A stretch of 58,700 nt of DNA, taken from assembly GCA_944342025.1 (NCBI GenBank), contig CALVMD010000011.1:1-58700 (forward strand), given 5' to 3'. The DNA comes from an uncultured Clostridia bacterium. Lineage in GTDB: Bacteria > Bacillota > Clostridia > Christensenellales > Borkfalkiaceae. Shown here piece by piece: positions 1 through 58,700 of this stretch. Numbering within the stretch: position 1 is the stretch's first letter; each line of letters opens with the position of its first letter. Under the pieces are notes generated by a model that saw only the letters and a program-made list of their open reading frames with translations, had not been told where the DNA came from and did no database searches. The translations under genes and the position numbers were made by a program.

Positions 1-2475
1 GAGCTTGCGTTGAGCGCGGGGGACAAGGAAATCACGGTCCCCGCCGACGCAGAGGAATATGTTTCTCTTAGCCTGGTCACGCAGTTTATCGATCCTGTGA
101 ATGCCATCATTCAGTCGAAGGGCGCTGCTGTCGAGGCGGCATTCGATCTTACGATCGAAGAGATTTCGATGCACGCGGATATTGCGGCGGAAGCGCGCTT
201 TTATGATGACGGCACGTTCGGCAGTTTGATCGCGTATATCGATCTCAGCGTGGTTGAGGGCAGAACGGAACAGCTCAGACTGTATTATCAGGACGGAAAC
301 GTCGTGCTTGGTTACCAGGCGGCCGGTGAGACCATGGACGGCGTCGGGTATAAAATGAACTTTACGCCCGAAGAGTTTGACAGGATCCAATCGGAAATCG
401 CGGGCCTTATCGGCAGCACGCCCGACCAGGGCGCGCGCGGGGCAATGGCGTTCCTCGGAGAACTCGATCTGAATGCGTTGATCGGCAGTCTGCGGCTTTT
501 GTCGGGTGAAGCCGGTGCGCTTTCGCTGATCGCAGACCTCAGTTCCGTTTTTGGCGAGGGCAATGAAAGCTTTGCGGCGACGCTGAAAGTATTGGAGAAC
601 GGCACGCTCTTTGCGTCTGTGCCGTCCGTATCCATTTTGGGCTTTGCAGACGTTCGCGCGTTGGAACTTTACGTTGCGCCCGTTCCTGCGGAAAGCGGCA
701 TGGATCTTGCGTTTATGCAATGGTCGGACTGCGATAATATTTTTGAATTTATCCTTGTAGCTTATACGGAAATATTCGATACAGAATATCTCGGGTTTAC
801 GCTCGGGATGGACAGCGACACGCTCTCCGTGCAGGCAGAGGGCAGAGTGCAGTTTGAGCGTTCAGGCGGCGAAAATGCCTCCGTTACGCTGAATATGCAG
901 CTGCGTGCGCATATCCTTTCGGGCGGAACGTCGCATTATTTGCAGGCGACCCTCCTTCGGGATATGTTTTGGGCGAGCTATTCCGTCATCGGGTTCGATG
1001 CGGATACGGCGCTCAGCGTGTCTATTCCCGTTTCGGAGCTGTTTGTGGCGGGCAGTACGGTTCTGCCCATTCTCGGGCCGATTCTCGGTATTGACGAGGG
1101 CACCTATTATTATAATTTCGTCAACTCGATCCTGACGGGATACAGCGAGATGAGCGAATATTATAATACGATCAACAGCGACATTTTCGGACTGGAATTG
1201 TACGAAGGGCAGACGGCGTTTAACGCCTGGGTCGACCTGCTTGCAGGAATCGTAAAGGAATATACGGGCACAGAGCAGGAACAGTCCGATAAGGCGGCAG
1301 AAGGGGAATCTTCCTCAGCGTTTGTGTACGGAAAGTCGGAGGCCGGCAACTATTATGCGGGCGTATCGGCGGACGGCATGGACGTAAAATTGTATGCGCT
1401 GAAAGCATCGGAGACATTGGAAAGCTCTTATGTGCTGCAAGGTGCAGAGTCGCCGATTGAGGCGCCTGCGGGAGAATATATCGATTTAAGTTCGATCGCG
1501 CAGCTGCTGAACGATGTTCTGTATGCGTATAATTATAAGGATTTCGGCTATCATCTGACGGGCAGCGCCTCTATGAGCGTCGATTTGATCGGACTCAGCA
1601 TACCGCTCGATCTGTCTGTGCAGATCGACGCGCAGATCGATGTGAGCGAAAGCGGAGAAGTGCAGTTCAACATCCGCCTGACGACCGGCGGCTATGAGAA
1701 TATATTGCTCCTGTTCACGGGCGACCGCGTAGCGATCAACGGCGACACGGTGACAGACATTACCTTTACAAACGGCAATATCTACATGCACCGCGTGCAG
1801 ACGACGTATTACAAGAGCAGCATCTTGGTTTGGGAACAAGGTTTTAAAACGTTGAGCGAACCGTACGTAGACGACCGCGCCATGACCTTCGAATACTTTA
1901 TGGGCAGCACGCGGAATATGATCGACCAGATCTTTTTTGCGATCAACATGAGTTCGTCGCTCGGAGACTTTATCATCGAACAGGCGGGGCTCGACGTGCC
2001 TGAAACGGACACGGGTACGGACAGCGCAAATCCGAACGATGCGGGGCAGATGGTGACCTCGTATAACGCCGTTTACAGCGGCGAAACGCTGACGGGGTAT
2101 GAGCTCGGACTGGACCTCGGCGCGATCGTAAACGACGATGCGATCGGTGCGGTCAATGTCAGCATCGCGCGGCACGACAACGGCGACGGCACCTTCGATC
2201 TCGGATCGGTCGAAGCGACGCTCACATTTGTCGATTTCATTACGCTGCATGTCGATTTACAGAACGAGACGATGTCGGATTTTGCGTCAGAAATTACTGT
2301 AAGCCCTGAGGAATATGCGGAGCTGGTGGCAAGCGGCGAATGGTCCGCGACTAGGCATTATGCGGGATCCGTCGATTCTGCGCTCGGCATTGTTTGCGGC
2401 GCCTTCGGTGGTTCCGATATTTCGGCGCTTGAAAGTGCTCTGGCTTCTTCGGAAAACGGTTATATGGAAGCGTAA
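1..2475 (+). CDS. Large probable exported protein, 5' end outside window
   Basis: The reading frame is open from base 1 and stops at 2475, giving at least 824 residues, so the true start and any signal peptide lie upstream. I do not recognise a family. The protein is acidic, rich in Ser, Gly, Ala and aromatic residues, and alternates short beta-like hydrophobic stretches with polar turns, as in big extracellular or cell-envelope proteins of Clostridia. No membrane segment, LPXTG motif or catalytic motif is visible in the part shown. The C-terminus simply ends in a Ser/Ala-rich tail. A strong terminator follows six bases after the stop, so it is the last gene of its transcript. Surface location is inference from composition only. 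Confidence 0.75.
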   Translation, partial: ELALSAGDKEITVPADAEEYVSLSLVTQFIDPVNAIIQSKGAAVEAAFDLTIEEISMHADIAAEARFYDDGTFGSLIAYIDLSVVEGRTEQLRLYYQDGNVVLGYQAAGETMDGVGYKMNFTPEEFDRIQSEIAGLIGSTPDQGARGAMAFLGELDLNALIGSLRLLSGEAGALSLIADLSSVFGEGNESFAATLKVLENGTLFASVPSVSILGFADVRALELYVAPVPAESGMDLAFMQWSDCDNIFEFILVAYTEIFDTEYLGFTLGMDSDTLSVQAEGRVQFERSGGENASVTLNMQLRAHILSGGTSHYLQATLLRDMFWASYSVIGFDADTALSVSIPVSELFVAGSTVLPILGPILGIDEGTYYYNFVNSILTGYSEMSEYYNTINSDIFGLELYEGQTAFNAWVDLLAGIVKEYTGTEQEQSDKAAEGESSSAFVYGKSEAGNYYAGVSADGMDVKLYALKASETLESSYVLQGAESPIEAPAGEYIDLSSIAQLLNDVLYAYNYKDFGYHLTGSASMSVDLIGLSIPLDLSVQIDAQIDVSESGEVQFNIRLTTGGYENILLLFTGDRVAINGDTVTDITFTNGNIYMHRVQTTYYKSSILVWEQGFKTLSEPYVDDRAMTFEYFMGSTRNMIDQIFFAINMSSSLGDFIIEQAGLDVPETDTGTDSANPNDAGQMVTSYNAVYSGETLTGYELGLDLGAIVNDDAIGAVNVSIARHDNGDGTFDLGSVEATLTFVDFITLHVDLQNETMSDFASEITVSPEEYAELVASGEWSATRHYAGSVDSALGIVCGAFGGSDISALESALASSENGYMEA

Positions 2476-2480
2476 AAGCA

Positions 2481-2515
2481 ATGCCCCCGCCTGCAGTGCG
2501 GGGGCATGAATTTTT
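2481..2515 (+). terminator. Intrinsic terminator of the large exported protein gene
   Basis: A perfect 10-bp GC-rich stem (ATGCCCCCGC with GCGGGGGCAT, 2481-2490 and 2498-2507) is followed by GAATTTTT. It sits directly after the stop codon at 2475. Confidence 0.9.
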
Positions 2516-2541
2516 ATGTAAAAAAATATACGTAAAAACGC

Positions 2542-2570
2542 TTTACAAAATGCCGTTTCGGTGTTATAAT
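2542..2570 (+). promoter_or_regulatory. Sigma-A promoter of the leuA T-box leader
   Basis: TTTACA at 2542-2547 and TATAAT at 2565-2570 are separated by 17 bases. Transcription would start near 2577, just ahead of the T-box. Confidence 0.8.
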
Positions 2571-2594
2571 GCCTATAATATCTTTATAAGATAA

Positions 2595-2866
2595 CGCTGT
2601 GAAGCGGAACAGTACCCCGAATTTCAGGTACACAGAGAGCCGTCGGTCGGTGTGAGACGGTCGAAGATTTCGGGAGAACTCGCCGCGGAGCGGCCTGCCC
2701 GAAAGAAACCGAGTAGAGGCAGGACGGGGACTCGCCGTTAAAAGAGTGGAATATGCGCCGGAAAAGGCAAGTATTTTGCAGAGTGCGCGCAAATTTTTGC
2801 GCGAAAAGGAGTGGTACCGCGAACCCGATTTCGTCTTCTTGGAGATGAGATCGGGTTTTTATTTTT
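2595..2866 (+). promoter_or_regulatory. T-box leader, leucine type (specifier CTC), controlling leuA
   Basis: The leader shows the T-box landmarks in order: an AGTA kink-turn strand near 2607, an AGAGAG/GGTGTGAG distal stem I region near 2635-2657, a specifier loop ending GAACTC followed by G and the stem-closing CCGC, the T-box sequence GTGGTACCGCG at 2811-2821, and a terminator with arms AACCCGAT and ATCGGGTT (2822-2829, 2850-2857) followed by T-rich sequence. The specifier triplet CTC at 2679-2681 codes for leucine, and GCGG before the loop pairs with CCGC after it. Uncharged tRNA-Leu should stabilise the antiterminator and let transcription continue into leuA. The specifier assignment is read by eye from the stem I layout. 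Confidence 0.92.
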
Positions 2867-2911
2867 AAGACGAGCGCGGAAGACCGTGCGAAAAGGGGTA
2901 AGGAGAAAGCC

Positions 2912-4573
2912 ATGAAAAATTTTGAAAAGTATACGAAACAGTATTATCTGCCGCCCGTTCGCTGTATGGATTGGGCTGAAAAGGACAGTGTCGACAAGGC
3001 GCCCGTTTGGTGCAGCGTCGACCTTCGCGACGGAAATCAGGCTCTTATCGAGCCTATGAGCCTTGCACAGAAGGTCGAATTTTTCAAATTGCTCCTGCGG
3101 GTCGGGTTCAAAGAGATCGAAGTCGGATTTCCCGCAGCAAGCGACACGGAGTATGCCTTTCTCCGTACACTTATCGAAAACGATCTCATTCCGGACGACG
3201 TGACCGTTCAGGTTTTAACGCAGGCGCGCGAACACATCATCCGCAAGACCTTCGATGCGATCAAAGGGGCGAAAAACGTCATCGTGCATGTGTATAATTC
3301 AACGTCCGTAGCCCAGCGTGAACAGGTGTTCAAAAAGGACAAGGCGGCGATCTTGAAGATCGCGGTCGACGGGGCGAAACTTCTGAAACAGCTCACCGAC
3401 GAGGCGGGCGCGGATTATCGCTTTGAATACAGTCCGGAGAGCTTTTCCGGCACCGAACCTGAATATGCGCTCGAAGTGTGCAATGCCGTTCTGGATGTTT
3501 GGCAGCCCACGCCCGACAGAAAGGCGGTCATCAATATCCCCACGACGGTGGAGAACGCCATGCCGCACGTGTTCGCGCAGCAGTGCGAATATATGTCCAA
3601 AAACCTCAAATACCGCGACAGCGTACTTTTGAGCCTGCATCCGCACAATGACCGCGGCTGCGGTGTCGCGACGGCGGAAATGGGGCTTTTGGCCGGTGCA
3701 GACAGGGTAGAGGGCACGCTGTTCGGCAACGGAGAGAGGACGGGTAACGTCGACATCGTCACGCTCGGCATGAATATGTTTTCGCAGGGTGTCGATCCGC
3801 AGCTCGATTTTTCGTTTATGCCCGAGATTTGCGCGCGGTATACCGAATACACGCAGATGGAGGTTTCGCCTCGCCAGCCGTATGCGGGTGCGCTCGTGTT
3901 CGCGGCATTTTCGGGATCGCATCAGGACGCGATCGCCAAGGGCATGCAGTGGCGCAAAGAGCATAAAATGCCCCATTGGAATGTGCCGTATCTGCCCATC
4001 GACCCGACGGACGTGGGCAGAGAATATCAGACGGACGTCATCCGCATCAACAGCCAGTCGGGGAAAGGCGGTGTCGGGTATATTTTGCAGGAAAATTACG
4101 GGCTGAATTTGCCGCCCAAATTCAAAGAGGCGATGGGGTATGCCGCCAAGGGCGTATCCGACCGCACGCACAAAGAGCTGAAACCCGCCGAGGTCTATCA
4201 GGTCTTTATCGACGAGTTTATGGAAAACCGCCGCGCCTTCGATATTCCCGAATGCCACTTCAAGCAGATCCCGGACGGGATCACGGCGACGGTTACGATC
4301 GCAAAAGACGGGAAAAAGACAGACGTCGTTGCGGACGGGAACGGCCGCCTCGATGCGGTGACGAATGCGCTGAAAAAATATTTCGGGATGGAATTTACGC
4401 TGACGACGTACGAACAGCACGCCATGAGCGAAAAATCCGATTCGAAAGCCCTGTCCTTTGTCAGCGTTGAAAAGGACGGCAAAACTTATTGGGGTGCGGG
4501 CGTGGATGAAGACATCATCCAATCTTCCATCAATGCGCTCGTTGCGGCGCTCAACAACTATTTTACGGCGTAA
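2912..4573 (+). CDS. leuA: 2-isopropylmalate synthase
   Basis: Condenses acetyl-CoA with 2-oxoisovalerate, the first committed step of leucine synthesis in the cytosol. The 553-residue protein has the alpha-IPM synthase start DLRDGNQ (residues 37-43) and the metal-binding HPHND around residue 243, followed by the GNGERTGN loop. The last 120 residues match the leucine-binding regulatory domain. Its length and N-terminal YLPPVRCMDW region place it in the long form (LeuA type 2) also found in Actinobacteria and fungi. The start has a good upstream AAGGAGAAAG. It stands behind a leucine-type T-box, which agrees with its role; the other leucine genes are not in the window. Confidence 0.96.
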   Translation: MKNFEKYTKQYYLPPVRCMDWAEKDSVDKAPVWCSVDLRDGNQALIEPMSLAQKVEFFKLLLRVGFKEIEVGFPAASDTEYAFLRTLIENDLIPDDVTVQVLTQAREHIIRKTFDAIKGAKNVIVHVYNSTSVAQREQVFKKDKAAILKIAVDGAKLLKQLTDEAGADYRFEYSPESFSGTEPEYALEVCNAVLDVWQPTPDRKAVINIPTTVENAMPHVFAQQCEYMSKNLKYRDSVLLSLHPHNDRGCGVATAEMGLLAGADRVEGTLFGNGERTGNVDIVTLGMNMFSQGVDPQLDFSFMPEICARYTEYTQMEVSPRQPYAGALVFAAFSGSHQDAIAKGMQWRKEHKMPHWNVPYLPIDPTDVGREYQTDVIRINSQSGKGGVGYILQENYGLNLPPKFKEAMGYAAKGVSDRTHKELKPAEVYQVFIDEFMENRRAFDIPECHFKQIPDGITATVTIAKDGKKTDVVADGNGRLDAVTNALKKYFGMEFTLTTYEQHAMSEKSDSKALSFVSVEKDGKTYWGAGVDEDIIQSSINALVAALNNYFTA

Positions 4574-4643
4574 AAACCGAAAATCGAGAAGCGCAGACGA
4601 AAAACTTTCGATGTATCGGGCGGCGGATTTGCGGAGGAACAGA

Positions 4644-4958
4644 ATGAAAAAAGTCAGGATTACAGTCATGAAAACGGCGCACTATGCCGACCTGATCGAA
4701 AAGTATGAAAATCCGATTCTGCATGCCTGCGACATGCGGGAAGGACAGGTGTTTATCGCAAACGGATGGGAAAGGCCGAAAGATTTTTGCGAAAGCGCCT
4801 GGGAAAGCATATCTGCTTTTGTCATGACACTTGCGCACGGCGGTGAAAATTTTTATAACGGGTGGATGAAAAATAAAAGATCAGCGATGATTTCCTGTAA
4901 CGACGGATTTCGTCCCGTAAGTTTTTTGCTTGAAGCGATGGATGCAGAAGCAGAATGA
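4644..4958 (+). CDS. Small TIGR04076-type protein
   Basis: A 104-residue protein starting at the ATG behind GCGGAGGAACAGA. The pattern (KKVRITV start, a central HACDMREGQVF, then FCESAWESI and a FVMTLAHGG segment) matches the TIGR04076 family of small proteins, whose function is unknown to me. The family carries conserved Cys residues, and two are kept here. It lies 70 bases after leuA and ahead of a shared terminator, so it is probably cotranscribed with leuA, though no functional link to leucine synthesis is evident. Confidence 0.82.
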   Translation: MKKVRITVMKTAHYADLIEKYENPILHACDMREGQVFIANGWERPKDFCESAWESISAFVMTLAHGGENFYNGWMKNKRSAMISCNDGFRPVSFLLEAMDAEAE

Positions 4959-4986
4959 AAAGATCATTTTGCCGTATAAAAGAAGA

Positions 4987-5024
4987 GGAGAGAAGATTTT
5001 TTAAAATCTTCTCTCCCTTTTTAT
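4987..5024 (+). terminator. Terminator of the leuA operon
   Basis: A 14-bp perfect stem (GGAGAGAAGATTTT with AAAATCTTCTCTCC, 4987-5000 and 5003-5016) is followed by CTTTTTATTTT. The A-rich left arm could also help stop the convergent helicase transcript. Confidence 0.9.
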
Positions 5025-5054
5025 TTTCTTTGGACTTATGAGTGCGGTTCTCCC

Positions 5055-7232
5055 TTAATTTTTGGGCGGATAATAGGGGATCAGAATATTTGACGATACG
5101 GAGATCGAACGGGTCTTGCCGCTTTCGAACCGGACAAAATAAGCGCCTCCCGCAACGCTTTCCACTTCTCCCGCCCCGAAAAGGGGGTGCCTCACCTTGT
5201 CGCCCGCGCGGAAAATAAACATGTCCGCTTTTTCCGGCATACAGCCCATATCGAGTTCGCTCTTCTGAATCATGCTTTTCGAGCGGGCAAGATGTCCTTC
5301 CGAAAAGCTGCCGCTCACTTCTAAAAGGTCCTTTCCGATGTCGAATAAAAACCGCGAAGTGAGGAGTGCGCCGCCCGCCTGCGCGTCGAATCCCTCCGCG
5401 TCCGAGAGATACAGCCCCGTCTCCGCGCGGGTCAGTGCGACGTATGCGACCCGCCGCTCCTCCTCCATTTCCTCTTTGCTTCTGATTTTGCGGGAGGGAA
5501 ACATCCCCTCGTTGAGGGAACAGACGAACACGTACGGAAATTCCAGTCCCTTGGCGGTGTGTACGGTCATCAGCTTGACGCAGTCATGCTTTTCTTCCGC
5601 GTCCGCGTTGGATACGAGGGAAATGCTGTTCAGGTAATCTTCCGCAGACACTTCTTCTCCCGCAGAGTCGACGAATTCGCGCACGGAGGCTTTCAGCTCG
5701 TTCAGGTTATCCAGCCTGTCCTGTCCGCCGCTCAGGCGCAGATATCCTTCGTATCCGCTCTTTTGCAGGATAAAATCCAGCGTGTCGGCAAGATCGTTGT
5801 CTTTGAAATATTCCTTTGCGTCGGCAAGGAACAGTAAAAATTCCCGCGCTTTGGTACCTTTCATCGCAGGGTGCGCAGAGAGCGCGCGCAGTGCGTCGGG
5901 CATCCCGCAGCCGTTTGCGTCGGCATACCCGCGGATGAGCGCAAGGCGCGTTTTTCCGATACCGCGCGGCGGCACGTTGACGATGCGCTGAAAGGACAGT
6001 TCGTCTCCGAATACGGCAAGGCGCAGATAGGCGAGGGCGTCTTTGATCTCTTTGCGCTGATAGAATGCGACGCCGCTGAAAATTGTGTAGGGCACATGCT
6101 TTCTGACGAACGACTCTTCAAGTGCGCGGGACATATAATTGCCCCTGTACAGCACGGCGATGTCATTGAGGGAAACGCCGTCCGATTGCAGAGTGAGGAT
6201 TTTTTCCGCTACCGCGTCACTTTCTTCCGCGCGCGAACGCGCGTGGCGGTATTTCGGTTTTTCTCCCGCGGGGCGCACGGGTTTGAGCGTTTTTTCAAGG
6301 CGGTTCGGATTTTTAGAGATGAGCGCGTTGCAGACTGCCAGAATTTCGGGCGCGGAGCGGTAATTTTTGTCCAAAACGATCGTCTTTGCGCCCGCGAAAC
6401 GAGATTCGAATTCGTTAAAATAGCGCACGTCTGCGCCCCGCCACGAATAGATGGTCTGATCGGGGTCGCCCACGATAAATAGATTTTTGTGTTTGCCCGC
6501 AAGCAGGCGCGCGAGTTTATACTGTTCGCCCGAAACGTCCTGAAATTCGTCGATCTGTATATATTCGAACTGATTCTGCCACTTTTCAAGCGTCGCGGGG
6601 TCTTTTTTGAAGAGATATAAAACGAATTGGATGAGGTCGGCAAAGTCTAAGAAGTAATTTTTCCGCTGATTTTCAAGATATTTAAGGATGACTCGGTCCA
6701 TCGACCGCGCTTTGTCCGCCTGCGGCAGATCGGGCGCGGGCGTTTCGCGTTTCGGGTCGGTCACAAAGGGGACGTAATCGGCCTTGGACTTGTAGATCTC
6801 GATCTCGTCGAGACAGCGGCGGAAGGTAAAATCTTTCAGCGTCAGCCCGTTTTCGTCGTAAATGCGCTGTAAGATGCTTTTCTGATCCTCTTCGTCCAAC
6901 ACCATAAAATTGGACGGATAGGCAAGGAGAGAGATGTCTTGCTTTAAGATTTTATGGCAGGCGCTGTGGAAGGTGAGGATCCAGCCGCCGTCTTCGTCGG
7001 GCATGTGGGCGCGAATGCGTTTTCTCATCTCCCACGCGGCCTTGTTGGTGAACGTGACGGACAGGATATGCTCGGGCGCAACGCCGAGCGCCTTTGCAAT
7101 GTAGATGTATCGGCAGGTCAGCACCCGCGTTTTTCCGCTGCCCGCGCCCGCCGCCACGCGCACATAGCCCTCCGTCTCTTCCACGGCGGCGCGCTGTTCA
7201 CTGTTCAGTTGCGATAGCAGTTTTTCAAGCAT
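5055..7232 (-). CDS. pcrA: UvrD/PcrA-type ATP-dependent DNA helicase
   Basis: A superfamily 1A 3'-5' DNA helicase of 725 residues, expected to act in repair and in clearing replication forks. Motifs in order: Walker A AGAGSGKT (28-35), QIDEFQD Walker B, GDPDQTIYSWRG, LDKNYRS, LMTVHTAKGLEFPYVFV and the arginine-finger motif RRVAYVALTRA. The C-terminal tail holds a GDKVRHPLFGAGEV segment typical of the PcrA end domain, which binds RNA polymerase in PcrA. I chose the ATG at 7232 because GGAG lies just upstream and the SEQRAAV Q-motif follows at the usual distance; an upstream in-frame extension lacks homology. It has its own promoter. UvrD-like paralogs other than PcrA cannot be excluded. Confidence 0.93.
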   Translation of the reverse strand: MLEKLLSQLNSEQRAAVEETEGYVRVAAGAGSGKTRVLTCRYIYIAKALGVAPEHILSVTFTNKAAWEMRKRIRAHMPDEDGGWILTFHSACHKILKQDISLLAYPSNFMVLDEEDQKSILQRIYDENGLTLKDFTFRRCLDEIEIYKSKADYVPFVTDPKRETPAPDLPQADKARSMDRVILKYLENQRKNYFLDFADLIQFVLYLFKKDPATLEKWQNQFEYIQIDEFQDVSGEQYKLARLLAGKHKNLFIVGDPDQTIYSWRGADVRYFNEFESRFAGAKTIVLDKNYRSAPEILAVCNALISKNPNRLEKTLKPVRPAGEKPKYRHARSRAEESDAVAEKILTLQSDGVSLNDIAVLYRGNYMSRALEESFVRKHVPYTIFSGVAFYQRKEIKDALAYLRLAVFGDELSFQRIVNVPPRGIGKTRLALIRGYADANGCGMPDALRALSAHPAMKGTKAREFLLFLADAKEYFKDNDLADTLDFILQKSGYEGYLRLSGGQDRLDNLNELKASVREFVDSAGEEVSAEDYLNSISLVSNADAEEKHDCVKLMTVHTAKGLEFPYVFVCSLNEGMFPSRKIRSKEEMEEERRVAYVALTRAETGLYLSDAEGFDAQAGGALLTSRFLFDIGKDLLEVSGSFSEGHLARSKSMIQKSELDMGCMPEKADMFIFRAGDKVRHPLFGAGEVESVAGGAYFVRFESGKTRSISVSSNILIPYYPPKN

Positions 7233-7272
7233 GCGGCACTCCGATTTCAAACATTTGTTCGTGTTTGATTCT

Positions 7273-7301
7273 ATTATACCGCCGCAGGCACAAAAAAGCA
7301 A
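7273..7301 (-). promoter_or_regulatory. Promoter of the helicase gene
   Basis: On the minus strand TTGCTT (7296-7301) and a perfect TATAAT (7273-7278) are 17 bases apart, giving a start near 7266 and a leader of about 35 bases. Confidence 0.75.
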
Positions 7302-7342
7302 GGGAATTACAGATTTAAAGCAAAGAATCTTACAAACGCAGA

Positions 7343-7386
7343 AAACTGCGGAGCGGACAGCCGTTTGGCTGTCCGCTCCGCAGTTT
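7343..7386 (-). terminator. Strong hairpin terminator after the truncated DUF975 gene
   Basis: A 20-bp perfect inverted repeat (7343-7362 with 7367-7386) and a 4-base loop lie between the helicase promoter and the stop of the DUF975 remnant. Reading leftward it ends in CAGTTTTCTG, a modest T run. It insulates the helicase from upstream read-through. Confidence 0.8.
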
Positions 7387-7397
7387 AAAAGTGAGTT

Positions 7398-7937
7398 TTA
7401 TCCGATCGTGCCGTCGGGTGCGGCAGGGGAATAAGGAGCCGCATTGGCGGATTTTTCCATCAGATCTCTGTAAAACATCGCTTCAGCCGTATGCATATAG
7501 GGTGTGATCCAAAAGGTCAGGATGCCCAAAGTGAGAATACAGAGGAGCAGCCAGCCGATAAAGCTGAAATGCAGGCAGAACAGGCGCCATTTGTTGCCCT
7601 TCATCAATTGCATCGAATATTTGCGCGCGGCGTTTGCGCCCATCTGCGGGTTGTCCGCAAGGATAAACCAGCTCATCGAATAGGAATATGCTTTGATGAT
7701 GCCTGGTATGACAAACAGCAGGGTCCACAGCACCGTAAAGATCGCGATCAGCAGGTACAGCGCCAGCGATGAGCCGTAATTTTTGAACCCGTCAAACAGT
7801 TGTGCCGTGCACACTTCCTGTCTGCGTGCGGCCGAAAGCGCCATCACCGCCTGTCCCAGGATAAACGCGCCCGTCAACAAGAGCGTTGCGATTCCGCCGA
7901 TATAGACGAACGCCAGCGCGTCGCCCGCATCGTTAAT
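7398..7937 (-). pseudogene. 5'-truncated DUF975-family membrane protein
   Basis: The frame encodes the C-terminal part of a DUF975 integral membrane protein: FDGFKNYGSSLALYLLI, then FVIPGIIKAYSYSM, ILADNP, SMQLMKGNKWRLF and LTLGILTFWITPYM, all hallmarks of the family, with about four membrane segments. The family's usual N-terminal 50 or so residues, including the first membrane helix, are missing. Homology begins right where the ABC-F gene stops (7933), and upstream the frame only continues as nonsense within that gene. No ATG with a ribosome site exists before the first kept helix; only TTG codons are available. I read this as a remnant joined to the ABC-F gene by a deletion, though a short functional protein from an unusual start is possible. 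Confidence 0.7.
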
Positions 7938-9417
7938 GCGTGGCCGGCAATTCGACGGTGCGTGTGGCAATGTTTCGGCAAAACGCGGCGTCGTGCTCGA
8001 CAAATAACAGGGTGGGGCGGTATTCGAGGATCAGCTGTTCGAGCTGAATGCGCGACACGAGGTCGATAAAGTTGAGCGGTTCGTCCCAAATATACAGGTG
8101 CGCGGGCGTTGCGAGCGCGACAGCGAGCGCGACTTTTTTCTTTTGCCCGTCGCTGTATCCCGCAATGTCGCGCGAAAACAGTTCGCTGCGAAGGTTGAAT
8201 TTGTTCAGGATCGCCATCACGAGCGAAGGTTCTGCCCCGCGTGCGGCGGCGTATTCGGCGGGGGTGCCGCAAATGCCGCCGACGTTCTGCGGAAGATAGG
8301 ATATGCTGAGGTCACTTGGCACCTGTACGATGCCGCTCTGCGGGCTCAGTTCGCCCGTCAGAAGTTTTAAAACGGTGGATTTGCCGCAGCCGTTTTCTCC
8401 TTTGAGCGCGATGCGCTCGCCCCGTTCCACCCGCAGGGTGAGATCGCGTACTGCGGTTTTTTCCCCGAAAGCAAAATTTACGTGGGTCAGCGAACAGAGC
8501 GCCTGCGTGCGGAAGGTGAGGGGCGTCAACTTGAAATTTCCGTAAAACTCCGCGTTTTTCAAAAGGGACCGTTTTTCTTCGATCGCCTGTTCGCGGCGGC
8601 GCTCGGTCACTTTGGCGCGCTTTGCCATCCTCGCCGCCCCGGCGCTGACGAATCCCTTATCCGGCCGCAGGCCGGAATTTTTTTGGTTTTTGCTCGCCTC
8701 TATCTTGTCCGCCCAATCGAAAGTGCGCGCCGCCGAAATTTCCAGCGCGGAGATCTGTTTTTGCAGCCGCACGCTCTTTTCCGCTTCGGCAGCGTCGGCG
8801 GCGGTCTTGTCCTTCCACCAATCGGAAAATTTTCCTTTTCGCAGTTCGTATCCCTCCGCGTTGAGAGCCAGAACATGGTCGCAGCAGCCGTCCAGAAAAT
8901 CGCGGTCGTGCGAAACGAGGATAAACCCGCGCTTTGTGGATAAATATTCGCTGAGCTTTTTCCGCCCCGCTTCGTCGAGGTGGTTGGTCGGCTCGTCGAT
9001 GAGCGGAAAGGCGTCTTCCTTCGCAAACAGCGCGGCGAGCAGTACTTTTGTGCGCTCTCCGCCCGAAAGGGTAGAAAGGGGCCGTTCGAGCGCGTCTTCG
9101 CCGACGCCGAGTTTGTTCAGCTCCGCCTTCAATCGCCAAAGCTCGATGTCGGGCAGGGCGACGTACAGGGCGGAGAGCGCGTCGAGCGACCCGTCGACGG
9201 CGTAGGGGAAATATTCGAACCGGATTCCCGCGCTGATTTTTCCCGTATATTCGTACTCTTGGCACAAAAGGCGCAGCAGGGTAGTTTTGCCCCGTCCGTT
9301 GCGTCCCGTAAGGGCCAATTTCCAGTCGCTGTCGAGAACGGCGGAAAAGTTTTCAAATATGTTCTGCGCGGTGCCCGGATAGGCAAAGGTTAAATTTTGT
9401 ATCAAAATTGCAGACAT
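7933..9417 (-). CDS. ABC-F ATPase, ribosomal-protection (antibiotic resistance) type
   Basis: A soluble protein of 494 residues with two ABC ATPase domains and no membrane segments. Domain 1 has GRNGRGKT (38-45), LSGGERTKV and LIDEPTNHLD; domain 2 has GENGCGKST, YSDGQKKKV and IWDEPLNFIDLVSRIQ. The degenerate second signature and the DEPLN(F/Y)ID...SRIQ stretch are typical of the Lsa/Vga/Msr-like resistance ABC-F group, which bind the ribosomal E site and dislodge peptidyl-transferase antibiotics, rather than of housekeeping EttA/Uup. The linker between the domains is long and Lys/Arg-rich (about residues 195-290). It starts at an ATG behind AGAGGAGGCTGCC. The leader holds a six-codon peptide and two terminator stems, fitting drug-induced expression. 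The drug spectrum cannot be predicted here. Confidence 0.9.
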   Translation of the reverse strand: MSAILIQNLTFAYPGTAQNIFENFSAVLDSDWKLALTGRNGRGKTTLLRLLCQEYEYTGKISAGIRFEYFPYAVDGSLDALSALYVALPDIELWRLKAELNKLGVGEDALERPLSTLSGGERTKVLLAALFAKEDAFPLIDEPTNHLDEAGRKKLSEYLSTKRGFILVSHDRDFLDGCCDHVLALNAEGYELRKGKFSDWWKDKTAADAAEAEKSVRLQKQISALEISAARTFDWADKIEASKNQKNSGLRPDKGFVSAGAARMAKRAKVTERRREQAIEEKRSLLKNAEFYGNFKLTPLTFRTQALCSLTHVNFAFGEKTAVRDLTLRVERGERIALKGENGCGKSTVLKLLTGELSPQSGIVQVPSDLSISYLPQNVGGICGTPAEYAAARGAEPSLVMAILNKFNLRSELFSRDIAGYSDGQKKKVALAVALATPAHLYIWDEPLNFIDLVSRIQLEQLILEYRPTLLFVEHDAAFCRNIATRTVELPATH

Positions 9418-9462
9418 GGCAGCCTCCTCTGATTGAAATCGTGTAACCGTGAGAGCCGCGGC

Positions 9463-9496
9463 AAAATAAAAAGAGCCGCACAGAAGATGCGGCTCT
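9463..9496 (-). terminator. Second attenuator hairpin in the ABC-F leader
   Basis: Read on the minus strand, AGAGCCGCA and TGCGGCTCT (9488-9496 and 9472-9480) form a 9-bp stem followed at once by TTTTTATTTT, an intrinsic terminator about 45 bases before the ABC-F start. Its loop, with the adjacent base, carries ATCTTCTG, complementary to the 3' arm of the first hairpin. Confidence 0.85.
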
Positions 9497-9521
9497 CCGA
9501 GAAAGCAAAATCGGCTGATAT

Positions 9522-9607
9522 AAAAAAATCTTCTGCGGCAAGGCGCGCCCGAACGTCGGCAACAGAGTGCCGATGAAAAGGCGTTTCATTTTTTATGCGC
9601 AGAAGAT
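9522..9607 (-). promoter_or_regulatory. First attenuator hairpin in the ABC-F leader
   Basis: The minus-strand sequence ATCTTCTGCG (9598-9607), which lies within the leader peptide codons, pairs perfectly with CGCAGAAGAT (9528-9537), followed by six more T residues. Between them lie about 60 bases with smaller hairpins. A ribosome halted on the leader peptide would cover the 5' arm and stop this terminator-like stem from forming. Confidence 0.7.
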
Positions 9608-9613
9608 ATACAT
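9593..9613 (-). CDS. Six-residue leader peptide MYIFCA of the ABC-F gene
   Basis: On the minus strand GGGAGGAGCC is followed by ATG TAT ATC TTC TGC GCA TAA, coding for MYIFCA. It lies about 15 bases after the predicted transcription start and is the first open frame of the transcript. Short hydrophobic leader peptides of this sort (for example MYLIFM of msrD, from memory) make macrolide-bound ribosomes stall and so induce resistance genes. Its last four sense codons form one arm of the first attenuator hairpin. The ribosome site is strong but close to the ATG. No protein-level evidence is possible for so short a frame; position and context carry the call. Confidence 0.75.
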   Translation of the reverse strand: MYIFCA

Positions 9614-9636
9614 GGCTCCTCCCAAGATTTTTTATC

Positions 9637-9665
9637 ATTATAGCACGGCGCGGCGTGCCTGTCAA
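9637..9665 (-). promoter_or_regulatory. Consensus promoter of the ABC-F transcript
   Basis: Perfect TTGACA (9660-9665) and perfect TATAAT (9637-9642) on the minus strand with a 17-base spacer. Such a strong promoter ahead of an attenuator fits constitutive starts with control by termination. Confidence 0.92.
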
Positions 9666-9854
9666 GCAAAAGAGAAACCGTCGTTGGTTATTGACAATAA
9701 TGTGTGATACCGTAAATATATATGATAATTCCGGAGACTGTTTGGTTTTAGTTGCAAGCTATGTGAAAGGTAAACTTAACAGAACAAGTTTCCCGTGTGG
9801 TTGGGTCGATGCACTTCTTGCAAGCATAAAACAGATATAAACAAATATAACATT
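9666..9854. other. Intergenic stretch between ABC-F promoter and nifJ terminator
   Basis: I see no convincing gene. A frame of about 46 codons from the ATG at 9700 lacks a ribosome site and resembles nothing I know. The stretch is moderately AT-rich. Confidence 0.5.
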
Positions 9855-9883
9855 AAAAAAGGGAGCAGGCATTGCCTGCTCCC
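9855..9883 (-). terminator. Terminator of nifJ
   Basis: GGGAGCAGGC and GCCTGCTCCC (9861-9870, 9874-9883) form a 10-bp stem; on the minus strand it is followed by TTTTTT. It lies 22 bases past the nifJ stop. Confidence 0.92.
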
Positions 9884-9905
9884 TGATTTGTTATTTGAGA
9901 GGAGA

Positions 9906-13439
<3,534 letters not shown>

Positions 13440-13533
13440 TTATAACCTCCGAATTCTATAAATTTTCTTGTTTGTATGCGATCGCGCCGCGGCCTGCTTT
13501 TCCTGCCGCACGCCCCTCGGCGCGTTCACAGTT

Positions 13534-13562
13534 ATTATAATTGTTTTCTTGAAATTAGTCAA
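13534..13562 (-). promoter_or_regulatory. Promoter of nifJ
   Basis: Minus strand TTGACT (13557-13562), 17 bases, TATAAT (13534-13539). Transcription would start near 13527, leaving a leader of about 94 bases with no obvious structure. Confidence 0.85.
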
Positions 13563-13632
13563 TATAAAAAGGTCAAAATTGTTAAATATTTATAATAGAA
13601 GGGTGAAAACAGAAGAATGCGCCTCAAAATCG

Positions 13633-13661
13633 TTGAGAAATTTTTCCGCATTTGTTATAAT
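13633..13661 (+). promoter_or_regulatory. Promoter of the ecfA1 operon, placed for a leaderless start
   Basis: TTGAGA (13633-13638), 17 bases, TATAAT (13656-13661). The ATG of ecfA1 at 13670 lies only eight bases after the -10 box, so the expected start of transcription falls at or within a base or two of the ATG. Confidence 0.75.
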
Positions 13662-13669
13662 AGTGAACC

Positions 13670-14506
13670 ATGGAAGCGGTTACATTCGAAAATGTAAAAT
13701 TTATATATAGGGAAGACGACCCCGCCTATGCCGTGAACGGCGTTTCCCTCTCGATCGGGGAGGGACAGTTCGTCGCCGTGCTGGGCAGGAACGGCAGCGG
13801 AAAGTCTACGCTTGCAAAGCTCATCAACGCACTGTTGACTCCGACGGAGGGCAAAGTCACCGTTTTCGGGATGGATACTGCAGATGCGAAACAGACTTTC
13901 GAGATCCGTAAAAGCGCCGGAATGGTCTTTCAGAATCCCGACAATCAGACGGTCGCATCTATCGTGGAGGACGACGTGGCGTTTGGTCCCGAAAACATCG
14001 GCGTGCCGCGCGAAGAGATCGGAAAGAGAATCGACTTTGCGCTCGACGCGGTCGGGATGCAGGCGTTCAGACATTCGACGCCTTCCCGCCTTTCGGGCGG
14101 GCAGAAACAGCGCATCGCCATCGCAGGGGTGCTCGCCATCATGCCGAAGATCATGATCCTCGACGAGAGTACCGCCATGCTCGACCCGAAAGGGCGGCGG
14201 GAGGTGATGGACGTCATCAAAAAGCTCAACAAAGATCGGGGCATGACGGTCATCCTCATCACACATTTTATGGAAGAGGCGCTCGAAGCCGACCGGGCGA
14301 TCGTCATGCATCGGGGCGAAGTCGTCATGGACGCCGCGCCCGAGGAAGTGTTTTCCCGCAGCGAAGAGCTGGAGGCATACAATCTTACGCTGCCGCGCGC
14401 GGCGTATATTTCGAAAAAACTGGCGGAAGGCGGCATGCCCGTAAAGGGAGCCTTCAACGCGGAGGAACTGGCGGAGGAGATATGCGCATCGTTGCAAAAG
14501 ATCTGA
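13670..14506 (+). CDS. ecfA1: ECF transporter ATPase A1
   Basis: One of two ATPases that power uptake of vitamins or metals by energy-coupling-factor transporters at the membrane. The 278-residue protein has Walker A GRNGSGKST, Q-loop VFQNPDNQTV, signature LSGGQKQRIAIAG and Walker B IMILDESTAML; the DESTAML variant is typical of EcfA1. It overlaps ecfA2 by 25 bases and starts the operon ecfA1-ecfA2-ecfT-truA. No S component is encoded nearby, so this is a shared (group II) module serving substrate-binding subunits elsewhere. No Shine-Dalgarno sequence precedes the ATG. Confidence 0.95.
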   Translation: MEAVTFENVKFIYREDDPAYAVNGVSLSIGEGQFVAVLGRNGSGKSTLAKLINALLTPTEGKVTVFGMDTADAKQTFEIRKSAGMVFQNPDNQTVASIVEDDVAFGPENIGVPREEIGKRIDFALDAVGMQAFRHSTPSRLSGGQKQRIAIAGVLAIMPKIMILDESTAMLDPKGRREVMDVIKKLNKDRGMTVILITHFMEEALEADRAIVMHRGEVVMDAAPEEVFSRSEELEAYNLTLPRAAYISKKLAEGGMPVKGAFNAEELAEEICASLQKI

Positions 14507-15357
14507 CCTATACGTATAATCCGAAATCCCCGTTCGCTTCGCAGGCGCTCAAAGGCGTCGACATCGTCATCGAAGAGGGCGAGTTTTTCGGCATCATCGG
14601 ACATACGGGCAGCGGAAAATCTACCTTTGTCCAGCATCTGAACGCGCTCATCAAACTGACGGGCGGTTCGCTCACGGTGGGAGATTACGACCTTTCGGAC
14701 AAAAAATGCAAATTTTTGGAACTCCGCAGCAAGGTAGGCATGGTCTTTCAATATCCCGAATACCAGCTCTTTGCCGAAACGGTGGAAAAGGACGTCATGT
14801 TCGGCCTGAAAAACTTTCACAAGGGCATGGCGGAAGAGGAGATGAAAGCCGCCGTAAAAGAGGCGATCGGGCGGGTCGATCTCGACTATGAAGACGTGAA
14901 GGACAAGTCCCCGTTCGAGCTTTCGGGCGGCCAGCGCCGCCGCGTCGCCATCGCGGGCGTCATCGTCACTCGGCCGGAGATCCTCATCCTCGACGAACCC
15001 GCCGCGGGGCTGGACCCGCTCGGGAAAAAGGAGATCATGCAGCTTCTGCACGCCATTCACGGGAGCTGGTGCAAGACGGTCGTCATCGTGTCGCACGACA
15101 TGGACGAGATCGCGGAGAACTGTACCCGCGCCGCCGTCTTTTCGGAGGGGAAAGTGGTCATGGAAGACACGCCCGCCGAGATCTTCAAGCGTTCGGACGA
15201 ACTCATCTCCCTCGGGCTGGACATCCCCGTCACGGCGAAATGCGCGCGCGTCATGAAAGAGCGCGGCATAGAGATCGACACCGATTTCACCTGCGACGAC
15301 TTTATCGCAAAAACGCTGGCTCTTTGGAAGGGACAGGGAGGCGGCAATGCTCAATGA
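14482..15357 (+). CDS. ecfA2: ECF transporter ATPase A2
   Basis: The second ATPase of the ECF module, 291 residues, forming a heterodimer with EcfA1. It shows GHTGSGKST, VFQYPEYQLF, ELSGGQRRRVAIAG and ILILDEPAAGLD, the last being the EcfA2-type Walker B. The start ATG lies within the end of ecfA1 behind GCGGAGGAGAT, and the end overlaps ecfT by 11 bases, so the three proteins are translationally coupled. The C-terminal extension past the H-loop (SHDMDEI) is normal for the family. Confidence 0.95.
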   Translation: MRIVAKDLTYTYNPKSPFASQALKGVDIVIEEGEFFGIIGHTGSGKSTFVQHLNALIKLTGGSLTVGDYDLSDKKCKFLELRSKVGMVFQYPEYQLFAETVEKDVMFGLKNFHKGMAEEEMKAAVKEAIGRVDLDYEDVKDKSPFELSGGQRRRVAIAGVIVTRPEILILDEPAAGLDPLGKKEIMQLLHAIHGSWCKTVVIVSHDMDEIAENCTRAAVFSEGKVVMEDTPAEIFKRSDELISLGLDIPVTAKCARVMKERGIEIDTDFTCDDFIAKTLALWKGQGGGNAQ

Positions 15358-16195
15358 CGTAACGTTCGGGCAGTATTACCCGACAAAATCTTTCGTACAC
15401 AACATGGACCCGCGCGCCAAGATCGTATTCATCATCGCATACATCGTGGCGATCTTTCTGGCGGATAACTTTTTCGCTCTTGCGGCGGTCACGCTGTTTC
15501 TGATCGTTGCGGTGCTCTTCTCGCGGGTGCCTTTCGGCAGGGTGCTCCGTTCGGTAAAGATGATCCTCTTTCTCATCATCTTTACGGCAATCCTGAATCT
15601 GTTCTTTTATTCTTCGAGCGAAGAGCTGCACATGATCTGGGAATGGAAATTTATTTCCGTTTCGTGGGAGGCGATCATCAACATGATCTTTCTTGCCTTC
15701 CGCCTTTTCCTTCTGGTCATGGGCACTTCTATTCTGACGCTCACCACGACGCCCGTCGCGCTGACCGACGGCATCGAGAGCCTTTTGACTCCGCTCAAAT
15801 GGATCCGTCTTCCCGTACACGAGCTTGCGCTCATCATGAGCATCGCGCTCCGGTTTATTCCTACGCTGATGGATGAGACCAACCGCATCGTGGCGGCGCA
15901 GAAAGCGAGGGGCGCCAACTTTGAAACGGGCGGGCTGATCAAGCGTGCCAAAGCGGTCGTACCCATTCTGATCCCGCTGCTTGTCAGCGCTTTCAGGAGG
16001 GCGGAAGATCTCGGCGACGCGATGGACGCGCGCTGTTACAGCGGCGCGAAAGGGCGCACGAAATATAAAAAGCTCACCTTTACCTGGCGCGACCTTATCG
16101 GCCTTTTGTTGTTTGCCGCATTGATTGCGGGAGTGGTTTTGCTCAATACCTATCTGGGCGGCAAATTTGAGATCATCGGTTATTTTGTTAAATAA
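15347..16195 (+). CDS. ecfT: ECF transporter transmembrane protein T
   Basis: The membrane scaffold that joins the two ATPases to interchangeable S components, 282 residues. It starts with GQYYPTKSFVHNMDPRAK, the usual EcfT opening, and has about five or six membrane helices. The coupling-helix motifs QKARGANF and DAMDARCY near residues 185-230 carry the conserved Ala-Arg-Gly/Arg pairs that contact the ATPases. RBS GGGAGGC lies upstream inside ecfA2. The same three-gene order followed by truA is the standard Bacillota arrangement. Confidence 0.95.
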   Translation: MLNDVTFGQYYPTKSFVHNMDPRAKIVFIIAYIVAIFLADNFFALAAVTLFLIVAVLFSRVPFGRVLRSVKMILFLIIFTAILNLFFYSSSEELHMIWEWKFISVSWEAIINMIFLAFRLFLLVMGTSILTLTTTPVALTDGIESLLTPLKWIRLPVHELALIMSIALRFIPTLMDETNRIVAAQKARGANFETGGLIKRAKAVVPILIPLLVSAFRRAEDLGDAMDARCYSGAKGRTKYKKLTFTWRDLIGLLLFAALIAGVVLLNTYLGGKFEIIGYFVK

Positions 16196-16231
16196 TCTCG
16201 CATACGTTTGCGGTATTTTCGGTGCGTTTTT

Positions 16232-17056
16232 ATGAATATTGCTCTTTTGGTCAGCTACGACGGAACTCATTTTTCGGGCTGGCAGATACAAAAAAACGGC
16301 CGCACCGTGCAGGGCGAGATCGAAAGCGCCGTGAAAGAATCTTTCGGCTGTGAGTCCCGCGCGACGGGCAGCGGCAGGACGGACGCGGGCGTTCATGCGG
16401 CGGGGCAGGTCTGCAATTTTGCCCTTCCGGACGGAATAAAGATCGCGCCGGAGCGGATCGCCGACGCGCTCAACGTCAAGCTTCCGCCTGACGTGCGCGT
16501 GCTCGAAAGCGCCGCCGCGCCCGAGGGATTCGACGCCTGCCGCTCGGCAAAGAGAAAGACCTATCGCTATTCTGTTTACTTTTCGCGGCGCGAAAATCCG
16601 CTCCTCGAACGGTACGCGGTGCGCTATGGCGAATCCCCCGATTTTGCGCGCATGGGCGAATGTGCGCGGCTTTTGGAGGGCGAGCACGACTTCGCCGCGT
16701 TCTCTTCGGCGGGTTCGTCGGTCAAAACGACGGTGCGCACGGTGTATTCTGTGGAAACCGCGCCTTGGGCGGACGAATATGCGGAAGGGGTGCTCGGCGT
16801 ACGCATCGAGGTGTGCGGCGGCGGGTTTTTATACAACATGGTTCGCATCATGGCGGGCGCGATTCTCGAATGCGGCGCGGGGAAGCTTCCCCTCTCTGCG
16901 GTGGAGGAGGCGCTGTGCACGGGTGACAGAGAACTTTTGGGAAAAACGATGCCCGCAAAGGGACTGACTCTTCTCTCCGTCGATTACGGATTTCCTCTGT
17001 TCAACGGTGAATATAGCGGCGGGGCTGCCCGAACGGCGCCCGCAAACAAGGAGTAA
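16232..17056 (+). CDS. truA: tRNA pseudouridine(38-40) synthase
   Basis: Converts uridines 38-40 of the tRNA anticodon stem to pseudouridine. The 274-residue protein has the family start (NIALLVSYDGTHFSGWQIQ), the catalytic aspartate in GRTDAGVHA, the KTYRY stretch and the C-terminal GFLYNMVRIMAG motif. I chose the ATG at 16232; an upstream TTG in frame adds eight residues without homology. No clear ribosome site is seen, so translation may depend on read-through from ecfT 36 bases upstream. Confidence 0.95.
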   Translation: MNIALLVSYDGTHFSGWQIQKNGRTVQGEIESAVKESFGCESRATGSGRTDAGVHAAGQVCNFALPDGIKIAPERIADALNVKLPPDVRVLESAAAPEGFDACRSAKRKTYRYSVYFSRRENPLLERYAVRYGESPDFARMGECARLLEGEHDFAAFSSAGSSVKTTVRTVYSVETAPWADEYAEGVLGVRIEVCGGGFLYNMVRIMAGAILECGAGKLPLSAVEEALCTGDRELLGKTMPAKGLTLLSVDYGFPLFNGEYSGGAARTAPANKE

Positions 17057-17058
17057 AA

Positions 17059-18021
17059 ATGGAATTTTTCATCATCCTGAATTGGCTTTTGAACCTTTTC
17101 AACCCCGCGGCTGCGGAATTTTACGGCATCGCGGCTGCGGATACGCTTTCGTATGCTTTTTTGGGCATTGCGGGCGGATTTTTTGTGCTTGTCTACGTTT
17201 TTAAGGCGATCGCGCTGAGCACGATGGCGAAAAACGCGGGGAAAAGACAGCTCGTTTGGTGCGCTTATATCCCGTTTGCTTCCACCTATCTGATGGGTGA
17301 GCTCGGCGGCGAACTGCGGCTCGGGCGTTCGAAGATCAAAAAATTCGGTTATATCGCGATGGCGGCAGAGATCTTATATGCGGCTTCTCTTGCAGTCACA
17401 TGCGTTCCGCAGCTGTATGCTTATTCGGATACGGCAAGGTTTATTACGGTGACGGAATCGGATTATGGCTTGTCCGCCGCATTTACGACGGAATTTCCGC
17501 TCGCACTGTATAACATGTACCGCGTCGGGAACGTGCTTGCGATTATATTCGACATCATCTATATCGTGGCGGCAGTATTCCTGTTTATCTGCTTTTTCCG
17601 TCGCTATGCGCCTGCTTCTTATATCTGGATGACGGTTTTGTGCGTGCTTTTGCCCGCTTCGGCTTTTCTTGCATTTGCGTTCAGGAAACGCAAGCCCATC
17701 GATTATGACGCTTATATGCGCGCCCGTGCGGAAGCGATCCGCCGCCAGCAGCAGTACTATTATCAGCAGCAAAACCCGTATAACAATCCCTATAACAATC
17801 CGTACAACAACCCGTACGGCAATCCCTATAATAATCCGTACAACAACCCGTACGGGCAGCAGGGCGCGCCTTCGGAGCCCAAGGAGCCGGACGATCCGTT
17901 CGGAGAATATTCCGGCGGACAGAACGGCACGCAAAGCGGCGGACAGGGAAACGGTCGCCAGGGCGGAGAAGGCGATCCGTTCGGCGAATATTCGGGTAAA
18001 GACGGCGAGAGCAAGCAGTGA
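17059..18021 (+). CDS. Membrane protein with Asn-Pro-Tyr repeat tail
   Basis: I do not recognise the family. The 320-residue protein has about five hydrophobic segments: an N-terminal one, one near residues 35-55, a KFGYIAMAAEILYAASLAVTC segment, and two near 160-205. The cytosolic-looking C-terminus is a low-complexity tail: a QQ/Y-rich linker, then about eight repeats of NNPY or GNPY spacing, then a Gly/Gln/Ser-rich region with two copies of DDPFGEYSG-like sequence. The start ATG follows AAGGAGTAAAA, two bases after truA, and the end overlaps the next gene. Position in the ecf-truA operon suggests cotranscription, not a shared function. Confidence 0.85.
   Translation: MEFFIILNWLLNLFNPAAAEFYGIAAADTLSYAFLGIAGGFFVLVYVFKAIALSTMAKNAGKRQLVWCAYIPFASTYLMGELGGELRLGRSKIKKFGYIAMAAEILYAASLAVTCVPQLYAYSDTARFITVTESDYGLSAAFTTEFPLALYNMYRVGNVLAIIFDIIYIVAAVFLFICFFRRYAPASYIWMTVLCVLLPASAFLAFAFRKRKPIDYDAYMRARAEAIRRQQQYYYQQQNPYNNPYNNPYNNPYGNPYNNPYNNPYGQQGAPSEPKEPDDPFGEYSGGQNGTQSGGQGNGRQGGEGDPFGEYSGKDGESKQ
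17783..17860 (+). repeat. Short in-frame repeats coding for (N/G)NPY
   Basis: Repeats of 12 bases of the type CCNTAYAACAAT run in tandem and give the protein tail NPYNNPYNNPYGNPYNNPYNN. Copies differ at third positions, so the repeats are old enough to have drifted or are under protein-level selection. Confidence 0.8.
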
Positions 18022-18032
18022 GGGCGGCGGAG

Positions 18033-18794
18033 ATGGATAAAGTCAAAAACGTCGCCGTTTTCATCGACGCGGAGAATGTGCCTTCATACAGTGCCAAACA
18101 GATCTTTGACCTTGCTTCCAATTACGGCAACGTCACGGTCAAACGTATTTTTGCGGACTGGTCGAAAGGTTCCGTCAAGGCCTGGAAGGACGAGGTGAAC
18201 CGCTATTCGATGACCGCCGTGCAGCAGTTTGAAGTGCAGCCGAGAAAAAACACCATCGACATCGCGCTTATCATTCAGGCGCTCATCGTGCTGTTCGAAA
18301 AGGACGTCGACGTGTTCTGCATCGCCGCGGGCGACAGCGATTACACCCGCCTTGTGAGGGAACTTCGCGAGCGCGACAAAGTCGTCATCGGCATGGGCGG
18401 CAGAAACGTGAATCCCGGCTTTGTCAACGCCTTCAACGAATATATCTATCTTTTTGCGGAAGAAAAAAAGAAGAAGGAAAAGGGCAAGGCGAAATCTCCT
18501 TCGCCCGCTCCGCAGAACGAGAAACCCGAACTCATCGAGCCTACGCAGAAAAAGGATCTCGTAGATATTATCGACCGCCTGATCGACGACAACAACGGCA
18601 AGGCTTATTATGCGCAGATCTCTATGGAGATGAAACAGAAGTATTCCGACTTTATTCCGAAAAACTTCGGATGCAATTCGTTCAAGAGCCTGATGGAAAA
18701 ACTGCTGCCCGCATTGCAGAAATATTCCGTCATGACGGAATCGGACGGGACGACTATGTACCTGACCCGTGCCCGCAGGGAGGGGAGGAGGTAA
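18033..18794 (+). CDS. NYN-domain protein with C-terminal LOTUS/OST-HTH-like domain
   Basis: A 253-residue protein related to LabA/DUF88 and MARF1-type proteins. The N-terminal NYN (PIN-like) domain has the acidic residues of a metal-dependent nuclease site: VFIDAENVP (about residues 9-17), DIALIIQ and AAGDSDYTRLV. A Lys-rich linker (about 145-175) leads to a domain starting LVDIIDRLIDD and ending GTTMYLT that fits OST-HTH/LOTUS, thought to bind RNA. It may therefore act on RNA, but the substrate is unknown. I prefer the ATG at 18033 with GAGGG eight bases upstream; a GTG at 18018 overlapping the previous stop is the alternative. Confidence 0.88.
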   Translation: MDKVKNVAVFIDAENVPSYSAKQIFDLASNYGNVTVKRIFADWSKGSVKAWKDEVNRYSMTAVQQFEVQPRKNTIDIALIIQALIVLFEKDVDVFCIAAGDSDYTRLVRELRERDKVVIGMGGRNVNPGFVNAFNEYIYLFAEEKKKKEKGKAKSPSPAPQNEKPELIEPTQKKDLVDIIDRLIDDNNGKAYYAQISMEMKQKYSDFIPKNFGCNSFKSLMEKLLPALQKYSVMTESDGTTMYLTRARREGRR

Positions 18795-18796
18795 TC

Positions 18797-18979
18797 ATGT
18801 CGGAAGCGGACCTTTATAAATTTTTCTCGTCGTACGACGGGGAAGCCGATTTTTCCGATTTCAGCCCCGAAGAGCTTGCGGCGCTTCTCGGACGGAAGGA
18901 GGAAGAGAGATACAAGGAAAAATATTTTTCTTATTACGACGACGTGAAATCGAAATCTTTGAAAAAACAAGATTGGTAA
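18797..18979 (+). CDS. Small acidic protein, unknown function
   Basis: A 60-residue protein starting three bases after the NYN gene, behind a very strong GGGGAGGAGGTAATC. It is acidic and aromatic (YKFFSSYDGEADFSDF, then PEELAALLG, ending in a Lys-rich tail) with no membrane segment or Cys. I recognise no family. The tight spacing and ribosome site make it a real gene that is translated with the NYN protein and is perhaps its partner. Confidence 0.72.
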   Translation: MSEADLYKFFSSYDGEADFSDFSPEELAALLGRKEEERYKEKYFSYYDDVKSKSLKKQDW

Positions 18980-18988
18980 GCGCAGTAT

Positions 18989-19020
18989 GCGGCGGAAAGC
19001 TTAGCCTTTTCGCCGCTTTG
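18989..19020 (+). terminator. Probable terminator of the ecfA1 operon
   Basis: GCGGCGGAAA (18989-18998) pairs with TTTTCGCCGC (19007-19016), with one G-T pair, followed by TTTGCCGTTTT. The T run is broken, so termination may be partial. Confidence 0.6.
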
Positions 19021-19069
19021 CCGTTTTATGAAAGAAAGATGAAAATTGTCTCTGTTCCTTGCGATTTGT

Positions 19070-19098
19070 TTGACTTTTGTTAAGTTTAATACTAAAAT
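19070..19098 (+). promoter_or_regulatory. Promoter of the marR-exporter operon
   Basis: TTGACT (19070-19075), 17 bases, TAAAAT (19093-19098). It directly precedes the palindromic stretch at 19102-19122. Confidence 0.75.
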
Positions 19099-19101
19099 GT
19101 G

Positions 19102-19122
19102 GTTAACAATTAAGGGCTTAAC
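19102..19122 (+). promoter_or_regulatory. Candidate MarR operator
   Basis: TTAAG GG CTTAA (19110-19121) is a palindrome nested in a wider GTTAA...TTAAC arrangement at the expected transcription start. MarR proteins usually bind such sites in their own promoters. Assignment is inference from position. Confidence 0.5.
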
Positions 19123-19159
19123 ACTTATAGATTTATTTTCTAAGATCGGAGGATAACGT

Positions 19160-19657
19160 ATGGATGCTGGCTCGTTGATGCAGGATATATTTAAAATTGC
19201 CAAGAGATTGACCGGACTGAAATTGTTCAATCACACATTTCCCTTCAACAATACGGAAATGCAGATGATGAAAGAGATCATCCGCGTGAAAGAGGAGGGC
19301 GGAAAGATCATTTCCAGCCATTTGGCCAAAGAACTGGGTGTTACGCGTTCGGCCGTTTCGCAGATGGTCAACAAGCTTGAGCGGGACGACATCGTGCGCC
19401 GCGTTCCCGATGAAAAGGATAAAAAGATCGCTTACATCGAACTGAGCGAAAGTGCTCGTGGCATATATGAGGATATTAAAGAAAAGATGACCGATGTCAT
19501 GGATGAAGTGATCCAAACGCTCGGCGAACGAAAAGTGCGCGATTTTCTTGACAGCGCCGAAGAGTTTGTGGGTGCGTTCGATGCCGCCGTCGAAAAGTAT
19601 GAACATTTGACTTTGCCGGCGCTTGAAAATCTCCGCCGCCGCGGAGCAAAGGCCTGA
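19160..19657 (+). CDS. MarR-family transcriptional regulator
   Basis: A 165-residue winged-helix regulator. The DNA-binding part is clear: ISSHLAKELGVTRSAVSQMVNKLERDDIVRRVPDEKDKKIAYIEL, the recognition helix being TRSAVSQMVNKLE and the wing PDEKDKK. Helices on both sides form the dimer interface. It starts behind GGAGGATAACGT. The next gene, 62 bases on, is a fused ABC exporter with no terminator between, so it most likely controls that exporter and itself in response to a small molecule, as is common for MarR-exporter pairs. Confidence 0.92.
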   Translation: MDAGSLMQDIFKIAKRLTGLKLFNHTFPFNNTEMQMMKEIIRVKEEGGKIISSHLAKELGVTRSAVSQMVNKLERDDIVRRVPDEKDKKIAYIELSESARGIYEDIKEKMTDVMDEVIQTLGERKVRDFLDSAEEFVGAFDAAVEKYEHLTLPALENLRRRGAKA

Positions 19658-19719
19658 CGCAAAAGGCAGGCGGCGGATCGAATTTTTATTTGCATAATTT
19701 TATCATGAAGGAGTTATAT

Positions 19720-22593
19720 ATGTCGCAGGCCATGCTCAGGCTGGAAGGCATCACGAAAGACTACAAGGTTGCCGATGCGGACGTACATGCGCTCAAAGGC
19801 GTGTCGCTGCAATTCCGTCGGAATGAATTTGTCAGTATTTTAGGGCCGTCCGGCTGTGGAAAAACCACCCTTCTCAACATCATCGGCGGGCTGGATCATT
19901 ATACGAGCGGCGATCTCGTGATCAAGGGCGTTTCCACGAAAAACTTTAAAGACAGCGATTGGGACGCGTACCGCAACCACAGCATCGGCTTCGTCTTTCA
20001 GTCGTATAATCTCATCCCGCACCAATCGGTTTTGGGGAACGTCGAACTGGCGCTCACGCTTTCGGGCGTTTCCGTGCAGGAACGCCGCGAGCGGGCGAAG
20101 CGCGCGCTCGAACGGGTGGGGCTCGGCAAAGAGCTGAATAAAAAGCCCAACCAGCTTTCGGGCGGGCAGATGCAGCGCGTCGCCATCGCGCGAGCCCTCG
20201 TTAACGATCCCGAGATTCTGCTTGCCGACGAGCCGACCGGCGCACTCGATACCGAAACGAGCGTGCAGATCATGGAGCTTATCAAAGAAATTGCGGGCGA
20301 GCGCCTTGTCATCATGGTCACGCATAACCCCGAACTTGCGAAAAAATATTCTACGCGCATCGTACGCCTGCTCGACGGCAATGTGGTCGACGATACCGAT
20401 CCTTTTACCGAGACGGAAGAAGGAGGCGGCGGCGCTTTTTCAACGGCTGAAGCAGATACGCCGGACGGCGGCGCTTTTTCAACGGCTGAAGCAGATACGT
20501 CGGACGGCGGCGCGGATAAAAAGGCAAAAAAGGGCAAAAAGAAAAAGACGAGCATGTCTTTCTGGACGGCGTTTCTTCTGAGCGGGCGCAATCTCCTCAC
20601 AAAAAAGGGCAGAACGGCGGTCACGTCGGTCGCCGGCAGCATCGGCATCATCAGCGTCTGTCTCGTCTTGGCGCTTTCCAACGGTTTTTCCGCTTACATA
20701 ACCAAGACGGAAGAGGATATGCTTTCCTATTATCCTTTGCAGGTGACCGAAACGGCTCTGGACATCACGGCAATCATGTCGGGCTTCGCTTCGTCGAACG
20801 ACATGCCGCCCCTCAAAGAGCTCGAAGAGGGGAACGAGGTATACGTCAACTCCTTTCTGACGCAGATCGCGCAGGGCATGACCGTTACCAACGACATCAA
20901 TCAGGAAGGGTATCTCGATTACGTTTACGGCATGGACGAATCGTGGTACTACGCGATCGAAACGGATACGGGCGCGACGCTCGTCGATAACCTGTTTACG
21001 ACAGTCACGACGGGGCGCAGCGATGACGAAACCGACCCGGTAAAGACGCAGGTCATGTCCCTTTCAGAACTTAAACAGTACTTCATCGACGTTTTGTCCG
21101 AACAGGAAGAACAGTACGCGCAGCTTGCGTATCTTGTCGATTATCTCGGCGAGGTCGTCAACGTGATGCCGGGTACCTCCGATTTCGATGAGCGGCGCGG
21201 CGCATATTCCGAATACGTGCTTTCCCAATACGATATCCTCAACGAGGGCGGATATTTCCCCAAGGAAGAGAACGAGGCGGTGCTCGTCGTCGGCGGAAAC
21301 AACGATCTGACCGACCTTCTTCTGGCGCAGCTCGGCTATATCGATCAGGATACATTTTTGGGATTGTTTGAACTGGGCGGCGGCGATACCGGAGATTATG
21401 CCCCCGGTGCCGATACGGATGACGGATATTTGGCTTATACGTACGATGAATTGATGGAAAAACCGTTCACACTGTATTTCAACGACGAGGTGTATACCAA
21501 AAACAGCATGAGCGAGATGGCCGGCAGCGGATACGCGTTCAAATACGAAGGCACGCGGAGCACGGACTGGACGGGTACAGAATTGGACGCAACGGAAGAC
21601 GAGGGGGTCGAGATCAAGATCACGGCCGTTCTTCGCCTGAAAGACGGCCTGACGTACGGATGCCTTTCCGACGGGCTGAACCTGACCGGAACATTGATTT
21701 CGGATTACATTCAGAAGAATATGCAATCTCAAATCGTGCAGTGGATGAATACGCCGTTCGATCTTTCCGATCCGACTGCGGGCGGCAAGATCGCGTTTGC
21801 CGGCACGCAGTACTATATGTGTCCTTCCGAGCATACGTTCGATAGTTTTTCGACTTATTTCGGGCGGCTGCCTTCGGACATCGTGAATCAGTTCCCTCAG
21901 CTGTCTGCATTGGCAAACGTCTATATCACGACCTCTGCGGGATATGAAGCGGTGGCGCGCTCCCTCGGCGGCGACGATACGCCCAATGCGCTCTCGATCT
22001 ATCCGCGCGATTTTACGACAAAAGATGAGATCACATCGTATCTTGATGCGTGGAATACGAAGGCGGAAGCCGCCCGCGAGGCGTACTTTGCGGAAAACGG
22101 CACTTATGATGGCTATGACGGTCCTTCCGAGATACAATATACGGATACGGTAGGGCTTCTGATGGGGATGGTTCAGACCATTCTCGACGCGATCACCTAT
22201 GTGCTCATCGCATTTACGGGCATATCGCTGATCGTCTCTACCGTCATGATCGGAGTCATCACTTATGTCTCCGTCGTCGAGCGGACCAAAGAGATCGGCG
22301 TTCTCCGCGCGATCGGCGCGAGAAAGAAAGACATCAAGCGCGTGTTCAACGCAGAGACGTTTATCGTCGGCTTGTGCGCAGGCCTCATCGGCGTGGCTGC
22401 TGCGTATCTCTTGCAGGTCGTCATCAACCTGATCCTGACGCCGCTCACGGGTATTTCGGGACTGGCGGCCCTTCCCGTTCTCGGCGCGTTCATCATGGTG
22501 GTCATTTCCGTCGTGCTGACGCTCATCTCGGGATTGATCCCCGCGAGCGCCGCGGCGAAGAAAGATCCCGTCAATGCGCTGCGCACCGAATAA
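19720..22593 (+). CDS. Fused ABC exporter ATPase-permease, MacB/FtsX type
   Basis: A 957-residue protein joining a LolD/MacB-like ATPase (about 1-235; GPSGCGKTTLLN, LSGGQMQRVAIARAL, LLADEPTGALD) to an FtsX-type permease. After a charged linker with two 13-residue repeats comes one membrane helix near residue 310, an extracellular region of over 450 residues, then three membrane helices at the C-terminus with the FtsX signature (VVERTKEIGVLRAIGARKKDIKRVF). Such type VII ABC proteins work by mechanotransmission on lipoproteins or peptides rather than classical transport and often give resistance to antimicrobial peptides. The ATG at 19720 has AAGGAG at good spacing. The MarR gene upstream points to inducible expression. 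Substrate unknown. Confidence 0.93.
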   Translation: MSQAMLRLEGITKDYKVADADVHALKGVSLQFRRNEFVSILGPSGCGKTTLLNIIGGLDHYTSGDLVIKGVSTKNFKDSDWDAYRNHSIGFVFQSYNLIPHQSVLGNVELALTLSGVSVQERRERAKRALERVGLGKELNKKPNQLSGGQMQRVAIARALVNDPEILLADEPTGALDTETSVQIMELIKEIAGERLVIMVTHNPELAKKYSTRIVRLLDGNVVDDTDPFTETEEGGGGAFSTAEADTPDGGAFSTAEADTSDGGADKKAKKGKKKKTSMSFWTAFLLSGRNLLTKKGRTAVTSVAGSIGIISVCLVLALSNGFSAYITKTEEDMLSYYPLQVTETALDITAIMSGFASSNDMPPLKELEEGNEVYVNSFLTQIAQGMTVTNDINQEGYLDYVYGMDESWYYAIETDTGATLVDNLFTTVTTGRSDDETDPVKTQVMSLSELKQYFIDVLSEQEEQYAQLAYLVDYLGEVVNVMPGTSDFDERRGAYSEYVLSQYDILNEGGYFPKEENEAVLVVGGNNDLTDLLLAQLGYIDQDTFLGLFELGGGDTGDYAPGADTDDGYLAYTYDELMEKPFTLYFNDEVYTKNSMSEMAGSGYAFKYEGTRSTDWTGTELDATEDEGVEIKITAVLRLKDGLTYGCLSDGLNLTGTLISDYIQKNMQSQIVQWMNTPFDLSDPTAGGKIAFAGTQYYMCPSEHTFDSFSTYFGRLPSDIVNQFPQLSALANVYITTSAGYEAVARSLGGDDTPNALSIYPRDFTTKDEITSYLDAWNTKAEAAREAYFAENGTYDGYDGPSEIQYTDTVGLLMGMVQTILDAITYVLIAFTGISLIVSTVMIGVITYVSVVERTKEIGVLRAIGARKKDIKRVFNAETFIVGLCAGLIGVAAAYLLQVVINLILTPLTGISGLAALPVLGAFIMVVISVVLTLISGLIPASAAAKKDPVNALRTE
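20431..20508 (+). repeat. Two tandem 39-bp repeats in the exporter linker
   Basis: Two 39-base copies (20431-20469 and 20470-20508) differ at one base and encode GAFSTAEADT(P/S)DG twice. The near identity indicates a recent in-frame duplication. Confidence 0.93.
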
Positions 22594-22612
22594 AAACACA
22601 GCGAAAAAACAA

Positions 22613-22648
22613 GAAGCCCCGCAGGCTGTCAGCCTGCGGGGCTTCCGT
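22613..22648. terminator. Bidirectional terminator between exporter and ABC-2 permease
   Basis: A 15-bp perfect stem (22613-22627 with 22631-22645) lies between convergent genes. On the minus strand it is followed by TTGTTTTTTC, on the plus strand by CGTTT, so it works best for the leftward operon. Confidence 0.85.
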
Positions 22649-22661
22649 TTGCATGCGGAAT

Positions 22662-23723
22662 TTATAATGCGGGAATGATAAAATAAGTGTTCAGGTAGGA
22701 GATGAGAACGCTTGCGGCAAAGGTTAAAACGAGTGACAGGATATCGGCAAGTTTCAGCCGGAAGGAGCGGCGGTACACGATATAGCCGACCAGACCGCCG
22801 ATCAGGACGAGCGCCCACAGGATCAGCGGGAGCTGTCCGTCGTCCGGAATGATGCAGGAAGAAAAGAAGAATACAAACCACGGTATCAGCGTCTTATAGC
22901 CCCAAAGAGATGCAGAGATCTGCTCCGCGTTTTCCGCTCTTTGTCTGCGTGCAGTGAGGAATAATCCCGCATAGCCGCCGACGCCTTCCGCTACGGCAAA
23001 GGGGATGAGACATGCCAGAGGGAGCAGAGAGGGCAAGGTGTCGGTTCGGCAAATCAGTTCGCTAAACGTTTCTGTGACAAAGATCAGCGGGCCGAACGGG
23101 AGAAACGAGGTAATATTCAAGGGCCGCAGCGAAACGCCCAGGAAATTGACATAGAGGTGGGGCAGGAAGAGGACGAACGTCCAGCTGATCATGAACACGA
23201 TGCCGTCCCCGACGGAATTTGCCCTCGTAAAGATAAAGGAACAGAACCCGAACAGCAGTGCGCCGAGCGGGAGCGACGCCAGAAAGTAAAGGGGATAACC
23301 CTGCATGAAAAAGTAATTTTCCCTTCCCAGCAAAATGCAGAATCCCAGCCAATAAGAAAGCGTATAGGGGATAAAGACCAGCGCAAGCCCTGTCAGCGTC
23401 CGTACAAACAGGAGCTTTTCTCGCCTGACGGGGAGAGAGTACCAAAGATCCGCGCTCCGCGCTTTCATGCGGAACGAGAACTGCATGACCGAGACGATCA
23501 CGCACAGCACCACGAGGATGACGGCGGGAGCGGCGAGCAGAGAATCGGAAGGGCGGTGCATCTGCGGGCTGCCGTTTCCGTCGGGCACGATGTAGGGCCA
23601 GTTGTAATACAGTGTGGACGTGGAAAAGATAATGCCGACGACAAGGCAGGCGATCGCGGTAAAGAGGAGGAGGGGAAGAAGGTTGCGTCTGCATTCGTAA
23701 CGCAGATATTTTGCCGTGTTCAT
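22662..23723 (-). CDS. ABC transporter permease, ABC-2 type
   Basis: A 353-residue membrane protein with an N-terminal amphipathic stretch (MNTAKYLRYECRRN), six or more membrane helices and charged loops such as RMKARSADLWYSLPVRREKLL, the usual ABC-2 coupling-helix region. It starts at the ATG behind GAGGGGGTATCTGCA and overlaps the ATPase stop in ATGA, so the pair is translationally coupled. With the YtrA-like regulator it resembles cell-wall-stress ABC exporters of Bacillota. Substrate not known. Confidence 0.88.
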   Translation of the reverse strand: MNTAKYLRYECRRNLLPLLLFTAIACLVVGIIFSTSTLYYNWPYIVPDGNGSPQMHRPSDSLLAAPAVILVVLCVIVSVMQFSFRMKARSADLWYSLPVRREKLLFVRTLTGLALVFIPYTLSYWLGFCILLGRENYFFMQGYPLYFLASLPLGALLFGFCSFIFTRANSVGDGIVFMISWTFVLFLPHLYVNFLGVSLRPLNITSFLPFGPLIFVTETFSELICRTDTLPSLLPLACLIPFAVAEGVGGYAGLFLTARRQRAENAEQISASLWGYKTLIPWFVFFFSSCIIPDDGQLPLILWALVLIGGLVGYIVYRRSFRLKLADILSLVLTFAASVLISYLNTYFIIPAL

Positions 23724-24598
23724 TGCAGATACCCCCTCGATTTTACTTCGCACAGGAACAGCTCTTCGAAATCGACGGCGATCTCGTCCACAAACAGCGG
23801 GGAGAGCTTTTCGATCTCTTTGAGGATCGTCTCTCTGTCTCCGCGCACGATGAATTTCGCGACCCTTCCCGTCGCCTCGAACGACAGGCATTCGAAGGGG
23901 AAGTCCTCGCGCTTTGCCTCGCGCGGCAGCGCCACCTGTATCTTGATCACCTTTTCCAGAGCGCCGCGGATGTCGCCCGCGTCCGCGACTTTACCGCCGT
24001 CTAAAAGTGCGAACCCGTTGCAGATGTCTTCGAGTTCCCGCAAAGAATGGCTGGATATGATCGCCGTCGCGCCCGTCTCTTCGTTCAGCTCGATCAGGCC
24101 GCGCTTGAATTCCAGCCGCGCGAGCGGGTCGAGCCCGTCGAACGCCTCGTCGAGCAGCAGATAACGAGGTTTGCAGGCGAGCGCCAGCGCGATAAACAGC
24201 TGCCGCTTCATGCCCTTGGAAAAATTTCTGAGGGGCGCGCGCCGCTGAATGCGGAATTTCTGCTCGTATTCCGCAAAGACACCCTTGTCAAAGGAGTAAA
24301 AGGCCGAGTACAGCTCGATGAGCTTTTCCGCCGTCGTATTTGCCGAGTAGTAGGGGTCGTCGGGCAGAAGAAACAATTCGCGTTTCTTCCGCTCGTTTTC
24401 AAAGATCTCTTCTCCGTCGAACAAAATGTCTCCTTCGTCCGCGCGGAGAACGCCCGCCAGCAGCCGCAGCAGGGTGGATTTGCCTGCGCCGTTGATGCCG
24501 ACAAGCCCGAATACGCTGCCGTCCGGAACGGTCAGCGCGATTTTGTCCAAAACTTTTTTTGCCCCGAACGACTTGGATAATCCTTGCAGTTCGATCAT
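23720..24598 (-). CDS. ABC transporter ATP-binding protein
   Basis: A 292-residue ATPase with GINGAGKSTLLRLL (Walker A), FSKGMKRQLFIALAL (signature with Lys in place of the second Gly, as often in this group), LLLDEAFDGLD (Walker B) and SSHSLREL (H-loop). The DEAFDGLDP form is typical of the YtrB-like group found next to GntR regulators. The C-terminal 90 residues form a family-specific tail. The start overlaps the regulator stop in ATGA. Confidence 0.92.
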   Translation of the reverse strand: MIELQGLSKSFGAKKVLDKIALTVPDGSVFGLVGINGAGKSTLLRLLAGVLRADEGDILFDGEEIFENERKKRELFLLPDDPYYSANTTAEKLIELYSAFYSFDKGVFAEYEQKFRIQRRAPLRNFSKGMKRQLFIALALACKPRYLLLDEAFDGLDPLARLEFKRGLIELNEETGATAIISSHSLRELEDICNGFALLDGGKVADAGDIRGALEKVIKIQVALPREAKREDFPFECLSFEATGRVAKFIVRGDRETILKEIEKLSPLFVDEIAVDFEELFLCEVKSRGYLQ

Positions 24599-24951
24599 AG
24601 TTTCTTGCCTCCGTCCGAATAAATTTCTTCGATGAGAGATAAAAGTTCGTCTTTGCCCGCACCCGCGTTTTTCAGCGCGGTCAGTTGCCTTCTCGCCTCG
24701 TCTCGGAGGGAAGAGGTTTCTGCCCCGCAGACAAAGGCGCCCTTTTTCGGCAGCGTCTTTACCAGTCCCCGCCGTTCCAGTTCCGCATACGCGCGCTCCA
24801 CGGTGTTGGGGTTGATCCCGAGTTCCATCGCGAGCGTGCGGCAGGACGGAAGTTTTTCTCCTTCCTGCAGCGCCCCCGCGCGGATGTACCGCTCGTATTC
24901 GTCCACGATCTCTTCGTAGATGTTTTTTCTGCCGTTCAGGCGTATTTGCAT
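24595..24951 (-). CDS. GntR-family regulator, YtrA subfamily
   Basis: A 118-residue regulator: winged helix-turn-helix (IYEEIVDEYERYIRAGAL, LPSCRTLAMELGINPNTVERAYAELERRGLV, KKGAFV) followed by only about 45 residues, the short two-helix dimer domain of the YtrA group. It is first of a three-gene operon with an ABC ATPase and permease. RBS GAGGG lies five bases before the ATG. YtrA-type regulators repress their own ABC operons and respond to cell-envelope antibiotics; here the promoter start region carries a 9-bp repeat array that is the likely operator. Confidence 0.93.
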   Translation of the reverse strand: MQIRLNGRKNIYEEIVDEYERYIRAGALQEGEKLPSCRTLAMELGINPNTVERAYAELERRGLVKTLPKKGAFVCGAETSSLRDEARRQLTALKNAGAGKDELLSLIEEIYSDGGKKL

Positions 24952-24967
24952 GCGTTCCCTCTCGAAA

Positions 24968-25001
24968 TGTATTTTCTGTATTAACTGTATTATCTGTATT
25001 A
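24968..25001 (-). promoter_or_regulatory. Four phased TGTATT repeats, likely operator of the GntR operon
   Basis: On the plus strand TGTATT recurs at 24968, 24977, 24986 and 24995, an exact 9-base period; the last three are CTGTATTA. They cover the expected start of transcription, which suits repression by the YtrA-like protein. Confidence 0.65.
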
Positions 25002-25030
25002 AGCATAACGCAAAAAGATCGGTTTGTCAA
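25002..25030 (-). promoter_or_regulatory. Promoter of the GntR-ABC operon
   Basis: Minus strand TTGACA (25025-25030), 17 bases, TATGCT (25002-25007), directly upstream of the repeat operator. Confidence 0.8.
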
Positions 25031-25058
25031 TGCCCTTGCATAAAAAAATCAAAAAAGA

Positions 25059-25088
25059 TTGACAAATTGCGTTCGGGTATGGTATGAT
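25059..25088 (+). promoter_or_regulatory. Promoter of the ilvB T-box leader
   Basis: TTGACA (25059-25064), 18 bases, TATGAT (25083-25088). Confidence 0.8.
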
Positions 25089-25100
25089 AAATAAAATCAA

Positions 25101-25376
25101 ACGCAGAGACGGGGAGGAGTACCCGCACGGTTCGCGGCAGAGAGAGGGCGGCAGGTGAAAGCCCTTGCGGAAATGCGGCGGAAGGTAGCCCCCGAGCGGC
25201 GGCCCGAAAGGAAACGAGTAGGCGCCGACGGTTTTTTCCCACCGTTACGAGGGAGCCGGTATCGGCGCGGCTTTTTAGCGCCTGCATCGGGTCGAGTGCG
25301 GAAAATTTTTTCCGAATTCAGGTGGTAACGCGGTATTGTATCGCCCTGAACGGCTTTTGCCGTTCGGGGCGTTTTG
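25101..25376 (+). promoter_or_regulatory. T-box leader, probably valine type, controlling ilvB-ilvN
   Basis: Landmarks: a GGGGAGGAGTA 5' strand near 25111, the GGCAGAGAGAGGGCGGCAGG region of distal stem I, the T-box motif GGTGGTAACGCGG (25321-25333) and a terminator of CGCCCTGAACGG with CCGTTCGGGGCG (25342-25353, 25360-25371) plus TTTT. The strand that closes the specifier loop is CCCCCG, pairing with CGGGG at 25110-25114; the triplet before the conserved purine is then GTA (25185-25187), a valine codon. This is the same geometry that gives CTC in the leuA leader. Valine sensing fits acetolactate synthase. The T-box call is firm, the codon less so. Confidence 0.9.
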
Positions 25377-25416
25377 TATTTTGTCCGAAATTTTTTACGG
25401 GCACGGAGGTATAGAT

Positions 25417-27168
25417 ATGAAGATCAGAGGGTGCGAACTTTTTGTCAAGGCGCTCAAAGAGGAGGGGGTGGATACGCTCTTCGCGTACCCGGGCGGCATG
25501 GCGATCGATATTTTCGACGCATTGTACGGCGAGACGGCGTTTCGCGTCGTTCTGCCTCGGCATGAACAGGGGCTCGTTCACGCGGCGGACGGCTATGCGC
25601 GCGCCACGGGCAAGACGGGCGTTTGCCTCGTCACCAGCGGTCCGGGTGCGACCAATCTCGTGACGGGGATCGCCACGGCGAATTTCGACAGCGTGCCCCT
25701 CGTCTGCTTTACGGGGCAGGTGCCGACCCACCTGATCGGGAACGACGCCTTTCAGGAAGTGGATATTGTCGGGATCTGCCGCAGTATCTGCAAATATGCC
25801 GTAACGGTACGCCGCCGCGAAGATCTCGGCCGTATCATAAAGGAGGCGTTTTATATCGCGCGTACGGGAAAGCCGGGTCCTGTCGTCGTCGATTTTCCCA
25901 AAGACATCCAGCTAGCCCTCGGGTCGGACGAATACCCGCAGGAAGTGTTCATGCGCAGTTATAAGCCTTCCACGGGCGTGCATATGGGGCAGCTGAAAAA
26001 GGCGGCGGAAATGCTCGCTTCGGCAAAGCGCCCGCTCTTTCTCATCGGCGGCGGCGTGAATATTTCGCGCGGGGGCGACGCGCTCCGCTCGGTTCTGGAT
26101 AAGATAAAGGCGCCCGTCGTCACGACGGTCATGGGCAAGGGCGCTATCCCTACCGATCATCCGCTGTATTTCGGGAATATGGGCATGCACGGCAGCGCCG
26201 CGGCAAATACCGCCGTGTCCGAATGTGACCTGCTCTTTTCGGTGGGCACGCGTTTCAACGACCGTATCACGGGCAAGATCGAAGAATTTGCCAAAAATGC
26301 CAAGATCGTGCATATCGACATCGACGCCGCGTCCATTTCGCGCAATATCGTCGTAGACGTGCCTATTGTGGCGGACGCGCGCGAGGCGCTTTTGAGACTT
26401 GCGGAGATCGTGCCGCCGCAGCGGCACGACGTTTCCGAATGGATCGGAAAACTTGCCGCCCTCCGCAAAGAAAAACCGATCGTGCAGCAGGGCGAAGGTC
26501 CGCTGACGCCCAAAGACGTGATCGACGAGATTAACCGCCGCTACCGCGACGTCATCGTCACGACGGACGTGGGGCAGAACCAGATGTGGACGACGCAGTT
26601 TCTGGAACTGAAAGGAGAGAGCCGCCTTCTGACTTCGGGCGGGCTCGGCACGATGGGATACGGGCTTCCCGCCGCGATCGGCGCAAAGCTCGGAAGACCT
26701 GAAATGCCCGTCGTCTGCATTTCGGGCGACGGCGGCGTGCAGATGAATATCCAGGAGCTTGCGACTGCCGTGTGCGAAGAGCTGCCCCTCACTCTCTGTA
26801 TCCTGAACAATTCGTACCTCGGCAATGTGCGCCAGTGGCAGGAAATGTTTTACGGCGGCAGGTATTCGTGTACTTGCCTGAGAAAACGCAAAAGCTGCGG
26901 CGCGTGGTGTTCCGACCCGAATACGGCGTGCCCGCCGTATATCCCCGATTTCGTCCGCCTTGCCGAAAGTTACGGCATAGAGGGCATACGCGTCGCAAAG
27001 CGCGAAGAGATCGCCGCCGCGTTCGATCGGGCAGAACGGAATCAAAATGCGCCGACCGTCATCGAATTTATCATCGACAGGGAGAGCGACGTTCTCCCCA
27101 TGGTACCGGGCGGCAACGCGCTCAGCGATATGATCACCGAAGTGAAAAAAGGAGGGCAGGCAAAATGA
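25417..27168 (+). CDS. ilvB: Acetolactate synthase large subunit
   Basis: Joins two pyruvates, or pyruvate and 2-oxobutyrate, in valine, leucine and isoleucine synthesis, using TPP and FAD. The 583-residue enzyme has the TPP glutamate Glu50 in LPRHEQGL, FTGQVPTHLIGNDAFQE, the FAD region GMGMHG-like stretch, and the TPP/Mg motif GDGGVQMN with LNNSYLGNVRQWQ. Before PDFVRLAESYG it carries an unusual Cys-rich stretch, residues 485-505, with five cysteines. The ATG at 25417 follows CACGGAGGTATAGAT. The stop overlaps ilvN in ATGA. Confidence 0.95.
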   Translation: MKIRGCELFVKALKEEGVDTLFAYPGGMAIDIFDALYGETAFRVVLPRHEQGLVHAADGYARATGKTGVCLVTSGPGATNLVTGIATANFDSVPLVCFTGQVPTHLIGNDAFQEVDIVGICRSICKYAVTVRRREDLGRIIKEAFYIARTGKPGPVVVDFPKDIQLALGSDEYPQEVFMRSYKPSTGVHMGQLKKAAEMLASAKRPLFLIGGGVNISRGGDALRSVLDKIKAPVVTTVMGKGAIPTDHPLYFGNMGMHGSAAANTAVSECDLLFSVGTRFNDRITGKIEEFAKNAKIVHIDIDAASISRNIVVDVPIVADAREALLRLAEIVPPQRHDVSEWIGKLAALRKEKPIVQQGEGPLTPKDVIDEINRRYRDVIVTTDVGQNQMWTTQFLELKGESRLLTSGGLGTMGYGLPAAIGAKLGRPEMPVVCISGDGGVQMNIQELATAVCEELPLTLCILNNSYLGNVRQWQEMFYGGRYSCTCLRKRKSCGAWCSDPNTACPPYIPDFVRLAESYGIEGIRVAKREEIAAAFDRAERNQNAPTVIEFIIDRESDVLPMVPGGNALSDMITEVKKGGQAK

Positions 27169-27677
27169 GCGACGCCATGAAAAAGCGCTGGATCTCGCTG
27201 TATGTCGAAAACGAGGTCGGCGTTCTCGCAAAAATTTCGGGGCTTTTTTCGGGGAAGTCTTATAATCTGAAGAGCCTCACCGTCGGAGAGACGGAAGATC
27301 CCACCGTGTCGCGCATGACCATCAGTCTCGTCGGGGACGATAAAACGTTCGAGCAGATCAAAAAACAGCTCAACCGCAGCGTGGAGGTCATCAAGGTTCT
27401 CGATTTTACCGATCTTCCCATTCATAAAAAAGAGATTCTGTTCATCAAGATCCATTCTTTGAAAAAGGACGAAGTGGAGGATGTTTTCCGCTCTGCCGAG
27501 GTGTTCGGCGTGTCCGTATCCGATTACGGCAGGAACAGCGTCATTTTGGAGAGCGTCAAGACCGAATCGGAGAACGACGACATTCTTAAATTTTATAAAA
27601 AGTATTATCTTTCCCGCATGGAGGCGGTTCGCGGCGGCTCAGTCGCGGTCGAATCGGTCAGCAAGAGCGAACGCTGA
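27165..27677 (+). CDS. ilvN: Acetolactate synthase small (regulatory) subunit
   Basis: A 170-residue regulatory subunit that activates IlvB and confers feedback by valine. The N-terminal ACT domain reads WISLYVENEVGVLAKISGLFSGKSYNLKSLTVG, with the conserved GVL and N of the valine-binding site; the C-terminal half is the ALS small-subunit domain. RBS GGAGGGCAGGCAAA precedes the ATG, which overlaps the ilvB stop. Confidence 0.95.
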   Translation: MSDAMKKRWISLYVENEVGVLAKISGLFSGKSYNLKSLTVGETEDPTVSRMTISLVGDDKTFEQIKKQLNRSVEVIKVLDFTDLPIHKKEILFIKIHSLKKDEVEDVFRSAEVFGVSVSDYGRNSVILESVKTESENDDILKFYKKYYLSRMEAVRGGSVAVESVSKSER

Positions 27678-27688
27678 ATAAAAAAACG

Positions 27689-27725
27689 AAACGCCCTTTG
27701 CACAAATACCATGCAAAGGGCGTTT
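27689..27725. terminator. Terminator shared by ilvBN and the convergent ppa operon
   Basis: AAACGCCCTTTGCA pairs with TGCAAAGGGCGTTT (27689-27702, 27712-27725). On the minus strand TCGTTTTTTT follows, so the leftward operon ends here; on the plus strand T is weaker. Confidence 0.85.
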
Positions 27726-27754
27726 AAATTGCTTAGACAAAAAAACGTGTACGG

Positions 27755-28267
27755 TCAGACGATTTTGATCTGACACGTGCACATGGCGGAAAGCGCCGTT
27801 TGGTGGCTTTCCGGCGTGACGCCCGCACAGCAGTCGGCGCGGACACTGATTTCTGTTTCGGGACAAAACGCTTTGAGGAGAAGCGCGTTCGAGATGACGC
27901 AGATGTCCGTACATAGGCCTACGATCTCGACTTTTTCATAGCCTGCCTTGCGGACGTGTTCGGCGAGAGAAACGCTGCCGAACGTCGGCTTGTCAATGAT
28001 TTTTTCTGCCGCAGGAAGGTCGGCGCTGATCTCCCACCCGTGCGTCCCTTTTATGCAGTGGGGGACGGGCAGCGATTTCCCTTCCAGAGAGGACAGGTAA
28101 TCGGAGCCGTGCGTGTCGCGGGTGAAGACGATCGTTTCTCCTTCCGCTTGGGCGCGAAGGATGCGCTCTTTAACGCGAGGCACGATCGAGAGCGCTTCTT
28201 TCGTCCCGAGTGCGCCGTCGATGAAATCGTTTTGCATATCGATGACGGCGAGAAGTTTCTTTTTCAT
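27755..28267 (-). CDS. Cysteine hydrolase, nicotinamidase/isochorismatase family
   Basis: A 170-residue protein of the isochorismatase-like fold. The catalytic Asp10 (AVIDMQNDF) and nucleophile Cys123 (GLCTDICV) are present, with RDTHG near residue 50 where metal-binding residues of nicotinamidases occur. It most resembles nicotinamidases, which convert nicotinamide to nicotinate in NAD salvage, but close relatives hydrolyse other amides. The ATG at 28267 begins one base after the stop of the SGNH hydrolase, so the two are coupled. Substrate not settled. Confidence 0.85.
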   Translation of the reverse strand: MKKKLLAVIDMQNDFIDGALGTKEALSIVPRVKERILRAQAEGETIVFTRDTHGSDYLSSLEGKSLPVPHCIKGTHGWEISADLPAAEKIIDKPTFGSVSLAEHVRKAGYEKVEIVGLCTDICVISNALLLKAFCPETEISVRADCCAGVTPESHQTALSAMCTCQIKIV

Positions 28268-28268
28268 G

Positions 28269-28874
28269 TCAGGCAATAAAGGGGCGGATTTTTTTTATGA
28301 GGTTGTCCGCAATCAGGCGCGCGGCGCGATGGGTCGGATGAATGCCGTCTGCCGAATACGCGGAAACGCTGACCGATTTGGAAACGCCGGCGAAGATCTC
28401 ATCGAGCGCAATGTACGCGTCCGCATATTTGGTTGCCGCGCCGTGCACGGCGTCCAAAACCATGTTGAATTCCCGGCGGAAGCGTTTTTTATCGGGCACA
28501 TCGAGAAGGAAGGGTTCTGCAATGATGAGTTTTGCGCCCGACTGTTTGACTTTTTCCGCCACGCGGTCGAAACACGCCGCGACGGCTGCGGGGTCGAATT
28601 CTGTCCCGTTCAGGTATTTGTGCCACACGTCGTTGATGCCCGCAAGGAGAATCACGATATCCGCTTTTTCTGAAAGATCTGCGTCCAGCCTTGCCTCCAC
28701 GTCGGAAATGCGGCTGCCGCTGACGCCGCGGTTGACAAAAGTAAAAGCAATGTCTTCATAGAGCGGCTTGAGCTTTTCTGCGAGGAGAGAAACATAGCCG
28801 TTCCCGAGGTCCGCCGCATTGCTCTTGTCGCGGTCTGCATCTGTGATGGAATCTCCGATAAATAAGATTTTCAT
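28269..28874 (-). CDS. SGNH/GDSL-family hydrolase
   Basis: A 201-residue esterase-type protein with all four SGNH blocks: GDSIT with Ser9, the Gly of VNRGVSG, the Asn of GINDVW, and DGIHPTH with Asp176 and His179. There is no signal peptide, so it is cytosolic. The family removes acyl or acetyl groups from sugars, lipids or small esters; the substrate is unknown. Start overlaps the ppa stop in ATGA. Confidence 0.9.
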   Translation of the reverse strand: MKILFIGDSITDADRDKSNAADLGNGYVSLLAEKLKPLYEDIAFTFVNRGVSGSRISDVEARLDADLSEKADIVILLAGINDVWHKYLNGTEFDPAAVAACFDRVAEKVKQSGAKLIIAEPFLLDVPDKKRFRREFNMVLDAVHGAATKYADAYIALDEIFAGVSKSVSVSAYSADGIHPTHRAARLIADNLIKKIRPFIA

Positions 28875-29407
28875 TTTATTCCCTCGATCATTTTATTATA
28901 ATTGTCTATGCTGCTCTGTACGATCGCAACCGCGCTGTCTTTGCCCATGATCTCTTTGACGGCCGTTGTCTTGTGTTCGAGCGCTTTGTACACTTCAAAA
29001 AAGTGATGCATCTCTTCGAATATGTGCCGCGGCAGCTGAGAAATATCGCTGTAGATATTATAGGTCGGCTCCCGGAAGGGGATGGCGATGATTTTTTCGT
29101 CGCGCTTGCCGTCGTCCATCATGTTGATGACGCCGATCGGATAACATTGAACGAGCGTGGCGGGAAGGATGGGTTCGCTGCACAGTACGAGCACATCCAA
29201 GGGGTCTCCGTCGTCTGCCAGCGTGCGGGGGATAAAGCCGTAACTTGCCGGATAGACCGTCGAGGTATATAAGACTCGGTCAAGGCGCAAAACGCCCGTA
29301 GGCTTATCCAGTTCATATTTGCTTTTCGACCCTTTCTGGATCTCGATGTAGCACATAAAATCGGTCGATTTGATGCGTTCTTTCGCGATGTCGTGCCAAA
29401 TATTCAT
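28871..29407 (-). CDS. ppa: Inorganic pyrophosphatase, family I
   Basis: Hydrolyses pyrophosphate to phosphate, pulling biosynthetic reactions forward. The 178-residue protein carries the family I signature DDGDPLDVLVL with metal-binding Asp66, Asp68 and Asp71, and the upstream YPASYGFIPRTL. The C-terminal HHFFEVYKALEHKTTAV matches the K/Y-containing active-site region. First gene of a three-gene operon with its own promoter; RBS GCAGGTAATC. Confidence 0.95.
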   Translation of the reverse strand: MNIWHDIAKERIKSTDFMCYIEIQKGSKSKYELDKPTGVLRLDRVLYTSTVYPASYGFIPRTLADDGDPLDVLVLCSEPILPATLVQCYPIGVINMMDDGKRDEKIIAIPFREPTYNIYSDISQLPRHIFEEMHHFFEVYKALEHKTTAVKEIMGKDSAVAIVQSSIDNYNKMIEGIK

Positions 29408-29429
29408 GATGATTACCTGCTTTTTTTAA

Positions 29430-29458
29430 TATTTTAACACAAAAAAGCCGGGCATGCA
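29430..29458 (-). promoter_or_regulatory. Promoter of the ppa operon
   Basis: Minus strand TTGCAT (29453-29458), 17 bases, TAAAAT (29430-29435). Confidence 0.65.
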
Positions 29459-29544
29459 ATACTTAATAAAAAATTTAGCTAAAAAAATTGAAGATTCTTT
29501 TTGCAAAATTTCCCAAAGTTTTTTCGGAAAAGAGGAAATTGCCT

Positions 29545-29573
29545 TTGACAATCGCGTCGGAATATGTTATTAT
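29545..29573 (+). promoter_or_regulatory. Promoter of tRNA-Ser
   Basis: TTGACA (29545-29550), 17 bases, TATTAT (29568-29573), about 30 bases ahead of the tRNA. Confidence 0.8.
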
Positions 29574-29608
29574 ATTATAGCGCTTTTCGAAAAGGTGCGG
29601 GCCTGAGT

Positions 29609-29699
29609 GCAGAAGTACCCAAGTGGCTCAAGGGGCTCCCCTGCTAAGGGAGTAGTACGGGAAACCGTAGCGCGGGTTCAAATCCCGCCTTCTGCGCCA
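29609..29699 (+). tRNA. tRNA-Ser(GCT)
   Basis: A 91-nt class II tRNA. The acceptor GCAGAAG pairs with CTTCTGC, followed by G and an encoded CCA. The anticodon loop CTGCTAA at 29641-29647 gives anticodon GCT (29643-29645). The long variable arm (GTACGGGAAACCGTAGC) and the GTTCAAATC T-loop are clear. Confidence 0.97.
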
Positions 29700-29707
29700 T
29701 AGTTAAG

Positions 29708-29761
29708 ATGATCCGAATGCGAAACCGATTTGAGTCGGCGGTGCGTTCGGATCATTTTTTG
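29708..29761 (+). terminator. Terminator of tRNA-Ser
   Basis: ATGATCCGAATGC and GCGTTCGGATCAT (29708-29720, 29743-29755) form a 13-bp stem with one G-T pair, followed by TTTTTT. Confidence 0.9.
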
Positions 29762-29828
29762 TATGATCAAAGTCATAGTCGGAAGATTATGGCTTTTTTG
29801 GTTTGTGCCGGTGAAATTGCCGCGGCGC

Positions 29829-29857
29829 TTGCTTTTCTGCACGCGGCGTGTTATACT
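29829..29857 (+). promoter_or_regulatory. Promoter of the M32 carboxypeptidase gene
   Basis: TTGCTT (29829-29834), 17 bases, TATACT (29852-29857). Confidence 0.65.
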
Positions 29858-29909
29858 GATTGACGATAAACGCGGCGCCCGTGCGGGAGCGTGAAGGAGA
29901 ACAGGATTT

Positions 29910-31427
29910 ATGAACGCAAAGACAAAAAGGGCAAAACAGACATATGAAGAGATCAACAGGCGGCTGCGCGCGCTGTCGCTTCCGTTTTTTCTGCATTCGT
30001 GGGAAGAGGAGCGCATGCCCGAGGCGGGAAAACCGTATCGGAACGGTCAGCTGGTCGAGCTTTCGGCCATAGCGTACGAATATCAGACGGGCGCACGCTA
30101 TACCCGCGGCATCGAAACATTGTATGCGGACAGAGAGTCGCTCGATTCTGTCCTGCGGCACGAGATCGAAGAAGCGAAGCGCAATGCGGATAAACTTGCC
30201 AAGGTGCCGAAAGAGGACTATCTTGCCTACCGCAACGTCTTGCTCGAAGCGTACCCGAAATTCGTAGAGGCAAAAAACACGGGCAAGTTCGATCCCGTCA
30301 AACCTTATCTCAAAAAGATCCTCGCCTATAACCGCAAATATGTCGTCTGGGAGGAGACGGATTCCCTCAAAGGGTACGACGTTTTGCTGGATGAATACGA
30401 ACCCGGGATGACCGTGCAAAAATACGACGAGTTTTTCGGGCTGATCAAAACGGAGCTTGTGCCTTTCCTCAAAAAGGTCCTCGCGGCGCAAAAGCCCGTG
30501 CATCCCGCTTTTACGGAGCGTAAATTTCCCGCGGAAAAGCAGAAAAAATTCTGCGAATACCTCGGAGAGGTCATGCTCTTCGACAAAGCCAAGACGATGA
30601 TGGGGGAAAGCGAACATCCGTATACCAACAACAACGGCAACTGTGATGTGCGCATCACAAACCATTATTACGAAAATGACCTGGCGAGTGCGATTTTCAG
30701 CGCGATCCACGAGATGGGGCACGCCTTATACGAATTGCAGGTTTCCGACGATTTACAGGACACCATGTCGGGCGGCGGCGTATCGATGGCGGTACACGAA
30801 AGCCAGTCCCGCTTTTTCGAGAACATCGTCGGCCGAAGCGCGGCGTTCTGGCACCGCCATTTCCCTGCATTGAAAGAGTGTTTTGCCGAAGAACTGAAAG
30901 ATGTGACCGAAGAGGATTTTTTCGCGTACATCAACCGTGTGAGCGCGGGGTTTGTGCGCACCGAGGCGGACGAACTGACGTATCCGCTGCACGTTCTCAT
31001 CCGCTACGAGATCGAAAAGGAGATGTTCGAAGGGTCGGTGACGGAGGAGAACGTCGAACAGGTCTGGAACGCGAAGTACAAAGAATATCTGGGGCTGGAC
31101 GTGCCCGACGCGGGGCTGGGCGTTGCGCAGGACATGCATTGGTACGGCGGTTCGATCGGCTATTTCCCGACGTATGCGCTCGGGTCGGCGTATGCCGCGC
31201 AGATCCTTTTCGCGATGCGCCGCGATTTTGACGCCGACGCCGCGATGGGGGATCCCACGGTCGGAAAAATCGCCGCATGGCTCAAAGAGCATATCCATCA
31301 ATTCGGCTCGTCCAAATCGCCCGCCGATATTTTGCAGATCGCCTGCGGCGCGCCCTTCGATCCGCATTATTATATCGATTATCTCAAACAGAAATACGCA
31401 AAGATCTGCGGCATCTCAGCAGAATAA
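29910..31427 (+). CDS. M32-family metallocarboxypeptidase
   Basis: A 505-residue cytosolic zinc carboxypeptidase of the Thermus aquaticus (Taq) type, which trims C-terminal residues from peptides. The zinc motif HEMGH is at residues 267-271 and the third ligand Glu297 lies in HESQSRF. Further family marks are the largely helical N-terminus, the GYFPTYALGS stretch and the C-terminal HQFGSSKSPADIL. RBS GAAGGAGAACA precedes the ATG. It is monocistronic. Confidence 0.95.
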   Translation: MNAKTKRAKQTYEEINRRLRALSLPFFLHSWEEERMPEAGKPYRNGQLVELSAIAYEYQTGARYTRGIETLYADRESLDSVLRHEIEEAKRNADKLAKVPKEDYLAYRNVLLEAYPKFVEAKNTGKFDPVKPYLKKILAYNRKYVVWEETDSLKGYDVLLDEYEPGMTVQKYDEFFGLIKTELVPFLKKVLAAQKPVHPAFTERKFPAEKQKKFCEYLGEVMLFDKAKTMMGESEHPYTNNNGNCDVRITNHYYENDLASAIFSAIHEMGHALYELQVSDDLQDTMSGGGVSMAVHESQSRFFENIVGRSAAFWHRHFPALKECFAEELKDVTEEDFFAYINRVSAGFVRTEADELTYPLHVLIRYEIEKEMFEGSVTEENVEQVWNAKYKEYLGLDVPDAGLGVAQDMHWYGGSIGYFPTYALGSAYAAQILFAMRRDFDADAAMGDPTVGKIAAWLKEHIHQFGSSKSPADILQIACGAPFDPHYYIDYLKQKYAKICGISAE

Positions 31428-31437
31428 AAAGCATAAA

Positions 31438-31472
31438 AAACCGCCCTCTCCGAAAAACGGAGAGGGCGGTTT
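31438..31472. terminator. Terminator hairpin, copy 1 of a repeated sequence
   Basis: AAACCGCCCTCTCCG and CGGAGAGGGCGGTTT form a perfect 15-bp stem with loop AAAAA between the convergent M32 and exported-protein genes. Leftward it is followed by further T residues. The same hairpin, with one loop base changed, recurs at 33562-33596. Confidence 0.9.
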
Positions 31473-31483
31473 GCATCGGCAGT

Positions 31484-32371
31484 TCAAACGGTGCATGTAA
31501 CAATAATGCCGGGGACCGATGTATCGCCGTTTGCGGCTTCATAGCAAAACGAAAACTGAAGATCTGTATTTTGATATTGTTCGGGATTATAAATCAATGC
31601 AAGCGTAAACGATCCGTAATAATGCGACGTATCGATCAGATATTCGCCGTAAGGCGTGTATTCGGAAGAGGAGGTTCCCTCCGAGGAGATCGTATCCGGA
31701 TACATCATGCGGAACATCGCGCCGCTGTTGAAGAAACAGGGGAGCGTGAGTTTATCGGCCGAGAGAGTCGCATTGATGAAACACGAGCCTCGCGATAGGG
31801 AGTAAAAAGAGGCGGAATCCGTTTGCGGTATGGTTACGCCGGCTCCATCCGGAATATAAGATTTCTGTAATGTTCCCGTGCCGAAAATTTCATAAATGCT
31901 TTCTTCCATACCCCAGGTAATAGGGAAAGACGGGGCGTATCTGACGGAGATTGCGTCATTTTCTGCATTCCTCTCTGTTTCCCACGCCCAGTGGAAAGTC
32001 AAAAATTTTTTTGCGACGTCGTCGTTTTGTCCGGGAACGTTGCTGACGGTCAACGAGCAGGAGAATCCTTCCCACAGTTTCTCATTCGCTGAGGAAGGTG
32101 CAGAAACCTGCCCTGTCGCCTGATAGACGGCGCCGGCGTTTTGCAGGGCAACTTTTGTGCGGTTTCCTGTCCGGGAAAGAAATTCTTCGGGATAACCGTT
32201 TTCGCGCAAATATTCGTTCGCAGGCTCATAGAAATATGTTTTTGACAGGTACGCTTCAAAGTTCGTTACAGTAGGTTTTTGCGGCCCAGCCCCCGATTCG
32301 CAGGCGCAAACCGGCAACAGAATGAATGAAATGCCCAAAACTTCCGCAAAGATACGTTTTATTTTTTTCAT
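31484..32371 (-). CDS. Predicted lipoprotein, unknown family (paralog 1)
   Basis: A 295-residue protein with a signal peptide of the lipoprotein kind: Lys-rich start, hydrophobic core FAEVLGISFILLP and cysteines at 22 and 24. The mature part is acidic, Ser/Thr/Tyr-rich and beta-like. I recognise no family. It is clearly related to the next gene: matching blocks include NGY..EF..(R/N)TG..TK, LW.GFS..LT(V/I)S, LT(F/Y)H..W.TE and the YE(I/L)(F/Y)G.G.L..SY segment. RBS AAGGAGATC lies before the ATG at 32371. Codon use is like the surrounding genes, unlike its paralog. Confidence 0.85.
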   Translation of the reverse strand: MKKIKRIFAEVLGISFILLPVCACESGAGPQKPTVTNFEAYLSKTYFYEPANEYLRENGYPEEFLSRTGNRTKVALQNAGAVYQATGQVSAPSSANEKLWEGFSCSLTVSNVPGQNDDVAKKFLTFHWAWETERNAENDAISVRYAPSFPITWGMEESIYEIFGTGTLQKSYIPDGAGVTIPQTDSASFYSLSRGSCFINATLSADKLTLPCFFNSGAMFRMMYPDTISSEGTSSSEYTPYGEYLIDTSHYYGSFTLALIYNPEQYQNTDLQFSFCYEAANGDTSVPGIIVTCTV

Positions 32372-32422
32372 AAAAGATCTCCTTGTTTTACCCATAGATC
32401 CGGGGATACGGCTTGAAGCTAA

Positions 32423-33319
32423 TTAGAAATAAAAGTTATCAGAAGTATCCGGGCTCTTTTCGTAGTGTGAATTATCTGATGCAGTGACTCCAATCGTAGT
32501 TTCAGTTCCTAGAACAACTTGAAATTCATATTCTACGTCCTCTTCCCAATGATAAAAAGACGCAACAGCAGTGCCAATTCCGCTTGATATATTTCTTTGG
32601 GCAATGGTAATAGAGAAATTGCCATTAAAGGATTCAGGATTTAAGCTGTAAATGCCGTATGTTCCACTGGCATAATACATCTTTAAGGTAGTACATTGTT
32701 CTAGATTGAGCTTCTTTCCGATGCCGTTGTTTATAAAATGTGATGTCATTGCAGCATCGCCAGTTTTATGTAGAAATGTATAAGTTCCGCAAGATTCAGG
32801 CAGCGGAACATAAATTGAAGGGGTGTAGGAATCAGTCAAAATACCATTGCCATATAGCTCATATACAGCAGAATTTGTTATCCCAGCAAATCCGTGGCTC
32901 CAACTTACAGTAAAACAGTCATTGTTTAGTGCTAATTCTGTATTCCATGAGAAATGATATGTCAATATAAATTGTGGTTGACTACTGTCTTCAGTTATAT
33001 CGCTTATTGTAAGTTGATGTGAAAGGCCTGACCATATATTTGAAGTGAGTGTGTATGATGTTGGATTATAAGACGGTATAACAGAGGTGCTTATAAATTT
33101 AGCATTTTGATTGTATAAATGCAGTTTCGTCTGTTCCCCTGTATTTTTGATGAAAAATTCAGAATATCCATTATCAAGAAGATAATTATTTACTTCATCT
33201 GAAGTAGGCAAGGATTTAGCGGTGGCATAGAAAGTAGGCATAATATTGGCTACGTAGCAGGCAATAGTAAAAATGGACGCTAATAGAAAAATAAGATTTA
33301 ATTTTTTAAATTTTAACAT
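32423..33319 (-). CDS. Predicted exported protein, unknown family (paralog 2, AT-rich)
   Basis: A 298-residue protein with an N-terminal hydrophobic signal (LNLIFLLASIFTIACYV; Cys21 could be lipidated). It aligns along most of its length with the downstream protein, sharing blocks such as NYLLDNGYSEFF against EYLRENGYPEEF and VYELYGNGILTDSY against IYEIFGTGTLQKSY. Its DNA is visibly AT-rich with A/T-ending codons, while its paralog is not, so it probably arrived separately or by transfer. RBS GGGAGAGAAG lies 12 bases upstream of the ATG. The gap to the next gene is about 50 bases, so both may share a transcript. Confidence 0.85.
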   Translation of the reverse strand: MLKFKKLNLIFLLASIFTIACYVANIMPTFYATAKSLPTSDEVNNYLLDNGYSEFFIKNTGEQTKLHLYNQNAKFISTSVIPSYNPTSYTLTSNIWSGLSHQLTISDITEDSSQPQFILTYHFSWNTELALNNDCFTVSWSHGFAGITNSAVYELYGNGILTDSYTPSIYVPLPESCGTYTFLHKTGDAAMTSHFINNGIGKKLNLEQCTTLKMYYASGTYGIYSLNPESFNGNFSITIAQRNISSGIGTAVASFYHWEEDVEYEFQVVLGTETTIGVTASDNSHYEKSPDTSDNFYF

Positions 33320-33453
33320 AATAAATTCTTCTCTCCCATTATCAAATGTATATTTTAATGTTTTTATAATATTTGGCCAGATGTTCCAATAGCCTCTTTA
33401 AAAACCTGCTGCATTGGTTTTACTCTTCATAATTTTATTTTCTTTGTAAATAA

Positions 33454-33482
33454 AGTATAACACTGATTTATATATGTGTCAA
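33454..33482 (-). promoter_or_regulatory. Promoter of the exported-protein pair
   Basis: Minus strand TTGACA (33477-33482), 17 bases, TATACT (33454-33459), giving a leader of about 130 bases. The leader (33320-33450) is AT-rich and shows no clear structure to me. Confidence 0.8.
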
Positions 33483-33561
33483 TATATGAGTAAAAAAACA
33501 TATTCTGTGCAAAATTTGATTCGACTGCTTTTAAGTGATCGGTATTTTGCAATATAGCGAA

Positions 33562-33596
33562 AAACCGCCCTCTCCGAAGAACGGAGAGGGCGGTTT
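33562..33596 (-). terminator. Terminator of mgtE, copy 2 of the repeated hairpin
   Basis: The same 15-bp stem as at 31438-31472 with loop AAGAA. On the minus strand it ends in TTTTTCGC. It lies 14 bases past the mgtE stop. Confidence 0.9.
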
Positions 33597-33609
33597 GCTT
33601 TTTTGAAAT

Positions 33610-35355
33610 TTATGCGACGATGCCGAAAAGGCCTATGGTCACGCCGCAGAAGAGGAGAAGGGACAAAACATCGGTGATGGTCGTGATGAAGGGGTTGGCA
33701 AAGACGGCGGGGTCGATGCGGATGGCTTTTGCAAAGATGGGGACGCAGCAGCCGACGATCTTTGCGACGATGACGGCAAAGGCGATGGCTACGGCCACGG
33801 CTGCGGAATACAAGATCTGATAGTCGTATCCGAAGATCATGCGGTCGATGAGCTGCAGCTTGGCAAAGCATACGACGCCGACGGACAGGGCGATGAGGAT
33901 GGAGACGCGAAGCTCTTTCCAGATCACGCGCAGGATGTCGCGCGGCCGTATCTCGTCGAGCGTCATGCCGCGGATGACGGTGACGGAAGCCTGACTGCCC
34001 GCGTTGCCCGCCGTTCCCATGATCATGGGAACGCACGCCACGAGTACGGGAAGGAGCAGCTGTTCGTACGTATTGAGGATAATGCCCGTAAAGGTCGCGC
34101 CGATCATGAGGATCAGAAGCCACGGGAGCCTGTGCAGGTAAACGCTGAACACGTTCGTCTCGAAATAGGGTTTATCGGAAGGCGTGACCGAGTTCATGTA
34201 CGAGATATCTTCCGTAGCCTCTTCCGTGATGACGTCGAGAGCGTCGTCGACGGTGACGATGCCGACGATGCGCTTTTCCCTGTCAACGACGGGGACGGAC
34301 AGAAGGTCGTATTTGGAGAGGAGGTTTGCCACCTCTTCCTTGTCTTCCTGCGTGTCGACGTAAATAAAGTTGGTCTCCATAAAGGATTCCACTTTTTCGT
34401 CGTAGCCGTGCAGGAGAAGGTCTTTTACGGTCACGATGCCGAGCAGCGTTTTCTGATCGTCGGTGACATAGCAGGTGTAGATCGTCTCTTTGTCGATCGC
34501 CTCGCGGCGGATCTTTTCAAAGCATTCCCGCACGGTCATGTGTGCGCGCAGGGAGATGCACTCCGTCGTCATGATGCTGCCCGCGCTGTCTTCGGGGTAT
34601 TTGAGAATCTCGTTGATCTCTTTGCGCGTTTCGCTGTCCGCTTGCAGAAGGATGCGCTTGACGACGTTCGCGGGCATCTCTTCGATCAGGTCGACCGTAT
34701 CGTCCACGAACAGTTCGTCCAGCATGAGTTTCAGCTCTCTATCCGAAAAGGAGCGGATCAGAAGTTCCTGCTGCGAGCTGTTCATCTCGACAAACGTTTC
34801 CGCCGCCAGCTCTTTGGGCAGAAGACGGAAGACGATGGGCAGGTCCGCTTCGCTCAATTCCGAAAAGATCTCCGCAAGGTCGGCAGGCTCCAATTCCGAG
34901 AGAAGGGGCTTTAACTGAGAGAATTTTTTCTCTTCCAGGTAATCGACGATCTCGACGATTTTGTCGTTTCGGTTTTCGGGCGTCGCCTTTAAGAGGACTT
35001 CGTGCACGACGTCCGTCGGCATGCTTTCGAGCAGTTCTCCGACATCGTCGTCGATGATCTCGTCCGTGACCGACTGCAATTTTACGTCGCTGAAATCTTT
35101 CAGGACGCGCTTTTGCGTGTCGCGGTTCAAAAGGACGAATACGTCTGCCGCCACGTCGTTGTCGAGGCACCCGAACAATGCCGTCAGCCTGTCGCCGTCC
35201 AGCGATTCGAGCAGTTTCGCGATCTCCTCTTCGGTTTCGTCGTCGAGGAGAGCGCGGATGTCGTCCGTGCGGTTTTCGTCCAATAACTGGATGATCTTTT
35301 CGTAAACGGCTTTGCTGTCTTTTTCAATGGCGTCGGGCTCTTTCATATCCGTCAT
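33610..35355 (-). CDS. mgtE: Magnesium transporter MgtE with doubled N domain
   Basis: A magnesium-gated magnesium channel of the inner membrane. The 581-residue protein is about 130 longer than usual. Two successive MgtE N-type superhelical domains (about residues 10-125 and 120-245) are followed by a CBS pair (about 255-390: SIMTTECISLRAHMTVRE, then DLLSVPVVDREKRIVGIVTVDD) and five membrane helices with PMIMGTAGNAGSQAS and FAVIVAKIVGCCVP. I chose the ATG at 35355 behind GGGAGGGAAACGGCT; an ATG three codons on is possible. No M-box riboswitch fits in the short leader. Confidence 0.94.
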   Translation of the reverse strand: MTDMKEPDAIEKDSKAVYEKIIQLLDENRTDDIRALLDDETEEEIAKLLESLDGDRLTALFGCLDNDVAADVFVLLNRDTQKRVLKDFSDVKLQSVTDEIIDDDVGELLESMPTDVVHEVLLKATPENRNDKIVEIVDYLEEKKFSQLKPLLSELEPADLAEIFSELSEADLPIVFRLLPKELAAETFVEMNSSQQELLIRSFSDRELKLMLDELFVDDTVDLIEEMPANVVKRILLQADSETRKEINEILKYPEDSAGSIMTTECISLRAHMTVRECFEKIRREAIDKETIYTCYVTDDQKTLLGIVTVKDLLLHGYDEKVESFMETNFIYVDTQEDKEEVANLLSKYDLLSVPVVDREKRIVGIVTVDDALDVITEEATEDISYMNSVTPSDKPYFETNVFSVYLHRLPWLLILMIGATFTGIILNTYEQLLLPVLVACVPMIMGTAGNAGSQASVTVIRGMTLDEIRPRDILRVIWKELRVSILIALSVGVVCFAKLQLIDRMIFGYDYQILYSAAVAVAIAFAVIVAKIVGCCVPIFAKAIRIDPAVFANPFITTITDVLSLLLFCGVTIGLFGIVA

Positions 35356-35386
35356 AGCCGTTTCCCTCCCGAAAATATTCTCACTC

Positions 35387-35415
35387 AGTATAAGTTTTTT
35401 TCCGCTTTTTGTCAA
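35387..35415 (-). promoter_or_regulatory. Promoter of mgtE
   Basis: Minus strand TTGACA (35410-35415), 17 bases, TATACT (35387-35392). Confidence 0.85.
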
Positions 35416-35482
35416 GCGTTGGCCCGCGCGGGCGGACGGCGCAGAAAAATTTCTTCGATTTTTTTCGGAGGGCCGCATTGGC

Positions 35483-35512
35483 TTGAAAAAAGACGCCCGA
35501 CTGTGTTATAAT
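35483..35512 (+). promoter_or_regulatory. Promoter of the aminotransferase operon
   Basis: TTGAAA (35483-35488), 18 bases, TATAAT (35507-35512). Confidence 0.7.
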
Positions 35513-35545
35513 AGGCGCAATCAATACCGGCAGGAAGGTTGTAAC

Positions 35546-36775
35546 ATGAACAGCAGAATGTATTCACTCGGCAGCAAGCGCTCCGTTATCCGAGAGATCT
35601 TTGAATTCGGCAAAAAGCGAGCGGCGGAAGTCGGCGCGGACAAGGTGTTCGATTTCAGCCTCGGCAATCCGAGCGTAGAGCCGCCCGCCGTCGTGAAAGA
35701 GACGCTCAAAGCGCTTCTCGAAAGCGGCGACCAGACGGCTTTGCACGGCTATACGTCCGCGCAGGGCGATCCCGCGACGAGAAAGGCGATCGCGGACTAT
35801 ATCGCAAAAACGCAGGGCGCAGAAACCGATCCCGACCTCATTTACATGACCTGCGGTGCGGCGGCGTCCCTTACGATCACCCTCTCCGCGATCTGCAACG
35901 CGGGGGACGAGGTGATCACGTTCGCGCCGTTTTTTACCGAATACAGGGTATTTACGGAGACGGCGGGGGCAAAGCTCATCGAGCTTGCGTCCGATCCCGA
36001 TACCTTTCAGATCGATTTTTCCCTTCTGGAAAAGGCCGTAAACGAAAGGACGGCGGCCGTCCTCATCAACTCTCCGAACAACCCGAGCGGTGTCGTCTAC
36101 GGGGAAGAGACGATCGGAAAGCTCGCCGCGCTCCTCGAAAAAAAGAGCCGCGAACTGAAAAAGGAGATCTGGCTGATCACCGACGAGCCGTACCGCGAAC
36201 TCGTTTACGGCGGCGTCAGGGTGCCGTATTTGACCAAATATTATAAAAATACGGTCGTCTGCTATTCGTATTCCAAGTCGTTGTCTCTCCCTGGAGAGCG
36301 CATCGGCTATATCTTCGTCAACCCGCATGCCGAAAACGCGAGAGAACTCTATCTTGCCGTCTGCGGCGCGGGACGCGCGCTCGGCTACGTTTGTGCGCCG
36401 TCGCTGTTTCAGAAAATGATCGCAAAGTGCCAGGGCGCCGTTTCGGACGTCTCCGTCTATGAACGGAACAGGGATATGCTCGCAGGGGCGCTCGAAGAAT
36501 ACGGTTACCGGTGCGTTCGACCGGACGGCGCGTTTTATCTGTTTGTAAAATCGCTCGAAGAGGATGCGTATGCGTTCTGCGAGCGAGCGAAAAAATACGG
36601 CCTTTTGCTCGTGCCGGGGGATGACTTCGGCTGCAAAGGCTATGTGCGCATCGCCTACTGCGTTTCGCCCGATATGATCTCCCGTTCTCTTCCTTATTTT
36701 AAGAAACTTGCCGAGGAATACGGCAGGCAGAAATCATGGGAAACGCCCCCTCAAGGCGTTATGGGTAAAAAATGA
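35546..36775 (+). CDS. PLP-dependent aminotransferase, class I/II
   Basis: A 409-residue fold-type I aminotransferase. The Schiff-base lysine is Lys244 in CYSYSKSLSLPGERIGY; other marks are FSLGNPSVEPP, INSPNNPSG and the C-terminal GYVRIAYCVS with the substrate-carboxylate arginine. It is near aspartate/alanine-type enzymes, but specificity cannot be read from sequence. The ATG at 35546 follows AGGAAGGTTGTAAC. The stop overlaps the next gene in ATGA. Confidence 0.92.
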   Translation: MNSRMYSLGSKRSVIREIFEFGKKRAAEVGADKVFDFSLGNPSVEPPAVVKETLKALLESGDQTALHGYTSAQGDPATRKAIADYIAKTQGAETDPDLIYMTCGAAASLTITLSAICNAGDEVITFAPFFTEYRVFTETAGAKLIELASDPDTFQIDFSLLEKAVNERTAAVLINSPNNPSGVVYGEETIGKLAALLEKKSRELKKEIWLITDEPYRELVYGGVRVPYLTKYYKNTVVCYSYSKSLSLPGERIGYIFVNPHAENARELYLAVCGAGRALGYVCAPSLFQKMIAKCQGAVSDVSVYERNRDMLAGALEEYGYRCVRPDGAFYLFVKSLEEDAYAFCERAKKYGLLLVPGDDFGCKGYVRIAYCVSPDMISRSLPYFKKLAEEYGRQKSWETPPQGVMGKK

Positions 36776-37497
36776 GACTTTTATTGATCCGCCACGGCGA
36801 TCCCGATTACGAGCGGGACTCCGTGACGCCGAAAGGAGAACGGGAGATCGCCTTTTTGGCGGATAAAATGGAATCGGAGGCTGTCTCCGCTTTCTATCTT
36901 TCGCCGAAGGGCAGGGCGCAGAGGACAGCCGCGGCGACGCTCGGGCGGCTCGGCCGCACCGGCGTCACCTGCGGCTGGTTGAAAGAATTTACGACGCCCG
37001 TGCGTTTGCCGGGCACGGGAGAAGAACACCTGATCTGGGATTTTATGCCTTCCGTGATGGAGCGTTATCCCGATCTGTATTCGGCGGAGCGCTGGCAGAG
37101 CGTCCAGTTCATCGCGGAGAGCGGCGTGCCCGAGGCGTATGCCGAGGTGTGCCGCGGGATCGACGGCATTCTGGAAGAACACGGTTACCGCCGGAAAGAA
37201 AGTTATTACGAGGCAGTTTCGCCCAACCGCAAAACGCTCGCCTTTTTCTGCCATTTCGGGGCGACGGGGATCATCCTTTCGCATCTGTTCAACATGTCGC
37301 CCGTGGCGCTGTTGCAGCACTTTTGCGCCGCGCCGACATCCGTCACGACGGTGTATACCGAAGAGCGGGAACAGGGGATCGCTTCTTTCCGCTGTGCATC
37401 CTACGGCGATGTGTCGCACCTGTATGCCGCCAAAGAGCCGCCCGCCTTTTCGGGACGGTTCTGCGAGACGTACGACAATTTTGAGGAACGGCATTGA
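36772..37497 (+). CDS. Histidine phosphatase family protein
   Basis: A 241-residue phosphoglycerate-mutase-like phosphatase. The phosphohistidine motif LIRHGDPDY is at the N-terminus, with Arg in LSPKGRAQRTA and the second active-site His in FFCHFGATG near residue 163. Broad-specificity phosphatases of this type act on sugar phosphates, nucleotides or cofactors; the substrate is unknown. Coupled to the aminotransferase gene by ATGA overlap, and followed by a terminator. Confidence 0.9.
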   Translation: MRLLLIRHGDPDYERDSVTPKGEREIAFLADKMESEAVSAFYLSPKGRAQRTAAATLGRLGRTGVTCGWLKEFTTPVRLPGTGEEHLIWDFMPSVMERYPDLYSAERWQSVQFIAESGVPEAYAEVCRGIDGILEEHGYRRKESYYEAVSPNRKTLAFFCHFGATGIILSHLFNMSPVALLQHFCAAPTSVTTVYTEEREQGIASFRCASYGDVSHLYAAKEPPAFSGRFCETYDNFEERH

Positions 37498-37518
37498 CTT
37501 TTTCCGAACGCGTGACAT

Positions 37519-37548
37519 AAAAAAGGCGGCAGATCTGCCGCCTTTTTT
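37519..37548. terminator. Terminator of the aminotransferase-phosphatase operon
   Basis: AAAAGGCGGCAGA with TCTGCCGCCTTTT (37521-37533, 37534-37546) flanked by A and T runs; it can work in both directions. Confidence 0.9.
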
Positions 37549-37595
37549 GTATAGTGCGCGGCTTTTTGCGCATACTGCCGTGCGGAGGAAACGAT

Positions 37596-37787
37596 ATGAC
37601 GAAACTCACGTCTAAAGATCTGGAAGTGCTTTCGGGGCTTCTGATGGGCGAGTGCATGGCGTGCAAAAAGGCGCGCGTGTACTCCAAAACGCTGACGGAC
37701 GCCGCGCTTGCGGAATGCATGGGCAAGATCGCCGACTGCCACGAAGAGAGGTTCAACGCGCTTTTAAGCGTGCTGGAAGGCAAATAA
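37596..37787 (+). CDS. Small CotF-like (coat) protein 1
   Basis: A 63-residue helical protein starting at the ATG behind GCGGAGGAAACGAT. The pattern LTSKDLEVLSGLLMGECMACKKARVYSKTLTD with a later HEERFNALLSVL matches the short clostridial relatives of spore coat protein CotF, ferritin-like helical hairpins. It precedes a second CotF-like gene by ten bases, a frequent pairing. A coat role suggests sporulation but is inferred from family alone. Confidence 0.78.
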   Translation: MTKLTSKDLEVLSGLLMGECMACKKARVYSKTLTDAALAECMGKIADCHEERFNALLSVLEGK

Positions 37788-37797
37788 GGAGGAAAAA

Positions 37798-38094
37798 ATG
37801 GCAAGAATGTGCAAAAAAGAGAGCAGCCTCAACGAAAAGGATTCGCTGACGGACATGCTGAATACGGAAAAAATGCTGTTGGACAGCTATTCGCTCGCCA
37901 TCAAAGAGGGGAGCACGAAAAGCTTGCGGGCACAGTTCCTGGACAATTTTACCAAAGCGCAGGAAAATCAGTTTACCGTCTTTTCCGAGATGAAGGATAA
38001 GGGGTATTACCGGCTGATGCCCGCCGAAAAGCAGATGCTCGATCAAAAGACCGAGGATTTTTGCAAAATGGGCAAAGAAATCGCTCAAAACTGA
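37798..38094 (+). CDS. CotF-like spore coat protein 2
   Basis: A 98-residue protein with the CotF pattern: NEKDSLTDMLNTEKMLLDSYSLAIKE, LRAQFLDNF, then QENQFTVFSEMKDKGYY. RBS AAGGAGGAAAAA lies directly before the ATG. The pair probably forms one operon ending at the hairpin near 38113. Confidence 0.85.
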   Translation: MARMCKKESSLNEKDSLTDMLNTEKMLLDSYSLAIKEGSTKSLRAQFLDNFTKAQENQFTVFSEMKDKGYYRLMPAEKQMLDQKTEDFCKMGKEIAQN

Positions 38095-38111
38095 AGAATT
38101 TTGCAAAAGTG

Positions 38112-38160
38112 AACGATAATAACCCCGAGATATTTTATTGTTTCGGGGTTATTTATCGTT
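38112..38160 (+). terminator. Hairpin after the CotF-like genes
   Basis: ACGATAATAACCCCGA pairs with TCGGGGTTATTTATCGT with one bulge. The following sequence (TATATTTACT) is only partly T-rich, so efficiency is uncertain. Confidence 0.6.
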
Positions 38161-38248
38161 ATATTTACTATACAAAGCCGTTGATTTGTGATATACTGAC
38201 AACAAAGGGCTTTAAGCCTATGCTTTTTTGCGAAAAACGGAGGCAATC

Positions 38249-40375
38249 ATGATCAGGAAAAAAGGACAAACTATCAGGTTGGATACACCGAATACGACGC
38301 TTGTGATCAAAGCGGATACGGCGGAATATTTGTATTACGGCAAAAAATTGATGAGCGCGGGCGGATTCGAAGCGCTGTCGCCCACGCCGCGCAAGATCTT
38401 TTCGCAGTACGGCGAAAACGATTATACCGAGTACGGCGTTTTGATCGAAAATTCGGACGGCGGGTTCAGTACCTGCTTTTCCTTTTCGAAGAGCAAGATC
38501 CTGACGGAAAAACCCGAGATCGAGGGGTTGCCGTCTTCGTACGGAGAGGGAAAGACGCTCGAACTCAAATACATAGACGCGCCCACAAAAGTGTGCCTTT
38601 ATCTGTATTATACCGTTTTTGACGACTGCGACGCGATCGCCGTATCTTCCCGCATCGTCAATCAGGCGAAAAAGGAGATCTGTGTGCGCAGGCTTGCGAG
38701 CCTGCAACTGGATCTTTTGGGCGACTATTCCGTCGTTACGTTCGAAGGAGCGTGGGCGCGGGAGAGGCAGAAGATTTCCCGCGACATCGTGCGCGGCGTG
38801 TATTACAACGATTCGAAAAAGGGGATGTCCTCGCACAGCCGCAATCCCTTTGTCATCGCGGAAGGGAAAGAGGGGGTATACGGGTTCAACCTCGTCTATT
38901 CGGGGAATCATAAAGAGGCATTCGAGCGGGACGAGCAGGGAAGGACGCGTGCTCTCGTCGGGATGAATGATTTTATGTTCGGCTGGAAGCTTGCGCCCGG
39001 CGAAACGTTCTGTGCGCCCGAAGCGGTCATGTGCTATGCGCCTTCGGAAGATGAGCTCAGCCTTTCCATGCATGCTTTCGTCGCGGAGCATATCGTGCGC
39101 GGCAAATGGAAAAAGAAGGAGCGTCCCGTCCTCGTAAACAATTGGGAGGGCACTTATTTCGATTTTAACGAGGAAAAGCTGCTTGCGATCGCCCGCGCGG
39201 CAAAGGATGCGGGCGCGGAACTGTTTGTTCTCGACGACGGTTGGTTCGGAAAGCGTGACGACGACACGTCTTCGCTCGGCGATTGGACGGACAACGCGGA
39301 CAAGACGGGCGGGGGGCTTGCAAATTTGGCGGACAAGATCAGGGAGCTCGGCCTCGAATTCGGGATCTGGGTAGAGCCGGAAATGATCAGCGAGGACAGC
39401 GAGCTGTACCGCAGTCATCCGAATTTCGCCATGAAGGTGCCGGGGCGCGAGCCGACGCGCCTGCGCAATCAGCTTTGCCTGAATCTGGCGGACGAGCGGG
39501 TGCAAAATTATGTCGTCCGTTCGATCTCCGACGTCATTGCAAGAAGCGGCGCGGCATACGTCAAATGGGATTACAACCGCTCTCTGACCGACTGTTATGC
39601 TAAGGGCGTGGCGCAGGGCGAATACTTCCATCGCTATATGCTCGGATTTTACAGGATCGCCGCAAAACTTACCAAAAAGTTCCCGTTCGTCCTCTTTGAA
39701 GGCTGCGCGGGCGGCGGCGGCAGGTTCGATCTCGGCACGCTGTGCTATTTCCCGCAGTTTTGGACGAGCGACAATACCGACGCGCGTGCGCGTTTGAAAA
39801 TTCAGGACGGAACGTCTTACGGCTATCCGCAGACGGTCATGACCGCGCACGTATCCGCATGTCCCAATCATCAGACGGGGGACAGCAATCCGCTTGAAAC
39901 GCGGTTCAACGTGGCTTGCGGCGGCGTTCTCGGGTATGAACTCGATATGTCGAAGCTGTCCGAAAGCGACTTCGCGACGGCGGCGCGGCAGATCGAATTT
40001 TATAAAAAGAACAGAAAACTCTTTCAGTTCGGAACGTATTACCGGTTGGGCGATGTCTTTTCTTCCGACGTCGGCGGCTTTATGGTCGTGTCCAGGGATA
40101 AAAGCTGTGCGGCGGCGGTCGTCAGCGTGAGCGGAAAGGTGCTGGGTGGTCCCGTGCCCCGCGTGGCGTTCAAGGGCCTTGCCCCGTCTGCCGTGTACGA
40201 CGTTACGACCCGACCCCAGGATAACTATGCCGCCGAACAGGCGTTTTCTGCCGGCGGGGATCTGCTGATGAACGGCGGTATTTTTCTCAGGGATCTGTTC
40301 GAAGATTTGCAGTCCAAGGAAAACAGCGGCTGCCTTTATACGAGGATGTATCTTTTCAAAAAGAACAAAATATAA
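38249..40375 (+). CDS. Alpha-galactosidase, glycoside hydrolase family 36
   Basis: Releases terminal alpha-galactose from raffinose-type sugars or galactomannan side chains. The 708-residue protein has the GH36 layout: N-terminal beta-sandwich, then a TIM barrel with VLDDGWFG, GIWVEPEMIS, the nucleophile Asp441 in YVKWDYNR and the acid/base Asp508 in FWTSDNTDA, with the Gly-rich CAGGGGRFD between them, and a C-terminal beta domain. There is no signal peptide, so it is cytosolic and needs imported sugar. The ATG at 38249 lies behind AACGGAGGCAATC. No sugar transporter lies nearby. Confidence 0.95.
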   Translation: MIRKKGQTIRLDTPNTTLVIKADTAEYLYYGKKLMSAGGFEALSPTPRKIFSQYGENDYTEYGVLIENSDGGFSTCFSFSKSKILTEKPEIEGLPSSYGEGKTLELKYIDAPTKVCLYLYYTVFDDCDAIAVSSRIVNQAKKEICVRRLASLQLDLLGDYSVVTFEGAWARERQKISRDIVRGVYYNDSKKGMSSHSRNPFVIAEGKEGVYGFNLVYSGNHKEAFERDEQGRTRALVGMNDFMFGWKLAPGETFCAPEAVMCYAPSEDELSLSMHAFVAEHIVRGKWKKKERPVLVNNWEGTYFDFNEEKLLAIARAAKDAGAELFVLDDGWFGKRDDDTSSLGDWTDNADKTGGGLANLADKIRELGLEFGIWVEPEMISEDSELYRSHPNFAMKVPGREPTRLRNQLCLNLADERVQNYVVRSISDVIARSGAAYVKWDYNRSLTDCYAKGVAQGEYFHRYMLGFYRIAAKLTKKFPFVLFEGCAGGGGRFDLGTLCYFPQFWTSDNTDARARLKIQDGTSYGYPQTVMTAHVSACPNHQTGDSNPLETRFNVACGGVLGYELDMSKLSESDFATAARQIEFYKKNRKLFQFGTYYRLGDVFSSDVGGFMVVSRDKSCAAAVVSVSGKVLGGPVPRVAFKGLAPSAVYDVTTRPQDNYAAEQAFSAGGDLLMNGGIFLRDLFEDLQSKENSGCLYTRMYLFKKNKI

Positions 40376-40390
40376 ATTTCTGGATGTTTA

Positions 40391-40434
40391 AAGCGCCCTG
40401 CGCCCGCAACAATGCGGGCGCAGGGCGCTTATTT
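40391..40434. terminator. Terminator between alpha-galactosidase and the amino-acid kinase
   Basis: A perfect 18-bp stem (40391-40408 with 40413-40430, loop ACAA) followed by ATTTTAAAT on the plus strand and AAATTTA-like sequence leftward; probably serves both convergent genes. Confidence 0.88.
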
Positions 40435-40453
40435 TAAATGAACGGACCGGTTT

Positions 40454-41275
40454 TCAGCGTATGCGGATGCGCGTACAGCGCACGTCGCCGGATAAAATCT
40501 CTTTGATGGAATACTGCGCGCCCGCAATGATTACTTCTGTACCCTGCGCGGCGGCATCTTTGACGAATTCTAGTTTGGCTTTGGCGCCGTTCGCGCCCTT
40601 GCGTGAAGCGCCTTCGCAGTATTTTTTATAATTCTCGATATTTTCGGTCAGCTCGTACGCGTCTTTGCCTGCAATCTCTTCGATCAGGGTGGAAGGATCG
40701 TGCGGATCGGTATAGATGCCGTCTACACTCGTGAGGATGAGGAGCGTTTTGGCTTTTACCAAACATGCGACGAGCGACGCGGTCTCGTCGTTGTCGACGC
40801 ATTCGTAAACTTTTGCGTGCGAGCGCGCGAGCGCGGTCAGTTCTAACCGCCTGTTCTCCGATTCGGAAACGGCGTCGTTGTAGTTGATGATGGGGATGGC
40901 GTTCTGCTCTTTGCAGCGGAGCAGCAATTTCCGGATGTGTTCCCGCTTTACTTCGTCGTTGAAATGGTGATGCTCGACCAGTATCTGCCGTACGGAATAC
41001 TTGCTGTCCACGTACTGGCGGTATGTCTGCATGAGGATCGCCTGCCCCTGTGCGCTGTAATCCGTTTTCGACTCTTCCGTATCGGGAAGTTCTTTCCCCG
41101 CGCGCATCATGTAGTCCAGGCGCCCGATCTCCGTCGCGCCGCTCGAGATCCAGATATATCCGGGCCTGAGCTCGCGGGAAAGGCGCGCCACGCGCGTATA
41201 GTCGATCATGTTGTCTTTTTTGTCGATGAGGGCCATCGAACCGATTTTTCCCACAAGATCCACGTCAAATTTCAT
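40454..41275 (-). CDS. Amino-acid kinase family protein, glutamate 5-kinase-like
   Basis: A 273-residue protein of the amino-acid kinase fold. It resembles glutamate 5-kinase: ISSGATEIG (phosphate-binding), IPIINYNDAVS, ECVDNDETASLVACLV (with the Asp/Asn/Asp of the nucleotide pocket), LTSVDGIYTD and KRGANGAKAKLEFV-like SRKGANGAKAKLEF. It lacks the C-terminal PUA domain of long ProB. The start VDLVGKIGSMALIDKKDN departs from the usual VVKVGSS, so the exact substrate is uncertain. No proA lies nearby. I chose the ATG at 41275 because the promoter -10 box rules out the upstream GTG. Confidence 0.75.
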   Translation of the reverse strand: MKFDVDLVGKIGSMALIDKKDNMIDYTRVARLSRELRPGYIWISSGATEIGRLDYMMRAGKELPDTEESKTDYSAQGQAILMQTYRQYVDSKYSVRQILVEHHHFNDEVKREHIRKLLLRCKEQNAIPIINYNDAVSESENRRLELTALARSHAKVYECVDNDETASLVACLVKAKTLLILTSVDGIYTDPHDPSTLIEEIAGKDAYELTENIENYKKYCEGASRKGANGAKAKLEFVKDAAAQGTEVIIAGAQYSIKEILSGDVRCTRIRIR

Positions 41276-41349
41276 GGTAAACTCCGTCTGCGCGGCATGC
41301 GCATAATTTTTACGCGATCGCAGATACTGTTTCAGGATCACTTTCCGAT

Positions 41350-41378
41350 ATTATAAAAAAATTATGAAAAAAAAGCAA
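41350..41378 (-). promoter_or_regulatory. Promoter of the amino-acid kinase gene
   Basis: Minus strand TTGCTT (41373-41378), 17 bases, TATAAT (41350-41355). The spacer overlaps the start codon of the divergent lipoprotein gene. Confidence 0.7.
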
Positions 41379-41807
41379 TCGTTTTTTACGGCAAGAGCGG
41401 CCTTGACGGCCGCTATGGCGATATTGTGTCTGTCGGTATGTCTCTGCGCGTGCGGGTGCAGGGCGGAAGAGCTGTCTTCCCTGCGCGAATTTTCCAAACC
41501 GTATCTCGGCGCCTACGAATGTACCGAGGCGCGCTTCGGCGGAAGGGACCTTTTAAAGGATTTTCCGTCCGTCGTCCTCACGCTCGAAGACGGCGGGGAA
41601 TGTGTTTTGGAGGCAATCTCCGCAAGCGGGACAAAACGCACGGCAAAGGGGCGTTACGAATACGGCGATGGGGACAACCTGCTTTTCACCGCTTCCGTGC
41701 GCGGCAGGCAGTACACCAAAAAAGTCGTGTATCAGGACGGAAGTTTCGTCGTCGAGCAGATGCTTGCGGGGCAGAAACTGTTCTTAAAATTTGAGGCAAG
41801 GGGCTGA
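41364..41807 (+). CDS. Small predicted lipoprotein
   Basis: A 147-residue protein with a lipoprotein signal peptide: a basic start, core AALTAAMAILCLSV and lipobox LCAC with Cys30. The mature 115 residues look like a small beta-barrel domain (YLGAYECTEARFGG, VVLTLEDGGECVLEA, KGRYEYGDG), similar in outline to lipocalin-like or DUF-type stress lipoproteins of Clostridia, but I cannot name a family. No Shine-Dalgarno sequence is seen before the ATG, which sits about nine bases after a TATTAT on the plus strand. Confidence 0.8.
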   Translation: MKKKQSFFTARAALTAAMAILCLSVCLCACGCRAEELSSLREFSKPYLGAYECTEARFGGRDLLKDFPSVVLTLEDGGECVLEAISASGTKRTAKGRYEYGDGDNLLFTASVRGRQYTKKVVYQDGSFVVEQMLAGQKLFLKFEARG

Positions 41808-41820
41808 TTTTGTTTATCGC

Positions 41821-41849
41821 TTGCAGGCGGCGCGGGTACATGTTATAAT
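41821..41849 (+). promoter_or_regulatory. Promoter of the rhomboid gene
   Basis: TTGCAG (41821-41826), 17 bases, TATAAT (41844-41849). Confidence 0.7.
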
Positions 41850-41878
41850 GGAGCCGAAACGTGAGGGGGACATGAAAC

Positions 41879-42586
41879 ATGGACGCAGAGAAAATCCGAA
41901 GGGAGAAGTTTTTAAGCTCGCGCCTTCTCAACGACGGCTGTAAAAGTACGGCGCGGCGCAATGCGAACTACTGTTTTGCCGTCACGGCGGCGATCGCGGC
42001 GCTCAACATCATCCTCTATGCCGTGCGCGGCTCGGATACAGGTGATTTCAGCGTTGATCCCGTTTGGGGCAGCTTTTCTGTAAATAATTTATTCGCAGCT
42101 GTTGTGAGGTGTTTTACGCACTCGAATTGGCAGCACGTGCTTCTGAATATGCTGTGTTTTCTGATCGCGGGAATCTATCTCGAGCGCAAAAAGGGCAGCC
42201 TTCCTTTTCTGTTGTTTATGGCGCTGATGATACCGTTTACGAAATTTTCGACGTGTACAAACGATATTTCATTAGGGGGAATTGGTTTTTCCGGCGTCAA
42301 TTACGGGTTGTACGGTTACATAGCGGTCGAATATATTTTCACTCTGTTGCGTCGGCGCAAGCGCGATATAATCAATATCGTTGCGGGCGCGGCGATGCTG
42401 GGGCTGATCTATTTTGCCATGTGTTTTAACGGCGGAACGTCTTCCGTCGGCTTTGAATGGTATCCCTATGACCTTTTGCACAATCTTGCGCATGCGAGCG
42501 GGTTTGTCGCCGGTTTGGTGTTGGGATTGGTCGAACAGGGCACCGAATGGCTTTGCGTCGGCAGAAGAACGGACGGAGAACAGTGA
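41879..42586 (+). CDS. Rhomboid-family intramembrane serine protease
   Basis: A 235-residue membrane protein with six predicted helices. Rhomboid marks are HSNWQHVLLNMLCFL in helix 2, the nucleophile serine in GFSGVNYGLYGY (helix 4) and the catalytic His in HNLAHASGFVAGLVLG (helix 6). These proteases cut membrane proteins within or near the bilayer. The usual GxSG reads GFSG here. RBS GAGGGGGACATGAAAC is close. The substrate is unknown. Confidence 0.88.
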   Translation: MDAEKIRREKFLSSRLLNDGCKSTARRNANYCFAVTAAIAALNIILYAVRGSDTGDFSVDPVWGSFSVNNLFAAVVRCFTHSNWQHVLLNMLCFLIAGIYLERKKGSLPFLLFMALMIPFTKFSTCTNDISLGGIGFSGVNYGLYGYIAVEYIFTLLRRRKRDIINIVAGAAMLGLIYFAMCFNGGTSSVGFEWYPYDLLHNLAHASGFVAGLVLGLVEQGTEWLCVGRRTDGEQ

Positions 42587-42606
42587 AATTGCAGAGAAAC
42601 GTAAAA

Positions 42607-42634
42607 ACGGCGCCGGAAAATTCCGGCGCCGCTT
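42607..42634. terminator. Terminator between rhomboid and acyltransferase-like genes
   Basis: CGGCGCCGGAA and TTCCGGCGCCG (42608-42618, 42621-42631) form an 11-bp stem; on the minus strand TTTTTAC follows, on the plus strand CTTT. Confidence 0.8.
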
Positions 42635-42715
42635 TGATGCATACGGCTGTTCTGTGCTGTTTGTGCCGGCGGTGCGGAAGAAGTCTGGTTTTGAAAACAA
42701 TGCGCTTTCCGAAAG

Positions 42716-43525
42716 TCAATCGCGCGTTTTCAATTTTCCGAGTGCCCAGCCGATCGAGCCGCCATTTATAAGATAAGCCTTTGCAGCCCTTTGCAAAGAA
42801 GTGTTTTCTGAAAGTTCAGCAAGGGGAATATCCCTTTTCGGAAAGATCCAGTCGAGGGCGGCGGTGCTTTCTTTGTCCCATCTTTCGATCTGAAAATTAG
42901 AGGCAAATCGCAAAATGCGGGAGGACGCCGGCAGCAATTCGCCGAGGGCGGGGGAAAGCAGCCAAGAATCGCACATGATTTCGGCGTTTGCATAATCAGG
43001 GAAAAATCGTGTAAAAAACATGCGCGCGGACGAAACAGAATCCGAAAACGATCGCTGTGAAAGATCAGCTTTCGAGGGAATATGCAAAGAGAGTGTTTTT
43101 TCTCCATTCGCTTCGATCATTTCGTATTCGAACGCCCCCAGACGGAATTCTTGAAGCGAGAGCTGACGGTAAAACCACCAGTCCCAGGTAAAAGTACAGC
43201 GGCCGTTTACCGTTTGAGATGCGTTTACGAAACGCGGTAAAAAATCCATCGTCGCAAAGAAGATATCCTTCGGGATCTTCTTTTTCATGTATAACTCATA
43301 GGTATATAAAGAGCAATGCAGCATGCATGCGAGCCTTTTCATTCCGTTTTCATCCGGGGCAAGCGCTGTGCGCAGATCGGCAATGCCTTCGTTTTGCCGC
43401 CCGTCGTACAATTTTTGCCAACACGGTTTGAGCGCGTCGTGATCGTATGAAGAGTCCGCTTGAAAGATCAAAAATTTTGCTTCGCTGCAAAATCCCAGTT
43501 TTTCTGTCAGTTCATGTATATCCAT
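42716..43525 (-). CDS. Acyltransferase-like protein (NAT_N/GNAT_C type)
   Basis: A 269-residue soluble protein. The features GRCTFTWDWWFYRQLSLQEFRLGAFEYEM, SLHIPSKADLS, MCDSWLLSPALGELLPASSRILRF and the C-terminal AYLINGGSIGWALGKL match a Bacillota family annotated as acyltransferase with split GNAT-like N and C domains. The typical acetyl-CoA loop is not obvious, and the activity has not been shown to my knowledge. It starts just downstream of the tkt terminator. Confidence 0.72.
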   Translation of the reverse strand: MDIHELTEKLGFCSEAKFLIFQADSSYDHDALKPCWQKLYDGRQNEGIADLRTALAPDENGMKRLACMLHCSLYTYELYMKKKIPKDIFFATMDFLPRFVNASQTVNGRCTFTWDWWFYRQLSLQEFRLGAFEYEMIEANGEKTLSLHIPSKADLSQRSFSDSVSSARMFFTRFFPDYANAEIMCDSWLLSPALGELLPASSRILRFASNFQIERWDKESTAALDWIFPKRDIPLAELSENTSLQRAAKAYLINGGSIGWALGKLKTRD

Positions 43526-43533
43526 AGCGGTGA

Positions 43534-43566
43534 AAAAATCCTGCGGCGCATGTCATGCGCCGCAGG
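43534..43566 (-). terminator. Terminator of the phosphohexomutase-transketolase operon
   Basis: CCTGCGGCGC and GCGCCGCAGG form the stem with loop ATGTCAT (43540-43566); the minus strand continues ATTTTTTC. Confidence 0.9.
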
Positions 43567-43581
43567 TACAATTGGTTTTGA

Positions 43582-45564
43582 TCAGCCGTTGAGTTTGTTC
43601 AGAGAACGGAACGCTTTTTCCACGACGTTGTCGGCGGTGAATCCGAACATCTCGAACAGTTTGTTCGCAGGACCCGATGCGCCGAAGGTCGTCATGCCGA
43701 TGATCTCTCCGTAATCGCCCGCATATTTGTACCAGGAATAAGGGGACGCCGCCTCGACGCAGACGCGCGCCTTGACTTCGGGCGGGAGTACGCTGTCTTT
43801 ATAGGCCTGCGGCTGTTTTTCGAACTCTTCGATGCAGGGCATGGACACGACGCGCGCGTCGACGCCTTTGGTTTTCAGGATGTCTTTCGCCTGCATGCAC
43901 TGCTCAACTTCCGAGCCGCTCGCAATGAGCAGCACGTCGGGCACTTTTTTGTCGCTGTCGGCGAGGATATAGCCGCCTTTCAGTGCTTCGAGACCTGAAT
44001 TTTCGTACTGCGGGAGGTTTTGTCTCGTCAGAACGAGGCAGGTCGGTGCGTTGCCCGTGAGTGCGGAGATCCATGCCGCCGTCGTCTCTTTGCCGTCGGC
44101 GGGGCGGTAGACTTTCATGTTCGGGATGGAGCGGAGCGCGATAAGCTGTTCCACCGGTTCGTGCGTGGGGCCGTCCTCGCCTACGCCGATGGAGTCGTGC
44201 GTCAGGATATACGTGACGGGCTGATGCATGAGCGCGGAAAGACGCATCGCGTGCTTCATGTAATCGGAGAAGATAAAGAAGGTCGCGCAATAGCATTTAA
44301 GGCCGCCGTGCAGCTGCATGCCGTTGGTGATCGCAGCCATCGCGTGTTCGCGGATGCCGAAGTGCATGTTTGAACCGCTCTTATCGTCTGCGGAGAAACT
44401 GCCGCGCTTTTTCATGTTGGACTTGTTCGAAGGGGCGAGGTCTGCCGAGCCGCCGATGAGGCAGGGGATCCTGTCCGCCAGTTTGTTGAGTACGGTAAAG
44501 CTGGTGTTCCTCGTCGCGTCGGGCTTGGCAAATTCGAAAAGCTCGGCGTCGTTTTTAAGGTCAGGCAGCTCGCCGCTCATATACTGCCTGTACTTTGCCG
44601 CAAGGTCGGGATAGGCCGCTTCATATTCTTTGAACAGTTTCTTCCATTTGCCCTGGCGGGACGCGCCTTTCCTCGCGATCGCGCCGCAATGTTCGGCGAC
44701 TTCTTCGGGGATCTCGAAAGGAGCGCACGTCCATCCGAGATTTTCCTTGGTCTTTTGCAGGTTTTCGGCGCCGAGGGGCGAACCGTGGCATTCGTGCGAA
44801 CCGGCAAGAGGGGAGCCGTATCCGATGACCGTCTTGCAGATGATGACGGACGGATGTTCCGTGTCCGCCTTTGCCTTTCTGATCGTGCGGCGGAGAAGGT
44901 CGAGGTCGTTCGCGTCGTCTACCTTCAGGACCTGCCAGCCCTGCGCCTTGAAACGCATGGCGACGTCTTCCTTGAACGTGATGTCGGTATCGCCTTCGAT
45001 GGTGATGTCGTTGTCGTCGTAGAAGAGGATGAGTTTTCCGAGCTTATGCGTACCCGCAAAAGAGCATGCCTCGTAAGAGATACCCTCTTCCAGGCATCCG
45101 TCGCCGCACAGGACATAAGTGTAGTGGTCGACGATGGGGAACCCTTCGCGGTTGAACGTTGCCGCAAGGTGCGCCTCCGCCACCGCCATGCCGACGGCGT
45201 TGGCGATGCCCTGGCCGAGCGGGCCCGTCGTCGTCTCGACGCCGGGCGTATGGCCGTATTCGGGGTGTCCGGGCGTTTTATATCCGAGCTGACGGAAATT
45301 CATCAGATCTTCTTTGGAAATGTCGTACCCGAACAGGTACAGCAGGGAGTAATCGAGCATCGAGCCGTGTCCGGCGGATAAAACGAATCTGTCTCTGTCG
45401 TTCCATTTGGGATCTTTCGGATTGAATTTCAGAAAATCCGCAAAAATGGTATATCCGATGGGTGCGCTGCCGAGGGGCAGCCCGGGGTGTCCGGAATTTG
45501 CTTTTTGGATCGCCTCTGCCGAGAGGATCCTGATCGCGTTGACGGTTTGCTGACGAACGTCCAT
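43582..45564 (-). CDS. tkt: Transketolase
   Basis: Moves two-carbon units between sugar phosphates in the pentose phosphate pathway with TPP. The 660-residue single-chain enzyme has NSGHPGLPLGSAP at the start, GHGSMLDYSLLYL, the TPP motif CGDGCLEEGISYEA..., DDNDITIEGDT, and the pyrimidine domain with GIREHAMAAITNGM, HDSIGVGEDGPTHEP and RPADGKET. The ATG at 45564 has AAGGAG at seven bases. It lies 21 bases after the phosphohexomutase gene and is cotranscribed with it. Confidence 0.97.
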   Translation of the reverse strand: MDVRQQTVNAIRILSAEAIQKANSGHPGLPLGSAPIGYTIFADFLKFNPKDPKWNDRDRFVLSAGHGSMLDYSLLYLFGYDISKEDLMNFRQLGYKTPGHPEYGHTPGVETTTGPLGQGIANAVGMAVAEAHLAATFNREGFPIVDHYTYVLCGDGCLEEGISYEACSFAGTHKLGKLILFYDDNDITIEGDTDITFKEDVAMRFKAQGWQVLKVDDANDLDLLRRTIRKAKADTEHPSVIICKTVIGYGSPLAGSHECHGSPLGAENLQKTKENLGWTCAPFEIPEEVAEHCGAIARKGASRQGKWKKLFKEYEAAYPDLAAKYRQYMSGELPDLKNDAELFEFAKPDATRNTSFTVLNKLADRIPCLIGGSADLAPSNKSNMKKRGSFSADDKSGSNMHFGIREHAMAAITNGMQLHGGLKCYCATFFIFSDYMKHAMRLSALMHQPVTYILTHDSIGVGEDGPTHEPVEQLIALRSIPNMKVYRPADGKETTAAWISALTGNAPTCLVLTRQNLPQYENSGLEALKGGYILADSDKKVPDVLLIASGSEVEQCMQAKDILKTKGVDARVVSMPCIEEFEKQPQAYKDSVLPPEVKARVCVEAASPYSWYKYAGDYGEIIGMTTFGASGPANKLFEMFGFTADNVVEKAFRSLNKLNG

Positions 45565-45585
45565 AATCAATTGATCTCCTTATCT

Positions 45586-47103
45586 TTATTCAGATATATA
45601 TTTTTTTAAGTTGTCGAGGTTGAGAAAATCGTATGTGCCGAGGATCGCGGCAAGTTTTTTCGCGATGACCTTACAGCCGCCCTTTGCGTTGCTTTCGAAG
45701 TTGATCGGCATGATCGGTTCGTGCAGGCTCATGCGCACGAGCGCCCAGCCGTCTCCCGCATCTTTATCGAAAACGATGCGGACGCCCTCGAAATTATCGG
45801 GCGCGGGCGAAAGTCCGGGCGTGTTTTCCGCAAGTTTTTTGACGTCTTCGATGACACCGTTTCCGAGTAATTTGAAGTCGGCGCCGGGTTTGAAAGACAG
45901 CCGTACTTCCGCCGCCTCAAAAGGTTCCGGAAGGTCTTTGATGAGGTCGGATATATCCTTCCCCTCGTCCGCAAGTTTTGCAAGGCTGACGAGGATGCGC
46001 GTCACGAGGTACGCCCCGTCGTCGAGGAAATAATTTTCTTTGAGTGCGGCGTGGCCGCTCGTCTCGATGGCGAGAGGGGAGTAGATCCCTTCGGCGTTGA
46101 GGCGTTTGGATTCGTCAATGACGTTGCGGTATCCGCGCTTGAAGCGCCTGTGCGTGCCGCCGTGCGCCTTGATGAATGTTGCCAGTCCGTCGCTCGTGAC
46201 CGAATCGGTGACGATCACGCCGGGCTTTTCTGCAAGAAGAATGGCGGAAATGAGTGCGATGAGGCGGTTGCGGTTGATCTCTTCACCCTTCGAATCGACG
46301 GCGCCGGCGCGGTCGACGTCGGTGTCGAAGATGATCCCGAAGTCCGCTTTGACCTTTTTGACCTGTTCAGAGATCGATTGCATCGCCTGTTTGTTTTCGG
46401 GGTTGGGGATGTGGTTGGGGAATCTGCCGTCGGGGTCCAGAAATTGGCTGCCTTCGGTATCCGCGCCGAGCGGTTTCAGCACCTTGTCCACATAAAATCC
46501 GCCCGCGCCGTTGCCCGCGTCCACGATGATCTTTTTGCCCGCAAGCGGCGTATTTTTCCCTGTCTTTTCGCGGACGAACCGTACGAGTCCCGCGGCATAT
46601 TCGTCGATGTAGTTGATGTTCCTATGCGCGCCTTTTTCGGCGGGAGAGAGAGCCTTTCCTTCCGCCGCGAGGGTAAGGATCTCGGAAATGTCTTTCCCTT
46701 CCAGGCCGCCTTCGGCGGTGAAAAATTTCAGACCGTTTTTATTGAACGGCAAGTGGCTCGCCGTGATCATGACGGACGCATCTGCGCCGAGCGAATGATC
46801 CTGCAAGAGCATGAACATGGACGGGGTAGAGGAAAGTCCCGTGAACAGTGCGTCGCATCCGCTCTCTTCGATCGCCGCGATCGCGCAGTCGGAAATGCGC
46901 TTTGCGGAAAGCCGGGAATCGTGTCCGACCGCAACGGTCAGCTTTTTTTTGCCCAGTTTGTCCGAAAGGCGGTATAAAAACGCCTTCATGATGCCCGATA
47001 CGGCCTCGTCGGTGAGGTCGACGTGTTCGCCCTCTACGCCTTCCAGCGCCGTTCCTCGCACGTCGGAGCCGCTTTTCAGCGCCTGCCAGTCTTTTGCCTG
47101 CAT
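45586..47103 (-). CDS. Phosphohexomutase (phosphomannomutase/phosphoglucomutase)
   Basis: A 505-residue alpha-D-phosphohexomutase that shifts phosphate between C1 and C6 of glucose or mannose. Marks are the GSDVRG opening, VAVGHDSRLSA, the phosphoserine loop MITASHLPFNKNG, the magnesium loop FDTDVDRAG and the sugar-binding ETSGHAAL, with a C-terminal phosphate-binding domain. The ETSGHAA form and long C-terminus resemble plant-type bifunctional enzymes; which hexose is preferred cannot be told. First gene of the operon with tkt. Confidence 0.92.
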   Translation of the reverse strand: MQAKDWQALKSGSDVRGTALEGVEGEHVDLTDEAVSGIMKAFLYRLSDKLGKKKLTVAVGHDSRLSAKRISDCAIAAIEESGCDALFTGLSSTPSMFMLLQDHSLGADASVMITASHLPFNKNGLKFFTAEGGLEGKDISEILTLAAEGKALSPAEKGAHRNINYIDEYAAGLVRFVREKTGKNTPLAGKKIIVDAGNGAGGFYVDKVLKPLGADTEGSQFLDPDGRFPNHIPNPENKQAMQSISEQVKKVKADFGIIFDTDVDRAGAVDSKGEEINRNRLIALISAILLAEKPGVIVTDSVTSDGLATFIKAHGGTHRRFKRGYRNVIDESKRLNAEGIYSPLAIETSGHAALKENYFLDDGAYLVTRILVSLAKLADEGKDISDLIKDLPEPFEAAEVRLSFKPGADFKLLGNGVIEDVKKLAENTPGLSPAPDNFEGVRIVFDKDAGDGWALVRMSLHEPIMPINFESNAKGGCKVIAKKLAAILGTYDFLNLDNLKKYISE

Positions 47104-47132
47104 AATTCCCTCCCTTCTGATATCTCCTGAAT

Positions 47133-47161
47133 ATTATATAGTATTCTCTGCGCTATTTCAA
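47133..47161 (-). promoter_or_regulatory. Promoter of the phosphohexomutase-tkt operon
   Basis: Minus strand TTGAAA (47156-47161), 17 bases, TATAAT (47133-47138). Confidence 0.8.
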
Positions 47162-47270
47162 GCGCTTTTTGAAAAAAACGTGCAAAATTTTGTAATATTG
47201 CTCAAAATCGGTGCAAAAATGAGAAAAAAGACGGCGGCGGTCACAGAAGGATTTATTTCGTTTATTTTAA

Positions 47271-47299
47271 TTTACAAAAAAAAATGTTTATGATATAAT
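47271..47299 (+). promoter_or_regulatory. Promoter of the degV pair
   Basis: TTTACA (47271-47276), 17 bases, TATAAT (47294-47299). A second TATAAT a little downstream may be an alternative -10 box. Confidence 0.8.
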
Positions 47300-47337
47300 A
47301 AATTTACTATAATACAACGGGAGAGAAACAAGGGGAC

Positions 47338-48228
47338 ATGTACAAATTTACTTTATCGACCGATTCCACTTGCGATCTTTACAGCGATTTTATCCGTGAG
47401 AACGACATCAAGTTCGTCAGTCTTACTTATACGATGGAAAAAGGCGGCAAGATGACGGACGGGCTTGACGCATTCACAGATTATTCGCAGTACGTCGATT
47501 TTTATAAGCAGCTCAGAGACGGCGGCTTTTCGCGCACATCGATGCTCAATTACGAGAGCCATCTCTCTCATTTCCGCAAACTTGCGGAGGAGGGCGCCAA
47601 AGACGTCGTACATTTTACCATTTCCAGCGGGCTTTCGCCCACGGTTACCGTTGCGGAGAAAGCGGCTGCGGACGTGAAAAAGGACTTTCCCGATTTCAAT
47701 GTGTACGCCGTAGACTCTCTGTCTGCGACTATCGGTCAGGGTGCCGAAGTCAAAGCCGCGCTTCGCCTGCGCAACGAAGGGAAAACGGCAAAAGAAGCGT
47801 ACGATTACGTTGTGGAGATGCAAAAACATCTGCAATACGCGATCTTTGCCAACGATCTCTATTATCTGAAAAGAGGCGGCAGGGTCTCGGCGGTTGCCGC
47901 GATCGCGGGTTCCGTCCTGCAGGTCAAACCTGTGCTTTCTTTCACGAAAGACGGGAAACTTGTCGTCGTGGATAAGGTCAGGGGCATGAAAAAGGCTTTT
48001 GCGTGGGCGCTCGAAAAGCAGGAGAAATTTCCGCCCGTCGAAGAAAACCGTCTGATCTGGGTCGTTCATACCGACGCGGAGGAGCAGGCGAACGAGCTTG
48101 CCGCCATGGTAGAGGCGAAATGGGGATTCAAACCCGATGTGAGCATCATGGGACCTGTCATCGGTTCGCACGTCGGACCGGGCGCCGTGGCCGTGCTTTG
48201 GACGAGCAAAGAAGAGAGACAGGATTGA
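47338..48228 (+). CDS. DegV-family fatty-acid-binding protein, copy 1
   Basis: A 296-residue protein of the DegV family, which binds fatty acids and, as FakB, presents them to the FakA kinase. It has the family start (STDSTCDLYSDFIREN), the lipid-contact TSMLNYE region, SGLSPT with the phosphate-site serine, and the end motif MGPVIGSHVGPGAVAV. The HTDAEEQANELA segment is also conserved. RBS AAGGGGAC is at the ATG. A second copy follows in tandem. No fakA lies in the window. Confidence 0.93.
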   Translation: MYKFTLSTDSTCDLYSDFIRENDIKFVSLTYTMEKGGKMTDGLDAFTDYSQYVDFYKQLRDGGFSRTSMLNYESHLSHFRKLAEEGAKDVVHFTISSGLSPTVTVAEKAAADVKKDFPDFNVYAVDSLSATIGQGAEVKAALRLRNEGKTAKEAYDYVVEMQKHLQYAIFANDLYYLKRGGRVSAVAAIAGSVLQVKPVLSFTKDGKLVVVDKVRGMKKAFAWALEKQEKFPPVEENRLIWVVHTDAEEQANELAAMVEAKWGFKPDVSIMGPVIGSHVGPGAVAVLWTSKEERQD

Positions 48229-48240
48229 CCGTTTATTTTG

Positions 48241-48266
48241 CGCGCCGCGGTATGCGGCGCGTTTCA
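48241..48266 (+). terminator. Hairpin between the two degV genes
   Basis: CGCGCCGC and GCGGCGCG (48241-48248, 48254-48261) with loop GGTAT, followed by TTTCAAAT. It may be a weak terminator that lowers expression of the second copy. Confidence 0.55.
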
Positions 48267-48317
48267 AATAACAATAATAAGACGGCAGCTCTCTGTTCGG
48301 GGGCGAAAAAGAGGTAT

Positions 48318-49211
48318 ATGAACGAAAAATTTATAATATCCAGCGATTCCACCTGCGATCTTTACAGCGATTACGTGGCGGAGCACGACATCCGTATCGT
48401 GCCGCTCACCTATACGATGGAAAAGGGCGGCGCCCTCATCGAGGCAAAGGACGCGTTTACCGAGTATTCGCAGTACGTCGATTTTTATAAGCAGCTCAGA
48501 GACGGCGGTTTTTCGCGCACATCTATGCTCAATTACGATCATCACTTTCTGCATTTCCGCAAGCTGGCGGAGGAAGGCGCGGAAAATGTCCTGCATTTCA
48601 GTCTGTCGAGCGGGCTTTCGACGACGGCTCAGGCGGCAAAAGACGCGGCAGACGACGTGATGAAGGAATACCCTTCCTGCCGGATCTTTGCGGTCGATTC
48701 GTATGCTGCGACGATCGGACAGGGTGCTCTCGTCAAAGAGGCGGTGCGCCTTCGCGCGGAAGGCAAGAGCGCGGAAGAGGCGTACGCCGCGGTCAAGGAC
48801 ATGCCTTTTCATATTCAGTACGTCATCATCGCGAACGATCTTTACTATCTGAAAAAGGGCGGCAGGGTTTCCGCGTTTGCAGCGGCGGCCGGGACGGTGC
48901 TCAAAATCAAACCCGTGCTTTCCTTTACGAACGAAGGAAAACTGACGGTCGTCGAAAAGTGCAAGGGGATGAAAAAGGCGTTTTCGTACGCACTCGAAAA
49001 GATGAAAAGGTTCCCGCCCGTTGAAGAGGACAGGCTCATCTGGATCGTGCATACCGACGCGGAGGAAGAGGCGAACGAACTTGCGGATATGGTGGAAGAG
49101 AAGTGGGGATACCGCCCCGATGTGACCATCATGGGACCCGTAATCGGTTCGCACGTAGGTCCCGGGTCCGTCTCCATGATCTGGCGCAGTAAGGAACGGC
49201 GTCAGGACTGA
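48318..49211 (+). CDS. DegV-family fatty-acid-binding protein, copy 2
   Basis: A 297-residue paralog of the preceding gene, about two-thirds identical by eye, with the same SSDSTCDLYSDYVAEHD start, SGLSTT and MGPVIGSHVGPGSVSM end. The ATG at 48318 follows AAAAGAGGTAT. Differences cluster in lipid-contact positions, so the two may prefer different fatty acids, as FakB1 and FakB2 do. A 44-base block is identical between the copies. Confidence 0.93.
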   Translation: MNEKFIISSDSTCDLYSDYVAEHDIRIVPLTYTMEKGGALIEAKDAFTEYSQYVDFYKQLRDGGFSRTSMLNYDHHFLHFRKLAEEGAENVLHFSLSSGLSTTAQAAKDAADDVMKEYPSCRIFAVDSYAATIGQGALVKEAVRLRAEGKSAEEAYAAVKDMPFHIQYVIIANDLYYLKKGGRVSAFAAAAGTVLKIKPVLSFTNEGKLTVVEKCKGMKKAFSYALEKMKRFPPVEEDRLIWIVHTDAEEEANELADMVEEKWGYRPDVTIMGPVIGSHVGPGSVSMIWRSKERRQD

Positions 49212-49249
49212 TTTTTTCGGCCGAAAGCCGAAGATTAAGGGAAAATAAA

Positions 49250-49278
49250 TTTACACGCGCGGCAAAATGTGGTATACT
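49250..49278 (+). promoter_or_regulatory. Promoter of proS
   Basis: TTTACA (49250-49255), 17 bases, TATACT (49273-49278). Confidence 0.75.
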
Positions 49279-49330
49279 GAAACAAGTATATCACATTTTT
49301 TATGCGCACGGTGCGCATTGGGAGAAGCAT

Positions 49331-50761
49331 ATGGCGAAAGATAATCAGTTTGTCAATCAGATCGCGGATATTGAAACGGATTTTCCCCGTTGGTACACGG
49401 ACGTCGTCGTCAAGACGAAACTCGTCGATTACGGCCCGGTCAAGGGCACGATGGTCATCCGCCCGTACGGTTACGCCATTTGGGAAAACATCCAGAAGGA
49501 GCTGGACGCGCGCATCAAGGCGACGGGGCATCAGAATGCCTATTTCCCGCTGCTCATCCCGTACAGCTACATGACGCGCGAGGCGGAGCACGTCGAAGGA
49601 TTTGCGCCGGAAGTTGCGGTCGTGACGGTCGGCGGCGGCGAAACGCTCGCCGAGCCCCTCGTCATCCGCCCTACGAGCGAGACGATTTTCGGTGAAATGT
49701 ATTCCAAGTGGCTGCAATCCTACCGCGATCTGCCCATCCTCATCAACCAGTGGGCAAACGTCATGCGTTGGGAAAAAACGACTCGCCCTTTCCTCAGGAC
49801 CAGCGAATTTTTGTGGCAGGAGGGCCATACCGCCCACGCCACCGAAGAGGAGGCGATGGAAGAGACGATGAAGATGCTCGGCGTTTACAAAGAATTCGCC
49901 GAGACCTGCCTCGCCATCCCCGTATTCACGGGCAGAAAGACGGAAAAGGAAAAGTTTGCGGGCGCCGTTGCCACTTTCGGCATGGAGGCGATGATGCACG
50001 ACGGCAAAAGTTTGCAGGCGGGCACGTCGCATTATCTCGGGCAGAATTTTGCCAAGGCGTTCGACATTCAGTTTTTGGATAAGGACGGAACGCACAAGTA
50101 TGCGTACACCACGTCGTGGGGGGTATCCACGCGGCTCATCGGCGCACTCATTATGGCGCACGGCGATCAGCGCGGCCTGGTCCTGCCGCCCGTCGTGGCG
50201 CCCGTGCAGGCGATCCTTATCCCCATTGCGGCGAAAAAGGAGGGCGTTTTGGAGGCTGTCGCCGATTTGAAGGCGAAGCTGCTTGCGTCGGGCATTCGCG
50301 CCGATTCGGACACCACCGACAACAGCCCCGGCTGGAAGTTTAACGAGTGGGAGATGAAGGGCGTGCCTCTTCGCATCGAGCTCGGGCCGCGCGACATCGA
50401 GGCGGGCAAGATGGTGCTCGTCCGGCGCGACACGCACGAAAAAGTGGAAGCACCCTTGGAGAACGCCGCCGAAACGGTGCAAAAGCTGCTCGCGGACATT
50501 CAGTCAAATCTGTTGAAAATGGCGAGGAGACGCAAGGAAGAGCGCGTCGTTTCGGCTGAAAACATGGACGAACTTCTGAAAGGCGTCGAGGGCGGTAATT
50601 TTGTGAAAGCCGGCTGGTGCGGCTGCCGCGAATGCGAGGATAAGATCAAGGAACAGACGGCCGCTACTGCGCGCGTGCTCGTCGAGGATGAATGCGCCGA
50701 AACGTGCGTGTGCTGCGGCAAAAAGGCGAAACATGTCGTTCTTTTTGCCCGCGCGTATTGA
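49331..50761 (+). CDS. proS: Prolyl-tRNA synthetase, short (archaeal/eukaryotic-like) form
   Basis: Charges tRNA-Pro. The 476-residue protein lacks the editing insertion of the long bacterial form and has class II motifs: motif 1 region with GYAIWENIQKELD, motif 2 RWEKTTRPFLRTSEFLWQEGHTAH and motif 3 near LIMAHGDQRGLVLPP. The C-terminal zinc-binding type extension (CGCRECEDKI and CVCCGKKAKH) and final Tyr are typical of this class. RBS GGGAGAAGCAT. Confidence 0.96.
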   Translation: MAKDNQFVNQIADIETDFPRWYTDVVVKTKLVDYGPVKGTMVIRPYGYAIWENIQKELDARIKATGHQNAYFPLLIPYSYMTREAEHVEGFAPEVAVVTVGGGETLAEPLVIRPTSETIFGEMYSKWLQSYRDLPILINQWANVMRWEKTTRPFLRTSEFLWQEGHTAHATEEEAMEETMKMLGVYKEFAETCLAIPVFTGRKTEKEKFAGAVATFGMEAMMHDGKSLQAGTSHYLGQNFAKAFDIQFLDKDGTHKYAYTTSWGVSTRLIGALIMAHGDQRGLVLPPVVAPVQAILIPIAAKKEGVLEAVADLKAKLLASGIRADSDTTDNSPGWKFNEWEMKGVPLRIELGPRDIEAGKMVLVRRDTHEKVEAPLENAAETVQKLLADIQSNLLKMARRRKEERVVSAENMDELLKGVEGGNFVKAGWCGCRECEDKIKEQTAATARVLVEDECAETCVCCGKKAKHVVLFARAY

Positions 50762-50771
50762 GAAAAATTGC

Positions 50772-50799
50772 GAGAGCGCTTGCGGGCGCTCTCTTTTTT
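50772..50799 (+). terminator. Terminator of proS
   Basis: GAGAGCGC and GCGCTCTC (50772-50779, 50786-50793) followed by TTTTTT. Confidence 0.9.
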
Positions 50800-50886
50800 C
50801 TGAGTTTTACAAAATTTTAACAACAGGTTATTAAATCGGCAACATAAAAGGGTATAATAAAATCCGCATAAGGGAGCACACGGCAT

Positions 50887-51561
50887 ATGGCAGTCAACAT
50901 TCTTGTCGTCGAAGACGATGAAAAGCTCAATCATATCGTCTGTACATTTCTGTCGGGCAGCGGGTACCGCGCTGCAGGCTGTCTGAACGGAACGGACGCG
51001 CTGAAAAAAATGGAAGAGCTACACTTCGATGCGATCGTCAGCGACATTATGATGCCGGGCATGGACGGTTTCGAATTTGCGGAGAGAGTGAGAGAATTGG
51101 ATCGCCGCATTCCTATTCTGTTTATGACCGCGCGCGACGATATGGCGTCCAAACAGCGAGGATACAACCTCGGGATAGACGATTACCTGGTAAAGCCCTT
51201 CGACCCGGACGAGCTTGTCCTGCGCGTTGGGGCGCTTTTGCGGCGCGCAAACATTTCGGAAAGCAGAACGCTCGCGGCGGGGAATCTTACGATGGACGCA
51301 GATGAGCATACGGCATATGTCAACGGAGAGGAACTTCCTCTGACCGTGCGCGAGTTTGACATTTTATTTAAACTTCTCTCTTATCCCAAAAAGACGTTTA
51401 CCCGCTCGCAGCTGATGGAATCGCTGTGGGATTACGATTCTTCCGCGACGTCGCGCACCGTGGATGTGTATATGGCAAAACTGCGCGAAAAAACGGCTGC
51501 CTGCGACGGCTTCGATATTGTGACCGTACACGGGCTCGGTTATAAGGCGGTATTGCGGTGA
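50887..51561 (+). CDS. Response regulator, OmpR/PhoB family
   Basis: A 224-residue regulator. The receiver domain has the acidic pair in VVEDDEK, phosphoacceptor Asp53 (VSDIMMPGMDG), Thr/Lys in FMTARDD and LVKPFDPDEL. The winged-helix output domain follows (LTVREFDILFKLL, FTRSQLMESLWD, RTVDVYMAKLREK). RBS AAGGGAGCACACGGCAT. It overlaps the kinase gene by four bases (GTGA). The nearest promoter element is a TATAAT at 50853-50858. Confidence 0.95.
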   Translation: MAVNILVVEDDEKLNHIVCTFLSGSGYRAAGCLNGTDALKKMEELHFDAIVSDIMMPGMDGFEFAERVRELDRRIPILFMTARDDMASKQRGYNLGIDDYLVKPFDPDELVLRVGALLRRANISESRTLAAGNLTMDADEHTAYVNGEELPLTVREFDILFKLLSYPKKTFTRSQLMESLWDYDSSATSRTVDVYMAKLREKTAACDGFDIVTVHGLGYKAVLR

Positions 51562-52628
51562 AATATACGGGCAAAAGCAGGGCACGGCGCCGCGCCGTTG
51601 CGTCGGTTGTTGGCTATGCGGTTTATTTTATTTGTATTGCGGCGGTCGTGACCGTCGTACTGTTTTTATACGGACGCGTGCAGTCGGACGGAGAGGGGAA
51701 TAAGGGGCTGATCGCGGGGACGATGCTTGGGTGTATTTTATTTCTTGCTCTTGTGTGCACTCTTGCAGACTTTCTCCGCCGTAAATTTTTGGTCGAAAAG
51801 CCCGTGTCTGCCATTTTGAATGCGACTGGCCGCATCGCGTCGGGAGATTTTTCGGTGCGGCTGGAACCTTCGCACTTGTATGTGAATTATAATGCGTACG
51901 ACGAAATCATGGAGAACATCAACCGCATGGCGGCGGAACTTTCCAAAACGGAACTCTTGCGCACCGATTTCATCGCCAACGTTTCGCACGAGATCAAAAC
52001 GCCGCTGTCTGTGATCCGCAATTATGCGGCGGCGATGAAGAGGGAGGACCTTTCTCAAGAGGAAAGGCACGAATATGCGGAAACGCTCGTTTCCGCGGCG
52101 GCTAGGCTTTCTTCCCTCGTTACAAACATTCTCAAACTCAACAAATTGGAAAATCAGGAGATCCTGCCGAAAAAACAGCCGTTCGACCTTTCCGAACAGT
52201 TGCGGGAATGTGTGCTGTCTTTTGAAGAATTGCTGGATTCCAAAAACTTGAATCTTGACTGTGACATAGACGATATCACCGTCGTATCCGATGCAAGCCT
52301 GTTGGAGATCATCTGGAACAATCTTTTGTCCAATGCCGTCAAATTTACCCCGGACGGCGGCAAGATCGGCGTGTCTCTGAAAAGAGAAGACGGGTACGCT
52401 GTCGTCAGGGTCTCCGACACGGGGTGCGGCATGAACGCGGAAACGGGCGCTCATATATTTGATAAGTTTTATCAGGGCGACACGTCTCACGCGCAGGAGG
52501 GCAACGGCCTGGGGCTTGCGCTCGTAAAAAAAGTCATCGATGTTTTGGGCGGCAGGATCTCCGTGGAAAGCGAAGTCGGAAAGGGCAGTGCGTTTACGGT
52601 GTATCTTAACGGGGAGCGGGATGAATAA
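51558..52628 (+). CDS. Sensor histidine kinase
   Basis: A 356-residue kinase starting at GTG. Two membrane helices (about 13-36 and 52-74) enclose only about 15 residues outside, so it is of the intramembrane-sensing type, which usually responds to envelope stress through partner membrane proteins. Then come a HAMP-like stretch, the H-box with His144 (ANVSHEIKTPLSVIRNY), and the ATPase domain with N (IIWNNLLSNAVKFT), G1 (VSDTGCGMNAE) and G2 (GNGLGLALVKKV) boxes. The two membrane proteins encoded next may take part in sensing or be its targets. Confidence 0.95.
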   Translation: MKYTGKSRARRRAVASVVGYAVYFICIAAVVTVVLFLYGRVQSDGEGNKGLIAGTMLGCILFLALVCTLADFLRRKFLVEKPVSAILNATGRIASGDFSVRLEPSHLYVNYNAYDEIMENINRMAAELSKTELLRTDFIANVSHEIKTPLSVIRNYAAAMKREDLSQEERHEYAETLVSAAARLSSLVTNILKLNKLENQEILPKKQPFDLSEQLRECVLSFEELLDSKNLNLDCDIDDITVVSDASLLEIIWNNLLSNAVKFTPDGGKIGVSLKREDGYAVVRVSDTGCGMNAETGAHIFDKFYQGDTSHAQEGNGLGLALVKKVIDVLGGRISVESEVGKGSAFTVYLNGERDE

Positions 52629-53565
52629 GGGCAGGTTTTTGCGTTTTTTAAAAGAGCCGAACGGTTACTTTCTGATCGTTTTGTATGCGGTTACCGCAGT
52701 GACGGTTGCTTTGTCCGTCTATTGCGCAGCCGCTTCCCGAATGGGGGTGCTCAGTTATATCGTTTTCGTGTTGGCGGCTCTGTGCCTAGGATATTCCGTC
52801 TATACGCTCGTCCGCTGCTTGCCGGGCATCAGACAGAGCCTGAAAGAGCGCGCTTCGCGCCACGATTTTACCCGGAAAATAGTCGAAAATTACGGTTTTC
52901 GCACCGTAGCGTTTTCTTGCGTCACTTTTGCGCTGAATACGGGGTTTGCGGTTTTTTACGGGGTAATGGGCCTGTTGGTGCACTCGCTCTGGTATGGTGC
53001 TTTGGCGGCGTATTACATATTTTTGAGCGTGATAAGACTGTGGGTTCTGATCGGCGGCAGGCGCGCGGTAAAAAACGCTGCGGGCGACGAAGTGCGATCC
53101 TATGAATATAAATTGAAAATATTCCGCAGCGCAGGGATCTTTTTGCTCGTTTTGGAGGTCGTGTTGCCCGTTGCCTTTATGCAGATGATGTCCGGAGAAT
53201 CGCCGAACGCACATACCGAGATCACGGCGATCGCCTCCGCCGCGTATTCGTTTTACAAGATCGCGCTGGCGCTCGTCAACATGTTCAAGGCAAAAAAGAA
53301 CCGCGATCCGCTCGCCCAGTCGCTCAGAAATATCAATCTGACGGATGCGCTGGTCTCTCTGCTCGCGCTGCAAACTTCTTTGATCGCGCTCTATTCGGAG
53401 GGAGATGAAAATATGATGGCTTTGAACGTTGTCGTCGGGTTGGTTATCTTTTTATCGACCGCCGCGATGGGGATTTTTATGATTGCAAGAGGATGTTTTT
53501 TGCTGAAACGATTGGAAGCCGAAAGGAAGGGTGACGATATTCCGGGGGAAGACGGAAATGAATGA
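52621..53565 (+). CDS. Multi-pass membrane protein in the two-component operon
   Basis: A 314-residue integral membrane protein with about seven helices and two charged cytosolic loops (RCLPGIRQSLKERASRHDFTRK and MFKAKKNRDPLAQSLRN). I recognise no named family, although related proteins follow kinase genes in other Clostridia. The ATG at 52621 lies inside the kinase gene end behind GGGGAGCGGG, overlapping its stop by eight bases. Tight coupling suggests a role in the signalling route or as its output. Confidence 0.82.
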   Translation: MNKGRFLRFLKEPNGYFLIVLYAVTAVTVALSVYCAAASRMGVLSYIVFVLAALCLGYSVYTLVRCLPGIRQSLKERASRHDFTRKIVENYGFRTVAFSCVTFALNTGFAVFYGVMGLLVHSLWYGALAAYYIFLSVIRLWVLIGGRRAVKNAAGDEVRSYEYKLKIFRSAGIFLLVLEVVLPVAFMQMMSGESPNAHTEITAIASAAYSFYKIALALVNMFKAKKNRDPLAQSLRNINLTDALVSLLALQTSLIALYSEGDENMMALNVVVGLVIFLSTAAMGIFMIARGCFLLKRLEAERKGDDIPGEDGNE

Positions 53566-53947
53566 GCGTGAAAAATTTACCTATACTTATTCGGCGCCGA
53601 CGGCGGATGAACGGCGCGAGATAGAAGGAATCCGCAGGCAATACGCGGGTGAAAAAGAATTTTCCGCGTTTGACCGGCTGAAAGCGCTGGACAAAAAAGT
53701 CCGCCGCGTACCGAGGACAGTTGCGGCTGTGGCCGCGGTGGCGGGCTTGCTTGTTTTTGGCGGCGGGATGGCGATGTTTATGGAAGCGGGTATGATCGCC
53801 GCAGGCATTGCCGTGGCGGCAATCGGGGCGCTTTTCGCTTTGACGGCGATCCCCGTGTTTAAATTGCTGCGAGCAAAACTGAAGAAAAAATATGCTCCGG
53901 AGATATTGCGGCTCAGCGATGATCTCCTGAAAGAGCATGAAAAATGA
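53558..53947 (+). CDS. Small membrane protein with two helices
   Basis: A 129-residue protein overlapping the previous stop by eight bases. A charged N-terminal half (TADERREIEGIRRQY, AFDRLKALDKKVRR) is followed by two Ala/Gly-rich membrane helices (about 47-70 and 72-95) and a basic C-terminal helix. Similar small proteins are annotated as hypothetical. Last gene of the four-gene operon. Confidence 0.8.
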   Translation: MNEREKFTYTYSAPTADERREIEGIRRQYAGEKEFSAFDRLKALDKKVRRVPRTVAAVAAVAGLLVFGGGMAMFMEAGMIAAGIAVAAIGALFALTAIPVFKLLRAKLKKKYAPEILRLSDDLLKEHEK

Positions 53948-53989
53948 AAAATACAGGGCGTCCGATTTAGGTTGCCCTGCATTTTTTTG
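53946..53989. terminator. Bidirectional terminator after the two-component operon
   Basis: AATACAGGGC and GCCCTGCATT (53950-53959, 53974-53983) pair with one mismatch, flanked by A and T runs (TTTTTTT on the plus strand). Confidence 0.8.
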
Positions 53990-53992
53990 TGT

Positions 53993-54670
53993 TTATTTTG
54001 CTTCGATGCCGTGAAGTTTATATACGGAACGCTGCAGAGCGTCCTCCGCGCCGTTCCAGGGTTTATCTGCGTTGCGGTAATCGTGTTTCGCCGTAAACCA
54101 TTGCAAGTCTTCCAAGAGTTTGTTGAGCGTTTCTCTTTCCAGTTTGGTGAGTGTATAGACATAGTCTTTTTTCTTTCCGCGGGCAAATTTTGCATATTTG
54201 AGAAGAAAACCGAAGTGTTCCAGGCAAAAGCCCTTTGTGGATAGCAAAATTTCTTTGAATTTGCTTTCTGCACAGAACATCTCTGCGACCGTCTTATAAT
54301 AGCGGATCATGTTGACTTCTACCCCTTCGCAGATGACGCATGTTTTTACGGAATCCGTAAAAACAGGAGCCATTTTTTCTGCGGTTTTCAAATCGGCGGT
54401 CACTTCGATTTTTCCTTTGAGTGCGGTGAGCCTTGTGATATGCTGCAGGGCAAGGGAGAGTTTGTTCGGCCGCGCTTGCAGCATTTGCGTATGGTGGCTG
54501 CAAAAACCGAGTTCGTTGACCATGCGCCGCTGCGAATCTTCCATGACCGATTCGTTCAGATACTGGTCGACGAGCCTTTTTTCCAAAATATTACGGATCT
54601 TGCAAAGAGGGCATTCGTTCGAGCCGTTGAATTCCTGATAGATAAGCATGTTGCCGATATGGTAGTTCAT
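53993..54670 (-). CDS. DUF6062-type protein with cysteine/histidine motifs
   Basis: A 225-residue helical protein. Two similar halves each carry a Cys pair and a Cys-x-x-His: CPLCKIR...CSHH (residues about 20-60) and CVICEGV...CLEHF (about 113-155). This arrangement fits a metal site made by each half and matches a Bacillota family I know as DUF6062, of unknown function. RBS AGGCGGAAAAATC. It is monocistronic and convergent to the two-component operon. Confidence 0.82.
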   Translation of the reverse strand: MNYHIGNMLIYQEFNGSNECPLCKIRNILEKRLVDQYLNESVMEDSQRRMVNELGFCSHHTQMLQARPNKLSLALQHITRLTALKGKIEVTADLKTAEKMAPVFTDSVKTCVICEGVEVNMIRYYKTVAEMFCAESKFKEILLSTKGFCLEHFGFLLKYAKFARGKKKDYVYTLTKLERETLNKLLEDLQWFTAKHDYRNADKPWNGAEDALQRSVYKLHGIEAK

Positions 54671-54797
54671 GATTTTTCCGCCTTGTAAATAATGTTTTCA
54701 GTTTAGGAATATTATAATGGAAAGCGAACAAAAAGGAAAGTGTTTTACGGCTTGGCTCAGCATTTTGTTTAATACCGCTGATTTTTGCGATAAACGG

Positions 54798-54826
54798 TTG
54801 TCAAAATAAAAAATATAAGGTATAAT
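54798..54826 (+). promoter_or_regulatory. Promoter of the lipid kinase gene
   Basis: TTGTCA (54798-54803), 17 bases, TATAAT (54821-54826). Confidence 0.8.
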
Positions 54827-54863
54827 AAAACCATTAAACGACATTTTTTGGAACTGAATCGTT

Positions 54864-55775
54864 ATGCGATGTTTGTTTATGTATAATCCTGTCAGCGGCA
54901 GAGGGAGAATAGCGAAAAAAGCAGATTATATCGTGCGCAAGTTGCAGGAGAAGTATGATACGGTCGATGTATATGCCACCAAAGGGGTCGGCGATATGGA
55001 ACGCGCCGCGCATGAGGCGGCGCATAAATATGATGCGATCATTTTTTCCGGCGGCGACGGCTCGTTCAATGAGGTCGTGCAGGGGATCGGCGCGCTCGAA
55101 TGTCCTCCGGAACTCGGCTATATACCGAGCGGAACGGTAAACGACATTGCGCACTCTCTCGGGATCCCGAAAGGGTTGAAAAAAGCGGTGAAAACCGTAC
55201 TTACGGGGGATAATGTGCTCGTTGATTGTATGAAAGTCAACGAACGCTATGCGATGTACGTCGTTGCCGCAGGCGCTTTCACAAGTGCGTCGTACATGAC
55301 GCCGCAGGCCCAAAAGAAGCGGATCGGGCGTATTGCCTATGGCTTAGAAGGGATCAAAAAAAACCTTCGTTTTGAAGTGTTTGACGTCACTGTGCGAAGC
55401 GGTGATTACGAAGTCAAAACGCCGAGCGTTCTGGTCGTTTTCATGAACGGAAAGTGTGTGGCGGGCATAAAATTGAATAAACACGGAAGCATGGCGGACG
55501 GAAAAATAGAATTTGCCGCGATACGGCAAAAAGAAAATCCGAATTTGTTCCGTCGTATCCGCGCTTTTTTTGCGCTCGTGCATTTGTTTATTTTCGGCTA
55601 TCGAGTGAAAGATAAATTGATCACTAAATTTTCCGCGTCGGAATTCGAAATCGAAACGGACGATAACGTCGTATGGAACTTTGACGGTGAGAAAGGGATC
55701 AGCGGGAAAGTCAGAGTTTGCGTGTTGCCGAAAAAAATCAACATGATTGTGCCGAAAGGGCGTAAAAACATTTGA
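54864..55775 (+). CDS. Diacylglycerol kinase family lipid kinase
   Basis: A 303-residue kinase of the DagK/YegS family. The nucleotide loop SGGDGSFNEV is at residues 62-71, the PSGTVNDIA motif near 92, and the second domain is the expected beta-sandwich. In Bacillota such enzymes return diacylglycerol from lipoteichoic acid synthesis to phosphatidic acid; others act on sphingosine or undecaprenol-like lipids. The ATG follows GGAAC at a longish distance. Substrate inferred from family. Confidence 0.93.
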   Translation: MRCLFMYNPVSGRGRIAKKADYIVRKLQEKYDTVDVYATKGVGDMERAAHEAAHKYDAIIFSGGDGSFNEVVQGIGALECPPELGYIPSGTVNDIAHSLGIPKGLKKAVKTVLTGDNVLVDCMKVNERYAMYVVAAGAFTSASYMTPQAQKKRIGRIAYGLEGIKKNLRFEVFDVTVRSGDYEVKTPSVLVVFMNGKCVAGIKLNKHGSMADGKIEFAAIRQKENPNLFRRIRAFFALVHLFIFGYRVKDKLITKFSASEFEIETDDNVVWNFDGEKGISGKVRVCVLPKKINMIVPKGRKNI

Positions 55776-55799
55776 TTTTTTTTGAGAATATGCTATAAT
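55772..55799 (+). promoter_or_regulatory. Promoter reading into the tRNA-linked repeat region
   Basis: TTGATT (55772-55777), 16 bases, TATAAT (55794-55799). It overlaps the stop codon of the lipid kinase gene, and nothing protein-coding follows, so it should drive an RNA that runs into the repeat array. Confidence 0.65.
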
Positions 55800-55805
55800 A
55801 ATATA

Positions 55806-55904
55806 GCTTTGTTCGTGCAGAGCGGAATAGTGCGGACGTGATTTGCTCTTTACTTGCCGATGTGATCGGGTAAGCCGTGCGGATCGATCGCTGCGCAGTT
55901 CAGC
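55806..55904 (+). other. Non-coding stretch, possible structured RNA leader
   Basis: No frame here looks coding. Several short helices can form: CTTGCC with GGGTAAG around GATGTGATC (55853-55874), and GCTG with CAGC (55891-55904). The direct repeat GTGCGGA occurs twice. It matches no RNA family I can name. Confidence 0.4.
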
Positions 55905-56259
55905 CGCTCCGGCTGTATTCGTTGCGAGAAATGAGCCTGATAAATTAAATAACTGATGTGCTACTGTGGCTCAGTCGCTCCGGCTGTATTCGTTGCGAGA
56001 AATGAGCCTGATAAATTAAATAACTGATGTGCTACTGTGGCTCAGTCGCTCCGGCTGTATTCGTTGCGAGAAATGAGCCTGATAAATTAAATAGCTGATG
56101 TGCTACTGTGGCTCAGTCGCTCCAGTTGTATTCGTTGCGAGAAATGAGCCTGATAAATTAAATAGCTGATGTGCTACTGTGGCTCAGTCGCTCCAGCTGT
56201 ATTCGTTGCGAGAAATGAGCCTGATAAATTAAATAGCTGATGTGCTACTGTGGCTCAGT
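55905..56259 (+). repeat. Five exact-length 71-bp tandem repeats ending in tRNA-Thr
   Basis: Units start at 55905, 55976, 56047, 56118 and 56189, each 71 bases, differing at only a few positions (CGCTCCGG in units 1-3, CGCTCCAG in 4-5; AACTGATGT in 1-2, AGCTGATGT in 3-5). Each unit ends in GCTACTGTGGCTCAGT, the first 16 bases of the tRNA-Thr that follows; in the fifth this is the real tRNA start at 56244. The junction to the next unit makes GCTACTG TGGCT CAGTCGC TCC(A/G), a tRNA acceptor stem closed by a five-base loop. Each unit also holds TTGCGA and, 18 bases on, TAAATA, a possible promoter. Confidence 0.97.
56206..56235 (+). promoter_or_regulatory. Possible promoter of tRNA-Thr within repeat unit 5
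   Basis: TTGCGA (56206-56211), 18 bases, TAAATA (56230-56235), nine bases before the tRNA. The same elements recur in all five units. Confidence 0.5.
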
Positions 56260-56319
56260 CGGTAGAGCAGCTGATTCGTAATCAGCAGGTCGCCGGTTCA
56301 AGTCCGGCCAGTAGCTCCA
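56244..56319 (+). tRNA. tRNA-Thr(CGT)
   Basis: A 76-nt tRNA. Acceptor GCTACTG pairs with CAGTAGC, then T and an encoded CCA. D-stem GCTC/GAGC, anticodon stem GCTGA/TCAGC with loop TTCGTAA giving anticodon CGT (56277-56279), and T-arm CCGGTTCAAGTCCGG. Its 5' part is copied four times in the array upstream, and an integrase gene lies past its 3' end. Confidence 0.96.
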
Positions 56320-56322
56320 AAA

Positions 56323-56379
56323 CCCCAATATCTTGTATTATCTCAGTCGTATTTTACAAGATGTTGGGGCTTTCTTTTT
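56323..56379 (+). terminator. Terminator of tRNA-Thr
   Basis: CCCCAATATCTTGTA pairs with TACAAGATGTTGGGG (56323-56337, 56355-56369, one G-T pair) and is followed by CTTTCTTTTT. Confidence 0.9.
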
Positions 56380-56416
56380 GCGCGAAAGCGCATTTTTGCC
56401 GTTATGAAAGTGTCAA

Positions 56417-57592
56417 TTAAGTGTCAAAAGCGGCCTTTATGCGCTCCGAATTTTCCTTTACATAATCGATCTGAATGTCGGTGTAAACGTTTTGCGTCAT
56501 TTCGAGCGAAGAATGGCCGAGTAAATATTGTTTCAGCTTAGGGGAGATGCCAGCCTCTTCCAGGCGTGTCGCATAAGTGTGACGGAGGAGATGCGCAGTA
56601 ACTTCAAAGCCGAGTGATACAGAAACGCGGCGAAGAGCGGAACGAGCGCCCGAGTAGGTGTAGGGAAAAACAAGCGCTGCGTCATCAGTCCCGCGATAGA
56701 TTAGCTGTATTGCCTCATCAGGAACGGGGACAACGCGGATCCCTGCCGCACTTTTCGGCGTATCTTGGTCGATACGTTTTCCGCCGATGAACACAACGTT
56801 TTTATTTACCGATACAGTCTTTGCTTCGAAATCAATATCCGCATATGTGAGCGCCAGCGCTTCGCCGATCCGCAGCCCTGTTTCGAGAAGAAAGACAAAC
56901 AGCGGGCGCGTGGCGAGCGGTTCGATCGCTTTCAGGAATTTGCGCTGCTCTTCTTTTGTCAGTGCTTTGCGATGGACGCTTTTATGCTTTTTTAATTCGA
57001 GAGCTTCGCAAGGATTTCGTTTGATCAGGCCCCGAAGGTATGCTTTTTTGAAAGCCTGCGCTAAAAAGCTGCGGCAAAGATCGCGAGTGCGTTGTGCTTC
57101 GATAGAGAGTAAAAAGGCCTGTATATCCTCTGTGTTTACAGCAGCGAGGTTTTTATTTCCCAAGGCAGCGAAAGCAGGTTTTAAGGCGCCGCGCACTTGT
57201 CGCATGCTTGTCGGTTTCAGATTCGGTGCTTTGTATAATTCGATCCATTTTTCTAGCCATTCCGTGACTGTCGGGATGGCTTTTTTGCTTTCGGCACGGT
57301 TTTGCTTTTTCTTCGGCTCTCCGTTTTGCAAAAGTACTTCGATTTTGATTTTTACTTCCTGTTCAGATTTTCCGTAAACATAGTGTTTTTTTCCGTCACG
57401 GGTGTAATAGCCCTGAAAGCGCCCGTCTGCGCGGGGCTTGGTGCTAACGGAAATTCCGCTTAGATCAATCAACATTTGTCGCTCCTTTTCGGCAGCGGCA
57501 TTTTTCTTTTCCTCGTATTTTCTTTTTTCCGCTTCGTTCACCACCTCCAACAGCATCTGCGCATAGATTTTTATTTTTTCGAGATCGTCCAT
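56417..57592 (-). CDS. int: Tyrosine-type site-specific integrase
   Basis: A 391-residue phage-type recombinase that inserts and excises the element. An N-terminal coiled-coil-like stretch and an AP2-like arm-binding domain (about 45-90, RADGRFQGYYTRDGKKHYVYG) precede the SAM-like core-binding domain (about 105-195) and the catalytic domain. Catalytic residues are an Arg near 240 (ETGLRIGEAL), Lys in TPKSAAGIR, His334 and Arg337 (HLLRH), His360 (LLGHSS) and the nucleophile Tyr370 (NVYTDIQ). Its stop lies about 100 bases from the tRNA 3' end. Confidence 0.96.
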   Translation of the reverse strand: MDDLEKIKIYAQMLLEVVNEAEKRKYEEKKNAAAEKERQMLIDLSGISVSTKPRADGRFQGYYTRDGKKHYVYGKSEQEVKIKIEVLLQNGEPKKKQNRAESKKAIPTVTEWLEKWIELYKAPNLKPTSMRQVRGALKPAFAALGNKNLAAVNTEDIQAFLLSIEAQRTRDLCRSFLAQAFKKAYLRGLIKRNPCEALELKKHKSVHRKALTKEEQRKFLKAIEPLATRPLFVFLLETGLRIGEALALTYADIDFEAKTVSVNKNVVFIGGKRIDQDTPKSAAGIRVVPVPDEAIQLIYRGTDDAALVFPYTYSGARSALRRVSVSLGFEVTAHLLRHTYATRLEEAGISPKLKQYLLGHSSLEMTQNVYTDIQIDYVKENSERIKAAFDT

Positions 57593-57728
57593 AAAATACC
57601 CCCTTAAATCACAAGAGATATTTTATACCCGAAAAAAAGCGAAAGCGAGTTTTTCTGCCACGATTGTGATTTACATCGGGCGCCGGCTTCCTGATCAGGA
57701 TAGCAGCGGCCTGAAAAGTCACAAGGGG

Positions 57729-58034
57729 CTATTTGCTTTGCGCGGCATTGAGCTTTTTAACGCTGTCCAAGATATACGCCTGCATGGAAGGGACGAGTTT
57801 TCTGTATTCGGTGACAAGTTCGTTTTCGTCCGGTGTGAGCATGTACCAGTTGATCACCGGCTCGTCCAGGCCGAGGGCGTGTTCGATGGCCTGCATAGTG
57901 TCAATTCGGGGATATTTTGCTTGTTTGGAAAAGATTTTTTTTATTGTGCTGATTGATAATCCAGACTTTTCAGCTAAAAGGTCATATGTGATTTTATTCT
58001 CTTTCATAAATTTTTTAATCTCATCTATCTGCAT
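57729..58034 (-). CDS. XRE-family (Cro/CI-like) repressor
   Basis: A 101-residue protein. The N-terminal helix-turn-helix reads ITYDLLAEKSGLSISTIKKIFSKQAKYPRIDTMQAI, followed by a short C-terminal region. It lies between the integrase and the divergent early operon, the place of a lysogeny-type repressor. Likely targets are the GTATAC-bearing sites at 58119-58172. Confidence 0.9.
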   Translation of the reverse strand: MQIDEIKKFMKENKITYDLLAEKSGLSISTIKKIFSKQAKYPRIDTMQAIEHALGLDEPVINWYMLTPDENELVTEYRKLVPSMQAYILDSVKKLNAAQSK

Positions 58035-58112
58035 AATATCACCATTATATTTCAGTTTTGCTTTGATTATAAAAAATAAGTTCCTTTTCGTAAACTATTT
58101 TGTCACAAAGCA

Positions 58113-58142
58113 TTGACAAAGTATACAAAGATGTGCTAATAT
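58113..58142 (+). promoter_or_regulatory. Early promoter of the element, with GTATAC sites
   Basis: TTGACA (58113-58118), 18 bases, TAATAT (58137-58142). The spacer carries AAAGTATACAAAGAT, repeated with one change 33 bases downstream. Confidence 0.8.
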
Positions 58143-58145
58143 AAA

Positions 58146-58177
58146 AATGAAAAGTATACGAAGATATACTTTTCATT
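58146..58177 (+). promoter_or_regulatory. Perfect 13-bp inverted repeat, probable operator
   Basis: AATGAAAAGTATA (58146-58158) and TATACTTTTCATT (58165-58177) with spacer CGAAGA. It overlaps the expected transcription start and ends just before the ribosome site of the next gene, so it could be a repressor operator, an mRNA hairpin, or both. Confidence 0.7.
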
Positions 58178-58194
58178 ATAAAGGAGGTACACGA

Positions 58195-58542
58195 ATGGCA
58201 GGAGAAAAAGGAAAGGCCCCGCGTATAGCGGAGCCGGAAAAGAGCGGAGAGCGGAACGGCGGAAAAGACGTAACCATGGTCAATATGGTGCGATACCGTT
58301 ATATGCTCTCAGATTTTGTATACGAGTTAGACTGTGCAATAGAGCGCTACTGCATGCGCCACAGTTTGGACCTTGAAACGTTCGAACAAGAAGCGAGGCA
58401 GGGGGACGGAAGCGACCTTCCGGAAGAGATTTCGGAGGGGGCGTACATGGAGCTATACGATTATGTCATGCGCAGCATGCAATACAGCCCCATGATTCCC
58501 GTCAAAGTATTGGGCAAGCATGTAAAGATCGTTCAGCGGTAA
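58195..58542 (+). CDS. Small element-encoded protein, unknown function
   Basis: A 115-residue protein starting at the ATG behind a perfect AAGGAGGTACACGA. The N-terminal 25 residues are charged and disordered (MAGEKGKAPRIAEPEKSGER); the rest is helical and acidic, with RYRYMLSDFVYELDCAIERY and a C-terminal MIPVKVLGKHVKIVQR. I recognise no family. As first gene of the rightward operon it may be a regulator or an early accessory protein. Confidence 0.78.
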   Translation: MAGEKGKAPRIAEPEKSGERNGGKDVTMVNMVRYRYMLSDFVYELDCAIERYCMRHSLDLETFEQEARQGDGSDLPEEISEGAYMELYDYVMRSMQYSPMIPVKVLGKHVKIVQR

Positions 58543-58554
58543 GGAGGTCCACGA

Positions 58555-58700
58555 ATGGCAGGAGAAAAGAAAAAGAAGGAACTGTTAGCCAGAGCGCGCC
58601 GAGCTTTGCGAGGAGCATGGCGGTGCGTGTATTTGGCAAAGGTTGCGGAACAGAAGGAATACGCGGCGCTGCCGGAGTCGGAAAAGAAAGCCGCCGAGGG
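58555..58700 (+). CDS. Start of a second small element gene, cut by window end
   Basis: The ATG at 58555 follows AAGGAGGTCCACGA, twelve bases after the previous stop. The visible 48 residues begin MAGEKKKKELLARARRALRG and are very basic and helical. The ribosome site and first five codons nearly copy those of the previous gene. Confidence 0.7.
   Translation, partial: MAGEKKKKELLARARRALRGAWRCVYLAKVAEQKEYAALPESEKKAAE

Follow-up and report, generated by a model that had tools for sequence, protein, structure and literature searches.

What are the 71-bp repeats that run into a tRNA-Thr(CGT) gene in a relative of Candidatus Borkfalkia, and what keeps them there? The repeats lie in the window, the 58,700-nucleotide stretch of DNA analyzed here. 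The host genome (G000; 1.57 Mb in 25 contigs, 78% complete) belongs to the genus of Candidatus Borkfalkia, as do G027, G001, and G030.

The array upstream of tRNA-Thr(CGT)

The array occupies positions 55900-56261 with a period of 71 bp, 5.1 copies, 98% matches, and no indels, and it scores 682 (TRF) compared with 167 for the second-best array in the window. Its units are in register with tRNA-Thr(CGT) (56244-56319, forward strand), an intact gene with an encoded CCA that scores 73.4 bits with the Rfam tRNA model. Positions 1-18 of the tRNA recur exactly in four units with a period of 71, and the spacers of these units are nearly identical to each other. Unit -4 (55960-56030) consists of tRNA positions 1-18, CTCC, the 5' strand of the anticodon arm with an inserted T, and a spacer. 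It is followed by unit -3 (56031-56101), unit -2 (56102-56172), and unit -1 (56173-56243), which abuts the tRNA directly; the latter two are of the CTCCA type, and all units are on the forward strand.

A preliminary description of this DNA had reported five 71-bp units in register with the tRNA. The tandem array is real, but the most upstream copy (55901-55959, forward strand) is degenerate, begins CAGCCGCTCCGGCTG, and lacks the acceptor part. The four 23-mers of the same description, GCTACTGTGGCTCAGTCGCTCC(A/G) at 55960-55982, 56031-56053, 56102-56124, and 56173-56195, are all located correctly, and the sequence TTGCGA...TAAATA that it assigned to each unit does occur five times. The array is far beyond chance: other species of the genus have related units at the corresponding position.

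A terminator-like hairpin lies 3' of the tRNA (56323-56379, forward strand; z -5.5) and has a 15-pair stem followed by a T-rich tail. This hairpin is absent from the list of the scan that found the promoter described below, whose loop limit it exceeds. A tyrosine integrase gene (56417-57592, reverse strand; PF00589, E = 1.1e-22) neighbors the tRNA and lies outside the array.

Other features of the window include two T-box leaders above the gathering score (2590-2841 and 25097-25351) and direct repeats spaced 983 bp apart and 71-93% alike (47344-49005), which are perhaps tandem paralogous genes. Two near-identical self-complementary sequences of 35 bp, 2.1 kb apart (31438-31472 and 33562-33596), may be terminators.

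Composition of the unit

A unit is best understood as the tRNA 5' half (positions 1-36) in decayed form, ending in the anticodon loop. After the first 18 tRNA bases, the typical unit continues as CTCC(A/G)GCTGATTCGT(T/C)GCG. The 5' strand of the anticodon arm, tRNA positions 25-36, reads CAGCTGATTCGT; it comes after CTCC(A/G) in units and is exact in 19 of 48 of them. In the window, these positions correspond to the latter half of the unit core, CAGCTG(T)ATTCGT, which has one extra T inside the match (GCTG-T-ATTCG), and it was because of this inserted T that the match was overlooked. The anticodon-arm stretch after CTCC comprises 12 aligned columns that are on average 97% conserved among 23 genomes.

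In shuffle tests, the match to tRNA positions 25-36 has P = 0.0145 for the window unit adjoining the tRNA and is not significant (P = 0.13) for the most distal full unit of the window. The units of five relatives give P values of 0.0035 (G029), 0.0015 (G016), 0.003 (G036), 0.0245 (G028), and under 1 in 2000 (G015). The first copy is degenerate in its acceptor part in several genomes. When eight degenerate first copies are aligned with the tRNA, those of G009, G015, and G026 match through the D arm and the anticodon arm beyond all 2000 shuffles, and the match fails P 0.05 in the other five (G000, G028, G021, G036, and G006). The preliminary description had derived the unit from a joining of the tRNA 5' end to the 3' end, but the sequence after CTCC is the anticodon-arm 5' strand, so that a unit is more readily taken for a tRNA 5' half than for a fusion of the two ends. 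A remnant of the T arm was considered and rejected, as among 23 genomes only G015 reaches P = 0.006 (combined chi2 33.5, 46 df).

Distribution of units and of other tRNA end copies

The preliminary description had proposed that related genomes be searched for repeats upstream of tRNA-Thr(CGT), and such a search finds that the array is not confined to the window. The tRNA and its upstream flank could be matched in 36 of 40 genomes of the genus, and the tRNA is on the contig in 35. Units lie upstream of it in 24 of these 35 genomes, the host genome included, when a unit is called at up to five mismatches to the first 18 nt; G012 and G032, the latter with a strongly degenerate unit, are counted only at this looser limit. 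The remaining 11 genomes carry no unit. G018, which is additional to the 24, has an array on a contig that stops short of the tRNA. Unit lengths are 64-71 bp, apart from one unit of 85 bp in G017 and the degenerate unit of G032.

The exact 27-28-nt core pattern, scanned against 84,980 species genomes, hits only contigs of this genus, 16 in number, and is so strict that it passes over other members of the genus that have arrays. These contigs are titled as metagenome or uncultured assemblies, so their array copy numbers may be wrong. An order-wide pattern search gave 0 of 297, with a pattern that also misses the window (owing to the inserted T) and a set that held only two members of the genus. 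Elsewhere in the family, the tRNA was matched in 92 genomes outside the genus, and 79 of their tRNA-Thr(CGT) loci were read, a few of them with short upstream sequence; a copy of the 5' end lies upstream in 8 of the 79, at 110-186 bp, but does not form an array with a 64-71 bp unit.

Copies of a tRNA's own end also flank other tRNA genes. They are found at 4 of 28 tRNAs in G000 (Thr(CGT), Pro(CGG), Thr(GGT), and Ser(TGA)) and at 3 of 33 in G016 (Thr(CGT), Arg(CCT), and Trp(CCA)), where the 33 tRNAs come from 30 loci of 42 tRNA matches; some of the flanks are truncated at the edge of a contig. tRNA-Thr(CGT) is thus not the only tRNA with tandem end-duplication. At tRNA-Arg(CCT), upstream 5' copies are present in 7 of 24 loci, a count that omits two loci where no tRNA was called and four matches to the 3' end only. 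Thus, of the two tRNAs compared across the genus, tRNA-Thr(CGT) has end-duplication far more often.

Promoter position and the predicted leader

The only promoter-like site that a scan finds in 55500-56800 is TTGATT-16-TATAAT with a TG extension (55772-55799, forward strand), upstream of the whole array. Since shuffles average 2.0 sites, the promoter count alone is no evidence; the site carries weight because the same type recurs upstream of tRNA-Thr(CGT) in relatives. It is present in 33 of 36 loci of the genus (35 genomes, with G022 represented twice) at -50 to -472. As for the three loci without it, the upstream sequence of one is only 51 bp long, and in the other two the first hexamer reads TTGCTT. 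With a conserved promoter upstream of all units, the array is expected, judging only from the position of this promoter, to be a transcribed 5' leader of tRNA-Thr(CGT). The earlier suggestion that each unit holds a promoter copy does not survive, as the TAAATA of the units, the would-be -10, falls in the unconserved spacer (56% conserved by column), the units have no conserved -35/-10 pair, and the scan finds only the site upstream of the array.

Concerted change and conservation of the core

At tRNA position 17, the letter in the unit equals the letter in the local tRNA in 46 of 48 units (36 C/C and 10 T/T); the two that differ are a G001 unit and a G022 unit shifted by a deletion. In a proS tree that joins 37 genomes of the genus with 6 outgroups (43 in all), position 17 has changed between C and T at least four times; 16 of 40 inner branches of this tree are well supported and 15 of 40 are open. 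This agreement suggests recombination between units and tRNA, and the two appear to be under concerted evolution. The presence or absence of units requires 10 changes on the same tree. An old array with repeated loss is likely, with gain the less likely course, because array-bearing and array-free genomes are both found on the basal branches.

Among 23 genomes, the core positions that are absent from the tRNA are 83% alike in pairwise comparison and the spacers are 43% alike, in units chosen for this comparison by their first 18 nt only. Since the core is far more conserved than the spacers, some constraint acts besides recombination. The comparisons indicate that recombination spreads the units and that something holds their core.

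Maintenance of the array

The best account is a leader array that is maintained by recombination and has a constrained core, and we consider this account probable. Each unit would combine about 33 nt of leader with a decayed copy of tRNA positions 1-36 that has lost a little of the D arm. The array's founding copy probably arose early in the genus, although the proS tree does not settle its age. Because the 18-nt 5' end is repeated every 64-71 bp, unequal crossing-over or slippage, along with gene conversion between the units and the tRNA, could change the number of units. Recombination would add or remove whole units and leave one intact tRNA at the end, and gene conversion would hold the first 18 nt of the units equal to the tRNA, as the concerted change suggests. 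A single upstream promoter would transcribe the array together with the tRNA, and RNase P would presumably remove the array. Selection would keep a 38-nt core, whose conservation points most readily to a leader hairpin, and the copy number is probably near neutral. Several observations stand against this account. The non-tRNA core is conserved beyond what passive recombination would leave, the match to tRNA positions 25-36 is not significant in the distal unit of the window or in five of eight first copies, covariation in the drawn folds is weak, the effect of the spacers on folding is uneven, and real arrays do not clearly spare the folding of the tRNA better than shuffled ones. The metagenome origin of the assemblies and the open branches of the proS tree weigh against it as well.

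The birth of the array might be owed to an integrase or another mobile element that displaced a tRNA 5' half cut in the anticodon loop, which was then amplified. This proposal concerns the birth only, is compatible with the account above, and is unlikely. In its favor, the similarity of the unit to the tRNA ends in the anticodon loop, and at three loci of two other genera 5' halves that start 165-186 bp upstream end in the same loop (GATTCGTAAT). The preliminary description had likewise offered an integrase scar as one explanation, but there is no excess of integrases beside arrays in the downstream DNA examined: an integrase relative lies downstream of 4 of 20 array-bearing loci and 1 of 6 array-free loci (nine loci with less than 500 bp downstream were dropped and one duplicate G022 contig was left out). 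In addition, a scan of viral contigs found no match to the core pattern.

Folding of the units and the leader

The units could alternatively be a functional leader RNA that acts in cis on the maturation of the tRNA, for example by slowing or gating RNase P in a copy-number-dependent manner. The GCUACUG of a unit can pair with the 3' acceptor strand of the tRNA and replace the tRNA's own 5' strand, and at equilibrium a unit is the predicted main partner of the 3' acceptor strand in 20 of 23 arrays (all but G002, G012, and G017). The conservation of the core beyond its tRNA-derived part also fits such a role. However, the folding was begun at the first unit, which favors this pairing, as do cheap multiloops; the energy model penalizes long multiloops little. 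The native acceptor stem has a mean probability of 0.14 in the 23 real arrays and 0.09 in arrays shuffled outside the 18-nt tRNA-like part, which was left fixed (mean rank 0.43). Since shuffled arrays give a similarly low probability, the low value is largely due to the repeated 5' end. In addition, 11 of 35 genomes carry no unit, and a leader RNA of this kind is quite unlikely. Equally doubtful is a copy-number-adjustable leader that controls the maturation of its own tRNA, in which the units would provide spare acceptor 5' strands and a constrained hairpin, recombination would set the dose, and gene conversion would keep the decoys matched. The idea that units are retained as insulators that spare the folding of the tRNA was rejected, as real arrays are not clearly better than shuffled ones.

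On average, real spacers fold with the fixed core better than shuffled spacers do, with a mean z of -1.49 for 23 tRNA-adjacent units and -1.43 for second units (n = 19), scores that cannot be combined into probabilities because the genomes are not independent. The effect is uneven: several units show none, and it is reversed in G022, G006, and G017. Two hand-drawn folds of the core are formed in 90% and 81% of cells with little covariation, the RNAalifold consensus is a third fold that differs from both, and the preferred hairpins differ between genomes. Given this disagreement, a single consensus fold was rejected.

A further alternative is that the units are pure passengers, a neutral tandem duplication under no constraint at all. 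The 10 changes of presence on the proS tree and the sporadic analogues at other tRNAs are what might be expected of passengers. This alternative is weakened by the conservation of the core across species whose spacers are 43% alike and by the retention of units in 24 of 35 genomes compared with 7 of 24 loci for the upstream copies at tRNA-Arg(CCT), and it is decidedly improbable.

Finally, it is very improbable that the units are mini-tRNAs, as first described, formed by a deletion between two CAGT copies, one in the D loop and one at the 3' end, and serving as acceptor-stem RNAs or promoters, given that the anticodon-arm match lies downstream of CTCC and the promoter lies outside the units. 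In favor of this reading, the last 11 tRNA bases, CAGTAGCTCCA, are matched at one or two mismatches in 41 of 48 units. The acceptor-stem fold that had been proposed does appear, as an acceptor-like hairpin, in the RNAalifold consensus of 33 units, but it is found in 0 of 24 minimum-energy folds, which cover tRNA-adjacent units only, and the third acceptor-stem pair forms in none of the 33 aligned units. As for the CCA noted in some units, 31 of 48 units overall have A at this position (20 of 23 tRNA-adjacent units and 11 of 25 others), and G takes its place in 14 of the 25 units away from the tRNA. The units do not form a minihelix, that is, a 7-bp acceptor stem built from the tRNA 5' and 3' strands with a discriminator and CCA.

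Relation to known systems

Repeats upstream of a stable RNA gene are familiar from multi-promoter stable RNA operons; in the genus studied here, by contrast, the conserved promoter is upstream of the array. The closest precedent is the 178-bp repeats of E. coli tyrT and tyrV, in the region of the rttR RNA, which lie within the tRNA transcript. The 19-nt 3' end of tyrV has exact copies in the MG1655 strain of E. coli at 159, 337, and 515 bases past the tRNA, a period of 178. The two systems share tandem units that bear the exact end of the adjoining tRNA. They differ in that the 3' end is repeated downstream in E. coli, whereas in the Borkfalkia array the 5' half is repeated upstream and has no known product. 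The rttR RNA is listed among REP-bearing small RNAs in one report (PMC12306157). The displaced tRNA fragments at the ends of genomic islands (Islander, PMC4383910) are likewise partial tRNA copies near an intact tRNA. There the fragment marks the far end of the island, whereas here the 5' fragments are in tandem, 64-71 bp apart, with no island between them. Among the titles and abstract openings by which a literature search was judged, no report of 5'-end tRNA repeats in a tRNA leader was recognized.

If the recombination-maintained leader is correct, most of the genomes examined from one genus provide a natural example of a tRNA gene that keeps copying its own 5' end into its leader. Such a tRNA must nonetheless fold and be processed despite the repeated 5' ends, and the array would offer a ready test of the effect of repeated 5' strands on RNase P processing. 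Concerted evolution around a tRNA gene would become measurable. The duplication of tRNA ends, known on the 3' side from E. coli tyrT, would extend to the 5' side and to several tRNAs of the family.

Other repeats near tRNA genes of the family

Several further arrangements were seen at tRNA loci of the family. At L082, L106, and L146, which are in three genomes from two other genera, about 125-150 bp separate the intact tRNA from an upstream tRNA-Thr 5' half that breaks off in the anticodon loop; short direct repeats resembling integrase arm sites lie in between. Pseudo-tRNA copies with palindromic inserts lie directly upstream of the intact tRNA at L224 (Pro CGG), L271 (Arg CCT), and L114 (Thr CGT). 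The insert is in or near the anticodon arm at L224 and in the T loop at L271 and L114, and the copies at L271 are in tandem with a period of 141.

A second type of unit, 136-194 bp long, is found downstream of tRNA-Thr at L034, L045, L054, L059, and L061 and, in other genera, at L071, L078, L104, and L131. At its end is a copied tRNA 3' part that extends further 5' (from AGGTC onward). The units of L071, L078, L104, and L131 also contain GACCTGCTGATTA, the reverse complement of tRNA positions 36-48.

Many different tRNAs (L214, L245, L041, L272, and others) have a palindromic element, CGTGACGCGATYG...CRATCGCTRTTCCGTCGC...GCTCCTTAC, on their 3' side. A second tRNA 3' end is joined to this element at the T loop, where the junction comes after GTTC. 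The element and this second 3' end often form tandem units with a terminator in each. The exact 16-mer of the element is present in 22 of 101 genomes of the family. Of 37 listed positions, some of which are in overlapping loci, 23 are less than 700 bp from a called tRNA. Several others adjoin a tRNA 3' end at the edge of a contig; those at L281, L282, L293, L296, and L299 do not.
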